From IMG/VR virus record IMGVR_UViG_3300035698_007215, positions 1 through 55,587 of that record: a DNA stretch of 55,587 bases; one strand, written 5' to 3'. Position 1 is the stretch's first letter. Each line of letters opens with the position of its first letter. The notes under the pieces are model-generated. The model did not search any database and had not been told where the DNA came from. It saw only the letters and a list, made by a program, of their open reading frames with translations. Shown here in pieces: positions 1-55,587 of this stretch. The DNA comes from a virus. The position numbers were made by a program, and so were the translations under genes.

Positions 1-1917
1 GCTTGATGATAAGACGCTTGATGATGAGCTGCTAGAACTGCTGACCGATGATGACGAGCTACTTAAACTACTGCTCGATGATGATGAGCTGCCTGAGCAC
101 TTGACATATAATGCGTTGATACCCTGCGAACTTGACGACGAACTGCTTGATAACGAGATACTAGAGCTGCTACTAGATGATGATGAACTACAAAATGGTA
201 CAGTAGCTACGTAGGCGGTGCCGACCATACTTGAGCAGCAGCCCAGACCTTCGCCTACGTACACGCCGCCTGGTGTCTGTCCTGCGTGGTGTAGCGTGTA
301 GCCACCGCAGTCCTCGTAGTCACCTGTGAGCATCCAACCTGTTGGGGTTGTTTCCAGATACACGTTTGGTAATGCTATGCCCAAGTCCCATCTGCAATCA
401 TAGTTGTAATTGCGCTCCAGCATGAACGTGTCATTGTAGACTGCTGCTGAACACGAACTCCTGTTAGTGAAGTTAGACACAGTTACATCAAAGCAACCGT
501 CATACAATGGACACGGTATATCTGATGGAGATGAACTCGACGAGCTATACGGTGACGACGAGCTGGATGAGCTGTAGGGGCTTGACGAGCTCGATGAGCT
601 TGACGAAGACTGCGAACTGCAGAAGTTCTCACAACCACCGATTGGAACTCCGTTAGACATGGAAGGTAGTGAAATAGACGACGAGGTAACAGACCACGAC
701 GTACAGTCAGCTGTAGCGTCACAGTCCAAGTACTCAGTGTATAGCATCTGGTAGTAGCACTGTCCCTCAAGGTGCCCAATAAATGACCACTCGTTAAACG
801 TGTCCAACGGACTGCAGTACTTCTCGTAGTCACGTATAGTCCATGTAAACTCTTCAGTGGCGCAGTCGAATACTGTGTACATACGCTGAACACACCACGG
901 CCCTGGTAACGATGACGAGGAGATACTCATAGAGCTGGAAGATGATGAGCTGGATGAGTAATCGCTTGACGACGATGAAGATGACGAGCTGTAAGGTGAG
1001 GATGAACTTGAGCCTGGTATAATAGACGAAAGGCTCGGCACCGGTACCGGGTTGTATGGTATGGGTACCCGTGGTGCACAATACGGTGTTGGAGTAGGCA
1101 ACACCTTTGCCGGTGGTACCAGCTTGTCCTCCCTGCGCCATTCATAGTCTGCACGCAGTAGATAGGCCAACACGATGCCGGCTATCTGGTCGTCGTTAAA
1201 CTTGCTGTTGTTAAACAGATCAGCGTATACGTCAAGTCGGTCCTGCAACGGTGCAAATGAGAACAGCTTATTCAGGTGTACCCGTGTGATCTTCTTAAAG
1301 ATGTATGGGTAACTAGCCATGAGAGGTGGCTGCCGTGTGTAGGACACAACCTCCCACGCTTCACCAGTTGCTACGGTATCATTGATATTGAGTGCAAGAT
1401 CACCTGCCAGTGGTATCGCCTTGTACCCTGTTGCTGTCGGTATAAGCGTATGCACCACTGCATCCGTGCTATCAGTCCAAGAGTGTACTACCACCTCTCC
1501 TGGCGTAACGACTTCAACTGACCATCTACGCAGTATGTTGACTACCTTGGAGTAGCTGGTGGTTAGTATCTTCGTTCCTATTGCTTCAGCAGCAACTGTA
1601 AGCGGAGTAATAGCTGTACCGTACCGAAAACTGTATATCGGTGTAGCTGGTTGAGTGATTCGGTTATCAGGATATCGGGAAAACTCAAGGAACCTGCTGG
1701 AGAAGATGATCGCCAGTAACTCTTCAGTTCTGTACGATGTGTCCCAGTGCTCGTCTGACAGGTTGTAGCCTAAAAGTACCTCTCTTACGTCCTCAAGCCA
1801 TTGCGGAAGAACGACACCAGAGAACTCTGTAGGTACATACCGATCCCAGGGTGCAGGCGGTGTAGGTACCTCAGCTGCAGGGTTGTTAAGTAATAGCGTT
1901 CGGTGATGATTTATCAT
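1..1917 (-). CDS. Poly-serine repeat protein, probable virion/tail fibre-type protein (partial, C-terminus beyond window)
   Basis: An open frame of 639 codons starts at ATG 1917-1915 and runs off the left edge, so the C-terminus is missing. A weak AGGA lies about 10 nt before the start. The first ~300 residues are ordinary mixed sequence that I do not recognise. After that, serine blocks of 10-20 residues, often carrying a PYSSSS unit, alternate with Cys- and Tyr-rich modules. The blocks lie at about residues 302-340, 430-465 and 575-639. Such Ser linkers between small Cys-rich modules suggest an extended, modular extracellular or virion surface protein. Position after portal and glycosyltransferase genes fits a structural role, but function is inferred only. 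It is last in the minus-strand structural block, 23 nt after the preceding gene. Confidence 0.8.
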   Translation of the reverse strand, partial: MINHHRTLLLNNPAAEVPTPPAPWDRYVPTEFSGVVLPQWLEDVREVLLGYNLSDEHWDTSYRTEELLAIIFSSRFLEFSRYPDNRITQPATPIYSFRYGTAITPLTVAAEAIGTKILTTSYSKVVNILRRWSVEVVTPGEVVVHSWTDSTDAVVHTLIPTATGYKAIPLAGDLALNINDTVATGEAWEVVSYTRQPPLMASYPYIFKKITRVHLNKLFSFAPLQDRLDVYADLFNNSKFNDDQIAGIVLAYLLRADYEWRREDKLVPPAKVLPTPTPYCAPRVPIPYNPVPVPSLSSIIPGSSSSSPYSSSSSSSSSDYSSSSSSSSSMSISSSSLPGPWCVQRMYTVFDCATEEFTWTIRDYEKYCSPLDTFNEWSFIGHLEGQCYYQMLYTEYLDCDATADCTSWSVTSSSISLPSMSNGVPIGGCENFCSSQSSSSSSSSSSPYSSSSSSSPYSSSSSSPSDIPCPLYDGCFDVTVSNFTNRSSCSAAVYNDTFMLERNYNYDCRWDLGIALPNVYLETTPTGWMLTGDYEDCGGYTLHHAGQTPGGVYVGEGLGCCSSMVGTAYVATVPFCSSSSSSSSSSISLSSSSSSSSQGINALYVKCSGSSSSSSSSLSSSSSSVSSSSSSSSSVLSSS

Positions 1918-1940
1918 TCACCAATAGTCCTGGCTCTACG

Positions 1941-2636
1941 CTACGTGCGAGTATCAGGGTACCTGTAATATACCGCTTCACCAACTGCGTATCCGTTAGG
2001 GTTAACTTTACGGTTGACGTCACGTGACGTGGCTATATTCAGGAATTGCGACCTTTTCTTGTCCTTCTCCTCGTAATACGCAGTTCTGAGCTCATCAGTA
2101 TGTGTTATTGCATGTACCTTCTTAGCACTGTACGTGCAACGTGAGCCTACCTTAGTACATCGTCTGAAAAAGTCTATTTCGTCGTGACCCCAGCCATGCA
2201 GTGATTCATCAAAACCGTTTACCTTATCAAATGCTTTACGGGTAACAGCGAACGTTCCTGTGATACCCTCCTTGTTGCCGTCACGAGTAACAAGGTCGTA
2301 GCCACTTCGTATTGCGCTAACAACCTCTGTGAGCCACTCAGCGTAGATAAACACATCTGAGTCTACAAACGCCAGTATATCTCCTTGCGCCCACTTCGCT
2401 CCGAAGTTACGTGCTCTATCAAGGTTGAACGTATCTACGTCCTCCATGACTTTTACCGCAGCCACATTCTTAGCCAGCAGCTTAGTTGTTACGTAGTCCC
2501 ACGCACCATCGGGATCACCGTAGTCTACAACTACGACCTCGTGCTTTTCACCCTGCTGCGCTACCATGAAGTCCAACGTGTCTATAAGATGACTAAATCG
2601 TCCTTTGCAGGTGGTGATCAAAGATACCTCAATCAT
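1941..2636 (-). CDS. GT-A family glycosyltransferase (GT2/galactosyltransferase-like)
   Basis: 231 residues. The N-terminus (VSLITTCKGR) is the typical nucleotide-sugar-binding strand of GT-A enzymes. The metal-binding DxD is DSD at residues 92-94, and GWGHDE at 148-153 matches the acceptor-side motif of N-terminal galactosyltransferase-like/GT7-C domains. Length is normal for a single-domain GT2. The ATG overlaps the stop of the next gene's reading (ATGA at 2633-2636), which implies translational coupling with the second glycosyltransferase. The likely role is to glycosylate a virion protein, host surface polymer or DNA base; substrate unknown. The neighbouring Ser-rich protein would be an obvious O-glycan acceptor, but that is inference. 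Confidence 0.85.
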   Translation of the reverse strand: MIEVSLITTCKGRFSHLIDTLDFMVAQQGEKHEVVVVDYGDPDGAWDYVTTKLLAKNVAAVKVMEDVDTFNLDRARNFGAKWAQGDILAFVDSDVFIYAEWLTEVVSAIRSGYDLVTRDGNKEGITGTFAVTRKAFDKVNGFDESLHGWGHDEIDFFRRCTKVGSRCTYSAKKVHAITHTDELRTAYYEEKDKKRSQFLNIATSRDVNRKVNPNGYAVGEAVYYRYPDTRT

Positions 2637-3658
2637 ACCCGTCCCCTGCCAACAGTTACACGTTTACGCCTGTTCCTTCTTGTTACTCTGTTTCTAGGTG
2701 GCCCTGGATCTGCACGCCCCGTTGGTAGATCAACGTCGCCTACCCCAGGAGTATACTTATCAAGTTCATCCCTGATTAACTTAACAGCAGGGTGTTTAGT
2801 GCAGGTCATAAGAGTATCGATCATCTTCTGAGCTGCTTCCTTCTGTGTACCGTTTGCATGGCTACGCTCCCATGCATTAAAGTCAAAGTATGGCACCTGT
2901 ATAACCCTTCCTGCTGGAGACCAGGACTTAGCTGGTGCCCAAGACCTCCCGACTCCTATGGCCTTTAAACCTGTGGTGCAGGTCAATCCTATGTGCTGCA
3001 TGATGACATGCGGGTACAGTACAAGTGCCGCCTTTGCGCCTGTGTTCCACAGCTTTATAGCGAACCCACTAAACGTACCAGCGTCGTTCTCACACTTGGG
3101 TCTTAAACCAGCATTTTCTAAATGCGGAAGCATTTTATATGACACAGCTGCGTATGTTTCCATTGGAGACTGCCCACGCCGTCTACACACCAGCATCCTA
3201 TTACCTAGTTTGAAATCCCAACCAAAAGCTTTAGGCCCCTGCATATGTTCACGCACGGCCTGCGCAGTCAGAATGTAAACCTTATGCGCCTCCATCTCTG
3301 GACGTAGCAGCAGGTCTGCCATCTCCTCGTCTGTGCGTGGACCTATGATTACGTCGTCGTCTATCTTGAAGTAACAGTCGTAGCCCTCTAGGGCGTTGAG
3401 TGTTTCCATTAGGTTGTCAACGTTACCACCAGTGTTGCGTGCTCCATCTTCAGGTAGATAGTGCATCTCGCCGTGTCCTTGCTCAGCTAACGCATTTAAC
3501 ATGTTTCGCAAGGAAGGACTTTTATGTTCACCACTCTCAGGTATGCCGTAAAAAAAGTGCAAGTCTGTATCCACTGCCTTATTAGCGTACGCATACGCTA
3601 ACGTCAAAGCTGTATGTAGGGGCCTCGCATAACATAAGATACCCATCACCAGCTTCAT
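2633..3658 (-). CDS. GT-A type glycosyltransferase-like protein
   Basis: 341 residues from the ATG at 3658, chosen because GGAGGA lies 7 nt upstream; a longer frame reaches 3748 but overlaps the ferritin gene. The N-terminus MKLVMGILCYARP resembles a GT2 start. A metal-binding DDD occurs at residues 100-102 in the context FKIDDDVI. The last ~25 residues are strongly basic (Arg-rich). No closer family is recognised. It is coupled by ATGA to the glycosyltransferase at 1941-2636, so the two probably act together. Confidence 0.75.
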   Translation of the reverse strand: MKLVMGILCYARPLHTALTLAYAYANKAVDTDLHFFYGIPESGEHKSPSLRNMLNALAEQGHGEMHYLPEDGARNTGGNVDNLMETLNALEGYDCYFKIDDDVIIGPRTDEEMADLLLRPEMEAHKVYILTAQAVREHMQGPKAFGWDFKLGNRMLVCRRRGQSPMETYAAVSYKMLPHLENAGLRPKCENDAGTFSGFAIKLWNTGAKAALVLYPHVIMQHIGLTCTTGLKAIGVGRSWAPAKSWSPAGRVIQVPYFDFNAWERSHANGTQKEAAQKMIDTLMTCTKHPAVKLIRDELDKYTPGVGDVDLPTGRADPGPPRNRVTRRNRRKRVTVGRGRV

Positions 3659-3687
3659 ATCTCGTCCTCCAGGAATATACGCCACAG

Positions 3688-4308
3688 TTATTCTCCACCA
3701 AGCTCTTGATCCATAAGTATGAGACCAGCACCATCGCCAGCCATACATACACGAAGAAGATCAGTGTAGCAACGTTCCTCTTCTTCTAGCTGCTCAACCA
3801 ACATGCTCTGTATAAACGGAATTACAAAGAGGTTGTTTTCTTCAAAACATGCATCACCAATAGCTTTGATGGATGCAGAGACCTCCTTCTCGTGTGCAAG
3901 CTGCTCTTCAAACACAGCAGTGGGGTTTTCGTAATCGGTTGTTACTGCTTCAATAGAAGCCATCTTCATCTTTAAGTTAAGGCTCTCTACGATGAAGTCA
4001 CGGAACATCATCGCATGCTTAGCCTCATCAGTTGCCTGCACGTTGAAATACTTACCGAACCCTTTAAGACCAATGTCGTCCATGTAAACGGCCATGCCCT
4101 TATACTTTTCAGAAGAAAACATCTCTTTCGTATACTGCTGGTTAAGAAGATCTGCAATCTTCTCAGATGCAAACTTCGTCGGTTCGTTCTTTGTATCTAC
4201 AGGTTCGACTGCAGGGTCAGCAGCCTCTACTTGAGTATATCCTGCCTCCTCACTGTTTTTATTCAGCATCCCTAGCACGGAGCTCACTTGTCCTCTGTTC
4301 AACTTCAT
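3688..4308 (-). CDS. Bacterial-type ferritin (non-heme, FtnA-like)
   Basis: 206 residues. From about residue 50 to the end it aligns along its length with bacterial non-heme ferritin, a four-helix ferroxidase that stores iron in a 24-mer cage. The ferroxidase ligands are in place: E62 (KEMFSS), E95 and H98 (DEAKH), E140 (AHEKE) and Q173 with following acidic residues (VEQLEEEE). The C-terminal segment AGLILMDQEL matches the family's final helix. The first ~45 residues are an extension not present in FtnA. It lies directly after the portal gene, separated by 13 nt, with AGGAG before its ATG. A ferritin in a phage structural block is unusual. Iron storage, protection of virion or DNA from Fenton chemistry, or a co-opted shell are all possible. 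Confidence 0.88.
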   Translation of the reverse strand: MKLNRGQVSSVLGMLNKNSEEAGYTQVEAADPAVEPVDTKNEPTKFASEKIADLLNQQYTKEMFSSEKYKGMAVYMDDIGLKGFGKYFNVQATDEAKHAMMFRDFIVESLNLKMKMASIEAVTTDYENPTAVFEEQLAHEKEVSASIKAIGDACFEENNLFVIPFIQSMLVEQLEEEERCYTDLLRVCMAGDGAGLILMDQELGGE

Positions 4309-4321
4309 TGCACTCTCCTTT

Positions 4322-6169
4322 TTACGTAGGCTGTTGTGCAGCCTGCTGCCGCATCTGAGCTACTCCCTGCGTAGATGCCTGCTGGGACATATTCTGCATT
4401 ACCTGACGTACCTGTGCGTGCAGCATGGGGTTGCTACGCTTGAGCTGGATCAACTGCGACTTACGTGTAGTCTCGTCCATGCCCATTAGCTGCTGCGCCA
4501 TGTCCTGAGCCTGGTTCATGAGCTCCTCAGGAGTAATCGCACCTCCACCAGGTTGTCCTGCCATAGGCGCACCCACGCCAGCTACTGGCTGCGGAGCTGG
4601 TGCTCCTCCGGCGGCTGGAGGCGGCATAGCGCCACCCATCTGAGGTGGTGCCTGTTGCTGGCCCGCCTGTTCAGACATCTGCCGTAGTTCATCAGACTTC
4701 ATCTGGTCTTCCTCGAAGTCACGCTGCTGGTCCAGTTGGTCCTTCTGCTCGTCCATAATCTTACGAGCTTCATCCTTAGGATCAACACCGAGGAACGAGA
4801 AGGCTGTCTGCTTAGAGACCTGGTTAGCGGCCTGCATCTGTATGAGCATGCCCTTGCGCTCAAGATCGTCAGCGTATGTTACCGGCTGCAGCTGGGCACT
4901 TACCTCTTCCCAACCAAAGAAATTACCACAGGTCTGAACAACCCATGTGAGCCAGTCATTCATAGACGACGTGAACTGAGGCCATGTGGCCTGGAACAAC
5001 CGTAGTGCCGTCGGGGCCGCCTGCAGGGACATAGTACCCTGGAATAGCTCAACAGGAACACCAATGGCGTCCATGAGGTCAGCGTTGCCCTGCTTTATAA
5101 GCTGGAATGGAGAAAGCTGTACTCCTTCACCTGATAGTGCTTGGTACGACACTGGGAAGGGCACCGTGTGGTATCCAGTTGGGTTCCTGCGGTGCTCCTC
5201 AAGCAAACCATTGAGGTTCGTAGTCCATTGATTCATGTCATGGTGCATCATCGGATCGGCTACGCCAGCCTTCTCCGGAGTAATAACACGGAACGGAACT
5301 ATGTAGTCAAGTGCCAGCGCCTCGTTATAGCGCTTTAGCATCTGAACGTAGTACACGTCCTTGAATGCGCCGAACAGCCGGGGGATGCCCCAGCCACGGT
5401 TCTGCACACCAGCGATGGTAGGTTCCATCATGTGGTGCAGCGCTCCTTTATTAAACTTAAACATGTCTCCATCGATGGTAGCCTCGATCAACTCCCACGG
5501 AGTGTTGCGAATCCAGAACTCGTCTCCTTTACGCATCATCTTCTTAAAGTGCTCGTTGATGCGCCAGACGTACTCTGTCTCACCAGACACGAAGTTATGT
5601 GTCAGCTCAATCTCATGAGGATTCCAGCGGATAAGATGTATGCGTTCTTCATCCATAGACCTCAAGTCTTTATGCTCGTGTTTTGTTTCTTTGCCGCAGC
5701 GCACGCAGTATGCCGTGAACTTTTTCTTCTTAATGTCCAGCTTGAACTTGGGCACCTTGGCTATTGACACTGTGAAGTTGCACTCGTTGCAGATGAGTAT
5801 GCGATTGAACGGCATATACAATGAAGAAAATGAATTACCGTAGCAAAGCAGATCGTCTCCTACGTTTGCAGCTTTGTCCATGATCTTTAAAGCTTGATCA
5901 AGGAACTCGTGGTACTTCTCACGCTCTGCGTCAGAGATGTCACCAACAAACTCTACCTTCGTCAAGAAGTACCTGACAATCCGCTGCATGGCCGTCTTAA
6001 ACTGGCCACTCATAAGCCAAACGTGCTCGCATAAGCGTAGCACGTCTGACTTTGACTTAGGCATCGCTGTGGATGCGAAGTCACAGAACGGGTCTGGTAA
6101 GAGTGCGTGTCTGTTGCTTTTTGAACCGCCTGACTGGTAAGAGAAGAGTCCGTCTACGTCGGCATTCAT
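4322..6169 (-). CDS. Portal protein
   Basis: 615 residues. The portal forms the dodecameric ring at the capsid vertex for DNA entry and tail attachment. The evidence is length, the early LLPDPF segment, the central region rich in amphipathic helices with GWGIPRLF, and a Pro/Gly/Ala/Gln-rich disordered C-terminus (about residues 490-560). A CxxC pair at C127/C130 and another at C155/C158 form a zinc-ribbon-like insert near residues 127-158, which is unusual for portals. Its ATG overlaps the stop of the 53-residue gene (ATGA, 6166-6169), with GGAGG 8 nt upstream. I did not find a capsid protease or major capsid gene next to it, as expected in many phages. Confidence 0.82.
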   Translation of the reverse strand: MNADVDGLFSYQSGGSKSNRHALLPDPFCDFASTAMPKSKSDVLRLCEHVWLMSGQFKTAMQRIVRYFLTKVEFVGDISDAEREKYHEFLDQALKIMDKAANVGDDLLCYGNSFSSLYMPFNRILICNECNFTVSIAKVPKFKLDIKKKKFTAYCVRCGKETKHEHKDLRSMDEERIHLIRWNPHEIELTHNFVSGETEYVWRINEHFKKMMRKGDEFWIRNTPWELIEATIDGDMFKFNKGALHHMMEPTIAGVQNRGWGIPRLFGAFKDVYYVQMLKRYNEALALDYIVPFRVITPEKAGVADPMMHHDMNQWTTNLNGLLEEHRRNPTGYHTVPFPVSYQALSGEGVQLSPFQLIKQGNADLMDAIGVPVELFQGTMSLQAAPTALRLFQATWPQFTSSMNDWLTWVVQTCGNFFGWEEVSAQLQPVTYADDLERKGMLIQMQAANQVSKQTAFSFLGVDPKDEARKIMDEQKDQLDQQRDFEEDQMKSDELRQMSEQAGQQQAPPQMGGAMPPPAAGGAPAPQPVAGVGAPMAGQPGGGAITPEELMNQAQDMAQQLMGMDETTRKSQLIQLKRSNPMLHAQVRQVMQNMSQQASTQGVAQMRQQAAQQPT

Positions 6170-6327
6170 GCATGTTCCTCCGCCATTTTTTCTGGATCTA
6201 ACTTTTTGCTGTCCTGTGCTTCTTTCTCAGGCTTGCTGGCGCAGGACTCGCACACGTACTCGGAGTGCCCACCTTGACATTTTCGACACGGCGTGCGCCC
6301 CTCTTGTACAGCGTTACACTTTTCCAT
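6166..6327 (-). CDS. Small zinc-ribbon protein (53 aa)
   Basis: A short gene read from ATG 6327 to TGA 6166, preceded by GGAGGA. It encodes 53 residues with two CxxC knuckles, CRKC (14-17) and CESC (26-29), then a charged Lys/Glu tail. This is a typical treble-clef or zinc-ribbon miniprotein. It overlaps the portal start by 4 nt (ATGA) and begins 1 nt after the stop of the 257-residue gene, so it is embedded in the structural operon. Function is unknown; nucleic-acid or portal interaction is a guess. Confidence 0.75.
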   Translation of the reverse strand: MEKCNAVQEGRTPCRKCQGGHSEYVCESCASKPEKEAQDSKKLDPEKMAEEHA

Positions 6328-6328
6328 G

Positions 6329-7102
6329 TTATTCCTCCGGCATAGATACCAGCATAGTTACAAAGAAGTCGTAGTTTTGCACAGTAAAGTTTATACCCAA
6401 TGGGCGTATGCGCCTCTTCTGCTGGTATTTATCACTTCCTGTTATAGTGATGTCAACAAAGTCAGCATCAGCAGTTGGATTCGGTATAAACTTCTGCTTA
6501 GCCGGCTGTCTAGTATCATCGATGAAAACAAGCCACTTCCCCTGTTCAACAACCTGCGTGTGGTACGACGCTATTATGCCAATATCCAGATGGAACAGCA
6601 CTTCTATCAGTGGGGCACCTGCGTCATTGTGAGCTGTCAGCTTAACATCGTCATTATGCTCCGCAGTGACACCAGCGTTCGCCATCTCAGCCTGCAAATC
6701 TTTAAGAGATGACTCTACTGTGGCCGCTGGTGTACCTCCGCTGTTACGTGGGTCATCACGTGCTCCTGTGACGTAACCCTCCCGAATGTCGCCAAGTGGC
6801 TTGTGCAGATCGAACCTTCGTGTGTCCGTGTCCTTAGTGATCTTCAGCCCACCATCTGACGTTTGTTCAATGTCCTCTCTGTTCGCAGGGTGCTTGTCAG
6901 GGTACGCAGCTGATGCACCACCCATTGGCGTGCTTTCAACAGCCCTCCGCACCTTGATACTTGGTTCTACCTTCTTCTGCTCTACAGGTGCCTGCTTATA
7001 CTTGCCGTCGTCTACGGCACCTCCTGACTCGTCCACTGTTATCATCTGTGGCATATCAGGCCGACCGTTGGCTCCAGCACCTCCAACATCAATTGTATCC
7101 AT
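6329..7102 (-). CDS. Unknown protein, first gene of structural operon
   Basis: 257 residues from ATG 7102, chosen for GGTGGAGGA 6 nt upstream; an upstream in-frame start at 7171 would overlap the promoter. The N-terminal ~140 residues are Gly/Asp/Lys-rich and look disordered. The C-terminal ~110 residues contain beta-like stretches (VLFHLDIGI, KWLVFIDD, FVDITITG), which suggests a small beta-domain. I recognise no family. It is the first gene after the sigma70 promoter at 7143-7171 and is followed by the zinc miniprotein and portal, so a head or virion role is likely by position only. Confidence 0.7.
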   Translation of the reverse strand: MDTIDVGGAGANGRPDMPQMITVDESGGAVDDGKYKQAPVEQKKVEPSIKVRRAVESTPMGGASAAYPDKHPANREDIEQTSDGGLKITKDTDTRRFDLHKPLGDIREGYVTGARDDPRNSGGTPAATVESSLKDLQAEMANAGVTAEHNDDVKLTAHNDAGAPLIEVLFHLDIGIIASYHTQVVEQGKWLVFIDDTRQPAKQKFIPNPTADADFVDITITGSDKYQQKRRIRPLGINFTVQNYDFFVTMLVSMPEE

Positions 7103-7142
7103 ACCATGTCCTCCACCAAAGTTTATCGTAATAACAACGTAA

Positions 7143-7171
7143 ACTATACTCGGATTGGTACCCAAGGTCAA
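7143..7171 (-). promoter_or_regulatory. Sigma70-type promoter for the structural block
   Basis: Read on the minus strand, -35 TTGACC (7166-7171) and -10 TATAGT (7143-7148) are separated by exactly 17 nt. The start would fall about 35 nt before the ATG at 7102. It lies in one of the few non-coding gaps, directly downstream of the hairpin at 7194-7221. Its core shares TTGACCTT, GTAC and GAGTAT with the promoter at 31069-31097. Confidence 0.8.
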
Positions 7172-7193
7172 CCCATTAGCAGCTAAAAGGAAT

Positions 7194-7221
7194 GATAAGG
7201 GGGCCAGAAGGCCCCCTTATC
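7194..7221 (-). terminator. Strong hairpin, probable intrinsic terminator
   Basis: A perfect 12-bp stem (GATAAGGGGGCC with its complement) with a 4-nt loop begins 4 nt after the stop of the gene at 7226-8167. On the minus strand it is followed by CATTCCTTTTAGC, a weak U-tract. It would insulate the structural promoter from upstream transcription. The perfect stem means it could also act on the plus strand. Confidence 0.7.
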
Positions 7222-7225
7222 CATT

Positions 7226-8167
7226 TTAGCACTGCCAGGCATCAGGGGTGTTTAAACCCTTATCCACGTCCATCATCGGCTCAGGCATGTTACTCAGCCA
7301 TAGCCGCTGCTTAACGTGCTTAGGCAGTATAACCGCCGGCAACACTTCTGTATCCAGGTGAAAACCACTCTGCTTCTCACCATGCTCCTCTTGTAACCAG
7401 GCCTTGGGTACTGGTTTGTTTACCAGATGTTTACTTACATATTCAGAAATTCTTGGATCTCCAACTTCAAGCTCCTCTGCATAGTGCCGTGAAGCAGCCG
7501 TGATAACGTGCTGTGGCTCCAGCACAGATACCCCTCCAATGGTACGGTACAACTCTGATCCTAAGGAGGTGTGACCAGCCAGGTCGTTGACAGATCTAAA
7601 GGCAGCAGCCTCACGCAGGGCTGTCTGCGCCACGGTTATTGCTTCGTAGGTCTCAGCGCTCTCTTCACGCTTAACTCTCCGTAAATCTACACGCTCAAGC
7701 TCCCCCTCTCGCCAGTAGGCGAGATAACCGTACTTACGATGCCGCTTAGATCGCACTGGCACAAATGCTGCGTACTTCACCGAATAGCGAAGCACGTAGA
7801 ATGACACGATGTAACGCATGTGCTTCACGTCAGTAGCTTCGTTCTGCACCACCGAGTACTTCTCCTTCGGTTCCTGAAAAGAACCGTCGGCTATCTCTTC
7901 TGCCATACTGATGGCGAGGTCGTCGAGAATTTCAGGAATAGCTGCACTCAGCTTAGCTACATCGTCCGATACCTCCTCAGGACATTCTGCCATCCCTTGC
8001 AGTGCTTCTTTGTGAAATCTCCACAAGCAACACTTATCCCACAACTCTGCGTTTATATACCGCTGAACATGGTGTGATACTCTAGCGCCTATTCTGTTGT
8101 GTGGCATACTCACTAACGTGGCATGCTCTTCCCTTACCTCAAACTCATTTCTCTTCTGCCTGTTCAT
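7226..8167 (-). CDS. Unknown protein (313 aa)
   Basis: Starts at ATG 8167 with AGGAGA upstream and stops just before the 7194-7221 hairpin. It is a mixed, mostly soluble sequence with an aromatic-rich middle (YIVSFYVLRYSVKYAAF, about residues 118-135) and a basic stretch (RSKRHRKYGY) after it. No family, signal peptide or convincing membrane segment is recognised. It sits as its own unit between two hairpins (8201-8233 upstream, 7194-7221 downstream). Confidence 0.75.
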   Translation of the reverse strand: MNRQKRNEFEVREEHATLVSMPHNRIGARVSHHVQRYINAELWDKCCLWRFHKEALQGMAECPEEVSDDVAKLSAAIPEILDDLAISMAEEIADGSFQEPKEKYSVVQNEATDVKHMRYIVSFYVLRYSVKYAAFVPVRSKRHRKYGYLAYWREGELERVDLRRVKREESAETYEAITVAQTALREAAAFRSVNDLAGHTSLGSELYRTIGGVSVLEPQHVITAASRHYAEELEVGDPRISEYVSKHLVNKPVPKAWLQEEHGEKQSGFHLDTEVLPAVILPKHVKQRLWLSNMPEPMMDVDKGLNTPDAWQC

Positions 8168-8200
8168 GCTGTGTCTCCTGTTAAAAAACTGTTAAATAAA

Positions 8201-8233
8201 AAGGTATAGTGCTAGTAAATAGCACTACACCTT
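8201..8233 (-). terminator. Rho-independent terminator
   Basis: On the minus strand a 12-bp stem with one mismatch and a 7-nt loop (outer AAGGT/ACCTT, inner TAGTGCT/AGCACTA) is followed directly by TTTTTATTT. It lies 25 nt after the stop of the gene at 8259-8720 and ends the long minus-strand block that reaches it from the right. Confidence 0.85.
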
Positions 8234-8258
8234 ATTATAACGCAAAACTACGCTGCTT

Positions 8259-8720
8259 TTAGAGTATGACTTCCCCTTCCACACACTTGAAAGTTCTGGT
8301 CTGGTCTATACGAAAGTCCATGCGTACACCTTTAATTAAAATGGCGCAGCTGGCAACAGCATCAGATAACTTTTCTATGTCACGAGCAATGCTGCTTATC
8401 ATGGCACGCTCTACGACCTTGAAGTAGTTACCGCTATCAAGATCCTCGTGAATCAGGTAGTAGATCTCCTTTTCCGTCGGGTTGGTATCCCCTTCAGGAA
8501 CTCCGGGGGCGTCTGCTGTGATTGGGGTGATACCGCTTGTTCCTGGTTGTTCACCAGTATCGGCGGCGTCGGTTTCTTCACTACCCTGTTGGACTCCCTG
8601 ATCTTCCCGCCCTTCCTCTCCGTCGGTAGTCCCCCCTCCACCAGTGCTGTCTGCAACTCGTTTGCCAGTGCTTCCGCTTCCATTCTTGCTGTCTCCGGGC
8701 GTGCTCCTTCGTCCTGCCAT
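8259..8720 (-). CDS. Unknown protein overlapping the preceding gene by 268 nt in another frame
   Basis: 153 residues from ATG 8720, which has GAGGAGG 7 nt upstream. The first ~85 residues are Gly/Ser/Thr/Asp/Glu-rich and look disordered. The C-terminal ~65 residues (from EKEIYYLIHEDL) look like a folded domain. The 8453-8720 part is also read, in a different frame, by the gene at 8453-9322. Both frames are open for the whole overlap. Alternatives are a -1 fusion of the two frames (no convincing slippery heptamer is visible near CGGAAAAGG) or an assembly indel. Confidence 0.65.
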   Translation of the reverse strand: MAGRRSTPGDSKNGSGSTGKRVADSTGGGGTTDGEEGREDQGVQQGSEETDAADTGEQPGTSGITPITADAPGVPEGDTNPTEKEIYYLIHEDLDSGNYFKVVERAMISSIARDIEKLSDAVASCAILIKGVRMDFRIDQTRTFKCVEGEVIL

Positions 8721-9322
8721 GGTTGTGCCTCCTCTGGTTCATCTAACTCTTCTACAGTTACGTAGCCAGGGGCTACGTACCCCTCTAGGGGTGCAGCGGG
8801 TGGCTCAGCTTCTGCGTAAGCATGCTCTACACCATTTCCGTCAATTGCGACAGCCCTGCCAGCGGGTGTAGACACTACCCTATACACGTCATCTGTGCTA
8901 GCAAGGTCTTTACGTACAGGTATGGGCCCGACTGCTTCACGCTCAGCTTTATTCTGCGCAATCTGCTTAGTCACGGCGGCAATTTGCTTAGATGTAGGGC
9001 CCCCCTTAAACGTAGGCTCACCTTCAATTGTGTGCTCCTGCGTCATCGCTACGGTGCGTGGTGCGTTCATCTCTTTAAAAGCTTCTTGCTCCATGTACGT
9101 GACGATATACCTGACCTTCGTCATGTAGTTATCTTGAGAGTGACTGGAGTGCTCTACTGAAGAAAATACATCGATGATGACGTTCTTTGTTGAGTGCACC
9201 CACCCGTTTATCATGTCATCAATAGAAACTTCAGATACACGAGTTGCCTTCCACTCTCCCCCGACAAGGTCATTACGCTGCGTCTCAGTAAACGTCTTAG
9301 TAAACCTTACAAGGTCGTTCAT
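8453..9322 (-). CDS. Unknown protein (289 aa)
   Basis: Starts at ATG 9322 (ATGA overlap with the preceding gene's stop, AAGGA upstream). The N-terminal ~150 residues look globular. The remainder is Pro/Glu/Gln-rich, and its last 88 codons share DNA with the gene at 8259-8720 in another frame. The C-terminal end is basic (TRRKRRS). I recognise no family. The two-frame arrangement recalls tail-assembly chaperone pairs, but no sequence evidence supports that. Confidence 0.7.
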   Translation of the reverse strand: MNDLVRFTKTFTETQRNDLVGGEWKATRVSEVSIDDMINGWVHSTKNVIIDVFSSVEHSSHSQDNYMTKVRYIVTYMEQEAFKEMNAPRTVAMTQEHTIEGEPTFKGGPTSKQIAAVTKQIAQNKAEREAVGPIPVRKDLASTDDVYRVVSTPAGRAVAIDGNGVEHAYAEAEPPAAPLEGYVAPGYVTVEELDEPEEAQPWQDEGARPETARMEAEALANELQTALVEGGLPTERKGGKIRESNRVVKKPTPPILVNNQEQAVSPQSQQTPPEFLKGIPTRRKRRSTT

Positions 9323-9627
9323 AACGAGCTTCCTTTCCTATCCTTCTTCTCCTTCTCCTTCTCTTTCTCAGCTGGCAGGTCAGCCTCGCAGTCCAGCTCT
9401 ATACCGCTTACCCGGGTAAGCGCCAGCCTACCTGTCTTCTGGTGCACAGTAAGCACGCCTGCGTCAAGTACCTCACCGGCATTGTTGAGTACCTCCATTG
9501 GGATCACAGTAAGCGCCTGCTGTTTAGCAGACCACCTGCGGGGTGCTATGCTTACCACAATGTTCGTGTCAGACCCCTTCACAAGCTGTGCTTCCGTAAG
9601 AGAAGGCTTCATCATGTTAATCTTCAT
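9319..9627 (-). CDS. Unknown small protein with Lys/Glu tail (102 aa)
   Basis: ATG 9627 follows AAGGAG and overlaps the upstream stop (ATGA); its own stop overlaps the next start (ATGA at 9319-9322). About 80 residues of likely beta-rich fold (NIVVSIAPRRW, VLDAGVLTVHQKTGRLAL) precede a charged Lys/Glu tail (EKEKEKEKKDRK). Not recognised. Confidence 0.75.
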   Translation of the reverse strand: MKINMMKPSLTEAQLVKGSDTNIVVSIAPRRWSAKQQALTVIPMEVLNNAGEVLDAGVLTVHQKTGRLALTRVSGIELDCEADLPAEKEKEKEKKDRKGSSL

Positions 9628-10265
9628 ACAGCTGCTCCTTTCACAGAGGTGTTGTAGACGGCAGCGTACTTGTCTACCAGCGGATTACCTGCACCCTGAT
9701 AAAACTTGATCGAGCCATCAGACATGTCCTGGTACGAGTAGACACCAACGCTGGAGCTCACCGGTGTGAACACAGTGAACGGAAAAGTGGTACCGTACTC
9801 TTCTTGCTTGATATCGAATACGTTCTCGGTGAGTAACCACCATTTACCGCCCTTGGTGAACCCTGACACAGCCAGGAACGTGCGCAGGTATTCCCAGTGC
9901 TCGTGGTCGATGCCCTCGACTACGTTAGTACCTATGGTTAACGCAGGCATGAGCGGGTACGGTACTTTGAACGACGACATCAATGCTTCACCGCCCTCGG
10001 CAGTGTGAGAGAAGTCCTTGAGTAGGTTGAACTTCGGTCCAAGAGCACAGTAAAGAGGTGCCAACGAGAACCATCGCAGCGGCACATCATTAAGATCGTT
10101 CTCCAGTACCTCTGCCGGCTCATGCACCGGTTCGTCGTCCTTGTGGTCTTTACTCATACCAGCCTTCTGTGGTATGAACCCATGTATGTCTACGGGCTTG
10201 ACATTGCTTAACAGCTGAGCAAACAGCTCAGGTGTCATCTTCGGTGGTAGATTCTGCATCGCCAT
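9624..10265 (-). CDS. Unknown protein (213 aa)
   Basis: The start at ATG 10265 is chosen for AGGAGAAG 5 nt upstream; a longer frame reaches 10310 without a ribosome site. It has a Pro-rich globular sequence with several Trp/Phe (GGKWWLLTENVFDI) and no recognised motif. The start lies 38 nt inside the end of the preceding gene, and the stop is coupled by ATGA to the next. It could be a virion or DNA-metabolism accessory protein; nothing in the sequence decides. Confidence 0.72.
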   Translation of the reverse strand: MAMQNLPPKMTPELFAQLLSNVKPVDIHGFIPQKAGMSKDHKDDEPVHEPAEVLENDLNDVPLRWFSLAPLYCALGPKFNLLKDFSHTAEGGEALMSSFKVPYPLMPALTIGTNVVEGIDHEHWEYLRTFLAVSGFTKGGKWWLLTENVFDIKQEEYGTTFPFTVFTPVSSSVGVYSYQDMSDGSIKFYQGAGNPLVDKYAAVYNTSVKGAAV

Positions 10266-10659
10266 GCTTTCTTCTCCTATTCTTATTGACTCTTTCGTCT
10301 GAGATATCACGTACCCACGGTAACAGTTTCTTCTTTACGTCCTTCTTCAAGTCAACAACAGAGAACGGCTGCATCGCTGTTCCGTTGAGTCCTTGCAGTA
10401 GTGCTGAAAACACTTCCGGACTCATCTTGCCTTTGGCGGCTGACTCCATCTCCTGGCGGATGATAGCGTATATGCGCCAGTTAATAACGACCATACCACA
10501 GAGGTACGACATGCCTGGCAGATCCATGACCCGCTTCAGCTCCTCAACGACAGCCTCATCTGACAGTGCATTCTCTGGGTTCGGTGCTTCATTGTCGGCG
10601 ACCTCAGTCTCGTGGTTGTCCAGCATGGACTCCGCCTTATCAACAAGTTCATCACTCAT
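10228..10659 (-). CDS. Unknown protein with basic C-terminus (143 aa)
   Basis: The start at ATG 10659 follows AAGGAGC. The N-terminus is acidic (DEAPNPENALSDEAV context). The middle is helical with a hydrophobic segment (MSYLCGMVVINWRIYAII, about residues 58-75), and the tail is Lys/Arg-rich and then acidic. The hydrophobic stretch is short and interrupted by Arg, so a membrane segment is doubtful. It overlaps the RuvC-like gene by 8 nt. Confidence 0.7.
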   Translation of the reverse strand: MSDELVDKAESMLDNHETEVADNEAPNPENALSDEAVVEELKRVMDLPGMSYLCGMVVINWRIYAIIRQEMESAAKGKMSPEVFSALLQGLNGTAMQPFSVVDLKKDVKKKLLPWVRDISDERVNKNRRRKHGDAESTTEDDT

Positions 10660-11170
10660 TAGGTGCTCCTTCTGCCAGCACGTCACCGTACTCATCCAAA
10701 CCAACTTGCAGAAGCCACATGGCATCCGCTGTATCATCGTCCTCGATGGCCTCATCGTCAGGTCCAACGAACGCTGCGTTGGCTGTCTGCACCATCACTT
10801 CCTTCTTGCAGTTGCCCTTACCACACGCACGCTTCTTGATTGTGCCTACAGGTATGCCTACGTACGTAACTCCATGCTCCTCACCATAGGCCTGTATCAT
10901 GGCTATAAGACCACCGTAGACATGAGCTGCGCTTGTGCCCCGGTGCCTACGCACCTCCTCGTACAGAATGAACTGAGGCGCCATCTCCATGATGTGCTTC
11001 TTAGCACGCAGAAAACGCATACCACCACCCTCGTGCCGCTTGACTGACAAGTCCCATACCCCTGACTGACAGCGTATTGGCTTCAACCCGGGCGGCACTG
11101 GTACTGGTATGTCAAGCCACGAGTAGCCAGTGTGTGTAGCTGGGTCAAGTGCGACCATGCGTATACTCAT
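10652..11170 (-). CDS. RuvC-like Holliday junction resolvase (RNase H fold)
   Basis: 172 residues, the usual length for RuvC. The first strand carries the catalytic Asp in MVALDPATHTGYSW (D9). The second acidic motif is ILYEEV (E71/E72), and the C-terminal cluster EDDDTADAMW (D144-D149) supplies the last metal ligands. The enzyme resolves four-way junctions, in phages before packaging and after recombination. The start is ATG 11170 with AGGAGG upstream. It is grouped with a DEDD exonuclease and a RecA-like recombinase further upstream, which fits a recombination role. Confidence 0.85.
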   Translation of the reverse strand: MSIRMVALDPATHTGYSWLDIPVPVPPGLKPIRCQSGVWDLSVKRHEGGGMRFLRAKKHIMEMAPQFILYEEVRRHRGTSAAHVYGGLIAMIQAYGEEHGVTYVGIPVGTIKKRACGKGNCKKEVMVQTANAAFVGPDDEAIEDDDTADAMWLLQVGLDEYGDVLAEGAPNE

Positions 11171-11179
11171 AATTACCTC

Positions 11180-11950
11180 CTACCAAGGGGCTTCTACTGC
11201 AGCTAAGCTACTAGATTGAAGCCCTAACATTTCATTAAGCCCCTGCATTACCAGGTGCGTCAACCAACAGTCGTAACCTGAGTCGTGGGCCTCCGTGGAG
11301 TCTACGCCATACCTACTGCGTAGATCAAACCTGTCAATACAATACTTCTCAAGGTTAGAGAATACTCCCTTGGCTCTGAATGATGTAACACGTGTGAAGT
11401 AATCAAAAGAGGACTCGTTTGCGCCTGGGATCATACCCAGCTGCATAGCCTTACACAGCGCATGTGTGTCTACTACTTCCTCGGCTACGATGTTGTTCTT
11501 TATCCCTGCTCGGTTAAGCTCCATGCCTAGAAACGGCATATCAAACTTCAGCAGGTTGTGGCCTACAATAAACATGTTCTCAGCACGTGCCCACTTGATC
11601 GCATCGTTGAGCATCATCATAGCCTCGACAGGCTCAACACCTTCACGCTGGGACCTGTTATAATCTATGCCATGTATGTCTATGGCCGACTGGCAACCAT
11701 CGAATACCTCCTCAGGCCACTTTATTACTACGTTGGCAGACTGGCCACTGTGTATGTCATTTACAATGGCGCAGTCCTTAACAGCACAGAACCCTACGGA
11801 AACGATCCTATTCTTTACCGAAGAGAATCCTGTCGTTTCTACGTCGAGCACCAGGTAGTCACACGGTAGGTAGTAGTCCTGCCACTTGCCTGTCAGCGAC
11901 AGCTGCGTTACGATTCTTCTTAAACTCTCTTCTTCTGTAGGTTTAGGCAT
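11180..11950 (-). CDS. DEDDh 3'-5' exonuclease (DnaQ/RNase T superfamily)
   Basis: 256 residues. Exo I is LVLDVETTGF (D36, E38), Exo II is VGHNLLKFDMPF (D137) and Exo III is EAHDSGYD (H222, D227), so all four acidic residues and the DEDDh His are present. It removes nucleotides 3'-5' from DNA or RNA. The phage polymerase has its own exonuclease domain, so this may serve in repair, recombination or host nucleic acid degradation. The ATG at 11950 lies within the last codons of the upstream gene (8-nt overlap). Confidence 0.85.
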   Translation of the reverse strand: MPKPTEEESLRRIVTQLSLTGKWQDYYLPCDYLVLDVETTGFSSVKNRIVSVGFCAVKDCAIVNDIHSGQSANVVIKWPEEVFDGCQSAIDIHGIDYNRSQREGVEPVEAMMMLNDAIKWARAENMFIVGHNLLKFDMPFLGMELNRAGIKNNIVAEEVVDTHALCKAMQLGMIPGANESSFDYFTRVTSFRAKGVFSNLEKYCIDRFDLRSRYGVDSTEAHDSGYDCWLTHLVMQGLNEMLGLQSSSLAAVEAPW

Positions 11951-12422
11951 CTGTTTTCCCGTGCATTGTCTTCACGAGATCGTCAAAAATCCTGAGACCA
12001 TGTATGCCGTCAATGAACGGTGCTGGCTCCTCAATGCTGCCCGTGGCCTTGTCCGTTAGTCTTGCTTGGCGGAACTTAACGTTGTAGGTGTTTAGCCCTA
12101 CGATACCTGAACCGAACAGGATGGCCTGCATTACAGGCCATTCGATCCGACCAGCAGGAAGTACCTCTTCCAGTGAGGCCGTGCGCATCTCGTTGAACAC
12201 AGCGAGCAGCTCACTGAGCCCAGTGCGGACCTTCTCAACCACGTTGGTCTTATTGATTCCCTCCTGCTGTGTGAGCCAGTTGTAAATGCTGCTGTTAGGA
12301 TCTGTAGCGTAAGCAGCTCCACGAACAATGCACGATGGCATCACCTGCAGGAAGTCTCTGCCCGGGTTAGACCAATCATCTTTACTATCTTTCCTGCCAA
12401 ACATTAGTCCATTATCTTCCAT
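11943..12422 (-). CDS. Unknown protein (159 aa)
   Basis: The start at ATG 12422 follows AAAGGAAC; the longer frame to 12599 lies wholly inside the preceding gene and is not needed. It is a globular sequence with two or three amphipathic helices. No motif is recognised. It overlaps the upstream gene by 11 nt and the exonuclease by 8 nt. Confidence 0.7.
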   Translation of the reverse strand: MEDNGLMFGRKDSKDDWSNPGRDFLQVMPSCIVRGAAYATDPNSSIYNWLTQQEGINKTNVVEKVRTGLSELLAVFNEMRTASLEEVLPAGRIEWPVMQAILFGSGIVGLNTYNVKFRQARLTDKATGSIEEPAPFIDGIHGLRIFDDLVKTMHGKTDA

Positions 12423-13377
12423 GGCTGTTCCTTTCTTTACCAGCTTGTAAACGTCTATACTCTTGACAGGAGAGGCACACCCTTCCCTCGTCATCTTCTT
12501 CAAAGAATCCAGTCTTACCGCAGGCGTTACAGACAGCAGCAACATAATCTTTAGAATGTGTGGCTCGTGAACAACTCGTGAGACCGTAACCACAGTCACA
12601 GCAATCCCACCTTGTTGACGCTGGTTCCATTATACACGGCTTCGTTCTGTCCTTTAATATCTTCCTGTTCTCAGTCTTAAAAGCATTGTTGCACTGTATG
12701 TGGCTTACCCATATCTTGCCACGCTCCTGGCTTACAGTTGGATCTAGGTACAGCCAAGCTCGCATACCTACTATAGTCCTGTACGTTATGTGCTGCCATA
12801 CTGGTAGAGCAAACACGTGCCGAAGAAAACTAAGTGACTTGGCCCCGCTATCACCAGCAAAAAACTTCTGTATTACATGCGACGTTGGCGAACCACCAAA
12901 TATCTTAAAATGGTACACACCGCCCTTACGACCCATGCGCCAACAACGCTCATAGTCCATTACGTACGCAGGCACCCACTCGTTGTGCAGTACATTTGTG
13001 AACGGCTCTACTGGTTCACCCAATCGTAGCTTCTTGTAATTACCTGCCATAATCCAAGCTGCCCTATCCACGCTAGCTACTGTTACCATATAGCCACGTA
13101 GAAGTGCATTCAGGGATTGTGTTACAACTGACATGTCTACGTCTAAGACAGAAGCGAACGCCGGGGCTACAGCATCTACTACGTCCTCTTGTTCAAGTCC
13201 CCACACACTTTCGTCAATCGACAGCTCTCCGTATTTACGCATCACGTTGTTGTTGTGTACAATATCCTTGATGTTACTACGCATCTTGAGTATGCCCTTG
13301 AGGCTGTAGACATCGCTGCCTTTTAATACTACTTCCTCTTTCTCATCAACCAATGTGCTCACCAATCTTTCTTGCAA
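12412..13377 (-). CDS. Unknown zinc-finger protein (321 aa)
   Basis: The C-terminal third holds a Cys cluster: CCDCGYGLTSC near residues 258-268, CNACGK near 284-289 and CLSC near 303-306. This reads as two zinc ribbons and suggests nucleic acid binding. The N-terminal ~230 residues are not recognised. No ATG is available at the 5' end: TTG at 13377 is next to AAAGG, and GTG at 13362 is another option. The start is therefore uncertain by a few codons. Confidence 0.68.
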   Translation of the reverse strand: MQERLVSTLVDEKEEVVLKGSDVYSLKGILKMRSNIKDIVHNNNVMRKYGELSIDESVWGLEQEDVVDAVAPAFASVLDVDMSVVTQSLNALLRGYMVTVASVDRAAWIMAGNYKKLRLGEPVEPFTNVLHNEWVPAYVMDYERCWRMGRKGGVYHFKIFGGSPTSHVIQKFFAGDSGAKSLSFLRHVFALPVWQHITYRTIVGMRAWLYLDPTVSQERGKIWVSHIQCNNAFKTENRKILKDRTKPCIMEPASTRWDCCDCGYGLTSCSRATHSKDYVAAVCNACGKTGFFEEDDEGRVCLSCQEYRRLQAGKERNSHGR

Positions 13378-13927
13378 CCTTTATGTTTTTAGTCGTCTTA
13401 CGATTATACAGCCTGGTGTGTGCTGGGTATGTGCCCTCGACTGTTTCGTATCTCAACAAAATTCTTTTAGGCGCTGTTACGAGCTGTGCTACCATTAGCG
13501 CTCCCCTGATATCGTAGCACACCAGCTCTGAACCACTCTTCGCAACCTTTGAACCTGGTGCGTACATACGTATGAGCTTACGCATGTAGTCATCCATCTT
13601 GATCTTAAAGAAAAACAAAGCACGAGTTACAGGTACGTTAGCGTATTGACCTGCGAGCAGGTGCCAGCCATCGCCCTCCGGTATTACACCGTACTTTACA
13701 GCAGTGTCGAATGTGTACCACTCAACACCGTTCTTGATTATTGGTTTGCTGTACCTGTAATGAGACTGCTCGGCTGAGCGTGCTCGTGCCTTTAGCCTAC
13801 GTAGGCTGCTCTTATACCATCGCAGACTTGACGTACCAATCTTGACCTGCTCTTCCAAGCTGGTAATGTGAGTTTTGAGTAGCTCTATTGAGTTACTGAG
13901 CTCCTCAACTTGCAGATTTTTTTCCAT
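13346..13927 (-). CDS. Unknown protein with N-terminal coiled coil (193 aa)
   Basis: Residues 1-50 form a heptad-like helix (EELSNSIELLKTHITSLEEQV), followed by a basic stretch (RRLKARAR). The remainder is a compact mixed domain ending in a Lys/Arg-rich region. No family is recognised. The ATG at 13927 is preceded by AGGTAACC, a modest ribosome site, and overlaps the end of the preceding gene by 23 nt. Confidence 0.7.
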   Translation of the reverse strand: MEKNLQVEELSNSIELLKTHITSLEEQVKIGTSSLRWYKSSLRRLKARARSAEQSHYRYSKPIIKNGVEWYTFDTAVKYGVIPEGDGWHLLAGQYANVPVTRALFFFKIKMDDYMRKLIRMYAPGSKVAKSGSELVCYDIRGALMVAQLVTAPKRILLRYETVEGTYPAHTRLYNRKTTKNIKVARKIGEHIG

Positions 13928-14558
13928 GCTGGTTACCTGTTTCAGGTACGAATATGTTTGCTGCTGGTCCGTTCTTAGCTGCCGCTGGTGGTGTAACTAT
14001 GCCCTGTAAGTCGCTGCCAACTGTCGCTGCAGTCCGTTGCAGCTGATCTGGAGCGTGTCCCTTGAGTTTCTCCTCACGATGTTTAACCAAGTCCGCCTTA
14101 GACATCTTTCCTCCGCCTTGACCTGGCTTAGGCAAAGCAGGCTCAGTCTGGCCCGGTTTTGACTTCTTGTCGGTATCAAGTTCCTGTATCTTAGCCGCTA
14201 GGTTGTCGAACGCACCTACCAACTCATGAACCCTCGGGTGCTTGCGCAGCTCAGGATGCTTACTCAGTACTGCCTCAAGTATATCAGCATCACGTCCGTG
14301 CTCGGTTAGCAGCTTTATACGCTTTTCAAGTATCTTCACGTAGTCAGTAAGCCCTGACGTGGTTTCCTTTTGGGATACTACTGAAGCTACACAATGATCG
14401 TCGCTACTTCTTTGACCTACGAATGTGACGTTAGTGCAGTCGTTCGCACAACGCCGTAACTCACCTTGCAGTATCTTCTGGAACTCTTCGCTGAACTTCA
14501 CCTTGCCATCAGATAAGATCTTTACGACTATCTCTGACTCAATCTTGAACTTCGCCAT
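13905..14558 (-). CDS. Unknown protein (217 aa)
   Basis: ATG 14558 follows AGGAGAG. Residues 1-125 are mostly helical and charged (SEEFQKILQGELRRC, KILEKRIKLLTEHGR). Residues 130-217 are Pro/Gly/Lys/Gln-rich and probably disordered. No recognised motif. It is part of the run of small co-oriented genes between the resolvase and the recombinase. Confidence 0.7.
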   Translation of the reverse strand: MAKFKIESEIVVKILSDGKVKFSEEFQKILQGELRRCANDCTNVTFVGQRSSDDHCVASVVSQKETTSGLTDYVKILEKRIKLLTEHGRDADILEAVLSKHPELRKHPRVHELVGAFDNLAAKIQELDTDKKSKPGQTEPALPKPGQGGGKMSKADLVKHREEKLKGHAPDQLQRTAATVGSDLQGIVTPPAAAKNGPAANIFVPETGNQHGKKSAS

Positions 14559-14567
14559 TACGCTCTC

Positions 14568-14978
14568 CTACAACATCGCCCCATTGCCAGCGGTGGCCCG
14601 AACAACAGCATCAAGCTTGAGGCGGAATTTGACAGGATCAGAAATTGATCTGCCGTACTTCTCGAAGAAGTCCTCCACCTCCTCCAGTAGACCATCGTTA
14701 AACTTGGTTTCTAGTGTATTCAAAACCATCTCAGGATCAAGGGTATCTATGAAACAAAATTTGAATCTTTCAGGATTATTGAGTCTGAAGAACTTGATAA
14801 ACGTTGACTCCTCACCAATAGTGGCCTCAATTTCAACACGTATTGGGTCCTCAATTATTCTGCGTTGTACGATATGTACGGTGGGCATAGCATCTTCTTC
14901 AGGATCGTAGCTCTCGTCAGCCAGCTCTTCAAGGTCGAGGTCCTCATCATCGTCTCTGAACGCTCTATTCTTTGCCAT
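14568..14978 (-). CDS. Unknown small protein with very acidic N-terminus (136 aa)
   Basis: Residues 8-30 are nearly all Asp/Glu/Leu, followed by a compact mixed domain. ATG 14978 has no strong ribosome site, and the first 124 nt also lie in the preceding gene's frame. An internal ATG at 14888 would shorten the overlap and drop the acidic tail. I keep the longer start because its composition is protein-like, but this is uncertain. Confidence 0.6.
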   Translation of the reverse strand: MAKNRAFRDDDEDLDLEELADESYDPEEDAMPTVHIVQRRIIEDPIRVEIEATIGEESTFIKFFRLNNPERFKFCFIDTLDPEMVLNTLETKFNDGLLEEVEDFFEKYGRSISDPVKFRLKLDAVVRATAGNGAML

Positions 14979-15487
14979 TCTTCTGGTCTTTCTGAAAGAT
15001 AGTGTAATAATTTGTTGTCGTCTATAATGACTGTGAGGCTGAGCTCCTTAAACAGGGGCTCACGACACACTTCATGTATCTTCATTGCTGATACCTTGAT
15101 GGGTATTTTGAGCTTACTGTCTGAGGTAGCTTGCATAATTACAGAAGCCTCCCATGCTGCTTCGTACTTGCCATCCCGTACTACTCCAGCGTACTCCTGT
15201 ACGCTGAAGAATAAGCTCTGCACGTCTCCTATGTTTATCATAGGACCAAACATAAGTGATGTGCGAATTGGGTCTCTCCAATCTGGAGTCAGGTACGTAG
15301 GGCCCAGCCGTAGGTCATACTGTATCGGCGGCTCTGTTCTTTGTATTTCTTGTACGGTACCAACTAAGCCGAAACCATTCCTATCGTTTGGTGTAAACGC
15401 AATTATGCGGTTATGATACGGCTCCTCCTTTGCGAAGTCTGTCGGTAAAGAGAAGCTCGTTGTATCTTTCCCAGAACTTGTTGTCAT
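14855..15487 (-). CDS. Unknown protein (210 aa)
   Basis: The start at ATG 15487 has GGAGG 11 nt upstream; a GTG at 15499 is in frame but sits on the ribosome site. A perfect AAAGGAGGAG occurs 60 nt further in, but no usable start codon follows at normal spacing. The middle contains beta-like strands (YDLRLGPTYL, SLTVIIDD). The gene overlaps the upstream gene by 77 nt and the downstream one by 124 nt. Not recognised. Confidence 0.62.
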   Translation of the reverse strand: MTTSSGKDTTSFSLPTDFAKEEPYHNRIIAFTPNDRNGFGLVGTVQEIQRTEPPIQYDLRLGPTYLTPDWRDPIRTSLMFGPMINIGDVQSLFFSVQEYAGVVRDGKYEAAWEASVIMQATSDSKLKIPIKVSAMKIHEVCREPLFKELSLTVIIDDNKLLHYLSERPEEWQRIERSETMMRTSTLKSWLTRATILKKMLCPPYISYNAE

Positions 15488-15743
15488 TACATGTCTCACC
15501 TCCGTAGGTTTCCTTCAGGTTGATTGCTATCTTGCTGCGCAACCTGTAGTAGAACTTATCTGCATCTCCGTCATACAGGATCAGTGGTTCGTCTGCGTGC
15601 ATTAAAATGCGGGACCCGCCAGGAAGCCTCCTGGTAGTCCACATCAACGCTTCCATGCCGTTGTTGTCCATGAACGCTCTGATTATTTCACCCTGCGTTG
15701 GTACACTACTTCGCAGGTTAGCGTAAGGATCTGTGGGTACCAT
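15411..15743 (-). CDS. Unknown small protein (110 aa)
   Basis: ATG 15743 follows AAAAGGAG. It is a soluble mixed sequence with a helical, basic C-terminus (FWERYNELLFTDRLRKGG). No motif is recognised. A short GC hairpin (CCCG/CGGG) lies in the 43-nt gap upstream, without a U-tract. Confidence 0.68.
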   Translation of the reverse strand: MVPTDPYANLRSSVPTQGEIIRAFMDNNGMEALMWTTRRLPGGSRILMHADEPLILYDGDADKFYYRLRSKIAINLKETYGGETCNDNKFWERYNELLFTDRLRKGGAVS

Positions 15744-15786
15744 CCTAGCTTCTCCTTTTACCCCCGACTGGCGGGTCCCTTATTGC

Positions 15787-16089
15787 TCAACTCTTCATTG
15801 CTACCTCGTACTCGCACAGCGCTGTCTGTGCCGCCGCTTCAGCTTGACCGTCTGCGAGCAGTGTTGTTACTTCGGCCTGGCAACAGTCCTGGTACTTCTT
15901 GTCTGCTACAGCCAGGTCATCAATACGTGCTATGGTTACCTTCTCGCCTTTGGCTGCCATCTGAGCAAGATAATGCTCTTTAAGGCTGTGCCGCATAACT
16001 GACCTGTTAAGTGCAGCTGCCAGCAGTGCTGCCTTCGTCTTGGCCCGTGCCATGTTACATTCTTCCAACTTCTTAATCACCGCTTCCAC
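15787..16089 (-). CDS. Unknown small protein (100 aa)
   Basis: The start is taken as GTG 16089, with GGGAG 6 nt upstream inside the preceding gene; an ATG 12 codons later is the alternative. The protein is Ala-rich and helical (KTKAALLAAALNRS; AEAAAQTALCEYEVA). Not recognised. Confidence 0.62.
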   Translation of the reverse strand: MEAVIKKLEECNMARAKTKAALLAAALNRSVMRHSLKEHYLAQMAAKGEKVTIARIDDLAVADKKYQDCCQAEVTTLLADGQAEAAAQTALCEYEVAMKS

Positions 16090-16300
16090 TTATGTCTCCC
16101 TTCATGATTTGTATAAAACTATCTATAACGTCCTGCGGTAATTCTACGCAACCGTTACATGTAGTGCAGTACCCAGTCACCTTCACTGCAGCCCTGTCTA
16201 CGTGCACGTTTGGATAGACACCGCCTGAACCCTCAAGTTGTGCAGATACGCCTATGCGGTACTTCCCGCATGATGGACATTTTAACCGTGCTTTTACCAC
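16073..16300 (-). CDS. Small zinc-ribbon protein (75 aa)
   Basis: Two CxxC knuckles, CPSC (residues 8-11) and CTTC (45-48), about 34 residues apart, give a classic zinc ribbon. It starts with GTG 16300 overlapping the upstream stop (TGGTAA/GTGGTA). Function is unknown; nucleic acid binding or a protein partner are both possible. Confidence 0.7.
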   Translation of the reverse strand: MVKARLKCPSCGKYRIGVSAQLEGSGGVYPNVHVDRAAVKVTGYCTTCNGCVELPQDVIDSFIQIMKGDISGSGD

Positions 16301-16689
16301 TCGTCACTCTCCCAGGCATCGTCATCGTAAGTAGCCAGCTCATCAAATGTAAGCTCTCTACCCACGTTACCCTTTATGGCTCCAATGCTGCTGTCGTCAG
16401 GCCTCAGCGCTTCTTCAGTTACCGGGCCTGCATCAATCCACATTGCGTCCAGTGTACGCTGGTAACGCAGCCGCCCACCCTCGAAAGAGTAAGCGACTGC
16501 GTTTACTACAGACAACATTGCTAACTCAGCATTGCGTACCGTGAAGCGTTCTCCTAAGCAGTTAAACACAACAGCTTGTCTACCGTCACTACCAACCCAG
16601 TAAACTACTCTGTTACCGTGCCCAATAACAGAGTTAGAGCTGTACACCTGCACAGCAGGGTACTCCTCTGATAGCTTCTTATGGTCCAA
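16294..16689 (-). CDS. Unknown protein (131 aa)
   Basis: No ATG start exists. TTG 16689 is chosen because GGAGG lies 5 nt upstream; TTG 16701 is in frame but overlaps the ribosome site itself. It is a soluble protein with beta-like strands (RVVYWVGSDGRQAVVFNCLG) and an acidic end. Not recognised. Confidence 0.62.
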   Translation of the reverse strand: MDHKKLSEEYPAVQVYSSNSVIGHGNRVVYWVGSDGRQAVVFNCLGERFTVRNAELAMLSVVNAVAYSFEGGRLRYQRTLDAMWIDAGPVTEEALRPDDSSIGAIKGNVGRELTFDELATYDDDAWESDEW

Positions 16690-16701
16690 CAATACCTCCA
16701 A

Positions 16702-17226
16702 TCAGAACTTCGTGTCTACCATTGCCAGCCACCTAACAACCGGCTCAACAAACACACGTATGGACTCAAACACGTCCTCTTTGTTAGCAGACCATGAAGA
16801 TTGACCGTCTACCCTGATGCCCCACACTCCCCGCTCGTGACTATACATGAGCTCGTCAGGCACATTGAACGGTACGTTAAGCTGCTTCAACTCAATAAAG
16901 TCCATGACAACCATGTGGAACCGCTTGTACTGTGCTTTATGCATAGGCGGCGACTCAACAGGTACTTCACCGAACGACATTGTCGTAAACGTCAAAGCAA
17001 TCGTATGAGCATACCCATTACGTTTTAAGAACACGGTAAACGCATCATCGGTGTCACCAACAACCTGATACGCTACAGCATCTACATCCTCAATAGACAT
17101 GGCGTCTGCAAACAGCACACCGATATCAAGCATCGGCACACCTGCTGCGTCACCGTCGTAGAAGGTAAACGTTGATGCCCTTCTTCCAGGTATAATAACC
17201 ACTTGTTCAGCAGTGACTTTCGCCAT
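16702..17226 (-). CDS. Unknown protein (174 aa)
   Basis: ATG 17226 follows AAAGGGG and lies 2 nt after the preceding gene. It is a hydrophobic and acidic mixed sequence with beta-like strands (TVFLKRNGYAHTIALTF). No family, signal peptide or metal motif is recognised. Confidence 0.7.
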   Translation of the reverse strand: MAKVTAEQVVIIPGRRASTFTFYDGDAAGVPMLDIGVLFADAMSIEDVDAVAYQVVGDTDDAFTVFLKRNGYAHTIALTFTTMSFGEVPVESPPMHKAQYKRFHMVVMDFIELKQLNVPFNVPDELMYSHERGVWGIRVDGQSSWSANKEDVFESIRVFVEPVVRWLAMVDTKF

Positions 17227-17228
17227 AG

Positions 17229-17990
17229 CTATTTAGCCCCTTTCTTCTTGCTGAAGTTACTGGTGTACTTGAGGAATGCGCTGACCACCTTGTTAACGTC
17301 GTCAGCCTTGTCCCTGAGTTGTACAAGTATCTTCGTTGCCTCGGCAACGTCCTTCTCGTCCATCTTGGGCAGACGTCCGATGGCATCGGTTGCGAACCCA
17401 ACCGACTCCTCAAGCAGGAGTGTCCTGTCAAGCGCTGTTGTAAACACCTTACGTGGCGGCTGCTTCTTGGCCGCAGCAACACGCTGCTGCTTAGTAGCTG
17501 CACGGCGTGTACCTTTGGTGCCGGTCTGCACACGTACGTCGCTGTCATCGAGACCCTTCGTGATGGCCAGCTGAATAAGCTCGGCACGCCTGGCATCGCT
17601 GATCTTTTTGTTACCAACAAGTGCTTTCATCACACGAACACGCATCCCGTTGGCAACAGCCTTCTTGTACTGCTCTTCTGTGAAGGTGGAAGCAAACTTG
17701 ATTGCCAGGTAGTAGAAGCTCGAAGACATGTCAGTTTCGGCAGAAAAACGATCCGTGATGGCCTTCTTTTCCTTGGTACTCATGCTTTTGGTGAGATTGT
17801 TGATGCGCTTGCCGATATCCCAGTAGGTGACAATCTTGATTTCATTTACCTTCTTGTCTTCTTCCTCAGCTACCTCAATCTCTTCCTTGGTAACACGGAT
17901 TGCCTCTTTAATCTCTGTTTCAAGTGCATTGCTGCCCTCTACTACAGTGGTTGCATTACTCTTCGGATCCTTGTCCTTGGCTTTAGCCAT
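17229..17990 (-). CDS. Unknown basic/acidic protein, possibly DNA-binding (253 aa)
   Basis: ATG 17990 has GGAGG upstream. A segment TYWDIGKRI (about residues 54-62) resembles the YWxIG motif of DUF1016/YhcG N-terminal domains, but the match is short and no PD-(D/E)XK nuclease follows. Residues ~150-185 are Lys/Arg/Ala/Gln-rich (KGTRRAATKQQRVAAAKKQ), like a flexible nucleic-acid-binding linker. The C-terminus ends in SKKKGAK. A DNA-binding role is inference only. Confidence 0.65.
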   Translation of the reverse strand: MAKAKDKDPKSNATTVVEGSNALETEIKEAIRVTKEEIEVAEEEDKKVNEIKIVTYWDIGKRINNLTKSMSTKEKKAITDRFSAETDMSSSFYYLAIKFASTFTEEQYKKAVANGMRVRVMKALVGNKKISDARRAELIQLAITKGLDDSDVRVQTGTKGTRRAATKQQRVAAAKKQPPRKVFTTALDRTLLLEESVGFATDAIGRLPKMDEKDVAEATKILVQLRDKADDVNKVVSAFLKYTSNFSKKKGAK

Positions 17991-17993
17991 AAC

Positions 17994-18389
17994 TCAATTT
18001 CCTCCATAAAGGATGTAACTTGCACCCAGTGGTGCTGTTCTTTTCTCGTCGTACTTACACTCACGTGCTACACAGTACGGAAGTGGACCCGTCATTCGGA
18101 AGGGCCATACGACTGCTGCTCCACATATAGGCCCCGTCATAACCGTAATGGACGGGGATACCTCATCATTAAGCGTCCACGGTATGCACAACCCATCAAG
18201 AATACTCTCGATGGCTTCTCTGTGCATGCCTATGGTCTTGCCTGCCTCTGCGCTGATTACCAACGCTGGGGATACTTTGTCAAAGCGCAGTAAAAAGGTG
18301 CCCTCCCAGTAATCCGGGTTACGAAACCAGCTACACTCACCATTGGCGTCAAGTGCAGCTACGTAAATTCTGTCCTCTATTCGCTCAAT
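17994..18389 (-). CDS. Unknown protein, probable ATT start (131 aa)
   Basis: The conventional start would be TTG at 18263 (89 residues), which has no ribosome site and leaves a 113-nt hole. The frame stays open upstream and reads as good protein (IYVAALDANG, then WFRNPDYWEG). The only well-placed signal is GGAGG 9 nt before an ATT at 18389, inside the last codons of the upstream gene. No ATG, GTG or TTG lies between. I therefore propose ATT initiation. The C-terminal part has a Gly/Pro-rich region and three Cys. Function unknown. Confidence 0.55.
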   Translation of the reverse strand: MERIEDRIYVAALDANGECSWFRNPDYWEGTFLLRFDKVSPALVISAEAGKTIGMHREAIESILDGLCIPWTLNDEVSPSITVMTGPICGAAVVWPFRMTGPLPYCVARECKYDEKRTAPLGASYILYGGN

Positions 18390-18790
18390 TGTATAAACCC
18401 TCCCTCCGTATCTCTGCAGGACTTAAACAATCCGGATAAAGTCTTAGCCATGATCCAGCGCTCTTTAACGTTGAGTAACGCCCTGGCTGTAGTTCTCGAC
18501 CCGGTAGTTAACCCTTGAACGTCAAGCTCTAACAGTGCATTACGCTCGTCCAACAGTACCCCTTCTTCCAGAACATTGATTACGCTGTGATCCGCCATTA
18601 TGTCAGCAAGTTTGCTGAGGTTCAGGCTGAGACGCATAGCAGGTGGTAGTAGCGATAGGCCAGCAAACAGTCTGCCGGTCCTTTCTGAAATACCTACCAC
18701 CTCCAGCTCTTTCAAGAATATGCGTATTTCCTCAACCGAAGGATCACCTTCTATGAACAGGTACTCGGGTGTTACGTCTATGCTTGCCAT
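18377..18790 (-). CDS. Unknown protein (137 aa)
   Basis: ATG 18790 lies in the last codons of the upstream gene (13-nt overlap). The protein is Leu-rich and mostly helical (EIRIFLKELEVVG; LSLNLSKLADIMADH). No recognised motif. Confidence 0.68.
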   Translation of the reverse strand: MASIDVTPEYLFIEGDPSVEEIRIFLKELEVVGISERTGRLFAGLSLLPPAMRLSLNLSKLADIMADHSVINVLEEGVLLDERNALLELDVQGLTTGSRTTARALLNVKERWIMAKTLSGLFKSCRDTEGGFIQLSE

Positions 18791-19359
18791 TGTAATGCAA
18801 CCTGTGCTGAAAAATAACCTAACATCTGCAGGAACACAGTCTCTCCTGTACGTTCATCCAGAAGCCTTACATGAATCTGGTCCTTTGGTGCGTCCTTAAA
18901 CGGCCCGTCAGATAAATGTCCGTTGTGCATCACCAGCGCCGGGTGTAAACCTGACTCCTGCGAACACGGGATGACCAACGCTATCTGTTTGTCCTGGAGC
19001 ACCTCCTTCGAGAACTCTGCTTTCAAGCTACGCCACATACGCCACAGCTTATGACTTCGTGGGGTACGTTTGAATATCTCTACGGCACGTGGAACCCACG
19101 TCTGCTCACTCGCTGTCATGATAAACGGGAAGTTAGGATACTCGTCTGCAAACCAGCCGAACGTAAGATAGAAGTCACGATTCTCATCGCTAGACCACTT
19201 ACTCTCCATCACCCTCCGTTGCAATGCGTCTACACCACCTATATCAAGCAGCTTCCTGACTACCTTACGCTCAAACGACAACCGTGCCTGTGACTCTTTC
19301 CTGTCGTGGAACTGCTGGTTAGTCTCAAACATGCGCTCAATACGTGTGTCGTGCTTCAC
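18778..19359 (-). CDS. Unknown protein (193 aa)
   Basis: It starts with GTG at 19359, which overlaps the recombinase stop (GTGA, 19356-19359), so translation is likely coupled to the RecA-like protein. It is rich in Trp and charged residues (SHKLWRMWRSLKAEF). Not recognised. A recombination accessory role is suggested only by coupling. Confidence 0.68.
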   Translation of the reverse strand: MKHDTRIERMFETNQQFHDRKESQARLSFERKVVRKLLDIGGVDALQRRVMESKWSSDENRDFYLTFGWFADEYPNFPFIMTASEQTWVPRAVEIFKRTPRSHKLWRMWRSLKAEFSKEVLQDKQIALVIPCSQESGLHPALVMHNGHLSDGPFKDAPKDQIHVRLLDERTGETVFLQMLGYFSAQVALQWQA

Positions 19360-20699
19360 AGGTCTTCACCGTCATCGAAGCCGTCATCAAGGTTGATCTC
19401 AGGCTCCTCCTCACTGCCGGTATCCTCACCCTGCAGCTCTGGTACCTCTTCGTCCTCAAGAGTCATGCCAGCCTCCTTGAGGTGATCAAGATGAGCCTCA
19501 TGTGCAAACTTCTGCATCTGTACATGATCTTCATCAGACAGCGAATCAAACTCCTTCAGCTCTCGCAGCTGTAGGATCTTAATAGCCTGCCTCATCAGTT
19601 CCTCGTCAGCCAGGACTGTGTCCCCAAGTACAGTGGGGCTTACATCCTTCATCTTCAGCTGCTTGCACGAATACTTCTCGTTGGTATGCTTGACTACGTT
19701 GAGGATGTCACGCATAGGGTGTTTGCCCTGCAACGCAGATAGGAAGTCAGCTGTGTTGCGACCCCAGTCCCACCAGAATACAGTGCTGCCATCCTTGCGA
19801 GGTTGCCAGTACTTACGCACCATCGTGCGCTTACCAGTTGGACCACGGCTGTTCTTGGCGCACTTAATCCATACCTCATTGTAGTTCTTACCTCCATACG
19901 CTTCAGACAGGAACGACTTACCTGGGCTGCACCTGAAAGCTATCGTTGTGGCGTAGTTCTGTGACGAACCACCAGGATTGTACTGCTCCATAATAGAAAT
20001 AGATCCAGTGCCTTGCTTCTGGCGGCTCTTCACATGATTAACGAAGATGGAGATGAACGGCAGCTCTATAATAGACTGCTCATGCACCTTCAGCCATATA
20101 GACCATAACAGTGCCTCGACACGACCACCGTGGCCTCTGTCTGCTGCGCCGTCGTTCTTAGTCAGTACTTGCTTGATGGTTTCCTTAGATGGTACACCAG
20201 CAAGCGGATCAAGCAGCGTCATGATTGGAATCTGCTGCTCACGTGGTACGCCCTCGTTCATCTTGGCACACTTTGCTACGAAGCCCTGTAATGCTGACTG
20301 CGCATCCTCCACGTTAGCTGCCGTCATCATGATAAGATGCCCGGGCAGCCACAGAGTCTCCTCTGTCAGCGTGCCCATTGCGATGTCAACTGCAGCCTTA
20401 TTCTCACAGTCAACGATAGCCCCACCGACGCCATAGTTATAGCCCCAGTTGAACATCTCGATACCAAACGAGCTCTTGTGTGAGCCAGGTGCCCCGTCAA
20501 TTAGTACCGTACAACTATCACGTATCCCAGTGAACCCAAGCATGTCCATGAGTCCAAGACTCGGGAGACGCATACTACGTACGTGACTGAGGTACGGGTC
20601 GTAAACACTGCCGCCAGCCCCTACCTCCTGCTTGTGCGCTGCGGTGGCCGTCTTGAGTATGTTACCAATCCGGCTTATCACCTCTTTCTTCTTCGCCAT
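19356..20699 (-). CDS. RecA/UvsX-like recombinase
   Basis: 447 residues with a RecA-fold ATPase core: Walker A is GAPGSHKSS (69-77), where His replaces the usual Gly before Lys-Ser, and Walker B is IMTLLDPLAG (about 153-162). A FVNHVKSRQKQG segment near 225 resembles the DNA-binding loop region of UvsX/RecA-type proteins. The last ~50 residues are highly acidic, typical of RecA-family tails. It catalyses strand invasion and exchange in recombination-dependent replication. AGGAG precedes ATG 20699. Neighbouring resolvase, UvsW-like helicase and gp46/47-like nuclease genes complete the pathway. Confidence 0.85.
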   Translation of the reverse strand: MAKKKEVISRIGNILKTATAAHKQEVGAGGSVYDPYLSHVRSMRLPSLGLMDMLGFTGIRDSCTVLIDGAPGSHKSSFGIEMFNWGYNYGVGGAIVDCENKAAVDIAMGTLTEETLWLPGHLIMMTAANVEDAQSALQGFVAKCAKMNEGVPREQQIPIMTLLDPLAGVPSKETIKQVLTKNDGAADRGHGGRVEALLWSIWLKVHEQSIIELPFISIFVNHVKSRQKQGTGSISIMEQYNPGGSSQNYATTIAFRCSPGKSFLSEAYGGKNYNEVWIKCAKNSRGPTGKRTMVRKYWQPRKDGSTVFWWDWGRNTADFLSALQGKHPMRDILNVVKHTNEKYSCKQLKMKDVSPTVLGDTVLADEELMRQAIKILQLRELKEFDSLSDEDHVQMQKFAHEAHLDHLKEAGMTLEDEEVPELQGEDTGSEEEPEINLDDGFDDGEDL

Positions 20700-20701
20700 G
20701 T

Positions 20702-21013
20702 CTACTCCTCAAACAGTTGACTCTGCTCGAATGTTACATTGGTTGTTGTCTGCAACTTAATCCTGGACTGCTGCTTGACCTGAACAAAACGCAGCAGCGG
20801 TTCTTCGCTGCCGAATACCGCTGTGTTGTTCTTTACCCACTTCTCACAATCAGCAGCAGAGGTAAGGTCCTGCCCCTCCTCAGCTGGGTCAGTTACATCA
20901 ACCCACTGCATGCGCTTAACAGGGTCCTGATCGCTGTTGAGTAGTTTCTGAATTACGAATGGTGCTTTCTTACGTGTTACTGTTTTCTTGGCTGGCGCTG
21001 TTGCCTTAGCCAT
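20702..21013 (-). CDS. Unknown small protein (103 aa), leader-controlled
   Basis: ATG 21013 has a perfect GGAGG and starts immediately after the structured RNA at 21036-21140 and its U-run, so expression is probably set by that RNA. The N-terminus is Lys/Ala/Thr-rich (AKKTVTRKKAPF) and the remainder is compact. It lies 2 nt before the recombinase start and is likely co-transcribed with it. Not recognised. Confidence 0.7.
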   Translation of the reverse strand: MAKATAPAKKTVTRKKAPFVIQKLLNSDQDPVKRMQWVDVTDPAEEGQDLTSAADCEKWVKNNTAVFGSEEPLLRFVQVKQQSRIKLQTTTNVTFEQSQLFEE

Positions 21014-21035
21014 AATTACCTCCTCAAAAGAAAAA

Positions 21036-21140
21036 CCTGTCGATGGCAGCCTGCTCCACCGTGCTCCACGGTGGTATCACAACCACTTAGGGATTCGGCT
21101 GAGCCGTGCCTTACCTAAGTGCGGGCTTACCACCGACAGG
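21036..21140 (-). ncRNA. Structured RNA / complex terminator-leader between two genes
   Basis: This 105-nt element lies in one of the few non-coding gaps. An outer 7-bp stem (21036-21042 with 21134-21140) encloses a hairpin at 21056-21074 (7 bp, 5-nt loop) and a second at 21084-21121 (8 bp, with an inner CGGC/GCCG hairpin at 21096-21106). On the minus strand the outer stem's 3' arm is followed directly by TTTTTCTTTT and then the ribosome site of the next gene. GGTGGTA at 21070-21076 can alternatively pair with TACCACC at 21128-21134, which excludes the first hairpin. This is the design of a regulated terminator or riboswitch. I could not match it to a known class. Confidence 0.6.
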
Positions 21141-21147
21141 CCGTTAA

Positions 21148-22458
21148 TTAGCCTTGCTGATTACTTGCTGCGTCCAAGCGACTACGAAGGTCGCCTGCAG
21201 TGCTGCTCACCGGAGCAGCTGCAGCTTCGCCGGCTGGTACCACAGGTACCGTTGCGGCTACCTCAACCTGTACTGACGGATCTGGTGTGAAAGGCGCTTC
21301 TTCTCCACCCTCCGCTGGTTCACTACTAGGGCCGTTCATATTGATAGCCGGCCCTGTTGCTTCCTGCTGCTCAGGTTGTGACGGTGTTGATTCCTGAGAA
21401 GTAGTTGGTGACGAGGCCGATGTAGCAGAACCTCCCGGCGCAGAAGCACCACCAGCTCCCATGTCGTGGATAGTGCGGCCAAACTCAAAGGTGGCAGGAA
21501 GAATGTCCTTACCACCAAATACGTAGATCACAGCTTCTTTGCAACTACGACCGAAGCCAGGGATGATAACCTGATTGATCTGCTCTTCGCCTGTCATATA
21601 CCGAATTGCATCATCGAAGGACTCGTTGGCCTTGTGCATCTTATCAGCCGGTATTTCCAGCTTCGGACGATTCGGCCATACACGACATGCATACTTTTCA
21701 ATGACGTTACCACTACCGCCGCCTTTGCTGCCATCTCCGCCACGTCCGTCAAGATTGATGTCAGCCGTAGGTGCGTTGGCTGCTGCAAACTTTGACTCTT
21801 TGTCGAACTCGAAGACCTTGCCGTCTTTGAACCCAATAGGATCACCAACAGAATACTTCTGGTTCCACCCATTGGGATCATTTGGATCGTTGTTAGTCGC
21901 TGGTTCTGGATTTGTTGCGTCCAATATAACCTCGAATGCTTCCTTGGCTGACTTGGACAAGCGCAGAACACAACCCCATATCGGGTTCGCCTTGTAGTCC
22001 TTGCCGCCACACTCCAGCAGCAGACCCTTCAAGAATCCATTGACAGATGGCTGAGACAACGCTGGGAAGTCCTTGGCCCCTGGGCGGTCTGTCAACCACT
22101 TGAAATCAGGGTGCCCGCTTATATCGTTGTAGAACACGTCAGCCGGGCTTCCGGCAGGCCAGTTGTCTTCATCCTCAACACGAGTCATGAATGTAACACG
22201 GCTGTCCTTGCCCCACCCTTCGCATACCGCATCCTGTATAAAGAAGGATGTGCCGAAGTAGCCATCGCTATCACGATGTGGCTCCATTTTGATCTCGCCA
22301 CCGTCAGCTTCGTAGGTGTTACCCCATGGGCGGATGATCGTTGTGCCCTTGCCGTAGCTGGCTCGCCACAGCTTCATCTTTGTTGCTGGTTTGAGGATCA
22401 TCATTCCGGTGAGACCACCACCAGCACGTGAACCTGCTTCATAAGGTTTGATAGCCAT
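21148..22458 (-). CDS. Possible single-stranded DNA-binding protein (gp32-type), function inferred
   Basis: 436 residues. Residues 1-330 look folded. The last ~110 residues are Ala/Pro/Ser/Gln/Glu-rich and disordered. Between them a Gly/Asp stretch (DGRGGDGSKGGGSGN) separates two parts. No OB-fold motif is certain. Placement between the polymerase and recombinase, size and the disordered tail are what one sees for phage SSBs, so this is a positional guess. AGGGAG precedes ATG 22458, and the stop is followed within 8 nt by the structured RNA. Confidence 0.5.
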   Translation of the reverse strand: MAIKPYEAGSRAGGGLTGMMILKPATKMKLWRASYGKGTTIIRPWGNTYEADGGEIKMEPHRDSDGYFGTSFFIQDAVCEGWGKDSRVTFMTRVEDEDNWPAGSPADVFYNDISGHPDFKWLTDRPGAKDFPALSQPSVNGFLKGLLLECGGKDYKANPIWGCVLRLSKSAKEAFEVILDATNPEPATNNDPNDPNGWNQKYSVGDPIGFKDGKVFEFDKESKFAAANAPTADINLDGRGGDGSKGGGSGNVIEKYACRVWPNRPKLEIPADKMHKANESFDDAIRYMTGEEQINQVIIPGFGRSCKEAVIYVFGGKDILPATFEFGRTIHDMGAGGASAPGGSATSASSPTTSQESTPSQPEQQEATGPAINMNGPSSEPAEGGEEAPFTPDPSVQVEVAATVPVVPAGEAAAAPVSSTAGDLRSRLDAASNQQG

Positions 22459-22668
22459 TTACAGCTCTCCCTTTTTCACTGGTTTGTAAACGTTGAGCCC
22501 GACGGTTACTTCGCCGTCGTTGTACTCAACCTTCTTATTGCCTTGTGTACTTCCAAGTATGATGCTCTTCTTGCTGCTAGACTCAGAGCCCTCTTTCGAT
22601 AGATCAACGGTTAGTGTAAGTATGTCTCCGTTAACCTCTGCTGCTACGTTCTTACCAAGTTCACTCAA
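22459..22668 (-). CDS. Unknown small protein with TTG start (69 aa)
   Basis: It starts at TTG 22668, with AAGGAG 7 nt upstream inside the end of the polymerase gene; no ATG is in range. It has beta-like repeats of Thr/Val/Ser (DILTLTVDLS; KSIILGSTQG), suggesting a small beta-sandwich. It may assist the polymerase or the putative SSB. Not recognised. Confidence 0.68.
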   Translation of the reverse strand: MSELGKNVAAEVNGDILTLTVDLSKEGSESSSKKSIILGSTQGNKKVEYNDGEVTVGLNVYKPVKKGEL

Positions 22669-22672
22669 TTTA

Positions 22673-25558
22673 CTACTCCTTTTCTACAACGTTGTTATCG
22701 TCATCCTTCTTACAGTACTCTCTTGCAAACTCGTCACTGAAGTCACGTTCAATAAAATCAGTGTGATACAACATCTCGTCCCACCTATCAGATACGTCTA
22801 TGTCTACCCTGATCTCGAATGGCAGTGCAGGACAGATTGCCTGCTTTGTCATGCAAAGTGGGAATACCTCGTTAGCCATGTGTTCAACATCCTTAATACA
22901 AACCTCTGCCATTACGCTGTCATGTACAGTGAGTATAACATCAAAGTCAATGTTAGGATTGCTTCGCTTGTAGTTACTAAAATTGATCATCGCTGATCTT
23001 AGCAAGTCACCAACGTAGCCCTGTACTTTCAGATTAAAGGCTTTACGTTTCTGAGACGCCAGCATCTGCTTAGCGTTAGCCATTCCCTCCATGGAAGGAT
23101 AAAATGCACGGCGCCCCCATGATGTCTCTATCCACCCATACTTCTCTACCTCTTCGTGTGTGGATTCGATCATCTGAGCTACCTTTAGAAACTTATCCAT
23201 GAACGTATCAATAAACTCTCCGGCCTCCTCATCGGTTATGCTAACTCCAGCTTTACGTACCTCTCTAGCAATGGCTTTCTTACCACGGCCATAAAGGATT
23301 CCAAAAACGATACTTTTCGCCGCAACCCGCAAACCAGGGTGCAGCTTCTTGACATCAGATATCGCACAATCAAGATGGAACATCCCCTTGCAGACAGCAC
23401 TGTGAATGTCCTCACCCGCTTTGATCGCAGCAATGAGATTCTCGTCACCAGACGCATACGCCAACGCAGCAAGCTCAGCCTGCTTATAATCGGCAACGAT
23501 CAACATCTTACCCGGTGGTGCCATGAACGCAGACCTCAGCTTCGGTACCACCATGCCTAGCTCTGTAAACAGTTCCTGAACAGCAACCTCCTGCTTGTTG
23601 GCAATGTTCATTATGTTCGGATCAAGAGAAGCTAAACGCCCAGTCTTGAGCATCTGGCTTATTCTAGTATGAATACGCCCGTCAGGTTTTATGAACCCAG
23701 CGAACCCCTTCTTGTAGACTAGGTTGCCGTGTTTATCTACCTTCGGTGCCACCAACTGATTTTTTAGTACGGTACCAAGTAACGTGATATTATGTAGGTC
23801 CTTGGCTGTAGAGGATTCAGCCGATAGTATTTCCAGTGTCTCACCATCAACAGCAGGATTAACCATTTTCTGTAGACCTTCGGCTACTACATCCTCCCAT
23901 AACATAGCCGGCTTATCCGTAGTCTTCACTGGTGATAACTTGAGCTTGTCGAACAGCAACTCCTGCTTCTGCTTAGCGCTGCTAGGGTTGAAGTGCGGTA
24001 GGTTATTCTCACTGCGGAACGTCTCTAGTAACCTGTCATGCGCCGTGCGGTAGCTTTTTTCCATAGAAAGAATACGCTCTAGGTCCATGTGCACACCAGT
24101 CATCTCAATACCAATGAGCGGAAGCGCAGCCGGCATCACGAGAGTGTAAAACAGATCAGTAAGCCCCTTGTTCGCAGGGTCCTTGAAGTCCTCCTGATAC
24201 TTCTTGTACAGCAGGTACGTAGATATCACGTCGTCAGCACCGTACGGGTGTAGTAGATCATCAGGCACTTCAGCGTACCCGTTGTCCTTAGCCCCCGGGT
24301 TGGCGTCCAACCACTTCGTAAGTTCAAAGTCCTGCCGTACCCAGCCAGGTATGTGCTTTGTCGCCAGGTCCTCCAGTGAGTGACTCATCGTCGGCTCGAA
24401 CAGATGACTTGCCAACATCGTGTCAAAGTACACCTGAGCAGTTAGATCCAGCCCGGAGTCCTTGAGCCACGGATAGTCAGCTGAGATAGAATGTCCTATG
24501 AAATGCACCTTCGGCCGCTGCAGTAGTCTACGCAGCTCAGCAAACGCACTCGACAAGTATGGCCTGAACGCCTTGCGCATCCCTTGTCTACGTAGGATGA
24601 TCACCGCAGCATCTTTCTCAGACCAGCCGAGCTGTATGGTACGCAGCCCTGCGTTCTCATCCAGGTAGTGCTTACCACCCCACTCACAGTCAACAGCGAA
24701 GTCGGTGATGTCTTGCTCTATCAACTCGTCCACCAGCTTGCTGAGATCCTCTGAGTTGTCGATGTAGCGATAGTTTGACCTGTCACGCATAGTGACGCCT
24801 CTGGAACCCCGCATGAGGTTCTTCAAGGTTTCCATTCCGGATAGGAACATCGGTCTTGACTCAGGATCTTCAATAACCTTCCTGGGATCGAATACGCACA
24901 CTACCTTAGAGCCGACGCCAGCAACAGCGTAGTAGTCAAACACGTTGCTGATCGCTTTGGTTATCGGCTGTCCTACGATCTTCTTTGAGGCGTCAGTACC
25001 CATGCACACAATTACGTCAGGCTGTATGATGCGCAGCTCCTGCTCAACGAAGAACAGACCTTCCTTGATCCACGCAGCCGGCAGCGTCTTCTTGAGCCCG
25101 GCGTCGATACGTGGGAACCTGCATAGACTCGTTACGTAGAACTCCTTCCATATGTGCTCAGGTATGTTGACGTCCTTGAACACTCCGGTAAAGAAATCCT
25201 TGGTGTACCCTAGCTGCTGATCTATATACGGCACCACATTGAACACCGGATCATCCCGGTTTAAAGGAACTGACTTGTCATCCGGGATCTTGTTGATGAA
25301 CACCACCTTGTAGTCCTTGTGAGGACCAACACGGTTACCGAAGGTTGCTCCAGGTATGAACTTCGCATTACGCAGGTACTTCTCAGGATCGGTCGGTACC
25401 AACGTTACGTCGTACAACATACGCCGTAACAACTCAGCCTTGCTCGTCAGTCCCATATGGAACCCGTGCTTCAGATAGTACTCATCGAAGATAGGTCCAG
25501 GTGGAAACACAGGATCGCCAAGGCTGAACTCTTTCTCAAAGTCATCAGTTACCTTCAT
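22673..25558 (-). CDS. polA-like: Family A DNA polymerase with uracil-DNA-glycosylase-like N-terminal domain
   Basis: 961 residues in three parts. About 1-240 resemble a UDG superfamily domain (VCMGTDASKKIVGQ near 186). About 270-430 form a DnaQ-like 3'-5' exonuclease (FAVDCEWGGKH near 288; FIGHSISADYPWL; YGADDVISTYLLY). About 480-950 form the Pol I palm, fingers and thumb: motif A DYKQAELAALA near 690, motif B KSIVFGILYG near 749 and motif C TVHDSVMAEV near 879. It replicates the phage genome with proofreading. The UDG-like fusion is known in some lytic phages and may handle modified or uracil-containing DNA. ATG 25558 follows GGAGG. Confidence 0.92.
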   Translation of the reverse strand: MKVTDDFEKEFSLGDPVFPPGPIFDEYYLKHGFHMGLTSKAELLRRMLYDVTLVPTDPEKYLRNAKFIPGATFGNRVGPHKDYKVVFINKIPDDKSVPLNRDDPVFNVVPYIDQQLGYTKDFFTGVFKDVNIPEHIWKEFYVTSLCRFPRIDAGLKKTLPAAWIKEGLFFVEQELRIIQPDVIVCMGTDASKKIVGQPITKAISNVFDYYAVAGVGSKVVCVFDPRKVIEDPESRPMFLSGMETLKNLMRGSRGVTMRDRSNYRYIDNSEDLSKLVDELIEQDITDFAVDCEWGGKHYLDENAGLRTIQLGWSEKDAAVIILRRQGMRKAFRPYLSSAFAELRRLLQRPKVHFIGHSISADYPWLKDSGLDLTAQVYFDTMLASHLFEPTMSHSLEDLATKHIPGWVRQDFELTKWLDANPGAKDNGYAEVPDDLLHPYGADDVISTYLLYKKYQEDFKDPANKGLTDLFYTLVMPAALPLIGIEMTGVHMDLERILSMEKSYRTAHDRLLETFRSENNLPHFNPSSAKQKQELLFDKLKLSPVKTTDKPAMLWEDVVAEGLQKMVNPAVDGETLEILSAESSTAKDLHNITLLGTVLKNQLVAPKVDKHGNLVYKKGFAGFIKPDGRIHTRISQMLKTGRLASLDPNIMNIANKQEVAVQELFTELGMVVPKLRSAFMAPPGKMLIVADYKQAELAALAYASGDENLIAAIKAGEDIHSAVCKGMFHLDCAISDVKKLHPGLRVAAKSIVFGILYGRGKKAIAREVRKAGVSITDEEAGEFIDTFMDKFLKVAQMIESTHEEVEKYGWIETSWGRRAFYPSMEGMANAKQMLASQKRKAFNLKVQGYVGDLLRSAMINFSNYKRSNPNIDFDVILTVHDSVMAEVCIKDVEHMANEVFPLCMTKQAICPALPFEIRVDIDVSDRWDEMLYHTDFIERDFSDEFAREYCKKDDDNNVVEKE

Positions 25559-25817
25559 TCATTTCCTCCATGTTACGCATGCGGTGGTTGAACCCATGCG
25601 GGCAGTAACTTGGTGGTGGTTTACCTACACGGGCTAAGTCACCGTCCGCCGGATTACCATTTGGATACGTATGCGCAGTAGGGCACGGCACGACCCCTTC
25701 ACCCCAGTGCTTCTCAGTGTTCTTCCAGAACGAATACATGTCACTGCGGTCATTCCAGTCCAGCCCAAGGTCAGCAACGCACTGCTTGCAGTTGTTCTTG
25801 TTTATCTTATTCTCCAT
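25545..25817 (-). CDS. Small four-cysteine protein, paralogue A (90 aa)
   Basis: It contains CKQC near residues 10-13, VPCP near 43-46 and PPPSYCPHGF near 68-77. The same order (CxxC, then CP, then a Pro-Pro run before CP followed by an aromatic) appears in the adjacent 74-residue protein and in the one at 35386-35799. The four Cys probably bind zinc. GGGAGC precedes ATG 25817, and the gene overlaps both neighbours by 11-14 nt. Function unknown; the position next to primase and polymerase suggests a replication or host-takeover role. Confidence 0.7.
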   Translation of the reverse strand: MENKINKNNCKQCVADLGLDWNDRSDMYSFWKNTEKHWGEGVVPCPTAHTYPNGNPADGDLARVGKPPPSYCPHGFNHRMRNMEEMNEGN

Positions 25818-26031
25818 GCTGCTCCCTTACGCTATCCTCAAACCCATACGGGCAGTGTGCTGGCGGCTTACTGCGCTCACCCACTATTACCGCCGTACCG
25901 TAGAACTGTATTGTGGCCGGGCACCCCCACATGGTTCTAAGCGCAACTTTCTTGGGGTCAAACAACGCTGATGGCCGGTGCGTATCTGCGGAGTGCTTGA
26001 GATGACACGTACGACACGTCTCTCTTTTCAC
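25807..26031 (-). CDS. Small four-cysteine protein, paralogue B (74 aa)
   Basis: The start is GTG 26031: GAGGAGG lies 5 nt upstream and the GTG overlaps the primase stop (GTGA, 26028-26031). A longer frame to 26088 lies inside the primase gene. Motifs are CRTC near residues 6-9, WGCPAT in the middle and KPPAHCPYGF near the end. It is clearly related to the next gene (25545-25817), so the pair is a tandem duplication. Putative zinc protein, function unknown. Confidence 0.72.
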   Translation of the reverse strand: MKRETCRTCHLKHSADTHRPSALFDPKKVALRTMWGCPATIQFYGTAVIVGERSKPPAHCPYGFEDSVREQHGE

Positions 26032-27101
26032 CCTGGCCTCCTCACGGCCAAACCAACACGCCCAGCATCCCTCTCGATACAGTCCCACACCGTCTTGAAG
26101 TCGCAGTCTGCAGGATCTCTGCCGTCAGGTAGCTGAACACGGAACACCATTGGTACCTTCTGCCGTAGCTTCATTATGGCCTTGGCTGCACTCTTCATCT
26201 TATCTGTATCCGTATCTGGGTCATACAATACGCCTACGGCTTGCCAGTTGTTAGTGACTACGTCCTCCTGTACCGGAGAGAGCACCTTCCCAAAGGTTGA
26301 GAAAGCTCCACCGCCTACTCTCCAGACGTCCGTAACACCTTCAACCAACAAGCCGAGGCGATTTTGTCTTGCGTAATCTATGCTGTAGATATCTGCACTC
26401 TTCTGCCAGCCTGGGCAGTTAAAGTACTTACTCTTGCTAAAACTGTTGTCGTCAATAATACGTGCCTGCCATCCTATAACCTCGCCGTGGTCTACTACAG
26501 GTATGAAGATGCGCCCTGCCAGCCACGAATAGTCCTTGCCACTATCACTCACAGGATACTCGTATGCGTACACCACGCCGTAGCTGTTGTATAGCACATC
26601 GAGATTGAACTTCCTCCTGTCCTGTAAGTATTCTTTAACGTGCCCGTGTACTTTGCCAAGCTGGTTAACAGGTACGGTCCACTCAGGTTTAGGGAACTCT
26701 AGCTTCTTACGTGGAACAGCAGCTGCACCAGCTACCGGTTTCGGTACATTAACTATTCCACGCCTAACATCTGAAAAGTACTGATTAAGCTTACGCTCCA
26801 AGAACACCCGCATGTTGTTGGCCGGATCTTCCTGACAACGCTCGTTGTGGCACACCACAAGCTTCGACGCAGGGAACCCAACCTTGGAGTCCATCCCCCA
26901 TGCGTAACTGATGTATAGCCTGCCACGGGTATCACCACAGAACGGGCAGTCAACACGGTACTGTTCACCGCTGTCTACCTTCCAGCGCTTTGTGCGCTCA
27001 AGTCCTGGTCTGTCTTCAATACGTATAGGCGCATCTTCGTTAACTATGTCCACGTGGCCGAATGACTGCCTCAGCCTGTGATGTAACGAAGGATTAAGCA
27101 T
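26028..27101 (-). CDS. DNA primase, zinc-finger plus TOPRIM (DnaG-like)
   Basis: 357 residues. The N-terminal zinc module is CPFC (C52, C55) and CHNERC (C84, C89). The TOPRIM Glu lies in LLVEGVTDVW near residue 252, and the acidic DPDTDTD near 294-300 supplies the metal site. It synthesises RNA primers on unwound DNA. The start overlaps the helicase stop (TAATG at 27101), which matches the primase-helicase pairing of the phage replisome. Confidence 0.87.
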   Translation of the reverse strand: MLNPSLHHRLRQSFGHVDIVNEDAPIRIEDRPGLERTKRWKVDSGEQYRVDCPFCGDTRGRLYISYAWGMDSKVGFPASKLVVCHNERCQEDPANNMRVFLERKLNQYFSDVRRGIVNVPKPVAGAAAVPRKKLEFPKPEWTVPVNQLGKVHGHVKEYLQDRRKFNLDVLYNSYGVVYAYEYPVSDSGKDYSWLAGRIFIPVVDHGEVIGWQARIIDDNSFSKSKYFNCPGWQKSADIYSIDYARQNRLGLLVEGVTDVWRVGGGAFSTFGKVLSPVQEDVVTNNWQAVGVLYDPDTDTDKMKSAAKAIMKLRQKVPMVFRVQLPDGRDPADCDFKTVWDCIERDAGRVGLAVRRPG

Positions 27102-28528
27102 TACAAATCCCCTTTCGTTAACAACGGCTGATTCGATCCACGCTTAGGTCCACTCGTTGCTGGTGTGATCCTATTCGCTGCACCACCCTTCTGCACAAAC
27201 TTACCGTCTGTAGACAACTCGTAGTCGTCACATAACCTCAAGTGACACTTACCACCTTCAGGTTTGATCAACAACTTCGTTTCAACTCCACGCCTTGTCT
27301 TACTTGCCGCTATCCACATTACTTCCGCATCGTGGTTCAAGTTACCCATAGCTATGCCAAAGTCTGCCCAGTTACAGATAGACTTACATTCCTGTGAGTC
27401 AGTGTGGTGTGGTACTCGTGTAGACGAGCCTCCAGCAAGTGCTGCTGACAGCTGATGAAGTACGATGACTGCGATGCCGTGCTTGGATGCTACTTCCTGC
27501 TTGAGTGTGTTTATTACCTCTCTGCCAATAAGCCGAACGTTGTCAGGTGTTACGTCGTCCCACTTATCTAGCCATGGAAGTAGCTGGTCTATTACAAGTA
27601 GTCTCGGCTTGCATCCTTTGCGTTCCTGCTGCTTTACAAAGTCAGAGATGTCTCCCACTCTGTCGATGCTGGTTGACCGGTCAAGCAACTGTATATAGTG
27701 GGACCTGTTTTGAGCGTCTGTCACCCTCTTTTGCTCATCCGTGTTTAGTTGATTGAATGTTACGGTCTCAACACGATTCTTATCAATGTCGCCCATGCGT
27801 GCCAAAATACGTATGGGTAGGTCGCCGTCGTGGAACGCCTGCTCGTAGGTCAGGTACATCGAATACTCCTGAGAGTTAGCCATAGCGCAACAGATATCAA
27901 GAGCCATGGTTGTTTTAAAACCCCCCGACGGCCCAAGTAGTACAGCAATCTCACCACGTCTGAGTCCTCCCTGACAAAGCATATTAAAGTAGTTCACTTC
28001 AGCTCCTCCTATTGGGTCGGGCGGCGTACCGCCCATCATAGTTGTGGCGTTTAGCAGTGGGTTAATTACTTCAACACAACCTATACGTGCCTCCTCCATA
28101 CCGTTGTTAATCGTAGAAGCAAGCTCCTCCATTTTAACGTTACCCTCAATGGCGGCAGCCTGTATTTTATTCTGTACACGAGTCTGTTCCAGTAGTCGGC
28201 GTATATGACCTATCGCCTCCTCATGGTTAAAGTCGTCAGTAGGTATGGAGTACGCCCAGTCAATGAAGTCGCATACATCAGCGCTGGATATTTCAAGTAG
28301 CCATGTTCCAGTGTTGTACTGTACCAATTCAGCTTCAAGGCTCGTGCGTGGGATTACTCTCTTGTATTGCCTGAAGTAATCTCTGCTGAACGTCCACAGT
28401 AACGACGTTGTGAACCCATGCACTTGTTGTATGTCTTCGGGTGTCACCCTGTCCACGGCTGTCTCTATCGTACTGGGACAGCGGATAAGGTGTGCGATTA
28501 GTATGGAAATCCAATCAGCCATTTGCAT
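27101..28528 (-). CDS. DnaB-type replicative helicase
   Basis: 475 residues from ATG 28528 (AAAGG 9 nt upstream; GTG 28534 and ATG 28522 are also in frame). The N-terminal helical domain is followed by a RecA-fold core. Walker A is GPSGGFKTT near 199-207 and Walker B is LLVIDQLLPW near 305. The motif VIVLHQLS and the Arg-rich STRVPHH region are typical of DnaB/gp41-like hexameric helicases. It unwinds DNA 5'-3' ahead of the polymerase and partners the primase. Confidence 0.87.
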   Translation of the reverse strand: MQMADWISILIAHLIRCPSTIETAVDRVTPEDIQQVHGFTTSLLWTFSRDYFRQYKRVIPRTSLEAELVQYNTGTWLLEISSADVCDFIDWAYSIPTDDFNHEEAIGHIRRLLEQTRVQNKIQAAAIEGNVKMEELASTINNGMEEARIGCVEVINPLLNATTMMGGTPPDPIGGAEVNYFNMLCQGGLRRGEIAVLLGPSGGFKTTMALDICCAMANSQEYSMYLTYEQAFHDGDLPIRILARMGDIDKNRVETVTFNQLNTDEQKRVTDAQNRSHYIQLLDRSTSIDRVGDISDFVKQQERKGCKPRLLVIDQLLPWLDKWDDVTPDNVRLIGREVINTLKQEVASKHGIAVIVLHQLSAALAGGSSTRVPHHTDSQECKSICNWADFGIAMGNLNHDAEVMWIAASKTRRGVETKLLIKPEGGKCHLRLCDDYELSTDGKFVQKGGAANRITPATSGPKRGSNQPLLTKGDL

Positions 28529-29087
28529 AGCCACGAACCTTTCCTGCTGCCTGTTTCAGTTCGTCTGTTATTAGCTCCTGATAAATACCGTCATAGTATA
28601 TCGACGTCAGGTAGACCGCTAACGCATCGTCCCAGAACAGAGATGCCAAATCGTCAAGCTCGTAGTTGCGGCTGACGACGTACTTAAACAGTGGATCAAA
28701 CTCTTGATGCGAGTCTGTAAGTAACTCCCGTGCTGTTCGCCCAATTCCCATTAACTTCTCCAACGCTGCCATCTGTATGAGCACAGCGTTGGCTATTTCT
28801 GCAGCATGTTCTTTGCGGCTATCGAAAAACCGCTTTATAGCTGAGTCCGTGGTGATGTGTTTTATATACGGGTATGGTTTCATGGCATGAAACTGCACCT
28901 CAATAAACTCACGAGGATCTATGCCAAACGCCACACACCATTTAGCAATCTTCTCCCAGTCCTTATCGTACTTCTCGCCTGGGTCATACTGGTGCACGCA
29001 ATACCGACTACGTGCACGGCAGTATAGATCACGAATACGTGCCGCCAGCTTAGCGACGACTAGCTCACTATCTGGTTCGGTACTCAT
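28515..29087 (-). CDS. Unknown protein between two helicases, possible helicase loader (190 aa)
   Basis: A mostly helical, soluble protein with an early Tyr/Arg-rich part (IRDLYCRARSRYCVHQYD). No ATPase motif is present. The ATG at 29087 overlaps the UvsW-like stop (ATGA). Sitting directly before the DnaB-like helicase, it could be a loader or adaptor, but no sequence motif shows this. Confidence 0.68.
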   Translation of the reverse strand: MSTEPDSELVVAKLAARIRDLYCRARSRYCVHQYDPGEKYDKDWEKIAKWCVAFGIDPREFIEVQFHAMKPYPYIKHITTDSAIKRFFDSRKEHAAEIANAVLIQMAALEKLMGIGRTARELLTDSHQEFDPLFKYVVSRNYELDDLASLFWDDALAVYLTSIYYDGIYQELITDELKQAAGKVRGYANG

Positions 29088-30568
29088 TTACTGCCCCCTG
29101 CAAAGATACCTGCAATGTCCGTAGGTCCTGGGCTCGGTATTTCCTGTACGTCCCATCCGGTCTTAACGTATGCCCGGCGGCGTTTATTGGATCTGTTGAG
29201 TAGCACAGGATCGAAGGTGTCTATGAAATCGATAAGGACACCATACTCCTTACCATCAAACGTTCGTGAAAGCCTGCCAGGTGTCTGGATAGACTGTATG
29301 TCGCTGGAAAGGCCCTCGGCACGTATAAGGTACCCGAGCTGCTTGAAGTCAACGCCGGTGTTCCATACCCCTGTGGCGATGGCCTTCTTGAGTACACCCT
29401 TCTCAAACTGACTGGTCAGGTAGTTGCGGTACTTCTTATCAAACTGACCGTTGAACTGTAGCCCCGGGATCATGGTAACATCTATGTCCTGGAGAGACTT
29501 CTTATTGCTCACCTGCGAGAAGACAACCTTATAATCCGGAAGTAGCTTAATCAGCTGCAGTGCGTGGTCGGCCGTAGCTACCATGATCAATGTCTGGTCG
29601 TCGTCTGGTATTTGCTTGGCGATCTCAGCAATGAGTTCATTGCGGTCTCCGTTACGCCATAGCCCGTACCGATTACGTGTAACCGGCGGCGTGTAGGCTT
29701 TGAACACAGGTCCGTAGTCTGAACCAAACATAAGCGCCCGGATCGGTACCACGGACCCACTTGCCTCTGCTTCTGCGTAGTCTACCTTGTATGCTACCTT
29801 GCCGAAGAGAGCCTCAACTACGAGGTCAGCGTTATCAGTCCTGCCCGTAGGTGACGCTGAGAACCCTACGCACTTGGCTGTGTGGAATACTTCAGATAGG
29901 TTATTTGCTATGGCCGGGCCTCCTGCTCGGTGCACCTCATCAAACAGGAGTAGGTCCCAGTCCACCTTCTTGAGTCTCTCAACTGACTCCATCGTTGACA
30001 CAGTGATTCTTCGTATGTCACGATAGCCGTCGCCCACTCTACCAACATCTCTTATCTGCCGCTTGAGCTGCTTGTACAGAGACTCTGTTACGTCGATGCC
30101 TGGCGCAACCACAGCAATTTTAGCCTGTGGAAGCACCTTGCATATCTTAGTAATGATATACGACTTACCCCAGCCTGTTGGACAGTTTACGATAAAGCCA
30201 CCAGGCTCATCTACAACAAGCCCAAGCACGTTGACCTGATCATTACGATCATCAAGGTCAGCCATGTCCTCGGCGTTGAGTAGATCAAGATTGCACTTTA
30301 GTTTTTTCTGGAGTAGTCGTTGGATACAAACTCTGTAGTTGCTGTTTTGTAACCTTAATACGATGCGCTTTTCAAGTCCGGCCAGCGTTTCAAATATGCC
30401 GTCCTCTGAAATCTGGTGAAGTGGTTGCTCCACCAATGTTACCTTGCCACCGCCGCCGCCCTCACGCCTCTGGAACGTCGTTATCGGCGATAGCAGCCTG
30501 ATTATCTTCCGGTTTGTTGGGAACACTCCCATCATGTTCCCTTTTACCTTTAACAGTATTTCTTCCAT
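29084..30568 (-). CDS. UvsW-like superfamily 2 DNA helicase
   Basis: 494 residues. Motif I is PTGWGKS (130-136), motif Ia VVAPG, motif II DEVH (210-213), motif III FSASPTGR and motif VI near 440 (QTPGRLSR), so both RecA-like domains are complete. It is a DEAH-type, probably branch-migrating or R-loop-removing helicase used in recombination-dependent replication. The first 107 nt overlap the end of the preceding gene, and GGAGG lies 11 nt before ATG 30568. Confidence 0.85.
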   Translation of the reverse strand: MEEILLKVKGNMMGVFPTNRKIIRLLSPITTFQRREGGGGGKVTLVEQPLHQISEDGIFETLAGLEKRIVLRLQNSNYRVCIQRLLQKKLKCNLDLLNAEDMADLDDRNDQVNVLGLVVDEPGGFIVNCPTGWGKSYIITKICKVLPQAKIAVVAPGIDVTESLYKQLKRQIRDVGRVGDGYRDIRRITVSTMESVERLKKVDWDLLLFDEVHRAGGPAIANNLSEVFHTAKCVGFSASPTGRTDNADLVVEALFGKVAYKVDYAEAEASGSVVPIRALMFGSDYGPVFKAYTPPVTRNRYGLWRNGDRNELIAEIAKQIPDDDQTLIMVATADHALQLIKLLPDYKVVFSQVSNKKSLQDIDVTMIPGLQFNGQFDKKYRNYLTSQFEKGVLKKAIATGVWNTGVDFKQLGYLIRAEGLSSDIQSIQTPGRLSRTFDGKEYGVLIDFIDTFDPVLLNRSNKRRRAYVKTGWDVQEIPSPGPTDIAGIFAGGSK

Positions 30569-31022
30569 ATATCTTGGTTACCTCCAATACATTAAATCTT
30601 CCGTAACCCTTCTTCCAGCCATACGGTGAAATACCAAAGAACTCACCGGCGATACTCAATATGGTCTTGAAGTCTTCGGGCGGAACATCATCAGGCACCA
30701 GCGCACGTACACTAATTACATCGAGCGCTGCAAAACCTTCATGCTTCTTGATGTTTTTACTTCCGTCTCGTTTGTAATAGAATCTGTCAACAAGACGAAC
30801 CTTCCCATCAACTTCAGACGACCACTTAACAGAACGAATACGTTTTTGATGCATGCTGAATCGTTCAGCAGCAGCGACTGTGCATCCATGCCACCAACTT
30901 TGTAGGAATATGATACCACCAGATCCGCTCCTCATCATTCGATTAGGATCAGGGTCGTCGTTACGCTCATTTCCTAAGCACGGTGTCGTGAATTCCAGCC
31001 TTACATATACTTCATACGGCAT
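30462..31022 (-). CDS. Unknown protein, first gene behind the 31-kb promoter (186 aa)
   Basis: The start is ATG 31022 with AAGGAGC upstream; the longer frame to 31112 runs over the promoter. It is a mixed sequence with an early Asp/Asn/Arg-rich loop (GNERNDDPDPNRMMRSG) and a disordered C-terminus. No family is recognised. Its last 107 nt overlap the UvsW-like gene in another frame. As first gene of the replication operon, a regulatory or replication role is plausible. Confidence 0.68.
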   Translation of the reverse strand: MPYEVYVRLEFTTPCLGNERNDDPDPNRMMRSGSGGIIFLQSWWHGCTVAAAERFSMHQKRIRSVKWSSEVDGKVRLVDRFYYKRDGSKNIKKHEGFAALDVISVRALVPDDVPPEDFKTILSIAGEFFGISPYGWKKGYGRFNVLEVTKIYGRNTVKGKREHDGSVPNKPEDNQAAIADNDVPEA

Positions 31023-31045
31023 AGTTGCGCTCCTTGAAACTGCTG

Positions 31046-31147
31046 CAACCTGTCGTGCGGATCTTAGAAAGATACTCCGTACGTACACTAAGGTCAAGCC
31101 TCTTACGTTCACTTTTTACCGAAAGATTTTTGACGCACGACAGGTTG
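31046..31147. repeat. Perfect 14-bp inverted repeat flanking a promoter (putative operator pair)
   Basis: The arms are CAACCTGTCGTGCG at 31046-31059 and its exact complement at 31134-31147, 74 nt apart. On the minus strand the distal arm is upstream of the -35 box and the proximal arm lies just after the expected transcription start. This suits a repressor that binds both sites and loops, or an RNA pairing across the leader. An 11-nt part of the arm (CCTGTCGTGCG) recurs at 44156-44166, downstream of another strong promoter. Confidence 0.65.
31069..31097 (-). promoter_or_regulatory. Sigma70-type promoter of the replication operon
   Basis: -35 TTGACC (31092-31097) and -10 TATCTT (31069-31074) are separated by 17 nt, with the start about 40 nt before ATG 31022. 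It is enclosed by the inverted repeat at 31046-31147. The core is similar to the promoter at 7143-7171 (TTGACCTT, GTAC, GAGTAT in register). It would drive the UvsW, helicase, primase and polymerase genes. Confidence 0.72.
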
Positions 31148-31179
31148 TGGTATGCGTGATAATACCCACTAAATGCGGG

Positions 31180-33318
31180 TTACTTAGACGCATTATTTAC
31201 CTCTAAAACTGTGTCAGCAACGGCCGCCATCTTCTCATCATGAGTCACGACAAACAGCTGGACACGTCCGGCAAGCTTCTTCTTCACCAGACCCAACACA
31301 CGTACTACACTATCTACGTGCTCGCTGTCAAGATGAGCAGTCGGCTCATCCAAGAAAAGAAAACCAGTTTCACTCTTTATCTCGTTGACTGCAAACCTGA
31401 AAGCAAGGGAAAATATGGTCTTCTCTCCACCTGATAATCTGTCAGCACGAATGGTCGTGCCCTTCGCAGGGAAGTGTGCTATGAACCCCTTCTCGTTATC
31501 GTAGCTGGCTGTAAAGCCGGCCTGCATTGCTTCCAAGTACACCTCTGCGTTAATAAGAGCACGATCAATAAAGCTCTTGATCTTGCCTGCCGGGAAGTTA
31601 TCTCTGTGTAACGCACTCCTGGCAAACTCAATGTGGTCAGAGAACACCTTCAGCTTCTCGGCCTTTTCAGCCTTGGCCTCAGTCTCATGTAGTCCCTCCA
31701 TAGCCTTCTCTGACTGACTCGCAACCTCGGTAAGCTGTCCTGCTAAAGATGACATCTTTGTCTTGTGCTCATCAAAGGCTTCGATGTAGGTGCGAGCCTC
31801 TGAAACGTTTCCAGATGTACTCTCTACGTTACCTAGTCCGGCCAGGTTGTCAAGTACAGCTGACAACTTGGTATCGCAGATCTGTAGCTTGCTGTTGGCA
31901 TCGACGTGCACTTCACTGATGCTATCCACGTTATCCTGCTCACCTTTGACGCTACTGGACAGTACCGTGAAGTCACTGACGACTGCCTTGGCTGCTGAGG
32001 TGTCGGCTGCTGTCTCTGCGACGTCGTCCATACCAGCCAGCGCCTCCTGCGTGTTCTTTACTGTGGTCTGCAGCTCTGCAAGCCGAGTACGGTAGTCGGT
32101 GAGTTTCTTACTCCACGCTGTTCTCTTGATATTCAAGTCTAGTTTGCTCTGACTTGCCATCTTACCAATAGCCGTCATCTCTTCGATGATCGCCACGTTC
32201 TCTGCGATGATAGCAGAAGGATCCTCCAGCTCTGTCTTACACGTAGGACAGCGCTTGTCCTCTGCAGACAGGTTGTCTCGAACACGTACAGCCTGCTTGA
32301 CCTCATTACACGCATCTGAGTAGATGTCATCGAACTCTTTGATCTTGGCCTCATCTACGAACTCATCAGGTACAGCTTCAATTCCTGCAAGCGTAGCGCT
32401 AGTTTCTTCCAGCTTCTTCCCAAGTCTAGCCTTCTCAGCTACACGCTTAGCAACAGCCTCTGCAGTTGAGATGACTCGAAGTGCTTCATCATAGTCAGTG
32501 CGCCTGTCCTCCATCGTGGCAGTTAGGCTAAGTAGAGACGCACGTGCTATCTCCAATTGCGCAGCCGCTTGTATTACGATTGGTTCCAGTTGATGATGCT
32601 CCGCTGTGAGCGCCGTCTGGTCAGTGCTATACTTGACCAGATTATCCAGGTTAGACAGCAGTACCTTACACTGGTCATAGCGCTCTTGTGATGGGTTAAT
32701 AGAACTGAGAGCCGCATGCTCTGACTTCAGCTTCATGTTTCTTTCCACTAACTCCTGCACCTGTCTACGCTTCTCGTCCAGGTCAAAGGACAGCATGAAC
32801 GGTGTGCACAGAGCCTTGGCCTCAGCGAGCTGTTTACGCTTTGTCTCGATGTCGTTCAGCCCAGCCAGCCGCTGAAAGATCTGTTGCCGCTTAGACTGTG
32901 TGGTGAAGAGTCCGGCGTCAAGCTTACCCTGCCGGACAATAGAAGCCTCGTTCACCAACTCAATTGGAGTACGCAGCAGCGCACTCTCGATGTACTCAAC
33001 TACCTCATTAGACTTAGAGATCTTCAGGTCACCACGTACCAGCTTCCTGCTTGTGCGGCCAAGAGCCATCGATAGTTCAACCTCGTCACCCTCAGCTTCA
33101 ATGACTGCCTTTACCTCACCTTTCTCTTCACCCTGCGTGACTACAGTATCCATCGTGCCAGGCCATGTAAACTTGTTGGTTAATAAAAGACCAAGTAGCT
33201 CAATCACGCTACTCTTGCCACAGCCGTTCGGTCCTATGATTACGTTGAAGTCAGTGAACTCAGACTCCAGACTTCTATGTTGCAGCCCGTTTGTTATCTT
33301 GACAGACTTTATTCTCAT
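31180..33318 (-). CDS. Rad50/SbcC-like ATPase, recombination nuclease subunit (gp46-type)
   Basis: 712 residues. Walker A is GPNGCGKSS (29-37). Long coiled coils run over about 160-570 and are broken by a zinc hook CPTC near 357. The signature SGGEKTIFSLA (about 625) and Walker B FLFLDEPTAHLDS (about 650) are complete. With the Mre11-like subunit (35883-37049) it forms the SbcCD/gp46-gp47 complex, which resects DNA ends for strand invasion. ATG 33318 follows AGGAAAGG. The stop is close to the 31-kb promoter region. Confidence 0.9.
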   Translation of the reverse strand: MRIKSVKITNGLQHRSLESEFTDFNVIIGPNGCGKSSVIELLGLLLTNKFTWPGTMDTVVTQGEEKGEVKAVIEAEGDEVELSMALGRTSRKLVRGDLKISKSNEVVEYIESALLRTPIELVNEASIVRQGKLDAGLFTTQSKRQQIFQRLAGLNDIETKRKQLAEAKALCTPFMLSFDLDEKRRQVQELVERNMKLKSEHAALSSINPSQERYDQCKVLLSNLDNLVKYSTDQTALTAEHHQLEPIVIQAAAQLEIARASLLSLTATMEDRRTDYDEALRVISTAEAVAKRVAEKARLGKKLEETSATLAGIEAVPDEFVDEAKIKEFDDIYSDACNEVKQAVRVRDNLSAEDKRCPTCKTELEDPSAIIAENVAIIEEMTAIGKMASQSKLDLNIKRTAWSKKLTDYRTRLAELQTTVKNTQEALAGMDDVAETAADTSAAKAVVSDFTVLSSSVKGEQDNVDSISEVHVDANSKLQICDTKLSAVLDNLAGLGNVESTSGNVSEARTYIEAFDEHKTKMSSLAGQLTEVASQSEKAMEGLHETEAKAEKAEKLKVFSDHIEFARSALHRDNFPAGKIKSFIDRALINAEVYLEAMQAGFTASYDNEKGFIAHFPAKGTTIRADRLSGGEKTIFSLAFRFAVNEIKSETGFLFLDEPTAHLDSEHVDSVVRVLGLVKKKLAGRVQLFVVTHDEKMAAVADTVLEVNNASK

Positions 33319-33331
33319 GCTGCTACCTTTC

Positions 33332-33697
33332 CTACCGCTTACTGCGGAGTTTAGCTCTGTGTAACTGAATGGACCGCATAGTAAGCCCTGTCATCCTAGC
33401 CGCCTCTGCAGTAGGTATAGAGAGCTTCGCAATAACAATGTTATCTTCAGCCCTTTTTCGCTTGCGTGCATCCCTCGTATATCGTGCCGCTGTTGCTTCA
33501 CTTATCTGTAGCTGATAAGCTATGTCCTTTAGCCGTACACCTTCTTCAAAGAGAGCCATGGCAGCAGGTATGCAGTTGCAGCGTACACGGCCCCAGAGCT
33601 TCGCCGCAAGCGCATAGACGGTGTGCAATGGCACCCCTTCGTCACGGCAAGTCTTCAATTTACTGATTAGATCACTCTCTAATGCGGCCTGCGTCAT
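33332..33697 (-). CDS. Double helix-turn-helix DNA-binding protein (121 aa)
   Basis: Two HTH segments are visible: LKDIAYQLQISEATAARYTR (about residues 55-74) and TAEAARMTGLTMRSIQLHR (about 95-113). This suggests a sequence-specific DNA binder such as a regulator, or less likely a small terminase. AGGAGG precedes ATG 33697, which overlaps the upstream stop (ATGA). A candidate for the protein that binds the repeat-flanked promoters; that link is inference. Confidence 0.72.
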   Translation of the reverse strand: MTQAALESDLISKLKTCRDEGVPLHTVYALAAKLWGRVRCNCIPAAMALFEEGVRLKDIAYQLQISEATAARYTRDARKRKRAEDNIVIAKLSIPTAEAARMTGLTMRSIQLHRAKLRSKR

Positions 33698-34107
33698 TCC
33701 GCCTCCTTTTCCTTCTTTCTTAGCTTGCGCTTACGCTGCTCGTCGGACATTGAGCGCATCTTCTTGTTGAACCATGTCGTGGTCTCCCTGCTGACGTTAA
33801 CAATAAGACCCATGTGTTCTTTTACATCATCGTCCTCGATGCAAAAGGCAGTGGTCTCACCTGACTTAGTGTCGGTGCTCGTCATGTAGGGCCCCCCAAC
33901 GAGTTGTAACATGTAGAGTCTGTAACAGAACTCGTCGTAGTTCTTTTCGTGAATACCATCCATGCCTACAGATACGCATATCCACAGAAGAGCCTCGGTA
34001 ATAGGATCCATAGTGTACAGCTGCTCGCCATCGCTGTCCTTACTTGATTCCCTGTGGCATACCTCTTGGTGATTCTCTATCTTGGTAAAGTCCCACTGCA
34101 ATGCCAT
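33694..34107 (-). CDS. Unknown protein with basic C-terminus (137 aa)
   Basis: ATG 34107 follows AAGGA. A globular N-terminal 110 residues precede a Lys/Arg-rich tail (EQRKRKLRKKEKEAE). No motif recognised. It is coupled by ATGA to the HTH protein gene that follows. Confidence 0.7.
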   Translation of the reverse strand: MALQWDFTKIENHQEVCHRESSKDSDGEQLYTMDPITEALLWICVSVGMDGIHEKNYDEFCYRLYMLQLVGGPYMTSTDTKSGETTAFCIEDDDVKEHMGLIVNVSRETTTWFNKKMRSMSDEQRKRKLRKKEKEAE

Positions 34108-34108
34108 G

Positions 34109-34930
34109 CTATTTCCTTTTCTTTTGTACCGTACTAATTTGAGCCTTCTTAACTAGCCCGACTTTTTCTTTCTTCAGACACCACCCGAAGATCGCTGTAT
34201 TCAGCCTCTGAATGGCCTTGTTATTAACGATCTTGATATACTCAGGATCGTCTTTAAATGTCTCCCACCTGTCGAGTACTCTGAGGTTCCTACCGTTTCC
34301 ACGGGTACCAGTAAATGAGCTACCGTTTCCGGCCAGGTGCACGTGGTCCATGGTATCCTCAGTGTACTTACACTTGAGTATGTCACAGAGCACTTTGCGG
34401 TACCCAGCTTCGGAGAACCACCTGTTATAGTTGATGGTGACAAGATTTTCCAGATTGGCGTAGTCGCCAGTTTTCTGCGCCGCTTTAGCGTGTTCCAGCC
34501 ACAGCCCAACCAGTGCGTTGTACGGATGGTCCAGCGGCTTGCCCTTGCGAGTACGCTCCATTCGGCTTGCGAGCAGGTTGTAAAAATCACGCATGATCAA
34601 TACAGTGTAACGCTTTTTCGACTTACCGTTAAACTTTTCAGCAACCATTTCCATCGAACGCATCATGTATAGACCCACATCCTCGAAATTGTAGATGAGT
34701 ACCTTGCGTGGTTTGCCCCGGTCGCCATGGCCACACTTATGTGAGTCGTCGGTTGGGTGCGTGTTCGTATTGAAGGGGTCAATTTGTGGCAAAAATTCGT
34801 TTACCCAGTTAATGTACCTGATGGTATTGCCGTACTTACCTCGTAGCGCAGCTTGGAGCCAATCCATCACGCAATGATGCCCACTGCGTTGAAGGGCGCA
34901 TACCGCTATCTCAACTTCTTGCTTAGCCAT
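34109..34930 (-). CDS. Sulfotransferase-like P-loop protein (273 aa)
   Basis: From ATG 34930 (GGGAG upstream, 8-nt overlap with the preceding stop). The N-terminal strand-loop CALQRSGHHCVMDWL resembles the 5'-phosphosulfate loop of sulfotransferases (RSG followed by small or polar residues). TVLIMRDFYNLLASR in the middle resembles the 3'-phosphate-binding RDP...SR motif. If so, it would transfer sulfate from PAPS to a glycan or other acceptor, which would fit with the phage's five glycosyltransferase-like genes. The P-loop is not canonical, so the assignment is moderate. Confidence 0.6.
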   Translation of the reverse strand: MAKQEVEIAVCALQRSGHHCVMDWLQAALRGKYGNTIRYINWVNEFLPQIDPFNTNTHPTDDSHKCGHGDRGKPRKVLIYNFEDVGLYMMRSMEMVAEKFNGKSKKRYTVLIMRDFYNLLASRMERTRKGKPLDHPYNALVGLWLEHAKAAQKTGDYANLENLVTINYNRWFSEAGYRKVLCDILKCKYTEDTMDHVHLAGNGSSFTGTRGNGRNLRVLDRWETFKDDPEYIKIVNNKAIQRLNTAIFGWCLKKEKVGLVKKAQISTVQKKRK

Positions 34931-35393
34931 CTCTACTCTCCCATCCAAGTTGTTTGATTGTATTTCTCAGTATAGTCGTCAGCTGCTGACCTATATGAAA
35001 GCGCCCCCTGTTATGCTCGATTGACTTCATGATGTCGCCATCATCGTGGCGAAGAGTTGCTGATTTCCAGTCACACATCATTTCAACCAGATCGAGCAGT
35101 GTCATACCGTCGATGCCGTTCTCGAAATGCTCTGGGTGATGAGAATTTACGGCGTAGTGGTGATCCAGCGCAACCTGCATCTCTTTCATGTGCGCAGCAT
35201 ACTCGTCACTGCCGTAAGTACACCCCTTCAACTTCGGCGTGTACTCAGCAAATATCTCACGCTCAGGAGATTCTAACTTTGATTCATCATGGTGGGCCGA
35301 CAAGTCCATTAGCTTCTTCACGAACTTAAATATCCTGTTGTGTACCTCATCGATGTGAGCGTATGTCTGCTTTTCAAATTCCTGTTCATTCAT
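34923..35393 (-). CDS. DUF5662-like protein (156 aa)
   Basis: From ATG 35393. The His/Asp motif AHHDESKL (33-40), the stretch ALDHHYAVNSHHPEH (75-89) and LLDLVEMMCDWKSAT (about 99-113) match the pattern I associate with DUF5662, a phage and bacterial family with conserved metal-type His/Asp residues, perhaps HD-like. Its reaction is unknown. It overlaps neighbours by 8 nt on both sides. Confidence 0.72.
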   Translation of the reverse strand: MNEQEFEKQTYAHIDEVHNRIFKFVKKLMDLSAHHDESKLESPEREIFAEYTPKLKGCTYGSDEYAAHMKEMQVALDHHYAVNSHHPEHFENGIDGMTLLDLVEMMCDWKSATLRHDDGDIMKSIEHNRGRFHIGQQLTTILRNTIKQLGWESRDG

Positions 35394-35799
35394 TCTTTTT
35401 CTCCAAGTGCAACACTCTCTTGTCAAATGGACAGCACCGTGGTGGTGGCAGCCCTACATGTGTGTGACGCAGTGCAAGCTCAGCACCCCAGAACTTGGGA
35501 CATCCCATTATACCAGCGTCAACCCACTCATCAAAGTACGCCGGATCTACCTTACTTTCGTTGTCAACAGTAGAAGCGTATACAGCTGGGTTACTGGCTA
35601 GGAAGGCCTTTTCTGCGCCAGACATGATCTTGTTCTCAGCTTCAGCCTGCAGCCCTCTCTCCGCTTGCTGGCTTTCTAGTGCCCGCCGACTCAGTTGAGG
35701 TGGTACTACTCGTTTTTCCTTGATCTTCTCCTCGTTGCGATCATGCTGTTCCTGAATAGCTTCGTCCCAGCACTTTCTACACACGGGTACTTTTAACAT
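35386..35799 (-). CDS. Four-cysteine protein, third member of the CxxC-CP-PPxxCP family (137 aa)
   Basis: It has CRKC at residues 7-10, then a charged helix inserted (EEKIKEKR...), MGCPKFW near 98-104 and GLPPPRCCPFDKR near 116-128. The Cys layout and the Pro run before the last CP match the two small proteins at 25545-26031, but with a ~70-residue helical insert between the halves. GGGGGAT precedes ATG 35799. Function unknown; zinc binding is inferred. Confidence 0.7.
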   Translation of the reverse strand: MLKVPVCRKCWDEAIQEQHDRNEEKIKEKRVVPPQLSRRALESQQAERGLQAEAENKIMSGAEKAFLASNPAVYASTVDNESKVDPAYFDEWVDAGIMGCPKFWGAELALRHTHVGLPPPRCCPFDKRVLHLEKKNE

Positions 35800-35808
35800 G
35801 ACATCCCC

Positions 35809-35886
35809 CTATAACAGAGGTACCAATGGAAACAACAAGTTGCACCCACCCAGTAAAGGCAGTGCGAGTAATAACAATAATCTCAT
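35809..35886 (-). CDS. 25-residue lipoprotein peptide
   Basis: A very short frame from ATG 35886 to TAG 35809. It begins MRLLLLLALPLLGGC, a signal peptide with a lipobox-like LGGC (Cys15), and leaves a mature peptide of only 11 residues, mostly hydrophobic. The ATG overlaps the Mre11-like stop (ATGA, 35883-35886) and GAGG lies just upstream, like most true starts here. It would be lipidated and membrane-anchored. Possible roles are a spanin-like fragment (too short for a normal Rz1), superinfection exclusion or receptor masking. Confidence 0.5.
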   Translation of the reverse strand: MRLLLLLALPLLGGCNLLFPLVPLL

Positions 35887-37049
35887 AGTACCTCTACCTC
35901 CTCTGTGCTGTTATCAGCCCCCAGGTTGATTTCAGTTGTTTCAACTATAGGTTTTTCTGCTGTAATGTCTACAGTGTCAACACCAAGTTTCTCACGCAGA
36001 CGCTGTAAAGCATCTCCTGTTGGATTCTGCACAACATCCATAGTAAAATCAAACTCACTCTGATACTGTGTACGATCAACATAACGTTCAAGTATCTGTT
36101 CATCTGTCTGATCATCCCCGACATTGATGTACTGTATATCTGAATCGGCAGCTTTCGATCCTGACGTGTGCAAGTGGTAGTACTGAGCTAACCTGACATA
36201 CTCATCCTGCTCGATAGGCATGTCAACTATGACTACAGGCTGCTGCAGTGGCTCCGGAAGCGTGGTATCGGCGTTCATACTGCCGGCCTTTTGCTCCTCA
36301 GTCATCTGAGAATAGTTCATGATGACCCTGCTCTTCAGCGGTACACGCTCCCAGTTGAATGGGTCCTGCACGAGAATCACTGACTTGTCGTGCGGCTCGT
36401 CTGCTGCTCTCATCCAAGCAGATCCGGTGTAGACTATCTCTGCTCCGTCCTTTACAAGGTGATGCAGCGCCTCATGGTAGTCGCCGGCGAATATCTTCTT
36501 CACGCTCTTCGGTACGTTGGACATGGAGAAGTGAAAACCTATGCCCATGACTTCCTCAGCAGTCCCATGCAGAAACAGTATCTCCGTCTCCTCTGGAACG
36601 CAGGCCAGATTTAGGGCCTCAAATGCCTTTGGAAAGTAGTCCATGGCGAACGCTTTGTGACCCATGAAGTCGAACGCACAGCCGTGCATATGCTCTGCAC
36701 CACGACAGATACTCAACCACGGGTAATTTTCATAGTGAGCCTGCACAACAATCTCGTGCTGACCCTGTATGTATCTCACCCTGTGGCCATCCGCAATTAG
36801 TGGCTCAAGAAGGCTCTGTACAACGATGACCGGTCGTGGAAGATTGATCACTGAGTCAAGTATGTCTCCCAACAGATACAAGTCGGCTTCATACTCCCTT
36901 GTGATGTTTACGATCTGCTGCAGTGCAAAGACATCGTCCCCTGCAATCTCCGCACGACCACTCCACATACCTGGCTTCTTCAGCAAATGTAAATCAGCGG
37001 CAATTATTGCCGTTTTTCTGGTGCTAGGTTCCAGTTCTTGTATCTTCAT
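35883..37049 (-). CDS. Mre11/SbcD-like nuclease subunit (gp47-type)
   Basis: 388 residues of a calcineurin-like metallophosphoesterase. The motifs are ADLHL (18-22), LGDILDS (60-66), GQHE in place of GNHE (96-99), FLHG (159-162) and GDYHEA (189-194). It partners the Rad50-like ATPase at 31180-33318 to process DNA ends. The C-terminal ~130 residues are a less conserved capping region ending in Glu/Val. AAAAAGG precedes ATG 37049. The two subunits are separated by six genes, which is unusual because they are normally adjacent. Confidence 0.87.
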   Translation of the reverse strand: MKIQELEPSTRKTAIIAADLHLLKKPGMWSGRAEIAGDDVFALQQIVNITREYEADLYLLGDILDSVINLPRPVIVVQSLLEPLIADGHRVRYIQGQHEIVVQAHYENYPWLSICRGAEHMHGCAFDFMGHKAFAMDYFPKAFEALNLACVPEETEILFLHGTAEEVMGIGFHFSMSNVPKSVKKIFAGDYHEALHHLVKDGAEIVYTGSAWMRAADEPHDKSVILVQDPFNWERVPLKSRVIMNYSQMTEEQKAGSMNADTTLPEPLQQPVVIVDMPIEQDEYVRLAQYYHLHTSGSKAADSDIQYINVGDDQTDEQILERYVDRTQYQSEFDFTMDVVQNPTGDALQRLREKLGVDTVDITAEKPIVETTEINLGADNSTEEVEVL

Positions 37050-37271
37050 ATCTTTTCCTTTTTACTTTTCAACCCCGGTGATAGACCCTCCGGAATAAAA
37101 GGAGGAGGGGCTAGAACAGCTCTATAGAGCTAGTATACCTCTAACTCACAAGGCACTTATACACAACAGCTATGTCATTAACCACATACTAAAACAAGAC
37201 TTACAACATCAGCTTAATGCCGTAAGTGCCGATTACGTGGGCTATATAGTATACCGATAACTCACATAACA
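37050..37271 (-). promoter_or_regulatory. 222-nt non-coding control region with direct repeats
   Basis: No gene is visible here. It holds two 20-nt direct repeats (37131-37150 and 37247-37266, 18 of 20 identical), each carrying TATACT on the minus strand, which could be a -10 box but lacks a good -35. GGCACTTA (37153-37160) and its complement TAAGTGCC (37223-37230) lie between them. A perfect 14-bp palindrome AGCTCTATAGAGCT is at 37118-37131. The layout suggests promoters and operators controlling the Mre11-like gene. Confidence 0.5.
37131..37266 (-). repeat. Pair of 20-nt direct repeats
   Basis: TAGTATACCTCTAACTCACA (37131-37150) and the same sequence with CT changed to GA (37247-37266) are 116 nt apart, start to start. 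They read TGTGAGTTA-N2-GGTATACTA on the minus strand. No third copy was seen by eye in the window. Confidence 0.6.
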
Positions 37272-37979
37272 TCAGGTGTTGAGGCTGTACAATCGTGTAC
37301 CCTTCATTAAGTCCAGGTAATCACTGAAGATATGACTTGTTACCACCTTGTAGTTCCACATCAGCACTTCAGACAGCAAAACCTTTAACCGCTCCTTAGA
37401 GCACAGCTCTCCAGGTAATCCTTTGCGATCCTTCATAAAGAACACAGCACTGAACTGCGGTTCCAGGTATGACTCCGGGTACGTGACGTTCCGTACAGCA
37501 GCCACACACTTACCAGGAGCTCGTGAAAGCTTCTTACGGTCCTCCACGTCACCTTCAACTCTCAGGTACTTCAGCACCCCTCTACTTGCGGCTACTGACA
37601 ATTTTGCGTATAGATCCAGCACGATCTTACCACGGCACCACGGACAGATCTTAGCACGTCCACAGGTTCGTGCTTTTCTTTCATACTTCTTAACCTCACC
37701 ATCTTTAATATAAGTTGTGTTATCCCAGTGAGAGTACTTCATGGTGCATAGCCTCAACCTGTGTGTCATCACATCATCGAACGGCAAGCTGCTTAACAGG
37801 TTGTACCATGTAGAAGCTACACCGGCCAGCCTCCTGGCATCGTTAATTGATAACTGAAGGCGCTTGCACATAACGAGTGGATTAAAACGGCTTGTTATAT
37901 CCTCGTCAATCATTTCGCCATCCAGGTAACTTGGAAAAGGCGTGGTGATAGAGAGGTACCTTGAGTGCGCCATCTTCAT
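37272..37979 (-). CDS. Unknown Cys-containing protein, weak resemblance to replication initiators (235 aa)
   Basis: ATG 37979 overlaps the preceding stop (ATGA). A Cys motif RTCGRAKICPWCRGK near residues 104-118 resembles the zinc-type C...CPxC segment seen in some plasmid Rep proteins. The rest is basic, with a Tyr-rich N-terminus and no visible HUH or nuclease motif. I would not call it an initiator without structure evidence. It ends at the repeat-rich control region. Confidence 0.6.
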   Translation of the reverse strand: MKMAHSRYLSITTPFPSYLDGEMIDEDITSRFNPLVMCKRLQLSINDARRLAGVASTWYNLLSSLPFDDVMTHRLRLCTMKYSHWDNTTYIKDGEVKKYERKARTCGRAKICPWCRGKIVLDLYAKLSVAASRGVLKYLRVEGDVEDRKKLSRAPGKCVAAVRNVTYPESYLEPQFSAVFFMKDRKGLPGELCSKERLKVLLSEVLMWNYKVVTSHIFSDYLDLMKGTRLYSLNT

Positions 37980-38188
37980 GGCTTACTCACTACTGGTTTG
38001 CATGGGCACGGGCCTTTTACAATTCTTTTCCACGCAGGAACAAACCACACACCTAACCAACAATTAAATAACCATGCAATAGGGCCAAATGTTTTCAGTA
38101 TATCGCCACTTATGTTACTTAAACGCACGTTCCACCAATGACGAGTAGCAAGTAACTTTCCGCAGTATGGGCATGCTAATTTTTCCAT
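37976..38188 (-). CDS. Small zinc/membrane protein (70 aa)
   Basis: The start is ATG 38188 with GGAGG 7 nt upstream. It has CPYC (residues 6-9) near the N-terminus, a hydrophobic stretch FGPIAWLFNCWLGVWFVPAW (about 34-53) likely to be a membrane helix, and CPC near the end. It is therefore possibly a membrane-anchored zinc peptide. The gene begins 12 nt after a terminator's U-tract, so it depends on read-through or an unseen promoter. Confidence 0.68.
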   Translation of the reverse strand: MEKLACPYCGKLLATRHWWNVRLSNISGDILKTFGPIAWLFNCWLGVWFVPAWKRIVKGPCPCKPVVSKP

Positions 38189-38210
38189 AATACTTCCTCC
38201 AAAGAAAAAT

Positions 38211-38245
38211 ATCACTCCCGACAGTATGGGGCTGTCGAGAGTGAT
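38211..38245 (-). terminator. Rho-independent terminator
   Basis: A 13-bp stem with one mismatch (ATCACTC and CGACAG paired with CTGTCG and GAGTGAT), loop of 7, is followed on the minus strand by ATTTTTCTTT. It ends transcription from the gene at 38273-38485. The U-tract runs straight into the ribosome site of the next gene, the same layout as at 21036-21140. Confidence 0.85.
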
Positions 38246-38272
38246 ACCGTATTACCGTGAGACATAGTCCAG

Positions 38273-38485
38273 TCATTCATCCTTCGTATGGAAGGACTCA
38301 GCAACTTCGAGTGAAACGTTAAGAAGAGTACCGGCAGCGGCGACTAACGCCAGGCCACGCATAAAGTCATTGAACAAACTTGGTTCTTTAACAGCAGCTT
38401 TGTGCTGACGATCCAAACGGTCCATGCTGCTATTCATGGCTTCAACATTCTCGTCGTGCGGTACTACGTCGATGCTTATAGACAT
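38273..38485 (-). CDS. Unknown small protein with hydrophobic C-terminal helix (70 aa)
   Basis: ATG 38485 follows AGGAGA. A polar N-terminal half is followed by MRGLALVAAAGTLLNVSL (about 42-59), which could be a membrane or amphipathic helix. There is no signal peptide. It is terminated by the hairpin at 38211-38245. A small holin-like role is conceivable, but no lysin is nearby and I do not claim it. Confidence 0.65.
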   Translation of the reverse strand: MSISIDVVPHDENVEAMNSSMDRLDRQHKAAVKEPSLFNDFMRGLALVAAAGTLLNVSLEVAESFHTKDE

Positions 38486-38523
38486 ATCATGTCTCCTGTA
38501 TCAAGTTAAGTTGTCTTATCTAG

Positions 38524-40116
38524 TTACGTGTGTGCCAACGGCACGGGTGTAAACACAGGAAGTAATTCCCCCATAGACTCACGTTCGTGTGCCTGCTTCA
38601 TAAACTTCTTAACTGACTTGATTCCGGCTTTGTTGCCGTCTCTAAATGGTATCAGCATTGCGTTTGCTCGTGCTTCGACAGAAGTAGCTGTTCCATCGCT
38701 GCAGGTAAACCTGGCTATATCTAAACATGTCTGGTTGTACAGACCACCTAAGTCGGCTAGGCTATCAATGTGCTGGCTTTTATTAAACGAAGCAAATTGA
38801 TACTGAAATATGAACGAACCGTATTTCTTCTCACAGCGTGTGAAGTTTGTTGTGCGTGGTCCACCGAAACCATAGTTTCGGTTGATGACCTTATAAATTA
38901 AACCAGATGCTATGGCCCAGCTCACCGCATTTTCAAGAGGGGTGCTCTCCTCAGGTACCTCCGGAAGGTCGTAGTCAAAGCGGTCTGCAAACACAAGAAA
39001 GCTTTCGTATGGCATCTTGAACATAGGCCGATTTTTCATTACACGATCAGCGAAAATAATTACATTTTTATACGTTGGTTCATAGTACCCAATTACAAAC
39101 TCGGGGTCTTTACGCCACTTCGTAAGTTCGCTGCTACTGTTAACCTCCATGAAGAAGGCGGCGTCAGCTGCTTCTTTGAACACAGACAGTGGAATACGCC
39201 TATTCTCCAGGTGTATAAGCTGACGTACCACTGGATTTACCTTAGGAAACTCAGACGGAAACACGGGTCCGTTACAACTGCGGTTACCAGGCTTTATCCA
39301 TTTGTTATTACCGCAACAGTACGACGCACCGCTTTTGTAAGCCAAAGCACAGTACTTGCAGAAGGTCGCACGCAGTGAACGTGTGTAACCAGCCTTGACA
39401 GCAGAGTCTTTATTCATGTCCTGCTTTATAGGCTCCTCTACGCTTATGTCAATTTCAAGATTACACGGCTTACGTACGTCAAAGCACTGAAAGTGCATAC
39501 ACTCCTTATGTGGCAAGAATCTACTAACGTCGGGCGGTGTAATAAGCGCTGCTGGGTCGAAGAACGTGTTAGTGCACCCGGCGATTGGAGGAGCACACTT
39601 ACCGGCTGCCCTTCCTAGTATCTTGTCACAGTTACTGCAGCAATCGTCAACTACTTTGCCGTCACGGATAAGTACTACGTCCTCGTTCTGAATCTTGTTA
39701 CCTGGTGAACCCCACTGAGCAGTAGTAGACGCTCTGAACTTCATGCAGAAGTTATCGTAGTCCTGCGGCCTAAGCGCCAGCCGAACACTGCTGTCCGTGT
39801 ATTGTGTAGTGTTCCAACTACTTTCACTGTTCTCTTCCGACTGATACTCTGCATGTCTACCAGGATCGTAGACTGCAGCGTTACCCAGTGCGAGCAGCTC
39901 TTCCTCGGTGGGCTCTACCATCGCAATCATCACTATTTCCTCAGTGACACCCACCTGTAAACTTTTGGCAATCTTCGCAAGTTCGTTAGCACTTACGTCA
40001 CTACCACGCCCAGGGCAAAAGATGTCCTGGAAACTACCCCTGTTTCTGTACTCGTTGTACGACTTATCAGATACGCATTCCCTGCCGCCAGTATAGAACA
40101 ACGTCCAATACTTCAT
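38524..40116 (-). CDS. Large Cys-rich protein of unknown function (530 aa)
   Basis: ATG 40116 follows GAGGAG and begins directly after the VWA gene's stop. It carries many Cys in paired arrangements (CCSNC near 160, CKYC near 254, YCCGN near 267), suggesting several zinc sites in residues 150-285. The N-terminal ~15 residues (MKYWTLFYTGG) and the C-terminal half look globular. No family recognised. Being coupled behind the MoxR-VWA pair, it may be a client or effector of that system; inferred from position. Confidence 0.72.
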   Translation of the reverse strand: MKYWTLFYTGGRECVSDKSYNEYRNRGSFQDIFCPGRGSDVSANELAKIAKSLQVGVTEEIVMIAMVEPTEEELLALGNAAVYDPGRHAEYQSEENSESSWNTTQYTDSSVRLALRPQDYDNFCMKFRASTTAQWGSPGNKIQNEDVVLIRDGKVVDDCCSNCDKILGRAAGKCAPPIAGCTNTFFDPAALITPPDVSRFLPHKECMHFQCFDVRKPCNLEIDISVEEPIKQDMNKDSAVKAGYTRSLRATFCKYCALAYKSGASYCCGNNKWIKPGNRSCNGPVFPSEFPKVNPVVRQLIHLENRRIPLSVFKEAADAAFFMEVNSSSELTKWRKDPEFVIGYYEPTYKNVIIFADRVMKNRPMFKMPYESFLVFADRFDYDLPEVPEESTPLENAVSWAIASGLIYKVINRNYGFGGPRTTNFTRCEKKYGSFIFQYQFASFNKSQHIDSLADLGGLYNQTCLDIARFTCSDGTATSVEARANAMLIPFRDGNKAGIKSVKKFMKQAHERESMGELLPVFTPVPLAHT

Positions 40117-41637
40117 TTACCACTCCTCTACCTTGATCACTTCACCGATATCACCACACTTGCTTTTGATGAAATCTTCTTCATCCATGCCGTCCGGAGT
40201 AAGTATCCAGATAAGACAGTCTGCAAACGCTGCAACTGCTGGGCTGTCCTCATCAAGACGCTCACCATAACCGTCAGTAAAGTAAACAACGATACTAGGA
40301 TAGTCCTCAGACTCAAAGTTCTCATAGATATATTCAAGAGCAGGAGTAAACGATGTGCCGCCACGCCCAAAGAAGTTCTCAAGGGCCATGCCACGACGGT
40401 ACTTCTCCATCTTGGCCACATTGCAGTCACAATGAATCACATTAACCTCATCAGTATGCTGAGCAATAGCATCCACCTCAGACTCGACGTGAGACAGCTC
40501 AGCAGAACCCATGGAACCTGATGTGTCGATACAGAACGTGACACTGGTTGTGTTCTCGTACGTACGGCCCTTGAAGTAGCTCAGCCGACGGTTGAGTCGA
40601 AGCTTCGATACACGGCGCTCCTCAGAGAGCTTGGCACTGATCGCTGAGTTCATGCGCTGATACCACGGTACAATCGGCTGTGCTTCTGCCGACTCGATAA
40701 ACTGACCAACGTCACCTCCCATAAACCCACGAGATCTAATAGGCGTTGTGTTCTCCATAGCTTCCTTGATGATACTACGGATCTTGTCCTCACCAACCAT
40801 AGCGTCAGCCTTGCTGCCTGTAGCAACGATGTCCTTGGTAGGCACACCGCCGGTCTCGACGTCGATAGGATCTTTCTCTGTTGACTCTGCTTCTCCGTCA
40901 CCACCTGCGCCACCACCTTCACCTTCGGCCCCACCTTCGCTGTTAGCTTCACCTTTATTTTCTGACTCTTCTTCGTCATCCATGCCCATACCTTCAGCAC
41001 CATCAAGGTCGTCCCAGTTCTCAGGGGCGTCCTCAGTCATCTCCTTGGCAAGCTGCTGAAGCTGTTCCAGCATATCGTCCTCATCATCGCTGGGAGGGCA
41101 CTTCTCTTCAATCTTACGAAGAATCTCGATGGTAGGTGCGTAGCGCTCCAGCCCGAGCTTACGAATGTCGTAGAAAGGCCTATCTGAGTCCTGCAGTGCT
41201 CCAGGGAAACTGACAAAGCTGTCAGCTGCAGTCTCGATGGTCATGTAGTACAACGCACGGCCGGCTGTTGGCCCATACTTTAGTTCACAGTATTCACGCA
41301 GCTGGTGTCCCAGCCTGTCTCCAAGATGGCCACTCATTAAGTGACCAACGTTGTGCTCAACTACTCCGATACGTGCCAGCGGTGTCAGTTCATGATACTG
41401 GGAGAAGTTAACACCGAAGCATGGTTGATCGTCATCGTCGATAAAGAGAACTGAGTCCAGAGACTCATGCTCCACGCCGACCCGATTGAAACGATACAGA
41501 ATGAAACTGTACGCTGGGTCGATCATGGACTGTATGTGGTACAAGGCGGTGTGAAAATCACGCTCGCCCTGCGCCACGATCTCTGGGTCAGATTCTTTAC
41601 CAAACAATGACAGTATGTGACTGTTGTCTTCTGTCAT
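40117..41637 (-). CDS. VWA-domain protein with degenerate metallopeptidase motif (DUF2201-like)
   Basis: 506 residues. The N-terminal domain has EHNVGHLMSGH at 94-104, where an HExxH-type zinc motif would be expected but Glu is Asn, so peptidase activity is doubtful. A Gly/Glu/Ser-rich acidic linker covers about 195-265. The C-terminal VWA domain has the MIDAS motif DTSGSMG near 369, and GGTSF and TDGYG further on. VWA proteins of this kind act with a MoxR AAA+ ATPase, found here upstream at 42275-43618, to remodel or activate a partner. The start overlaps the upstream stop (ATGA). Confidence 0.82.
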   Translation of the reverse strand: MTEDNSHILSLFGKESDPEIVAQGERDFHTALYHIQSMIDPAYSFILYRFNRVGVEHESLDSVLFIDDDDQPCFGVNFSQYHELTPLARIGVVEHNVGHLMSGHLGDRLGHQLREYCELKYGPTAGRALYYMTIETAADSFVSFPGALQDSDRPFYDIRKLGLERYAPTIEILRKIEEKCPPSDDEDDMLEQLQQLAKEMTEDAPENWDDLDGAEGMGMDDEEESENKGEANSEGGAEGEGGGAGGDGEAESTEKDPIDVETGGVPTKDIVATGSKADAMVGEDKIRSIIKEAMENTTPIRSRGFMGGDVGQFIESAEAQPIVPWYQRMNSAISAKLSEERRVSKLRLNRRLSYFKGRTYENTTSVTFCIDTSGSMGSAELSHVESEVDAIAQHTDEVNVIHCDCNVAKMEKYRRGMALENFFGRGGTSFTPALEYIYENFESEDYPSIVVYFTDGYGERLDEDSPAVAAFADCLIWILTPDGMDEEDFIKSKCGDIGEVIKVEEW

Positions 41638-41840
41638 TCTTCTGTTTCCTTTTTCTTTTCATTGTCCTGCACCCACTCCGCATCGGACTCACAGTAGCAA
41701 CATGTACAGTCCTTTCCGGCAATATCCTGCGGTGTTGAGCACGGTGCGCCATCGTCGTCAATTGTTAGGGTGGTAGTAAACACAGGAGTGTCACCATCTT
41801 TACGGGATGGACAGTCTTCCTCGGTACATCGTAGTTTCAT
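41634..41840 (-). CDS. Small Cys-rich protein (68 aa)
   Basis: The start is ATG 41840 (a GTG one codon earlier is also in frame), with AAGGGG upstream. It holds seven Cys, including DCPS, APCS and CTCCYC near 46-51, and is probably a zinc-binding peptide with an acidic Lys/Glu tail. It lies between the MoxR and VWA genes and is coupled to the latter by ATGA. Function unknown. Confidence 0.68.
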   Translation of the reverse strand: MKLRCTEEDCPSRKDGDTPVFTTTLTIDDDGAPCSTPQDIAGKDCTCCYCESDAEWVQDNEKKKETEE

Positions 41841-41851
41841 CACTATGCCCC

Positions 41852-42088
41852 TTACTTAAAACGCTCGAACAGCTCGCCTTCCTTGAACTCGTGGTCCTCG
41901 TCGTAATCACACAGCCTGCTTGGTGAAAGCTGCTGTCCACCAAGCGCCAGGAACTGCCAGTCAGGTATGTCACTGGTGACTCCTGTGTTACTCAGAAGCA
42001 TCTGTGCTATCCTGTCAGTAGCAAGCCCTTCGTTGTCAGCAACCACCGCTATCTGCACGGTGGCCACCCATAACTTCTTCGTTTTCAT
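41852..42088 (-). CDS. Unknown small protein (78 aa)
   Basis: ATG 42088 overlaps the upstream stop (ATGA) with GGAGG before it. A beta-like start (KLWVATVQIAVVADNEG) is followed by a helical and acidic end. Not recognised. Part of the MoxR-VWA operon. Confidence 0.7.
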   Translation of the reverse strand: MKTKKLWVATVQIAVVADNEGLATDRIAQMLLSNTGVTSDIPDWQFLALGGQQLSPSRLCDYDEDHEFKEGELFERFK

Positions 42089-42282
42089 GCTGAACCCTCC
42101 ACAGTTGAATGTATCTTCAACATGATTGGTTCATTAACCTCCGGACACATAACCCAGTGAGTGTACGGTATGTCGTCCTGCATCATGGTGAACCTGGTGA
42201 ACTGCATTCCATCATGATTGCCGCCGCAACGAGAACACTTGCGTACGTTAACAGTCAGTACGTCCTTCTTTGGCTCAGTCAT
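42085..42282 (-). CDS. Small protein with CxxC knuckle (65 aa)
   Basis: The start is ATG 42282 with AGGTGA 5 nt upstream and an 8-nt overlap with the MoxR stop. CSRCGGNHDGMQF (about residues 16-28) is a zinc-knuckle-like motif, with a further Cys near 46. Not recognised. Confidence 0.67.
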   Translation of the reverse strand: MTEPKKDVLTVNVRKCSRCGGNHDGMQFTRFTMMQDDIPYTHWVMCPEVNEPIMLKIHSTVEGSA

Positions 42283-43618
42283 TAAAGTCACCTGCCTTCT
42301 TCTTACCACCACGACGACGCTTCTGCTCACTCCGCAGCTCTGTCACCATCTTATCGTGCTCATTGATGGCGTGACGTACACGCTCGAACACCTTTGTATC
42401 AGACAGATCACGTTCCAGGTCTTCGTATACACCATCGTTAGACTTGAACACCTTCTGGCACAAGTCAGTAACCAGAGTAGCGCCAGAGAGCTCAAGCAGC
42501 GTTGCAATGTGCGCAGACTGCGCATTGGTGAGCTCAGGAATACTAATGAGCGTGTTAGTGAGGTCCTGCACGGTTACTCCGATGAATCCCTGCTGGTCTG
42601 CTTCATTCCAGTACTTGAACAGATCAACCTGCTCTTTAGCCGACTTCTTAGTATCAGCAGCCCTCAGGATTCTATTCGCAGAGATAGGGTACCATTTGAC
42701 ATCGTCACCGTGCTTGATGTAGCTTTGGAACCGAGCCACGAGAGCATCAGCAGCCAGCGGGAGCTTATCCTTGCTGCCACGCTGCTTGCCCTTCTTAGCC
42801 AACCCTTGGAAGTGATCAGCGATAGAAGCGGTGAAGAGTTTCATCTTCAGGCTCTCATCGATGTCAGGATCAAGGTCCAGCTCCTGCCAGGTCTGGCCGA
42901 ACTGAATGTGCCAGAAGCGAGCTGAAGCCAGCTTCCAGATGTCCTTGTTCTCTTCCATGCGCAGGAACATACGACATGCCTCAGGATACTTGCCGGCCTC
43001 TTCCTGACTTGCCAGGTACGTCTGGTGCTCTTCAAAAGTCATGAACACCTTGAAGGTCTCAACACGGTCCATGACAGCAGCATCAACAGAACGACGTGAC
43101 GAGTAACACACGTCCTCTGGATTTGTGGTACCGATTATGAACACGCCGTTTGGCAGCTGCACGCCGCCGATCTGCCGGAAGGTGAGTGCGGCACGAACCT
43201 GATTCATCTGCGCCATGTTACCCGTCCAGATTTCATCGATGATCCATGGAATACACGTGCGTCCGTTGACTTGGTAACGTGGGTCCTGTGCCAGTTTCTC
43301 CGTAGGTATGAGTGTATCTATAACACCCTGCAACAACTTGGCGTTACCATCCTCGTCTTCGACAAGCTTTACTGCAGCAAGCAGTTCTTCCTGCTGCTGT
43401 GCTCCAAGACCGGGAACCACGATAGGAGGTGCACCAACAACTTCTGTACAGGTCTGTACGGTGATCTCTGACTTACCACAACCAGCTTCGCCTTCACAGA
43501 CGAGCGCCTTCTGAGATGGGTTGCCATACTTCAAGAACGCACCGATGCGCTTACGCCAGTCGGTAATGGTGATCTGTTCTGCCTGTCCAGCTTGTGATAC
43601 AATATCTTCCTTAGCCAT
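42275..43618 (-). CDS. MoxR-type AAA+ ATPase
   Basis: 447 residues from ATG 43618 (CAGGAGC upstream). Walker A is GEAGCGKS (43-50), Walker B is WIIDEIW (about 130), and sensor 1 is GTTNPED with a DRVE arginine region after it. MoxR ATPases are hexameric chaperones that, with a VWA partner, load metals or assemble complexes. The VWA partner is four genes downstream. Phages rarely carry both, and the function in infection is unknown. The C-terminus is Arg/Lys-rich (KRRRGGKKKAG). Confidence 0.82.
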   Translation of the reverse strand: MAKEDIVSQAGQAEQITITDWRKRIGAFLKYGNPSQKALVCEGEAGCGKSEITVQTCTEVVGAPPIVVPGLGAQQQEELLAAVKLVEDEDGNAKLLQGVIDTLIPTEKLAQDPRYQVNGRTCIPWIIDEIWTGNMAQMNQVRAALTFRQIGGVQLPNGVFIIGTTNPEDVCYSSRRSVDAAVMDRVETFKVFMTFEEHQTYLASQEEAGKYPEACRMFLRMEENKDIWKLASARFWHIQFGQTWQELDLDPDIDESLKMKLFTASIADHFQGLAKKGKQRGSKDKLPLAADALVARFQSYIKHGDDVKWYPISANRILRAADTKKSAKEQVDLFKYWNEADQQGFIGVTVQDLTNTLISIPELTNAQSAHIATLLELSGATLVTDLCQKVFKSNDGVYEDLERDLSDTKVFERVRHAINEHDKMVTELRSEQKRRRGGKKKAGDFND

Positions 43619-43653
43619 CTTTACTGCTCCTGTTTCTCTGTTTAAATGAAAAA

Positions 43654-43674
43654 GCCCCGGCACGATGCCGGGGC
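43654..43674 (-). terminator. Strong rho-independent terminator
   Basis: A 9-bp GC-rich stem GCCCCGGCA with its complement and a 3-nt loop is followed by TTTTTC on the minus strand. It lies 29 nt after the stop of the gene at 43703-44044, and the MoxR gene starts 36 nt beyond. It therefore separates the first two early genes from the MoxR operon unless read through. Confidence 0.9.
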
Positions 43675-43702
43675 GCAAAGGTTATCTCAACTACTGCTCT
43701 AC

Positions 43703-44044
43703 TTAGTTATCGGTTGGTGGCTTCGCACGCCCTTGCGCTTTACCCAAGTCCTCAGCGAGCGTTGCGTTCGCCTCAAGAAAGGCCTGGATCACACGCTCGT
43801 GCATAGAGAGTGCGGTGTCGCTAAGTATCCGTGCCAGCTGTACGGCCTGCACGTGTACCTCTGAGTTGTCCTTGCGGGAGGTGAACGACATCGACGCAGG
43901 TACCTGCAGTTCATCGTCCTTGATCTCATCACGGTCCCAGTTCAACGCAATAACAACGTCAAGAATCTCCGGACATTCGGTAAGCACCTCCTGCATGTGC
44001 TTCTCAATTACTCCCACGTTCTTCTTAACTCTTTCTTCGTTCAT
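43703..44044 (-). CDS. Unknown small protein (113 aa)
   Basis: ATG 44044 follows AAAGGA. A helical N-terminus (EERVKKNVGVIEKHMQEVL) is followed by a mixed domain. Not recognised. It is transcribed from the strong promoter at 44287-44315 and ends before the terminator at 43654-43674. Confidence 0.72.
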   Translation of the reverse strand: MNEERVKKNVGVIEKHMQEVLTECPEILDVVIALNWDRDEIKDDELQVPASMSFTSRKDNSEVHVQAVQLARILSDTALSMHERVIQAFLEANATLAEDLGKAQGRAKPPTDN

Positions 44045-44080
44045 GCTGTTTTCCTTTGTACCGTACCAAAAATGAAGTTG

Positions 44081-44260
44081 CTATGGCCGTCTAGTAGTAG
44101 TAAACTGTTTAGAAGGTTCATCTGGAGGAAGTTCGTTCTCTGCTGTGTGCACTGGCCTGTCGTGCGAATGCAGACGGCGTGAGAACATTGCATTGGGGTG
44201 GTAACGATTTCTGAAGTCTTTACGGCTCAGAAACTCTCGTGCATCTTTCATGTCGCTCAT
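44081..44260 (-). CDS. Small basic protein (59 aa), first gene behind an early-type promoter
   Basis: From ATG 44260 (AGGAGG 7 nt upstream) to TAG 44081. It encodes 59 residues rich in Arg, His and Pro (FLSRKDFRNRYHPN; FTTTRRP at the end). No motif is recognised. Immediately behind a near-consensus promoter, small basic proteins like this are often host-takeover factors, but this is inference. It contains the 11-nt repeat CCTGTCGTGCG (44156-44166) also found in the 31-kb operator. Confidence 0.65.
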   Translation of the reverse strand: MSDMKDAREFLSRKDFRNRYHPNAMFSRRLHSHDRPVHTAENELPPDEPSKQFTTTRRP

Positions 44261-44286
44261 GGCATATCCTCCTTAATCTGTAAAGG

Positions 44287-44315
44287 ATTATACAATGCGC
44301 AAGGGCATAAGTCAA
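44287..44315 (-). promoter_or_regulatory. Near-consensus sigma70 promoter overlapping the terL start
   Basis: On the minus strand, -35 TTGACT (44310-44315) and -10 TATAAT (44287-44292) are 17 nt apart, one mismatch from consensus. The predicted start is about 20 nt before the ATG at 44260. The boxes cover the terL ribosome site and its first seven codons, so strong firing would interfere with terL expression, as expected for an early promoter facing a late gene. Confidence 0.88.
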
Positions 44316-47300
44316 TTGAACCCTATACAAGCAAACGAGTACCTTACCCAGGCTCGTGACTTCGATTCCGTAGAAATTACCAGAAACGCAGAGCAAATAG
44401 GTGCATCCATCGCAACGCAGGTAGCACACTCCAGATCATTCTTACCGGCCCTTGGACAATATCTGTACTTCCGTGGTCGCCCGTTCCCTGAAGGCATGGC
44501 TAAGATGATGCAGCCTGCCTTCAAAATGGACCTTAGCCCAATGAGTGTGTGGAAGTGTGGTCGTCAGGTTGGTAAGTCACTAACTTTGGCCGCCAAAAGT
44601 ATTATGTTAACTGCTGTGTTACCGTACTTCAGTACACTTACTGTTACTCCTCAGTTTGAAATGACTCGCCGCTTTTCTACTAACTATGTAAACCCTCTCA
44701 TAAATGAATCTCCTGTCCGTGCCGAGTTAACTGGTATTGGTTACTCAAACAATGTTTTACAAAAAACGTTCAAGAATAACTCAATGATGCATTTCTCATT
44801 CGCATTCCTTGACTGCAACAGAATACGTGGTTTGGCGATAGACCGTATGCACATCGACGAGTGCAGCGTCAAGTTTTCATCGATACAAACCGTTGATGGT
44901 GAACGACTTATAGGCTACAATCTTAAAAAAGGCAATAAACTTCTTGCATTCAACGAACAAGAGTGTATAGTTACAGATACGGTCATGGATGTTGTATGCA
45001 AGGGGCTGAGACCTTCGTGGAAGATCACTCTTGTAGACGGCCGTACCTTAACGTGCACAGCTAACGAAAGACTACGTACTGACCGAGGTTGGGTTTATTT
45101 GCAGGAGATACTGGATTATGCTTATGAACGACGTACAGGTAACAAAGTTGAACCCCGTCAATGGGTTACTCAGGGAGGCAGTCCTTGGCATGATGCTAGG
45201 GGACGGCTCGATGCAGTGGACGCAGAAGAAGGACCTCAGCTGGTCGGGGCGGCTGTACATGACACACGGAGCTTGTCAGGAGGCATACTGCCGCCACAAG
45301 GCTCACCTATTGAAGGATTATGTCAACGTACCACCAAAGATAGTACCCAACGGGGGTTGGGGGCACGAAAGCTGTATTTTCAGCACGCTGAACTCCCCAG
45401 CATTCGACTTCTTGTTGCCTCTGTTCTACCGGATAGACGGCAGGACGAAGAGACTCAAGAAGGTGGTTACCAAGGAGCTGGTAGCTCAGCTGACTCCTAC
45501 GAGCTGGGCGTACATGTTCATGGACGACGGCAACCTCAGCAAGTCACAGACATCAGCAACGATCTGCACCCACAGCTTCAGCCAAAAGGGTGTACAACTA
45601 CTGATAAACCGTCTTGCTCGGCTCGGCATCCACGCCCAGATGAAACACGACAACCATATGAAGAAGGCCAAAAAGGGCGGCTGGTACATCACAATGAACG
45701 CCGAGGCGACGAGAGAATTCATAACGATGATCAAGCCATACCTCCACGAAAGCATGGCGTACAAGGGCGAGATAACCATGAGGCCGGTAGAGCTGGTGAA
45801 CTGCCAGTTCTGCGGGAGTCCCGTGCCGATGGGTCCTCGTCAAGACGAACACATGGCGGTCTGCGGCTCGGCCGAATGCCAGAAGCAGCGCCACAAGATC
45901 CTGAACGACAAGTACAGGGCTCAACCCGGGAAGCAGGACGAGATCAACGAGAAGGTCAGGGCACGTTACTGCGCCAACCTGGAAGAGAGTCGGCGAAAGA
46001 AGAGAGAGAGTATGCAGCAGTATATGGAGGATCCGAAGTATCGTGCACGACAGAACAAACTGAAGAGAGAACGTCGAGCCAAGAAAAGGATAGCCAACCC
46101 GACACCTACCGAGACGGTATCCTGCAGCTTCTGCGGGGACCCTATCCAGCGGAGAATCCGGAAGAACGCTGCACAGACAGTGGCCTGCTCGAAGACTGGC
46201 TGCAAGAAGGAGAAGCACAGGCTAGTCTCAATTCTCTCTCGCCAGCAGAAGAAGACAGCCACCTCACCCCTGTAGAGATTTTGTCTATAGAGTACGTAGG
46301 TGAGACTGAAGTGTGGGATGTAGAAACTGAAAACCACCACACGCTACTCGTTAACGGAGTTGCCGTACACAACTGCCAGGACATAGATCCAGACTTCATT
46401 CCTATCATTGCACAGACAATGGGCCGCTCCCGATACCGACTGCAGGACTTCAGCGGCACACCAAAAACTTTCGACAACACCATGGAGATACTATGGAAGC
46501 AGTCCTCCCGTGCTGAGTGGTTGATACCCTGCAGCTGCGGTCACTGGAATGACCCAAATATAGAAGCAGACGCATTAAAGATGATAGGTATCGAAGGACT
46601 CGTGTGCGCCAAATGCAGTAGGCCACTTGATGCAAACTCCGGTCACTGGCACCACATGAACACTGATGGTAACAAACGAGTTGAGTTCCCTGGTTACCAC
46701 GTACCTCAGTTCATCCTGCCTTTCCATTACGAAGACAAGCGTAACTGGAAAATTATTCTTGATGCTGTCAAAGGTAACGTTGCTCCTTATATTCTTTACA
46801 ACGAAATTATGGCAGAGTCTTACGACACAGGGTCCAAGCTCGTTACAGAAACTGACCTGAAGAGTGCTTGTAAGATCCCGGCTAACCTCAAGGATTACGA
46901 AGATGCCAAGAGCCGAACACGACATTATATCTTTACTGTACTTGGCATCGACTGGGGTGGTCGTGGTGCCACCGGTATTTCTATGACTAAGGCCGCCGTC
47001 ATGGGCATGCGTCCTGATGGCCACATGGAGTTAATCTATGGTGAAAACATGTCAACTCTCATCGATGAAGCAGCCGAAGTTATTAGAGCAATCCAGATAT
47101 TCAACGACTTCTCCTGCCATATGCTTGCCCACGACGCAGGTGGCAGCGGTGGTATGCGTGACGTGCTCCTATCAAATAGCAGGTTCCCTATGCAAAAGGT
47201 CATGCCATTCGTCTACGTCCGTGCTTGGGCGAATAACCCTATCACCTTCCACCCCGGTACCGAAATCCAGCCTAAAGCCTACTACTCTCTGGACAAAGCT

Positions 47301-47666
47301 CGGTCGCTGGCTCTCATGTCCAATATGATCAAGTCTGACTGGATGCTGTTTCCGAGATGGGAGACCTGCCACGAGCTGATCTCTGACTTCCTTGCTCTCG
47401 TAGAAGAAAAGAACGAGACCAAGAGGGCAGGCGATCTATATCTTATCACTCGTGCTGAGAACTCCTCAGACGACTTTGCCCACGCAGTTAACTTCGCCTG
47501 TATGTGTGCCTTCCATAAGCAGGATAAGTATCCAGACCTTCTACAACGTGTTGATCAAGCTCGCTTTGAACTGAACGAGCAACAGGTTAGTGCACTTGCA
47601 CCAAACCCAACTCAGGCTGACTGGGAGATGGCCGACCTCGATGAGGACGGCTACGAGGTACTATAG
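44295..47666 (+). CDS. terL: Terminase large subunit (gpA/GTA-like), interrupted by an intein
   Basis: 1123 residues before splicing and about 619 after. The N-extein holds Walker A GRQVGKS (89-95) and ends in the Walker B sequence MHIDE (E189). The C-extein begins C694-QDID, has a zinc-type CSC (746-748) and CAKC (771-774) insert as in lambda gpA, and carries the nuclease domain with GIDWGG (D886), AHDAGGSGG and a late DDFAHA. It is the ATP-driven motor and headful/cos nuclease for DNA packaging. The start is ATG 44295 with AAAGGA 7 nt before. Its 3' end overlaps the convergent small gene by 6 nt. No plus-strand promoter was recognised. Confidence 0.93.
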   Translation: MRKGISQLNPIQANEYLTQARDFDSVEITRNAEQIGASIATQVAHSRSFLPALGQYLYFRGRPFPEGMAKMMQPAFKMDLSPMSVWKCGRQVGKSLTLAAKSIMLTAVLPYFSTLTVTPQFEMTRRFSTNYVNPLINESPVRAELTGIGYSNNVLQKTFKNNSMMHFSFAFLDCNRIRGLAIDRMHIDECSVKFSSIQTVDGERLIGYNLKKGNKLLAFNEQECIVTDTVMDVVCKGLRPSWKITLVDGRTLTCTANERLRTDRGWVYLQEILDYAYERRTGNKVEPRQWVTQGGSPWHDARGRLDAVDAEEGPQLVGAAVHDTRSLSGGILPPQGSPIEGLCQRTTKDSTQRGLGARKLYFQHAELPSIRLLVASVLPDRRQDEETQEGGYQGAGSSADSYELGVHVHGRRQPQQVTDISNDLHPQLQPKGCTTTDKPSCSARHPRPDETRQPYEEGQKGRLVHHNERRGDERIHNDDQAIPPRKHGVQGRDNHEAGRAGELPVLRESRADGSSSRRTHGGLRLGRMPEAAPQDPERQVQGSTREAGRDQREGQGTLLRQPGRESAKEEREYAAVYGGSEVSCTTEQTEERTSSQEKDSQPDTYRDGILQLLRGPYPAENPEERCTDSGLLEDWLQEGEAQASLNSLSPAEEDSHLTPVEILSIEYVGETEVWDVETENHHTLLVNGVAVHNCQDIDPDFIPIIAQTMGRSRYRLQDFSGTPKTFDNTMEILWKQSSRAEWLIPCSCGHWNDPNIEADALKMIGIEGLVCAKCSRPLDANSGHWHHMNTDGNKRVEFPGYHVPQFILPFHYEDKRNWKIILDAVKGNVAPYILYNEIMAESYDTGSKLVTETDLKSACKIPANLKDYEDAKSRTRHYIFTVLGIDWGGRGATGISMTKAAVMGMRPDGHMELIYGENMSTLIDEAAEVIRAIQIFNDFSCHMLAHDAGGSGGMRDVLLSNSRFPMQKVMPFVYVRAWANNPITFHPGTEIQPKAYYSLDKARSLALMSNMIKSDWMLFPRWETCHELISDFLALVEEKNETKRAGDLYLITRAENSSDDFAHAVNFACMCAFHKQDKYPDLLQRVDQARFELNEQQVSALAPNPTQADWEMADLDEDGYEVL
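44862..46373 (+). mobile_element. Intein in terL (504 aa) inserted within the Walker B motif
   Basis: The intein runs from C190 (TGC 44862) to N693 (AAC 46371-46373), with Cys694 as +1 residue. Excision joins HIDE to CQDID, an intact terminase DECQD motif. Block A is CSVKFSSIQTVDG. Block B-like is GRTLTCTANERLRTDRGW, where the usual TxxH His is Glu. Block F is EVWDVETENHHTLLVNG, and block G ends in AVHN followed by Cys. The splicing halves total ~120 residues. The ~385 residues between them are Arg/Gln/Glu/Gly/Ser-rich with no visible fold and are read in a different frame from the endonuclease gene at 45118-46275. Confidence 0.9.
45118..46275 (+). CDS. LAGLIDADG homing endonuclease nested out of frame in the terL intein
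   Basis: 385 residues in the +1 frame relative to terL. It has two LAGLIDADG motifs, LLREAVLGMMLGDGS (17-31) and ELVAQLTPTSWAYMFMDDGN (120-139). A following segment (HSFSQKGVQLLINRLARLGI, then IKPYLHESMAYK) is typical of the LAGLIDADG_2 (PF03161) family. The C-terminus has two Cys4 fingers of the form CxFCG(S/D)P...C...CxK. It has its own AGGAG about 10 nt before ATG 45118 and a TAG just before the intein's C-terminal half. It should cut an intein-less terL allele and drive intein homing. Asp, Asn and Lys codons are almost all GAC, AAC and AAG, unlike the rest of the phage. Confidence 0.88.
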   Translation: MLMNDVQVTKLNPVNGLLREAVLGMMLGDGSMQWTQKKDLSWSGRLYMTHGACQEAYCRHKAHLLKDYVNVPPKIVPNGGWGHESCIFSTLNSPAFDFLLPLFYRIDGRTKRLKKVVTKELVAQLTPTSWAYMFMDDGNLSKSQTSATICTHSFSQKGVQLLINRLARLGIHAQMKHDNHMKKAKKGGWYITMNAEATREFITMIKPYLHESMAYKGEITMRPVELVNCQFCGSPVPMGPRQDEHMAVCGSAECQKQRHKILNDKYRAQPGKQDEINEKVRARYCANLEESRRKKRESMQQYMEDPKYRARQNKLKRERRAKKRIANPTPTETVSCSFCGDPIQRRIRKNAAQTVACSKTGCKKEKHRLVSILSRQQKKTATSPL

Positions 47667-47849
47667 CATTAGCGCCGAACGACGATCCAGTCCGTACTTC
47701 TCGATAGTCCAGTCAACGAACACTTCCGGAGTATTACCGGCGGTGTAGGCGGCCATAAGTCGCTCGTCGTCAGCGCAATCATTAGTCCCTATCCCGCATT
47801 CCTCTTTAAGTTTATCCTCAACTTCGCCAATCCACTCGTCATAGTCCAT
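47661..47849 (-). CDS. Small acidic phage protein (62 aa)
   Basis: The start is ATG 47849 with AAGGTG 7 nt upstream; the longer frame to 47966 lies in the preceding gene. Its pattern (DYDEWIGEVEDKL at the start, then DDERLMAAYTAGNTPEVFVDW) resembles a widespread small phage family (DUF5419-like, to my recollection). Function unknown. Its stop overlaps the convergent terL end by 6 nt. Confidence 0.7.
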   Translation of the reverse strand: MDYDEWIGEVEDKLKEECGIGTNDCADDERLMAAYTAGNTPEVFVDWTIEKYGLDRRSALML

Positions 47850-48657
47850 TGTGTAACACCTTATCCACACTGCTCTTAAATTCTGACCATACCCCACGTT
47901 TGTGCACAAACTCACTGCGTTCATCCAAATCGTTGGCAACGTAATGAATGTGAGCAAACTTACCACCAGTAAACGTGAAGTTCCTTATGTTGGCATCCTT
48001 CGACAAGAAGTTAGTCACTGTTGGCCAGACACCAGCCATACGCATCGCATAGCAGTATATCTGGTCAGCCCACCAAAACTCGTCCGGGGACATTTTGATA
48101 ACATCTCTGTAGAGCGCACGTACTTGCAAGTTACGAGAGAACCTGTTTATTGCTTCCTGAGAATCAATAGATATTTCCCAGGAGTGGTTCCACTTATCCG
48201 TCATCCGCCTAGTGATGCCGTACTTCTCTAACAATGGATAGTACGCCGGCTGCAGGTTGTGGATATCGCCGCACTGCTGTGCAATGAGGTGGTGCGGGTC
48301 ATTAGGGTTGAACTCGGATAGATAACCCATAAGTGCTCCGACGTCGGTTGAGCTATCGTCGTCTATCCTCGCTGTCCACGTGGCTGCACTCTGCGCATTG
48401 TTAAAGTCGTTGAGGTAGAAACACGCAAACTTGTGCTGTACGTTCGTGTACGGAACATCGAGTATCTCTACCTCCGCAGGCCAACCTTGCTGCACTTCCT
48501 TCCAATCAATCGACGCTGGGTTGTGCTGTTCAACAAGCAATGTGATCTTAACGTTGTAGGGTCCGATATTAAGAAACCCATAGCGCTTCATGTCCTGCAT
48601 GCGCTGGAAGTACTTACCTTTCAGCGTTATAGGCAGTATGAATCTTATGTCATGCAT
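47839..48657 (-). CDS. Glycosyltransferase-like protein (GT-A, 272 aa)
   Basis: From ATG 48657 with GGAGGAGC upstream. The metal-binding DDD lies at 99-101 (TARIDDDSSTD). A strand near the start (VKITLLVEQHNP) fits a GT-A Rossmann-like core. The C-terminal half contains Trp-rich segments (FWWADQIYCYAMRMAG). No close family known. It overlaps the next glycosyltransferase by 8 nt and belongs to a three-gene GT cluster. Confidence 0.72.
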   Translation of the reverse strand: MHDIRFILPITLKGKYFQRMQDMKRYGFLNIGPYNVKITLLVEQHNPASIDWKEVQQGWPAEVEILDVPYTNVQHKFACFYLNDFNNAQSAATWTARIDDDSSTDVGALMGYLSEFNPNDPHHLIAQQCGDIHNLQPAYYPLLEKYGITRRMTDKWNHSWEISIDSQEAINRFSRNLQVRALYRDVIKMSPDEFWWADQIYCYAMRMAGVWPTVTNFLSKDANIRNFTFTGGKFAHIHYVANDLDERSEFVHKRGVWSEFKSSVDKVLHNGL

Positions 48658-49336
48658 CCAGCTCCTCCGTAACTCTTCCCTTCCAATTCTTGCCACGAGG
48701 ACCGTGCCCCATGTGCAGCACCCTATACTCCGGCTGCGGAAGTAATGAATGGTGATTACGTGGCCACTTATTCATAAAATCAGTATCGTACTCGCTGGCG
48801 TTGCGATGGTGCGTTGTCATCCAGTTGTCAAGGTGTGCCAGCTTGGAACACTTTGCGTTTACCAGCTGGAAGTATCCCCACGGCATCGTGTCGATGCCGG
48901 GGTTCAGAATACTATACAGCCGTCTACGGCTTGGTTCCAGCTTGAGCAACTCCAGCTCAGTGCCAATTCTGCTCCTGTAGATAGTGCCACGATGAGTGTA
49001 GTACAGCTTCTCTGGCTCCAACCGTTCTTTGCGTATCATCTCACCGAAGTTAAGCGGAAGCAGTATGTCGGCGTCCATGAGCAGCACCCATCCATCAGGT
49101 GCCCGTGTGTTTATAGCCTCGTTCAACGCACGTGCCTTATTGAAAGGATCGTCGTTGTGGTAGAACGCTGATGTCTTGTGTACGTCGATACCGTATCCGT
49201 AGGCCACGTCCGCTGTGTCTGTGTCACGGTGAGAAGTGACAATCACATGTTCGTCAAAATGACCGACGTTCCAGTACATTGTGCGTTCCAGATAGTCTGA
49301 GTAATTAACGCACACTGTAATACAGGTCAGGTTCAT
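48650..49336 (-). CDS. Glycosyltransferase family 2-like protein (228 aa)
   Basis: The N-terminus LTCITVCVNYSDYL is a GT2-type first strand. The donor/metal motif is WVLLMDADILLP (DAD 88-90), preceded by NKARALNEAI, the common acceptor-loop sequence. ATG 49336 overlaps the preceding stop (ATGA). It probably works with its two neighbours on one glycan. Confidence 0.82.
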   Translation of the reverse strand: MNLTCITVCVNYSDYLERTMYWNVGHFDEHVIVTSHRDTDTADVAYGYGIDVHKTSAFYHNDDPFNKARALNEAINTRAPDGWVLLMDADILLPLNFGEMIRKERLEPEKLYYTHRGTIYRSRIGTELELLKLEPSRRRLYSILNPGIDTMPWGYFQLVNAKCSKLAHLDNWMTTHHRNASEYDTDFMNKWPRNHHSLLPQPEYRVLHMGHGPRGKNWKGRVTEELDA

Positions 49337-50088
49337 GATTTAAGCTGCTCCTCCATTGTCTCTTTGTCTTCACCAATACCACGGCGCTCATGCTGGTTGA
49401 TCTGCACACCGTAATCCAGGTCGATAAACGAATGCTCGTTCTGACGTACAGCGCAGCAGAGTATGACGTCGTCATTACGCTTGATGAGCGTTGAGGTAGG
49501 CCAGTTGATCATGTTGATGAAATCAGTGCGGACCATATGCACACCGCCTGTAACAAAGAAGAATCTGGTATCGTTACCATCTATGTTGAAGTCCTTCTCG
49601 TAGCCGTGACCACCACACGGCACAGGCTTATCACGGAACCAACGCTGCTTCTTGATCCAGTTAACGATATTCAGACCGTAGTCAAAGTCACTATGCTGAC
49701 CAAAGAAGAATACCTTACCGTATAGTACCGGTGGCTTCGCCTCGGTGCTGTGCCTGTCAATCTCATTGAGCCAGTGGTCAAAGGCGTCAGGCTTATCGAT
49801 AAACGAGTCGTCGTCAAACCACCAGATCCACTCCGTGTTGATGTCCTTGTACATGCGGCGCATCATCGGACTCTTGTTAATATTATCTGATGATATGTAT
49901 ACAGCGTCAATGAGCTCCTTGCTGGCTAGCCCTACTACGTACGCAAGCGTATTGACACCGCAGGCATTACAACCCACCCGCAGTTCGTACATGTCTCTAT
50001 CACAGTTTTCAATAATGGAATCGATGCAACGGCGAGCAAGATCTTCATAGTCGCCGTACAATAGGACACAGATCGTGACCTTCTTCAT
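49333..50088 (-). CDS. Glycosyltransferase family 2 (251 aa)
   Basis: The start is ATG 50088 with AGGTGGAG 6 nt upstream; a GTG at 50100 is in frame. The N-terminus is KKVTICVLLYGDYEDL. The metal motif is WWFDDDSFI (DDD 92-94), and a C-terminal HERRG acts as an active-site-type segment. It is the first of the three clustered GT genes and lies 12 nt after the primase-like gene. Confidence 0.83.
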   Translation of the reverse strand: MKKVTICVLLYGDYEDLARRCIDSIIENCDRDMYELRVGCNACGVNTLAYVVGLASKELIDAVYISSDNINKSPMMRRMYKDINTEWIWWFDDDSFIDKPDAFDHWLNEIDRHSTEAKPPVLYGKVFFFGQHSDFDYGLNIVNWIKKQRWFRDKPVPCGGHGYEKDFNIDGNDTRFFFVTGGVHMVRTDFINMINWPTSTLIKRNDDVILCCAVRQNEHSFIDLDYGVQINQHERRGIGEDKETMEEQLKS

Positions 50089-50100
50089 GTTGTTCTCCAC

Positions 50101-52641
50101 CTAAAAGATATGCTCCTTCTGAAAGCGAGCAAACGTGTCGTCCCAGTACTCGGTTGAAATGTTCCAGGCAGCGTAGTCAGGCGAGAACCCGGAAGGTTCC
50201 TCCATTAGACTCTTGCCTATGCGTCCTGTGCATCCATCGAGTACCACCTTGTTAACTATTATCTTTGGAATTGTTACTGTGTCAGCGCTGATAACCACTG
50301 TCTGTGGTCCGGCTGTCCTACTCATACCAGCTTGCCCGTTCTGAAGCAAGAAGAATATACCATACAGAAAAGACTGACCATATGTAGTACCCATCGGTGA
50401 CTGCAGTGATATGAGCTTTGTAGCCTCGTCCATTACTGTGAAGTCTACTTCTTCTTCATCAAAGAAGTTAGTGCACAGGTATTGACGGAACCGATGTAAG
50501 AATATGTCCGGAACAAACGAGCTGACCTTTTGCTTGTCGGTCTGTACAAATCGCACGGCGTGCGGTATGAGATCGTACGCCGCTGTCACGTTATGCATCT
50601 TACTGAAGTCATCTGTGCGTACGAACACCCAGTCGTCATCAGCTATCTGGGAAGCTTGCAGATGATCTACACCCATAAGTATGTTCTTCTCCTCTGGGTC
50701 ATTTAACCATCTGGCTATCTCTTTGAACTTAACGTGCTCGAACAGCATGTTAAGCGGTATGTCGTGCTGCATCGGCTGCGTATTGTAATTGCGCTTAGTA
50801 ACTTGTACCGTACCGAAATCCATAGCGTTAGCAAACGCATACGCAAAGTTGCTCTGGCCGATGGCGCCTATCTTCTTCTTACGTATACCGAAAAACGGAG
50901 CTGCTGTGTTCATCATGGTGCACGCAAATAAAGCCCAGAACTGAGCGTTGGTCTTTGTGTTCTCAAGAAGTACTCTGAGCATTTCAGCTGTAAGGCTGCC
51001 GCCCGTTACATGTTGACATGGGTAGCTTTCTACAGGTACACCGATCTCAACTTCTATCCTACCACCACTCACCACACGCTGCGGTAAGTTAAAGGATATC
51101 AGGTCCTTAGACCAACCAACCTTGCCCTCCCTGGTCTCGTTGGCAAGCTCACCAGCAAACGCACGTGCTATAGCGAATAGCCGGCCGCCCCACCCTTGAC
51201 CTATCTCAGGGCACCCGAGATCGTTAGCAAGGCAGAAGTTTTCAAGCCACTTCTTATTCGACTTGTCACTCATGTCCATAAGAGCGTAAAACCTGCGCTT
51301 GGTGCCACGCCGCTCAATGACACCGGTGTAGTAGTTGCCCGCACCAGAAAGACGCACGGTGCCTGTCATCTTAATCATGGTATCACTTACCAGTTTTGGC
51401 TTACGCCTGCAGTGTGACGTGAAGTACCAACCACCGCCACGTTCTACAACGGTGTCATTGTTTACAGGGACTTCACGAGAGTTAGCAATAGAATGAAAGA
51501 GTTCCTTCAGCAGTATGCGTGACTGTGTATCTGATGCGGCCTCAAGTACATCCTGCTGATGCTTAGCTGTCAACTCCAACTCACGCACAGCCATAGTAGC
51601 TTCATCCTTCGATATCTGGCACAGCCATGCAGCTAGTGCATCAGTCCAAGGAATTGCGCTGCCAGTTATTTCACCAGTCCACTGCTTTATCGATAGGCTG
51701 CGCATGTAACGTATGCGATCAATAGCAACTGACGCTACGGATAGGTGTGCGTTTGGAGCGTGTCTAGCCACTTTGAATACGTCTACGCCGTACCCTGTTA
51801 CCCAGAACACAACCTTCTTGGCGAGTAGTGCAGCCCATGAAGTTGTCTTTTCCGTGTACGCTATCACAGGGAATGGTATCGAACCTGATAACATACAATG
51901 ATTCTGTACTTTGAATGCTGTCAAAGGATCGTCTACAGCAAGCGCCATGTCACACCCAGGTAAAACTGAGTTCAACATGAAGATTCCGGATTCGTCAGAG
52001 CCCGGTGCCTGTATGTCGCAGGACTTCTTGGTATTGGCGTGTATGTAATACATACGGAACATCGAGATACGTCCTGGCAGGTCACTGAATGGAACTACCA
52101 GTATCTTACCACTTGTTTTGACTTCGTTTCTCTTAAAAACAGCATCCAGTTCCTCCTTGCTTACTGAGCCAAGGAATTTGAAACTGTGGTTGTCTTGGAG
52201 CCCGTTGTTTTCCAGCACCTGGTGCGTTGTTGGCAGATACTGCATATTATCCTGCGCTTTTTCCCAAAAATCTTCAACGCTTTGTCTGAGCTGTCTATGC
52301 AGATCGTATGCGAGTGCCATAGTGTCAGTGGTGTCTATATCCACCTCCATCCACCCGTCGTCGAGTAACCGACGAATGGTGGATACTGACGTAACTTCGC
52401 TTGTTTTCTGCATATATAGGTCAATTATGTCACCAGTGGTGGCACATCGTGTACAGAAACCCCACACGCAATCTCCGGAGGCTGTGGCTGTGTCTTTATA
52501 CAGCGTAAAGCCATTAACGGAACCACAAGAAGGGTTTGGGCAGGGTATAGTAGCTGGAAGTAGCTTGACAGGGGCTTTTTCGACAGGTACAATACTGTCA
52601 GTAGATACATACTCCGTCAGTAGCTTAGGAGCACTAATCAT
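50101..52641 (-). CDS. Large protein with primase-type zinc finger and TOPRIM-like segment (846 aa)
   Basis: The start is ATG 52641, where GGAGGT lies 11 nt upstream; the frame continues to 52800 inside the divergent gene but lacks a ribosome site. The N-terminal CPNPSC (34-39) with CVWGFCTRC (58-66) and GDIIDLYM is the pattern of DnaG-type zinc fingers. A possible TOPRIM segment LAVDDPLTAFKVQ lies near 260. No Walker A is visible in the ~500-residue remainder. A second primase-like or primase-derived protein is unusual, since the zinc/TOPRIM primase at 26028-27101 looks complete. Its role is unknown. Confidence 0.72.
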   Translation of the reverse strand: MISAPKLLTEYVSTDSIVPVEKAPVKLLPATIPCPNPSCGSVNGFTLYKDTATASGDCVWGFCTRCATTGDIIDLYMQKTSEVTSVSTIRRLLDDGWMEVDIDTTDTMALAYDLHRQLRQSVEDFWEKAQDNMQYLPTTHQVLENNGLQDNHSFKFLGSVSKEELDAVFKRNEVKTSGKILVVPFSDLPGRISMFRMYYIHANTKKSCDIQAPGSDESGIFMLNSVLPGCDMALAVDDPLTAFKVQNHCMLSGSIPFPVIAYTEKTTSWAALLAKKVVFWVTGYGVDVFKVARHAPNAHLSVASVAIDRIRYMRSLSIKQWTGEITGSAIPWTDALAAWLCQISKDEATMAVRELELTAKHQQDVLEAASDTQSRILLKELFHSIANSREVPVNNDTVVERGGGWYFTSHCRRKPKLVSDTMIKMTGTVRLSGAGNYYTGVIERRGTKRRFYALMDMSDKSNKKWLENFCLANDLGCPEIGQGWGGRLFAIARAFAGELANETREGKVGWSKDLISFNLPQRVVSGGRIEVEIGVPVESYPCQHVTGGSLTAEMLRVLLENTKTNAQFWALFACTMMNTAAPFFGIRKKKIGAIGQSNFAYAFANAMDFGTVQVTKRNYNTQPMQHDIPLNMLFEHVKFKEIARWLNDPEEKNILMGVDHLQASQIADDDWVFVRTDDFSKMHNVTAAYDLIPHAVRFVQTDKQKVSSFVPDIFLHRFRQYLCTNFFDEEEVDFTVMDEATKLISLQSPMGTTYGQSFLYGIFFLLQNGQAGMSRTAGPQTVVISADTVTIPKIIVNKVVLDGCTGRIGKSLMEEPSGFSPDYAAWNISTEYWDDTFARFQKEHIF
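52565..52593 (+). promoter_or_regulatory. Sigma70-type promoter for the plus-strand gene pair
   Basis: -35 TTGACA (52565-52570) and -10 TACAAT (52588-52593) are 17 nt apart. The predicted start is about 40 nt before ATG 52640. The whole promoter lies inside the 5' coding part of the divergent primase-like gene. Confidence 0.82.
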
Positions 52642-53698
52642 GACAATCGTTGACCTCCCATCAGACCGTGGATTTGTGCATTTTGCACGACTTACTAATA
52701 GCTTACCTGAACTCCCTGCCTTTGTCAAGGAAGCGAGCACTGACGGCTGCGTTGAAACAGCGGCGTTACCGTCATCTGCCTTCGCCGACGTAATCGGCAA
52801 GAAGTTCCCAATGCATACAAAAGCTTCGGCGTTCTTGTCCTATGCTTACTACCGTGACCAGCAGGATAAGTTCACCAAAGAAGCGCAGGCTCGTATTCTC
52901 AGTAAGTTTGAGAGCGCTGCGGAAATATGGGGTATTCGTACAGAGCTGCGTCAGATCGACGCCGCTTACGTGCCTACCGCAGAGAAGCAAGCTTCCAGTG
53001 ACAATTACGCATTGTCCGCCGGCAGCTCCAACTTCTTCCCCATTGATACACCTGCTAACACCGTACGATCTGCCAACGACCTGATTGATTGCCGTGGCAA
53101 CTTCCCGTACGAAATGCGCAAGCAGGCAGCAACCAGTATTATGAAGGCTGCTGTTGCTCATGGCTTTGCGACTATAGACCTTCCGGAAGAGCTACACCGG
53201 ATGGCTGCATTTGGTCTCTGTGATAAGACTGCCGCTGTAAACGAGATTAACCGGCGTGTTGCGTATGCTTCCGGCATGCGTTCTCCTCTAGCCAAGTCCA
53301 TGGCCAACTTGTCCAGCGATGTAGAAAACTCTACCAGGCTGGCTCCTGAAGACATGGTTAAGGTTGCAGAGATTGTTGACACTGTTGACCGTGAACTGAA
53401 GATCACAGAACTCTATGGAACAAACTTCGAGTTTCCAGAAGATGTGTTCTTCGGTGCCTTTACTGAAAAGACTGCATCACACATTAAGAGCAGCACTGTT
53501 CAGATGATTACTGGCAACGCCTACAGCCTTGACCAGCTCAGTAAAGCAGCTGAAGCCCTCAAGGTGTTCGGTAACGACTTCTATGGTGACGTTGTCCGTG
53601 GTGACGGTAGTGTTGACCTCAGCAAGATTGCTGACGTACTTCCTACTATGCCCCGTGATGAGGCTGCACTTTTTGATCGTGCGATGGCTTCTGTATAA
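52640..53698 (+). CDS. Unknown protein, possibly virion-associated (352 aa)
   Basis: The start is ATG 52640 with AGGAGC 7 nt upstream, although the frame is open to 52118. It shares its start region with the divergent gene: CATG at 52639-52642 contains both start codons. It is a helical, Ala/Ser-rich sequence with repeated TAAVNEI and KSMANLSS-type helices and no recognised motif. The next gene overlaps by one nucleotide (TAATG), so the two are a unit. The late-type orientation shared with terL hints at a structural function. Confidence 0.72.
   Translation: MTIVDLPSDRGFVHFARLTNSLPELPAFVKEASTDGCVETAALPSSAFADVIGKKFPMHTKASAFLSYAYYRDQQDKFTKEAQARILSKFESAAEIWGIRTELRQIDAAYVPTAEKQASSDNYALSAGSSNFFPIDTPANTVRSANDLIDCRGNFPYEMRKQAATSIMKAAVAHGFATIDLPEELHRMAAFGLCDKTAAVNEINRRVAYASGMRSPLAKSMANLSSDVENSTRLAPEDMVKVAEIVDTVDRELKITELYGTNFEFPEDVFFGAFTEKTASHIKSSTVQMITGNAYSLDQLSKAAEALKVFGNDFYGDVVRGDGSVDLSKIADVLPTMPRDEAALFDRAMASV
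52700..52728 (-). promoter_or_regulatory. Divergent sigma70-type promoter for the primase-like gene
   Basis: On the minus strand, -35 TTGACA (52723-52728) is exact and -10 TAAGCT (52700-52705) is weaker, with a 17-nt spacer. The start would be about 50 nt before ATG 52641. It lies inside the coding region of the plus-strand gene, mirroring the promoter at 52565-52593. Confidence 0.68.
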
Positions 53699-54387
53699 TG
53701 CCTATAGCAACCCAGTCCAAGCATGTCCTAAAGAATAAACTAGAAAGCGAGCAGTCGTACGGAACCGTACTGCTCGCTATTCTTTTAGATTCGTTCGGTA
53801 CTGAAATGTTTGCCTGGGAACCTGAAACGTTACGTATGGAAATATCTGATACCTTTACTGCATCTGTGCCGCAGCTGAACCAGGACAAGATCTGGGCGCT
53901 GATCACAGCAATGACTACCAACCAGTTCTATGTCTCTCTTGAAATATTCACTGCTACTTGTGACTCGTTATCTAACGATGAGCATGACTTTGGTGTGTGG
54001 ACCCCGAATACTCCGTTCGAGCTTGCATGGGGTGTAACTGAGGTCCTCCTCAACGATCCCTTCGACGAGGAGCACCCCAATGGAGAATTCTCCAATGAGG
54101 TTGAACGTTACACAGGATTGATACTCACGGAGAATGGTATACTTGAACCACCTAAGATGCTGGGCTTCGCAGCGTATGAGTCCACTAACCCTGTACTTGA
54201 TCTTGATACTGCTTTCATTGATGATCCTGATATGTTTGAGGCCGCTTACGATAAACAGACTAATGCCAAACTTGACATTGAGTCCAACGTACAGATGCGC
54301 CTGCAAGATCTACTCAAGGAAGTCTCAACCCTCCCGTTACAAAACGCCCAGCAAGATGTCATGCAGAAATTGCAACAGGCTGGATGA
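53698..54387 (+). CDS. Unknown protein (229 aa)
   Basis: ATG 53698 overlaps the upstream stop by one base (TAATG). It is an acidic sequence with aromatic and Glu/Asp-rich segments (NDPFDEEHPNGEFSNEVER) and helical ends (RLQDLLKEVS). No recognised motif. The 3' end overlaps the convergent gene by 29 nt. Possibly a partner of the 352-residue protein, as head or tail completion proteins often come in pairs; positional inference. Confidence 0.72.
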   Translation: MPIATQSKHVLKNKLESEQSYGTVLLAILLDSFGTEMFAWEPETLRMEISDTFTASVPQLNQDKIWALITAMTTNQFYVSLEIFTATCDSLSNDEHDFGVWTPNTPFELAWGVTEVLLNDPFDEEHPNGEFSNEVERYTGLILTENGILEPPKMLGFAAYESTNPVLDLDTAFIDDPDMFEAAYDKQTNAKLDIESNVQMRLQDLLKEVSTLPLQNAQQDVMQKLQQAG

Positions 54388-55021
54388 GGTTCTCCCTGCA
54401 CCACCCAACGAACGCTTCCACGTAATTGCTACAAGCCTCATCGAAGTCCTTGATAAACTTTACCTCATCCCTCAGTGACGACATGTCCCACTCGTCCTTG
54501 TCCATCAGGTACTCTTCTTCGTATCTGTAGTCCTCGCCGTACCCTTGGCCAGTTGCGTGATACCGGAATATCGGCTTCTTGAGGTTGGTTACTCTCGGCT
54601 GCCCACAGTTGCTACAGATACCAAAAGGCTCTCTTGCAGGGTCCACTTTGTTCTTGCTGCACCTGTGACAGCCGCTGCACTGACTTTTGTACCCCGTGTC
54701 CTTCGCCGCCATTTTGTACAGTACCAGATAACCACCACTCCGGCCGTTATGGCCCATCGTGAAGTTGTGGTTGTAGTCTTCCTCAAAGTCCTCGATCACG
54801 AGCTTGAGATCCTCGTACATGAGCTCGTCTTGTGTTGCATCAAACATTACGTCCTGCACATCGGCAGGTAGGTCCAGGTGGTGCACCTTAATACAGTTGG
54901 AGAATGACTTGCCGTGGTTCCAGCTGTTCATAGTAGAGTATTTGTCGTGGTTAATGAGAAAGCCGACCATCTCTGATCGGCTCCTCATGTCTACCTTGGT
55001 ATAGAAGTACCGCTGGCTCAT
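54359..55021 (-). CDS. Unknown protein with zinc motif (220 aa), widespread phage hypothetical type
   Basis: The start is ATG 55021, which overlaps the upstream stop (ATGA). The N-terminus (MSQRYFYTKVDMRSRSEMV, NHDKYSTMNSWN, NGRSGGYLVLY) matches a pattern I recall from many phage hypothetical proteins. CSGCHRC and CSNCG near 120-145 form a zinc-binding insert. Function unknown. It is convergent with the plus-strand gene and overlaps it by 29 nt. Confidence 0.72.
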   Translation of the reverse strand: MSQRYFYTKVDMRSRSEMVGFLINHDKYSTMNSWNHGKSFSNCIKVHHLDLPADVQDVMFDATQDELMYEDLKLVIEDFEEDYNHNFTMGHNGRSGGYLVLYKMAAKDTGYKSQCSGCHRCSKNKVDPAREPFGICSNCGQPRVTNLKKPIFRYHATGQGYGEDYRYEEEYLMDKDEWDMSSLRDEVKFIKDFDEACSNYVEAFVGWCRENLIQPVAISA

Positions 55022-55350
55022 ACAGGCGACCGTGTCAGCCTGAGTGTCTGACGATACTGCCACGTGGTCTCAGGCTCGTTGGCATCTTGATCGTACGGAT
55101 CGTTGTTTGGGTCCATCGGATCGAAAGCAACAGGGCTGCTCACCTTCTCTACACCAGCACGTGCCCAGGCGCTAAACTCGTGATCGGTGTTTGCTACGTT
55201 CATTGCAAACGTACGGCCCTTACTCACAAGCTCTTCCCGGTTATCAGAAGCCAGCTCGATATAGAGACTCTCTCCTTCAACCCTTGTTTCCAGTACTCGC
55301 ATACCTGTAGGTACTTCCTGCGCTTCCGTATCCTTCTGTGCGTCTTCCAT
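55018..55350 (-). CDS. Unknown small protein (110 aa)
   Basis: ATG 55350 follows AGAGGAAAG. Beta-like strands at the start (MRVLETRVEGESLYIELA) are followed by an acidic, Pro/Asn-rich loop (DPMDPNNDPYDQDANEPE). Not recognised. The first gene of a short minus-strand pair. Confidence 0.7.
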   Translation of the reverse strand: MEDAQKDTEAQEVPTGMRVLETRVEGESLYIELASDNREELVSKGRTFAMNVANTDHEFSAWARAGVEKVSSPVAFDPMDPNNDPYDQDANEPETTWQYRQTLRLTRSPV

Positions 55351-55437
55351 AGTACTTTCCTCTCATACTCAACAGCTAAACAGGGGTCCCGCCTTCTCAA
55401 CATAGAGTAGGCGTCCAATAGCTAAAAACGGACTCAT

Positions 55438-55458
55438 GCCCCCTCTATGTGAGGGGGC
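55438..55458 (-). terminator. GC-rich hairpin, possible terminator
   Basis: An 8-bp stem GCCCCCTC with its complement and a 5-nt loop. There is no direct U-tract on either strand (TTTTT occurs 14 nt later on the minus strand). It would separate the gene at 55018-55350 from whatever lies to the right. Confidence 0.5.
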
Positions 55459-55587
55459 AAACTTTATGTGACAGCGCCCTTGATCGGGAACTGTTGGAAC
55501 AAAGTGGGGCAGTGGCGCTGGTACCATTTTATGGATCTGGTGATCCGCTCGCCTAGACGTGTAAACACGCCATCGAATGCCTATCCC
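55459..55587. other. Right edge, unresolved
   Basis: 129 nt with no confident gene. On the minus strand a short frame from about 55580 ends in TAA near 55465, just before the hairpin, but a TAG at 55583-55581 cuts it off at the edge and no ribosome site is visible. On the plus strand a GTG near 55468 opens a frame that runs off the window. Either could be the end or start of a real gene outside the window; the sequence here cannot decide. Confidence 0.35.

What the first reader, a model, noticed from the sequence alone, without database searches (positions are those of the whole stretch)
44862..46373. Homing endonuclease encoded out of frame inside a terminase intein (dual-coding intein)
Seen: terL is one open frame of 1123 codons holding a complete set of intein ends (C190 to N693, +1 Cys). 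Between the splicing halves lies a 385-residue LAGLIDADG endonuclease in the +1 frame, with its own AGGAG/ATG at the end of the N-half and TAG at the start of the C-half. The terL frame has no stop across 386 endonuclease codons, where 386 x 3/64, about 18, would be expected. The endonuclease never has a T-ending codon before AAN, AGN or GAN, and uses about 16 AAC to 1 AAT and 12 GAC to 2 GAT. Known: inteins normally carry their endonuclease in frame, fused to the splicing domain. Inference: the endonuclease gene invaded or slipped as a separate cistron and is now held under double constraint, so homing enzyme and splicing are made separately from one DNA.
Basis: partly seen in the sequence, partly recalled or inferred. 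Interest (0 to 1): 0.95.

Follow-up and report, generated by a model that had tools for sequence, protein, structure and literature searches.

The report
Dual-coding terminase intein with hidden endonuclease
A phage's DNA-packaging gene carries a self-splicing protein insert (an intein) whose DNA-cutting 'homing' enzyme is written in a different reading frame of the same DNA, and three other phage contigs show the same frame overlap, which means selection keeps the host message readable through the hidden gene.

Summary
TerL (44295-47666) is one open frame with an intein, C190 to N693 (44862-46373), inserted just after the Walker B Asp-Glu. A 385-aa I-SceI-type LAGLIDADG endonuclease (45118-46275) lies inside it in the terL+1 frame. 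The terL frame has no stop across the endonuclease; shuffling its own synonymous codons gives a mean of 10 and a minimum of 2. It is not an assembly slip. A syntenic relative about 50% identical (L046), a more distant TerL with a dead endonuclease remnant (L127), and a third TerL at a different insertion site (L141) all keep the same +1 phase and a stop-free host frame. L046 has one frame change that shifts both frames together. Fractured helicase inteins (Ymer, ES) show the expected number of stops. Selection acts on openness only: terL-frame identity fits a 'no stop' rule, and AlphaFold gives a HINT fold with a disordered linker. Best reading: a spliced intein and a separately initiated endonuclease come from one DNA. 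Out-of-frame endonucleases in open host frames are known (ShiLan domain, PMC11855218), but without splicing domains. An unread preprint may overlap. New variant of a known kind.

The parts
44295..47666 (+). terL, terminase large subunit precursor, one open frame of 1123 aa
   Evidence: C-extein matches phrog_675 terminase large subunit E=1.5e-30, GpA_ATPase-like N part
44295..44861 (+). N-extein (Walker A GRQVGKS to Walker B HIDE)
   Evidence: alignment with intein-free TerLs
44862..46373 (+). intein in terL frame, C190 to N693 (504 aa), +1 residue Cys694; intein-free relatives read DE[VI]QD here
   Evidence: Intein_splicing PF14890 E=2e-4 (below Pfam's cutoff) and intein_Cterm TIGR01443 above its cutoff; empty sites in 15 relatives
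44862..45158 (+). N-terminal splicing half (intein residues 1-99); block B reads TANE instead of TxxH
   Evidence: AlphaFold pLDDT 62-84, Foldseek to DnaB mini-inteins 1.3-1.5 A over 85 residues
45103..45107 (+). AGGAG, presumed ribosome-binding site of the endonuclease, 10 nt before the ATG; AGGAG and ATG are conserved in L046, and AAGGAG-ATG is present in L141
45118..46275 (+). LAGLIDADG_2 homing endonuclease gene, 385 aa, in terL+1 frame, ends TAG
   Evidence: PF03161 E=3e-27; I-SceI/I-WcaI fold, E=2.6e-11 to 1e-10
45184..45207 (+). first LAGLIDADG motif LGMMLGDG (Asp aligned with the I-SceI GD motif)
   Evidence: alignment
45505..45531 (+). second LAGLIDADG motif WAYMFMDDG
   Evidence: alignment
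45159..46253 (+). terL-frame linker over the endonuclease: stop-free, hydrophilic, predicted disordered
46254..46373 (+). C-terminal splicing half (intein residues 465-504, EVWDVETENHHTLLVNGVAVHN); HEN stop TAG at 46273-46275 lies inside its start
   Evidence: 94% aa identity to L046 over the last 33 codons
46374..47666 (+). C-extein (CQDIDPDF...)

Best explanation
This is a mobile intein in a phage terminase whose homing endonuclease is a separate, overlapping cistron in the +1 frame. The ribosome reads terL straight through, giving a 1123-aa precursor. The intein's two splicing halves fold together across a long unstructured linker, excise the 504-aa intein and join DE to CQD, restoring Walker B. 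A second initiation at AGGAG...ATG 45118 makes a free I-SceI-like endonuclease from the same DNA. That enzyme would cut intein-free terL alleles, and repair copies in the whole intein with its hidden gene. Natural selection on the host protein removes any stop in the terL frame, so endonuclease codons are chosen to avoid TAA, TAG and TGA out of frame. When homing is no longer useful the endonuclease decays (L127) while the terL frame stays open. Shown: architecture, stop avoidance, recurrence in four viral genomes. Inferred: splicing, separate translation, cleavage and homing.
For: Zero stops against 10.1 expected, 0/10,000 shuffles. The same in L046 (0 vs 8.3), L141 (0 vs 20.7) and the L127 remnant (0 vs 5.5), all in the same +1 phase. 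T-ending codons before AA/AG/GA are 0/73, 0/50, 0/67 and 0/15, against 41/78 and 33/77 in fractured-helicase HENs. Evolving the window HEN under HEN-only constraint to the L046 distance gives about 12 stops, never 0 in 300 runs. L127 has a stop and a deletion in the HEN with TerL intact. The SD/ATG is conserved in L046 and also present in L141. The HEN model matches I-SceI/I-WcaI; the intein model has a HINT fold with a disordered middle. Intein-free alleles carry an empty site at exactly DE^[VI]QD.
Against: No expression, splicing or cleavage data. The block-B His of canonical inteins is Glu in the window and L046 and Thr in L127, so splicing activity is not assured. L046 has one frame change (5602-5733) that shifts both frames together, either an assembly indel or real damage. 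Only four members were found, all from metagenomic contigs, none cultured.
Confidence: 0.85

Rival explanations
1. Assembly or sequencing error: an ordinary in-frame intein-endonuclease with one indel near each junction.
For: Inteins with this endonuclease family in frame do exist (KLEP7, Gostya9, Miltoncostaea).
Against: An in-frame HEN would show the usual number of stops in the shifted frame (in-frame examples L037, L039 and L042 do: 20, 23 and 16 in under 190 codons; the GC-rich L038 has 1). The window shows 0 in 386. Three independent contigs have the same phase.
Confidence: 0.02
2. The element is a step towards a fractured gene: the splicing halves can already act in trans, and the open terL frame is a leftover that will be lost.
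For: In Pectobacterium phages Ymer, Abuela and Amona and in E. coli phages ES and AN_ECEAS the helicase intein is split, an overlapping LAGLIDADG_2 HEN sits out of frame between the halves, and the helicase frame is full of stops.
Against: Those HENs are in the -1 phase, not +1. In the window's family the terL frame has been kept stop-free over a divergence of about half the amino acids, so cis reading is still required.
Confidence: 0.06
3. The HEN is expressed as a fusion with the N-half by ribosomal frameshifting rather than by its own start.
For: The HEN frame is open back to 45052, overlapping the N-half.
Against: AGGAG/ATG is conserved in L046 and an even better AAGGAG-N6-ATG is present in L141; no frameshift is needed to make TerL.
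Confidence: 0.07
4. The terL-frame stretch over the HEN is itself a functional folded domain and the HEN is secondary.
For: terL-frame identity between the window and L046 is 0.41, slightly above 0.37 expected under a no-stop rule.
Against: 26 of 200 simulations reach that value; AlphaFold pLDDT is about 30 over it; most of it is deleted in L127 and absent from the first L141 intein.
Confidence: 0.03
5. A group I or II intron carrying a HEN, with the host frame open by accident.
For: I-SceI-type enzymes are typically intron-encoded (established knowledge).
Against: No Rfam match in 44200-47700 even at E<0.5; intein ends and HINT fold are present; the open frame is not accidental.
Confidence: 0.01

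Closest known systems
ShiLan domain and Pacc40 insertion (out-of-frame HNH endonuclease in phage DNA methylase; Arsenault, Gosselin and Gogarten 2025, PMC11855218)
   Same: A homing endonuclease hidden in another frame inside a conserved phage gene whose own frame stays stop-free; presumed homing.
   Different: No splicing domains; HNH not LAGLIDADG; third frame; no detectable ribosome-binding site; the insert is thought to stay in the protein. Here intein ends and a HINT fold flank the HEN, and AGGAG precedes its ATG.
Canonical LAGLIDADG inteins with PF03161-type endonuclease (e.g. KLEP7 RNA ligase L037, Gostya9 DNA polymerase L039, L042)
   Same: Same endonuclease family between intein splicing halves.
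   Different: There the endonuclease is in the host frame, fused to the intein.
Fractured genes: split inteins with an interleaved homing endonuclease (literature known from memory; seen here in Pectobacterium phage Ymer and E. coli phages ES/AN_ECEAS)
   Same: HEN is a separate out-of-frame cistron overlapping both splicing halves.
   Different: Host frame broken by stops (10-13 over the HEN), so trans-splicing is needed; phase is -1; no stop avoidance.
I-SceI / I-WcaI (monomeric two-motif LAGLIDADG endonucleases)
   Same: Fold and the two LAGLIDADG motifs.
   Different: Intron-encoded; the window HEN has a C-terminal extension of about 165 aa with CxxC pairs.
'Actinobacteriophage Inteins: ... 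Non-Canonical Architecture' (bioRxiv 10.1101/2025.01.02.630785) and Gorbalenya 1998 'Non-canonical inteins'
   Same: Cited by PMC11855218 for overlapping reading frames in actinobacteriophages.
   Different: Neither is held here, so they could not be read; priority for an out-of-frame HEN inside an intein cannot be excluded.

Membership tests
Intein (HINT-domain protein-splicing element) | N-terminal nucleophile (Cys/Ser/Ala) at residue 1, C-terminal Asn, +1 Cys/Ser/Thr | tested here: met
   C190, N693, C694; C/HN/C in L046 and S/HN/C in L127
Intein (HINT-domain protein-splicing element) | HINT fold from N and C halves | tested here: met
   PF14890 E=2e-4 (below Pfam's own cutoff), TIGR01443 above cutoff; Foldseek to Ssp/Npu DnaB mini-inteins 1.3-1.5 A
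Intein (HINT-domain protein-splicing element) | Block B TxxH | tested here: not met
   TANE in the window and L046, TGNT in L127, TSDH in L141. Some inteins are known to lack this His (from memory), so it is common but not strictly defining
Intein (HINT-domain protein-splicing element) | Precise insertion in a conserved site with intein-free alleles | tested here: met
   DE^CQD versus DE[VI]QD in 15 relatives
Intein (HINT-domain protein-splicing element) | Protein splicing activity | not testable with these tools
   needs expression
Canonical homing intein | Endonuclease in frame with the splicing domain | tested here: not met
   HEN in terL+1 frame
LAGLIDADG_2 homing endonuclease (I-SceI type) | Two LAGLIDADG motifs with catalytic Asp, I-SceI fold | tested here: met
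   PF03161 E=3e-27; GD and MDDG motifs aligned with I-SceI; I-WcaI/I-SceI E 2.6e-11 to 1e-10
LAGLIDADG_2 homing endonuclease (I-SceI type) | Cleaves the intein-free allele | not testable with these tools
   needs cleavage assay
Fractured gene / split intein with interleaved HEN | Host gene split into two ORFs by stops | tested here: not met
   terL frame has 0 stops; helicase frame in Ymer 13, AN_ECEAS 10
ShiLan-type out-of-frame endonuclease insertion | No splicing domains in the host-frame reading | tested here: not met
   HINT halves present

The most novel reading that the evidence does not exclude
A lineage of inteins has turned its homing endonuclease into a permanently overlapping +1-frame gene. 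The lineage has been kept long enough to diverge to about 50% identity, and appears in different terminase families and at different insertion sites (after Walker B in the window, L046 and L127; before Walker B in L141). The only detectable selection on the second frame is against stop codons, so mobility and splicing are uncoupled as proteins but locked together as DNA.
Probability: 0.6. Interest if true: 0.85.

Novelty: new variant of a known kind. Interest (0 to 1): 0.76.

Why it matters
Inteins are taught as fusions of a splicing domain and an endonuclease in one polypeptide. Here the two appear to be separate proteins written in two frames of the same DNA. That would allow separate dosage of splicing and homing, and it gives a natural test bed for overlapping genes: one frame under full protein selection, the other only under 'no stop'. 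It is also a possible intermediate between ordinary inteins, out-of-frame endonuclease insertions and fractured genes with split inteins.

Tried and rejected
Direct HEN and TerL single-sequence scans of viral contigs and the phage collection found no close relative; alignment-based scans were needed. 80 TerL relatives (L046-L125) were screened: among those with both flanks readable, only L046 has the intein. Genome contigs with the HEN found nothing; with the intein C-half it gave 12 cellular inteins, none with an out-of-frame HEN in what I read. L135-L139 TerL inteins have a long linker without any endonuclease I could recognise in any frame. An early codon-shuffle result that terL-frame identity is significantly conserved did not survive a control that keeps ancestry, so I do not claim conservation of the linker sequence. 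Intron: no Rfam match. Lactobacillus phage CL2 portal/HNH: annotated as adjacent genes, not analysed further. The most relevant prior literature (bioRxiv 2025.01.02.630785, Gorbalenya 1998) is not held.

Full report
Observation. terL runs open from 44295 to 47666 (1123 aa), and a 385-aa ORF at 45118-46275 lies inside it in the +1 frame. The terL frame has no stop over those codons. Shuffling synonymous codons within the endonuclease gives 10.1 stops on average and never fewer than 2 in 10,000; using the phage's own codon usage gives 23; the third frame has 27, as expected. The T-ending rule it lists is the same fact seen another way.

What the parts are. The 385-aa protein is a LAGLIDADG_2 endonuclease (PF03161, E=3e-27). 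It aligns by sequence with I-SceI, including both LAGLIDADG motifs, and its AlphaFold model (pLDDT 75) matches I-WcaI and I-SceI first. A C-terminal extension of about 165 aa has CxxC pairs. The terL frame holds an intein: C190, a C-terminal HN693 and Cys694, with intein C-terminal and splicing-domain matches. The AlphaFold model of the 504-aa intein is confident only at residues 1-99 and about 465-504; Foldseek matches that part to DnaB mini-inteins at 1.3-1.5 A. The roughly 365 residues that overlap the endonuclease have pLDDT near 30. The block-B histidine is replaced by Glu, a caution about splicing activity.

Site. TerL relatives without the intein read DE[VI]QD where the window reads DE^intein^CQD, directly after Walker B. 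Unspliced TerL would have its ATPase core interrupted, so (inference) the terL frame must be readable to the end.

Relatives. L046 (IMGVR_UViG_3300028388_002326) is a syntenic relative of the window phage with TerL 48-52% and HEN about 54% identical. The same intein is at the same site, the HEN is again in terL+1, and the terL frame is again free of stops. One frame change at 5602-5733 shifts both frames by the same step; it is a single indel in the contig, real or assembled. L127 (IMGVR_UViG_3300044627_004253) has a TerL only 21-29% identical in its exteins but the same site; its HEN remnant is 46% identical and lies again in terL+1. That remnant has an in-frame stop and a large deletion, while TerL (896 aa) stays open. 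L141 (IMGVR_UViG_3300035698_013900) has a 1213-aa TerL with two inteins. The second, just before Walker B, contains a 337-aa HEN in terL+1 with zero terL-frame stops where 20.7 are expected; the first is a HEN-free paralogue. All four therefore have the same phase, and three of them carry an extensive overlap under stop avoidance.

Selection. T-ending codons before AA/AG/GA number 0/73, 0/50, 0/67 and 0/15 in the four HENs, but 41/78 and 33/77 in fractured-helicase HENs and 33/92 in the window's own TerL. Starting from the stop-free window HEN and evolving it under HEN-only constraint to the L046 distance produces about 12 stops and never zero in 300 runs, so openness has been maintained since divergence. 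Amino-acid identity in the terL frame over the HEN is 0.41, within what a bare no-stop rule gives (0.37+-0.04; 26 of 200 runs reach it). The stretch is kept open but not measurably kept in sequence. An earlier shuffle that suggested otherwise ignored shared ancestry and is not relied on.

Expression. AGGAG stands 10 nt before ATG 45118. AGGAG, spacing and ATG are conserved in L046, and L141 has AAGGAG six nt before its ATG. The HEN stop TAG lies inside the GTAGAGAT of the C-half in both the window and L046. Separate initiation is therefore the likeliest route; frameshifting is not needed.

Contrast. In Pectobacterium phages (Ymer, Abuela, Amona) and E. coli phages ES/AN_ECEAS an overlapping LAGLIDADG_2 HEN also sits out of frame between intein halves of a helicase. 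There the phase is -1 and the helicase frame carries 10-13 stops, so the gene is fractured. In KLEP7, Gostya9 and Miltoncostaea the same endonuclease family is in frame.

Known work. [quoted passage not shown] That paper cites a preprint on non-canonical intein architecture in actinobacteriophages (bioRxiv 2025.01.02.630785) and Gorbalenya 1998 for overlapping frames. Neither could be read, so the idea of an out-of-frame HEN in an intein may already be in print. I therefore rate this as a new variant of a known kind.

Noticed in passing
L141:236-3877: TerL with two paralogous inteins; the first (692-1237) has lost the endonuclease, the second (1283-2674) holds it in the +1 frame. Extein between them is only about 15 aa.
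   Followed up: partly
L128, L129, L130, L040, L045: Helicase genes of Pectobacterium phages (Ymer, Abuela, Amona) and E. coli phages ES/AN_ECEAS are fractured by a split intein, with a LAGLIDADG_2 endonuclease overlapping both halves in the -1 frame; annotated only as separate genes.
   Followed up: partly
L135-L139: Another group of TerL inteins with a HEN-free linker of roughly 230 aa, no Pfam match for the linker and no endonuclease recognised in other frames.
   Followed up: partly
window 44862-45158: Block-B His of the intein is Glu (TANE), Thr in L127, His kept in L141.
   Followed up: no
window 40117-41637 and 42275-43678 (- strand): A VWA/DUF2201 protein (PHROG labels it HNH endonuclease) lies near a protein with a P-loop-like GEAGCGKSE that looks like a MoxR-type AAA ATPase; a phage-borne MoxR-VWA pair is conceivable.
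   Followed up: no
L046:5602-5733: One frame change shifts both the terL and the HEN frame together; assembly indel or a recent mutation.
   Followed up: partly
window, whole: The phage has few close relatives in the collections: most large ORFs tested have no Pfam match; DNA polymerase, DnaB-like helicase, SbcC-like and portal proteins are recognisable.
   Followed up: partly
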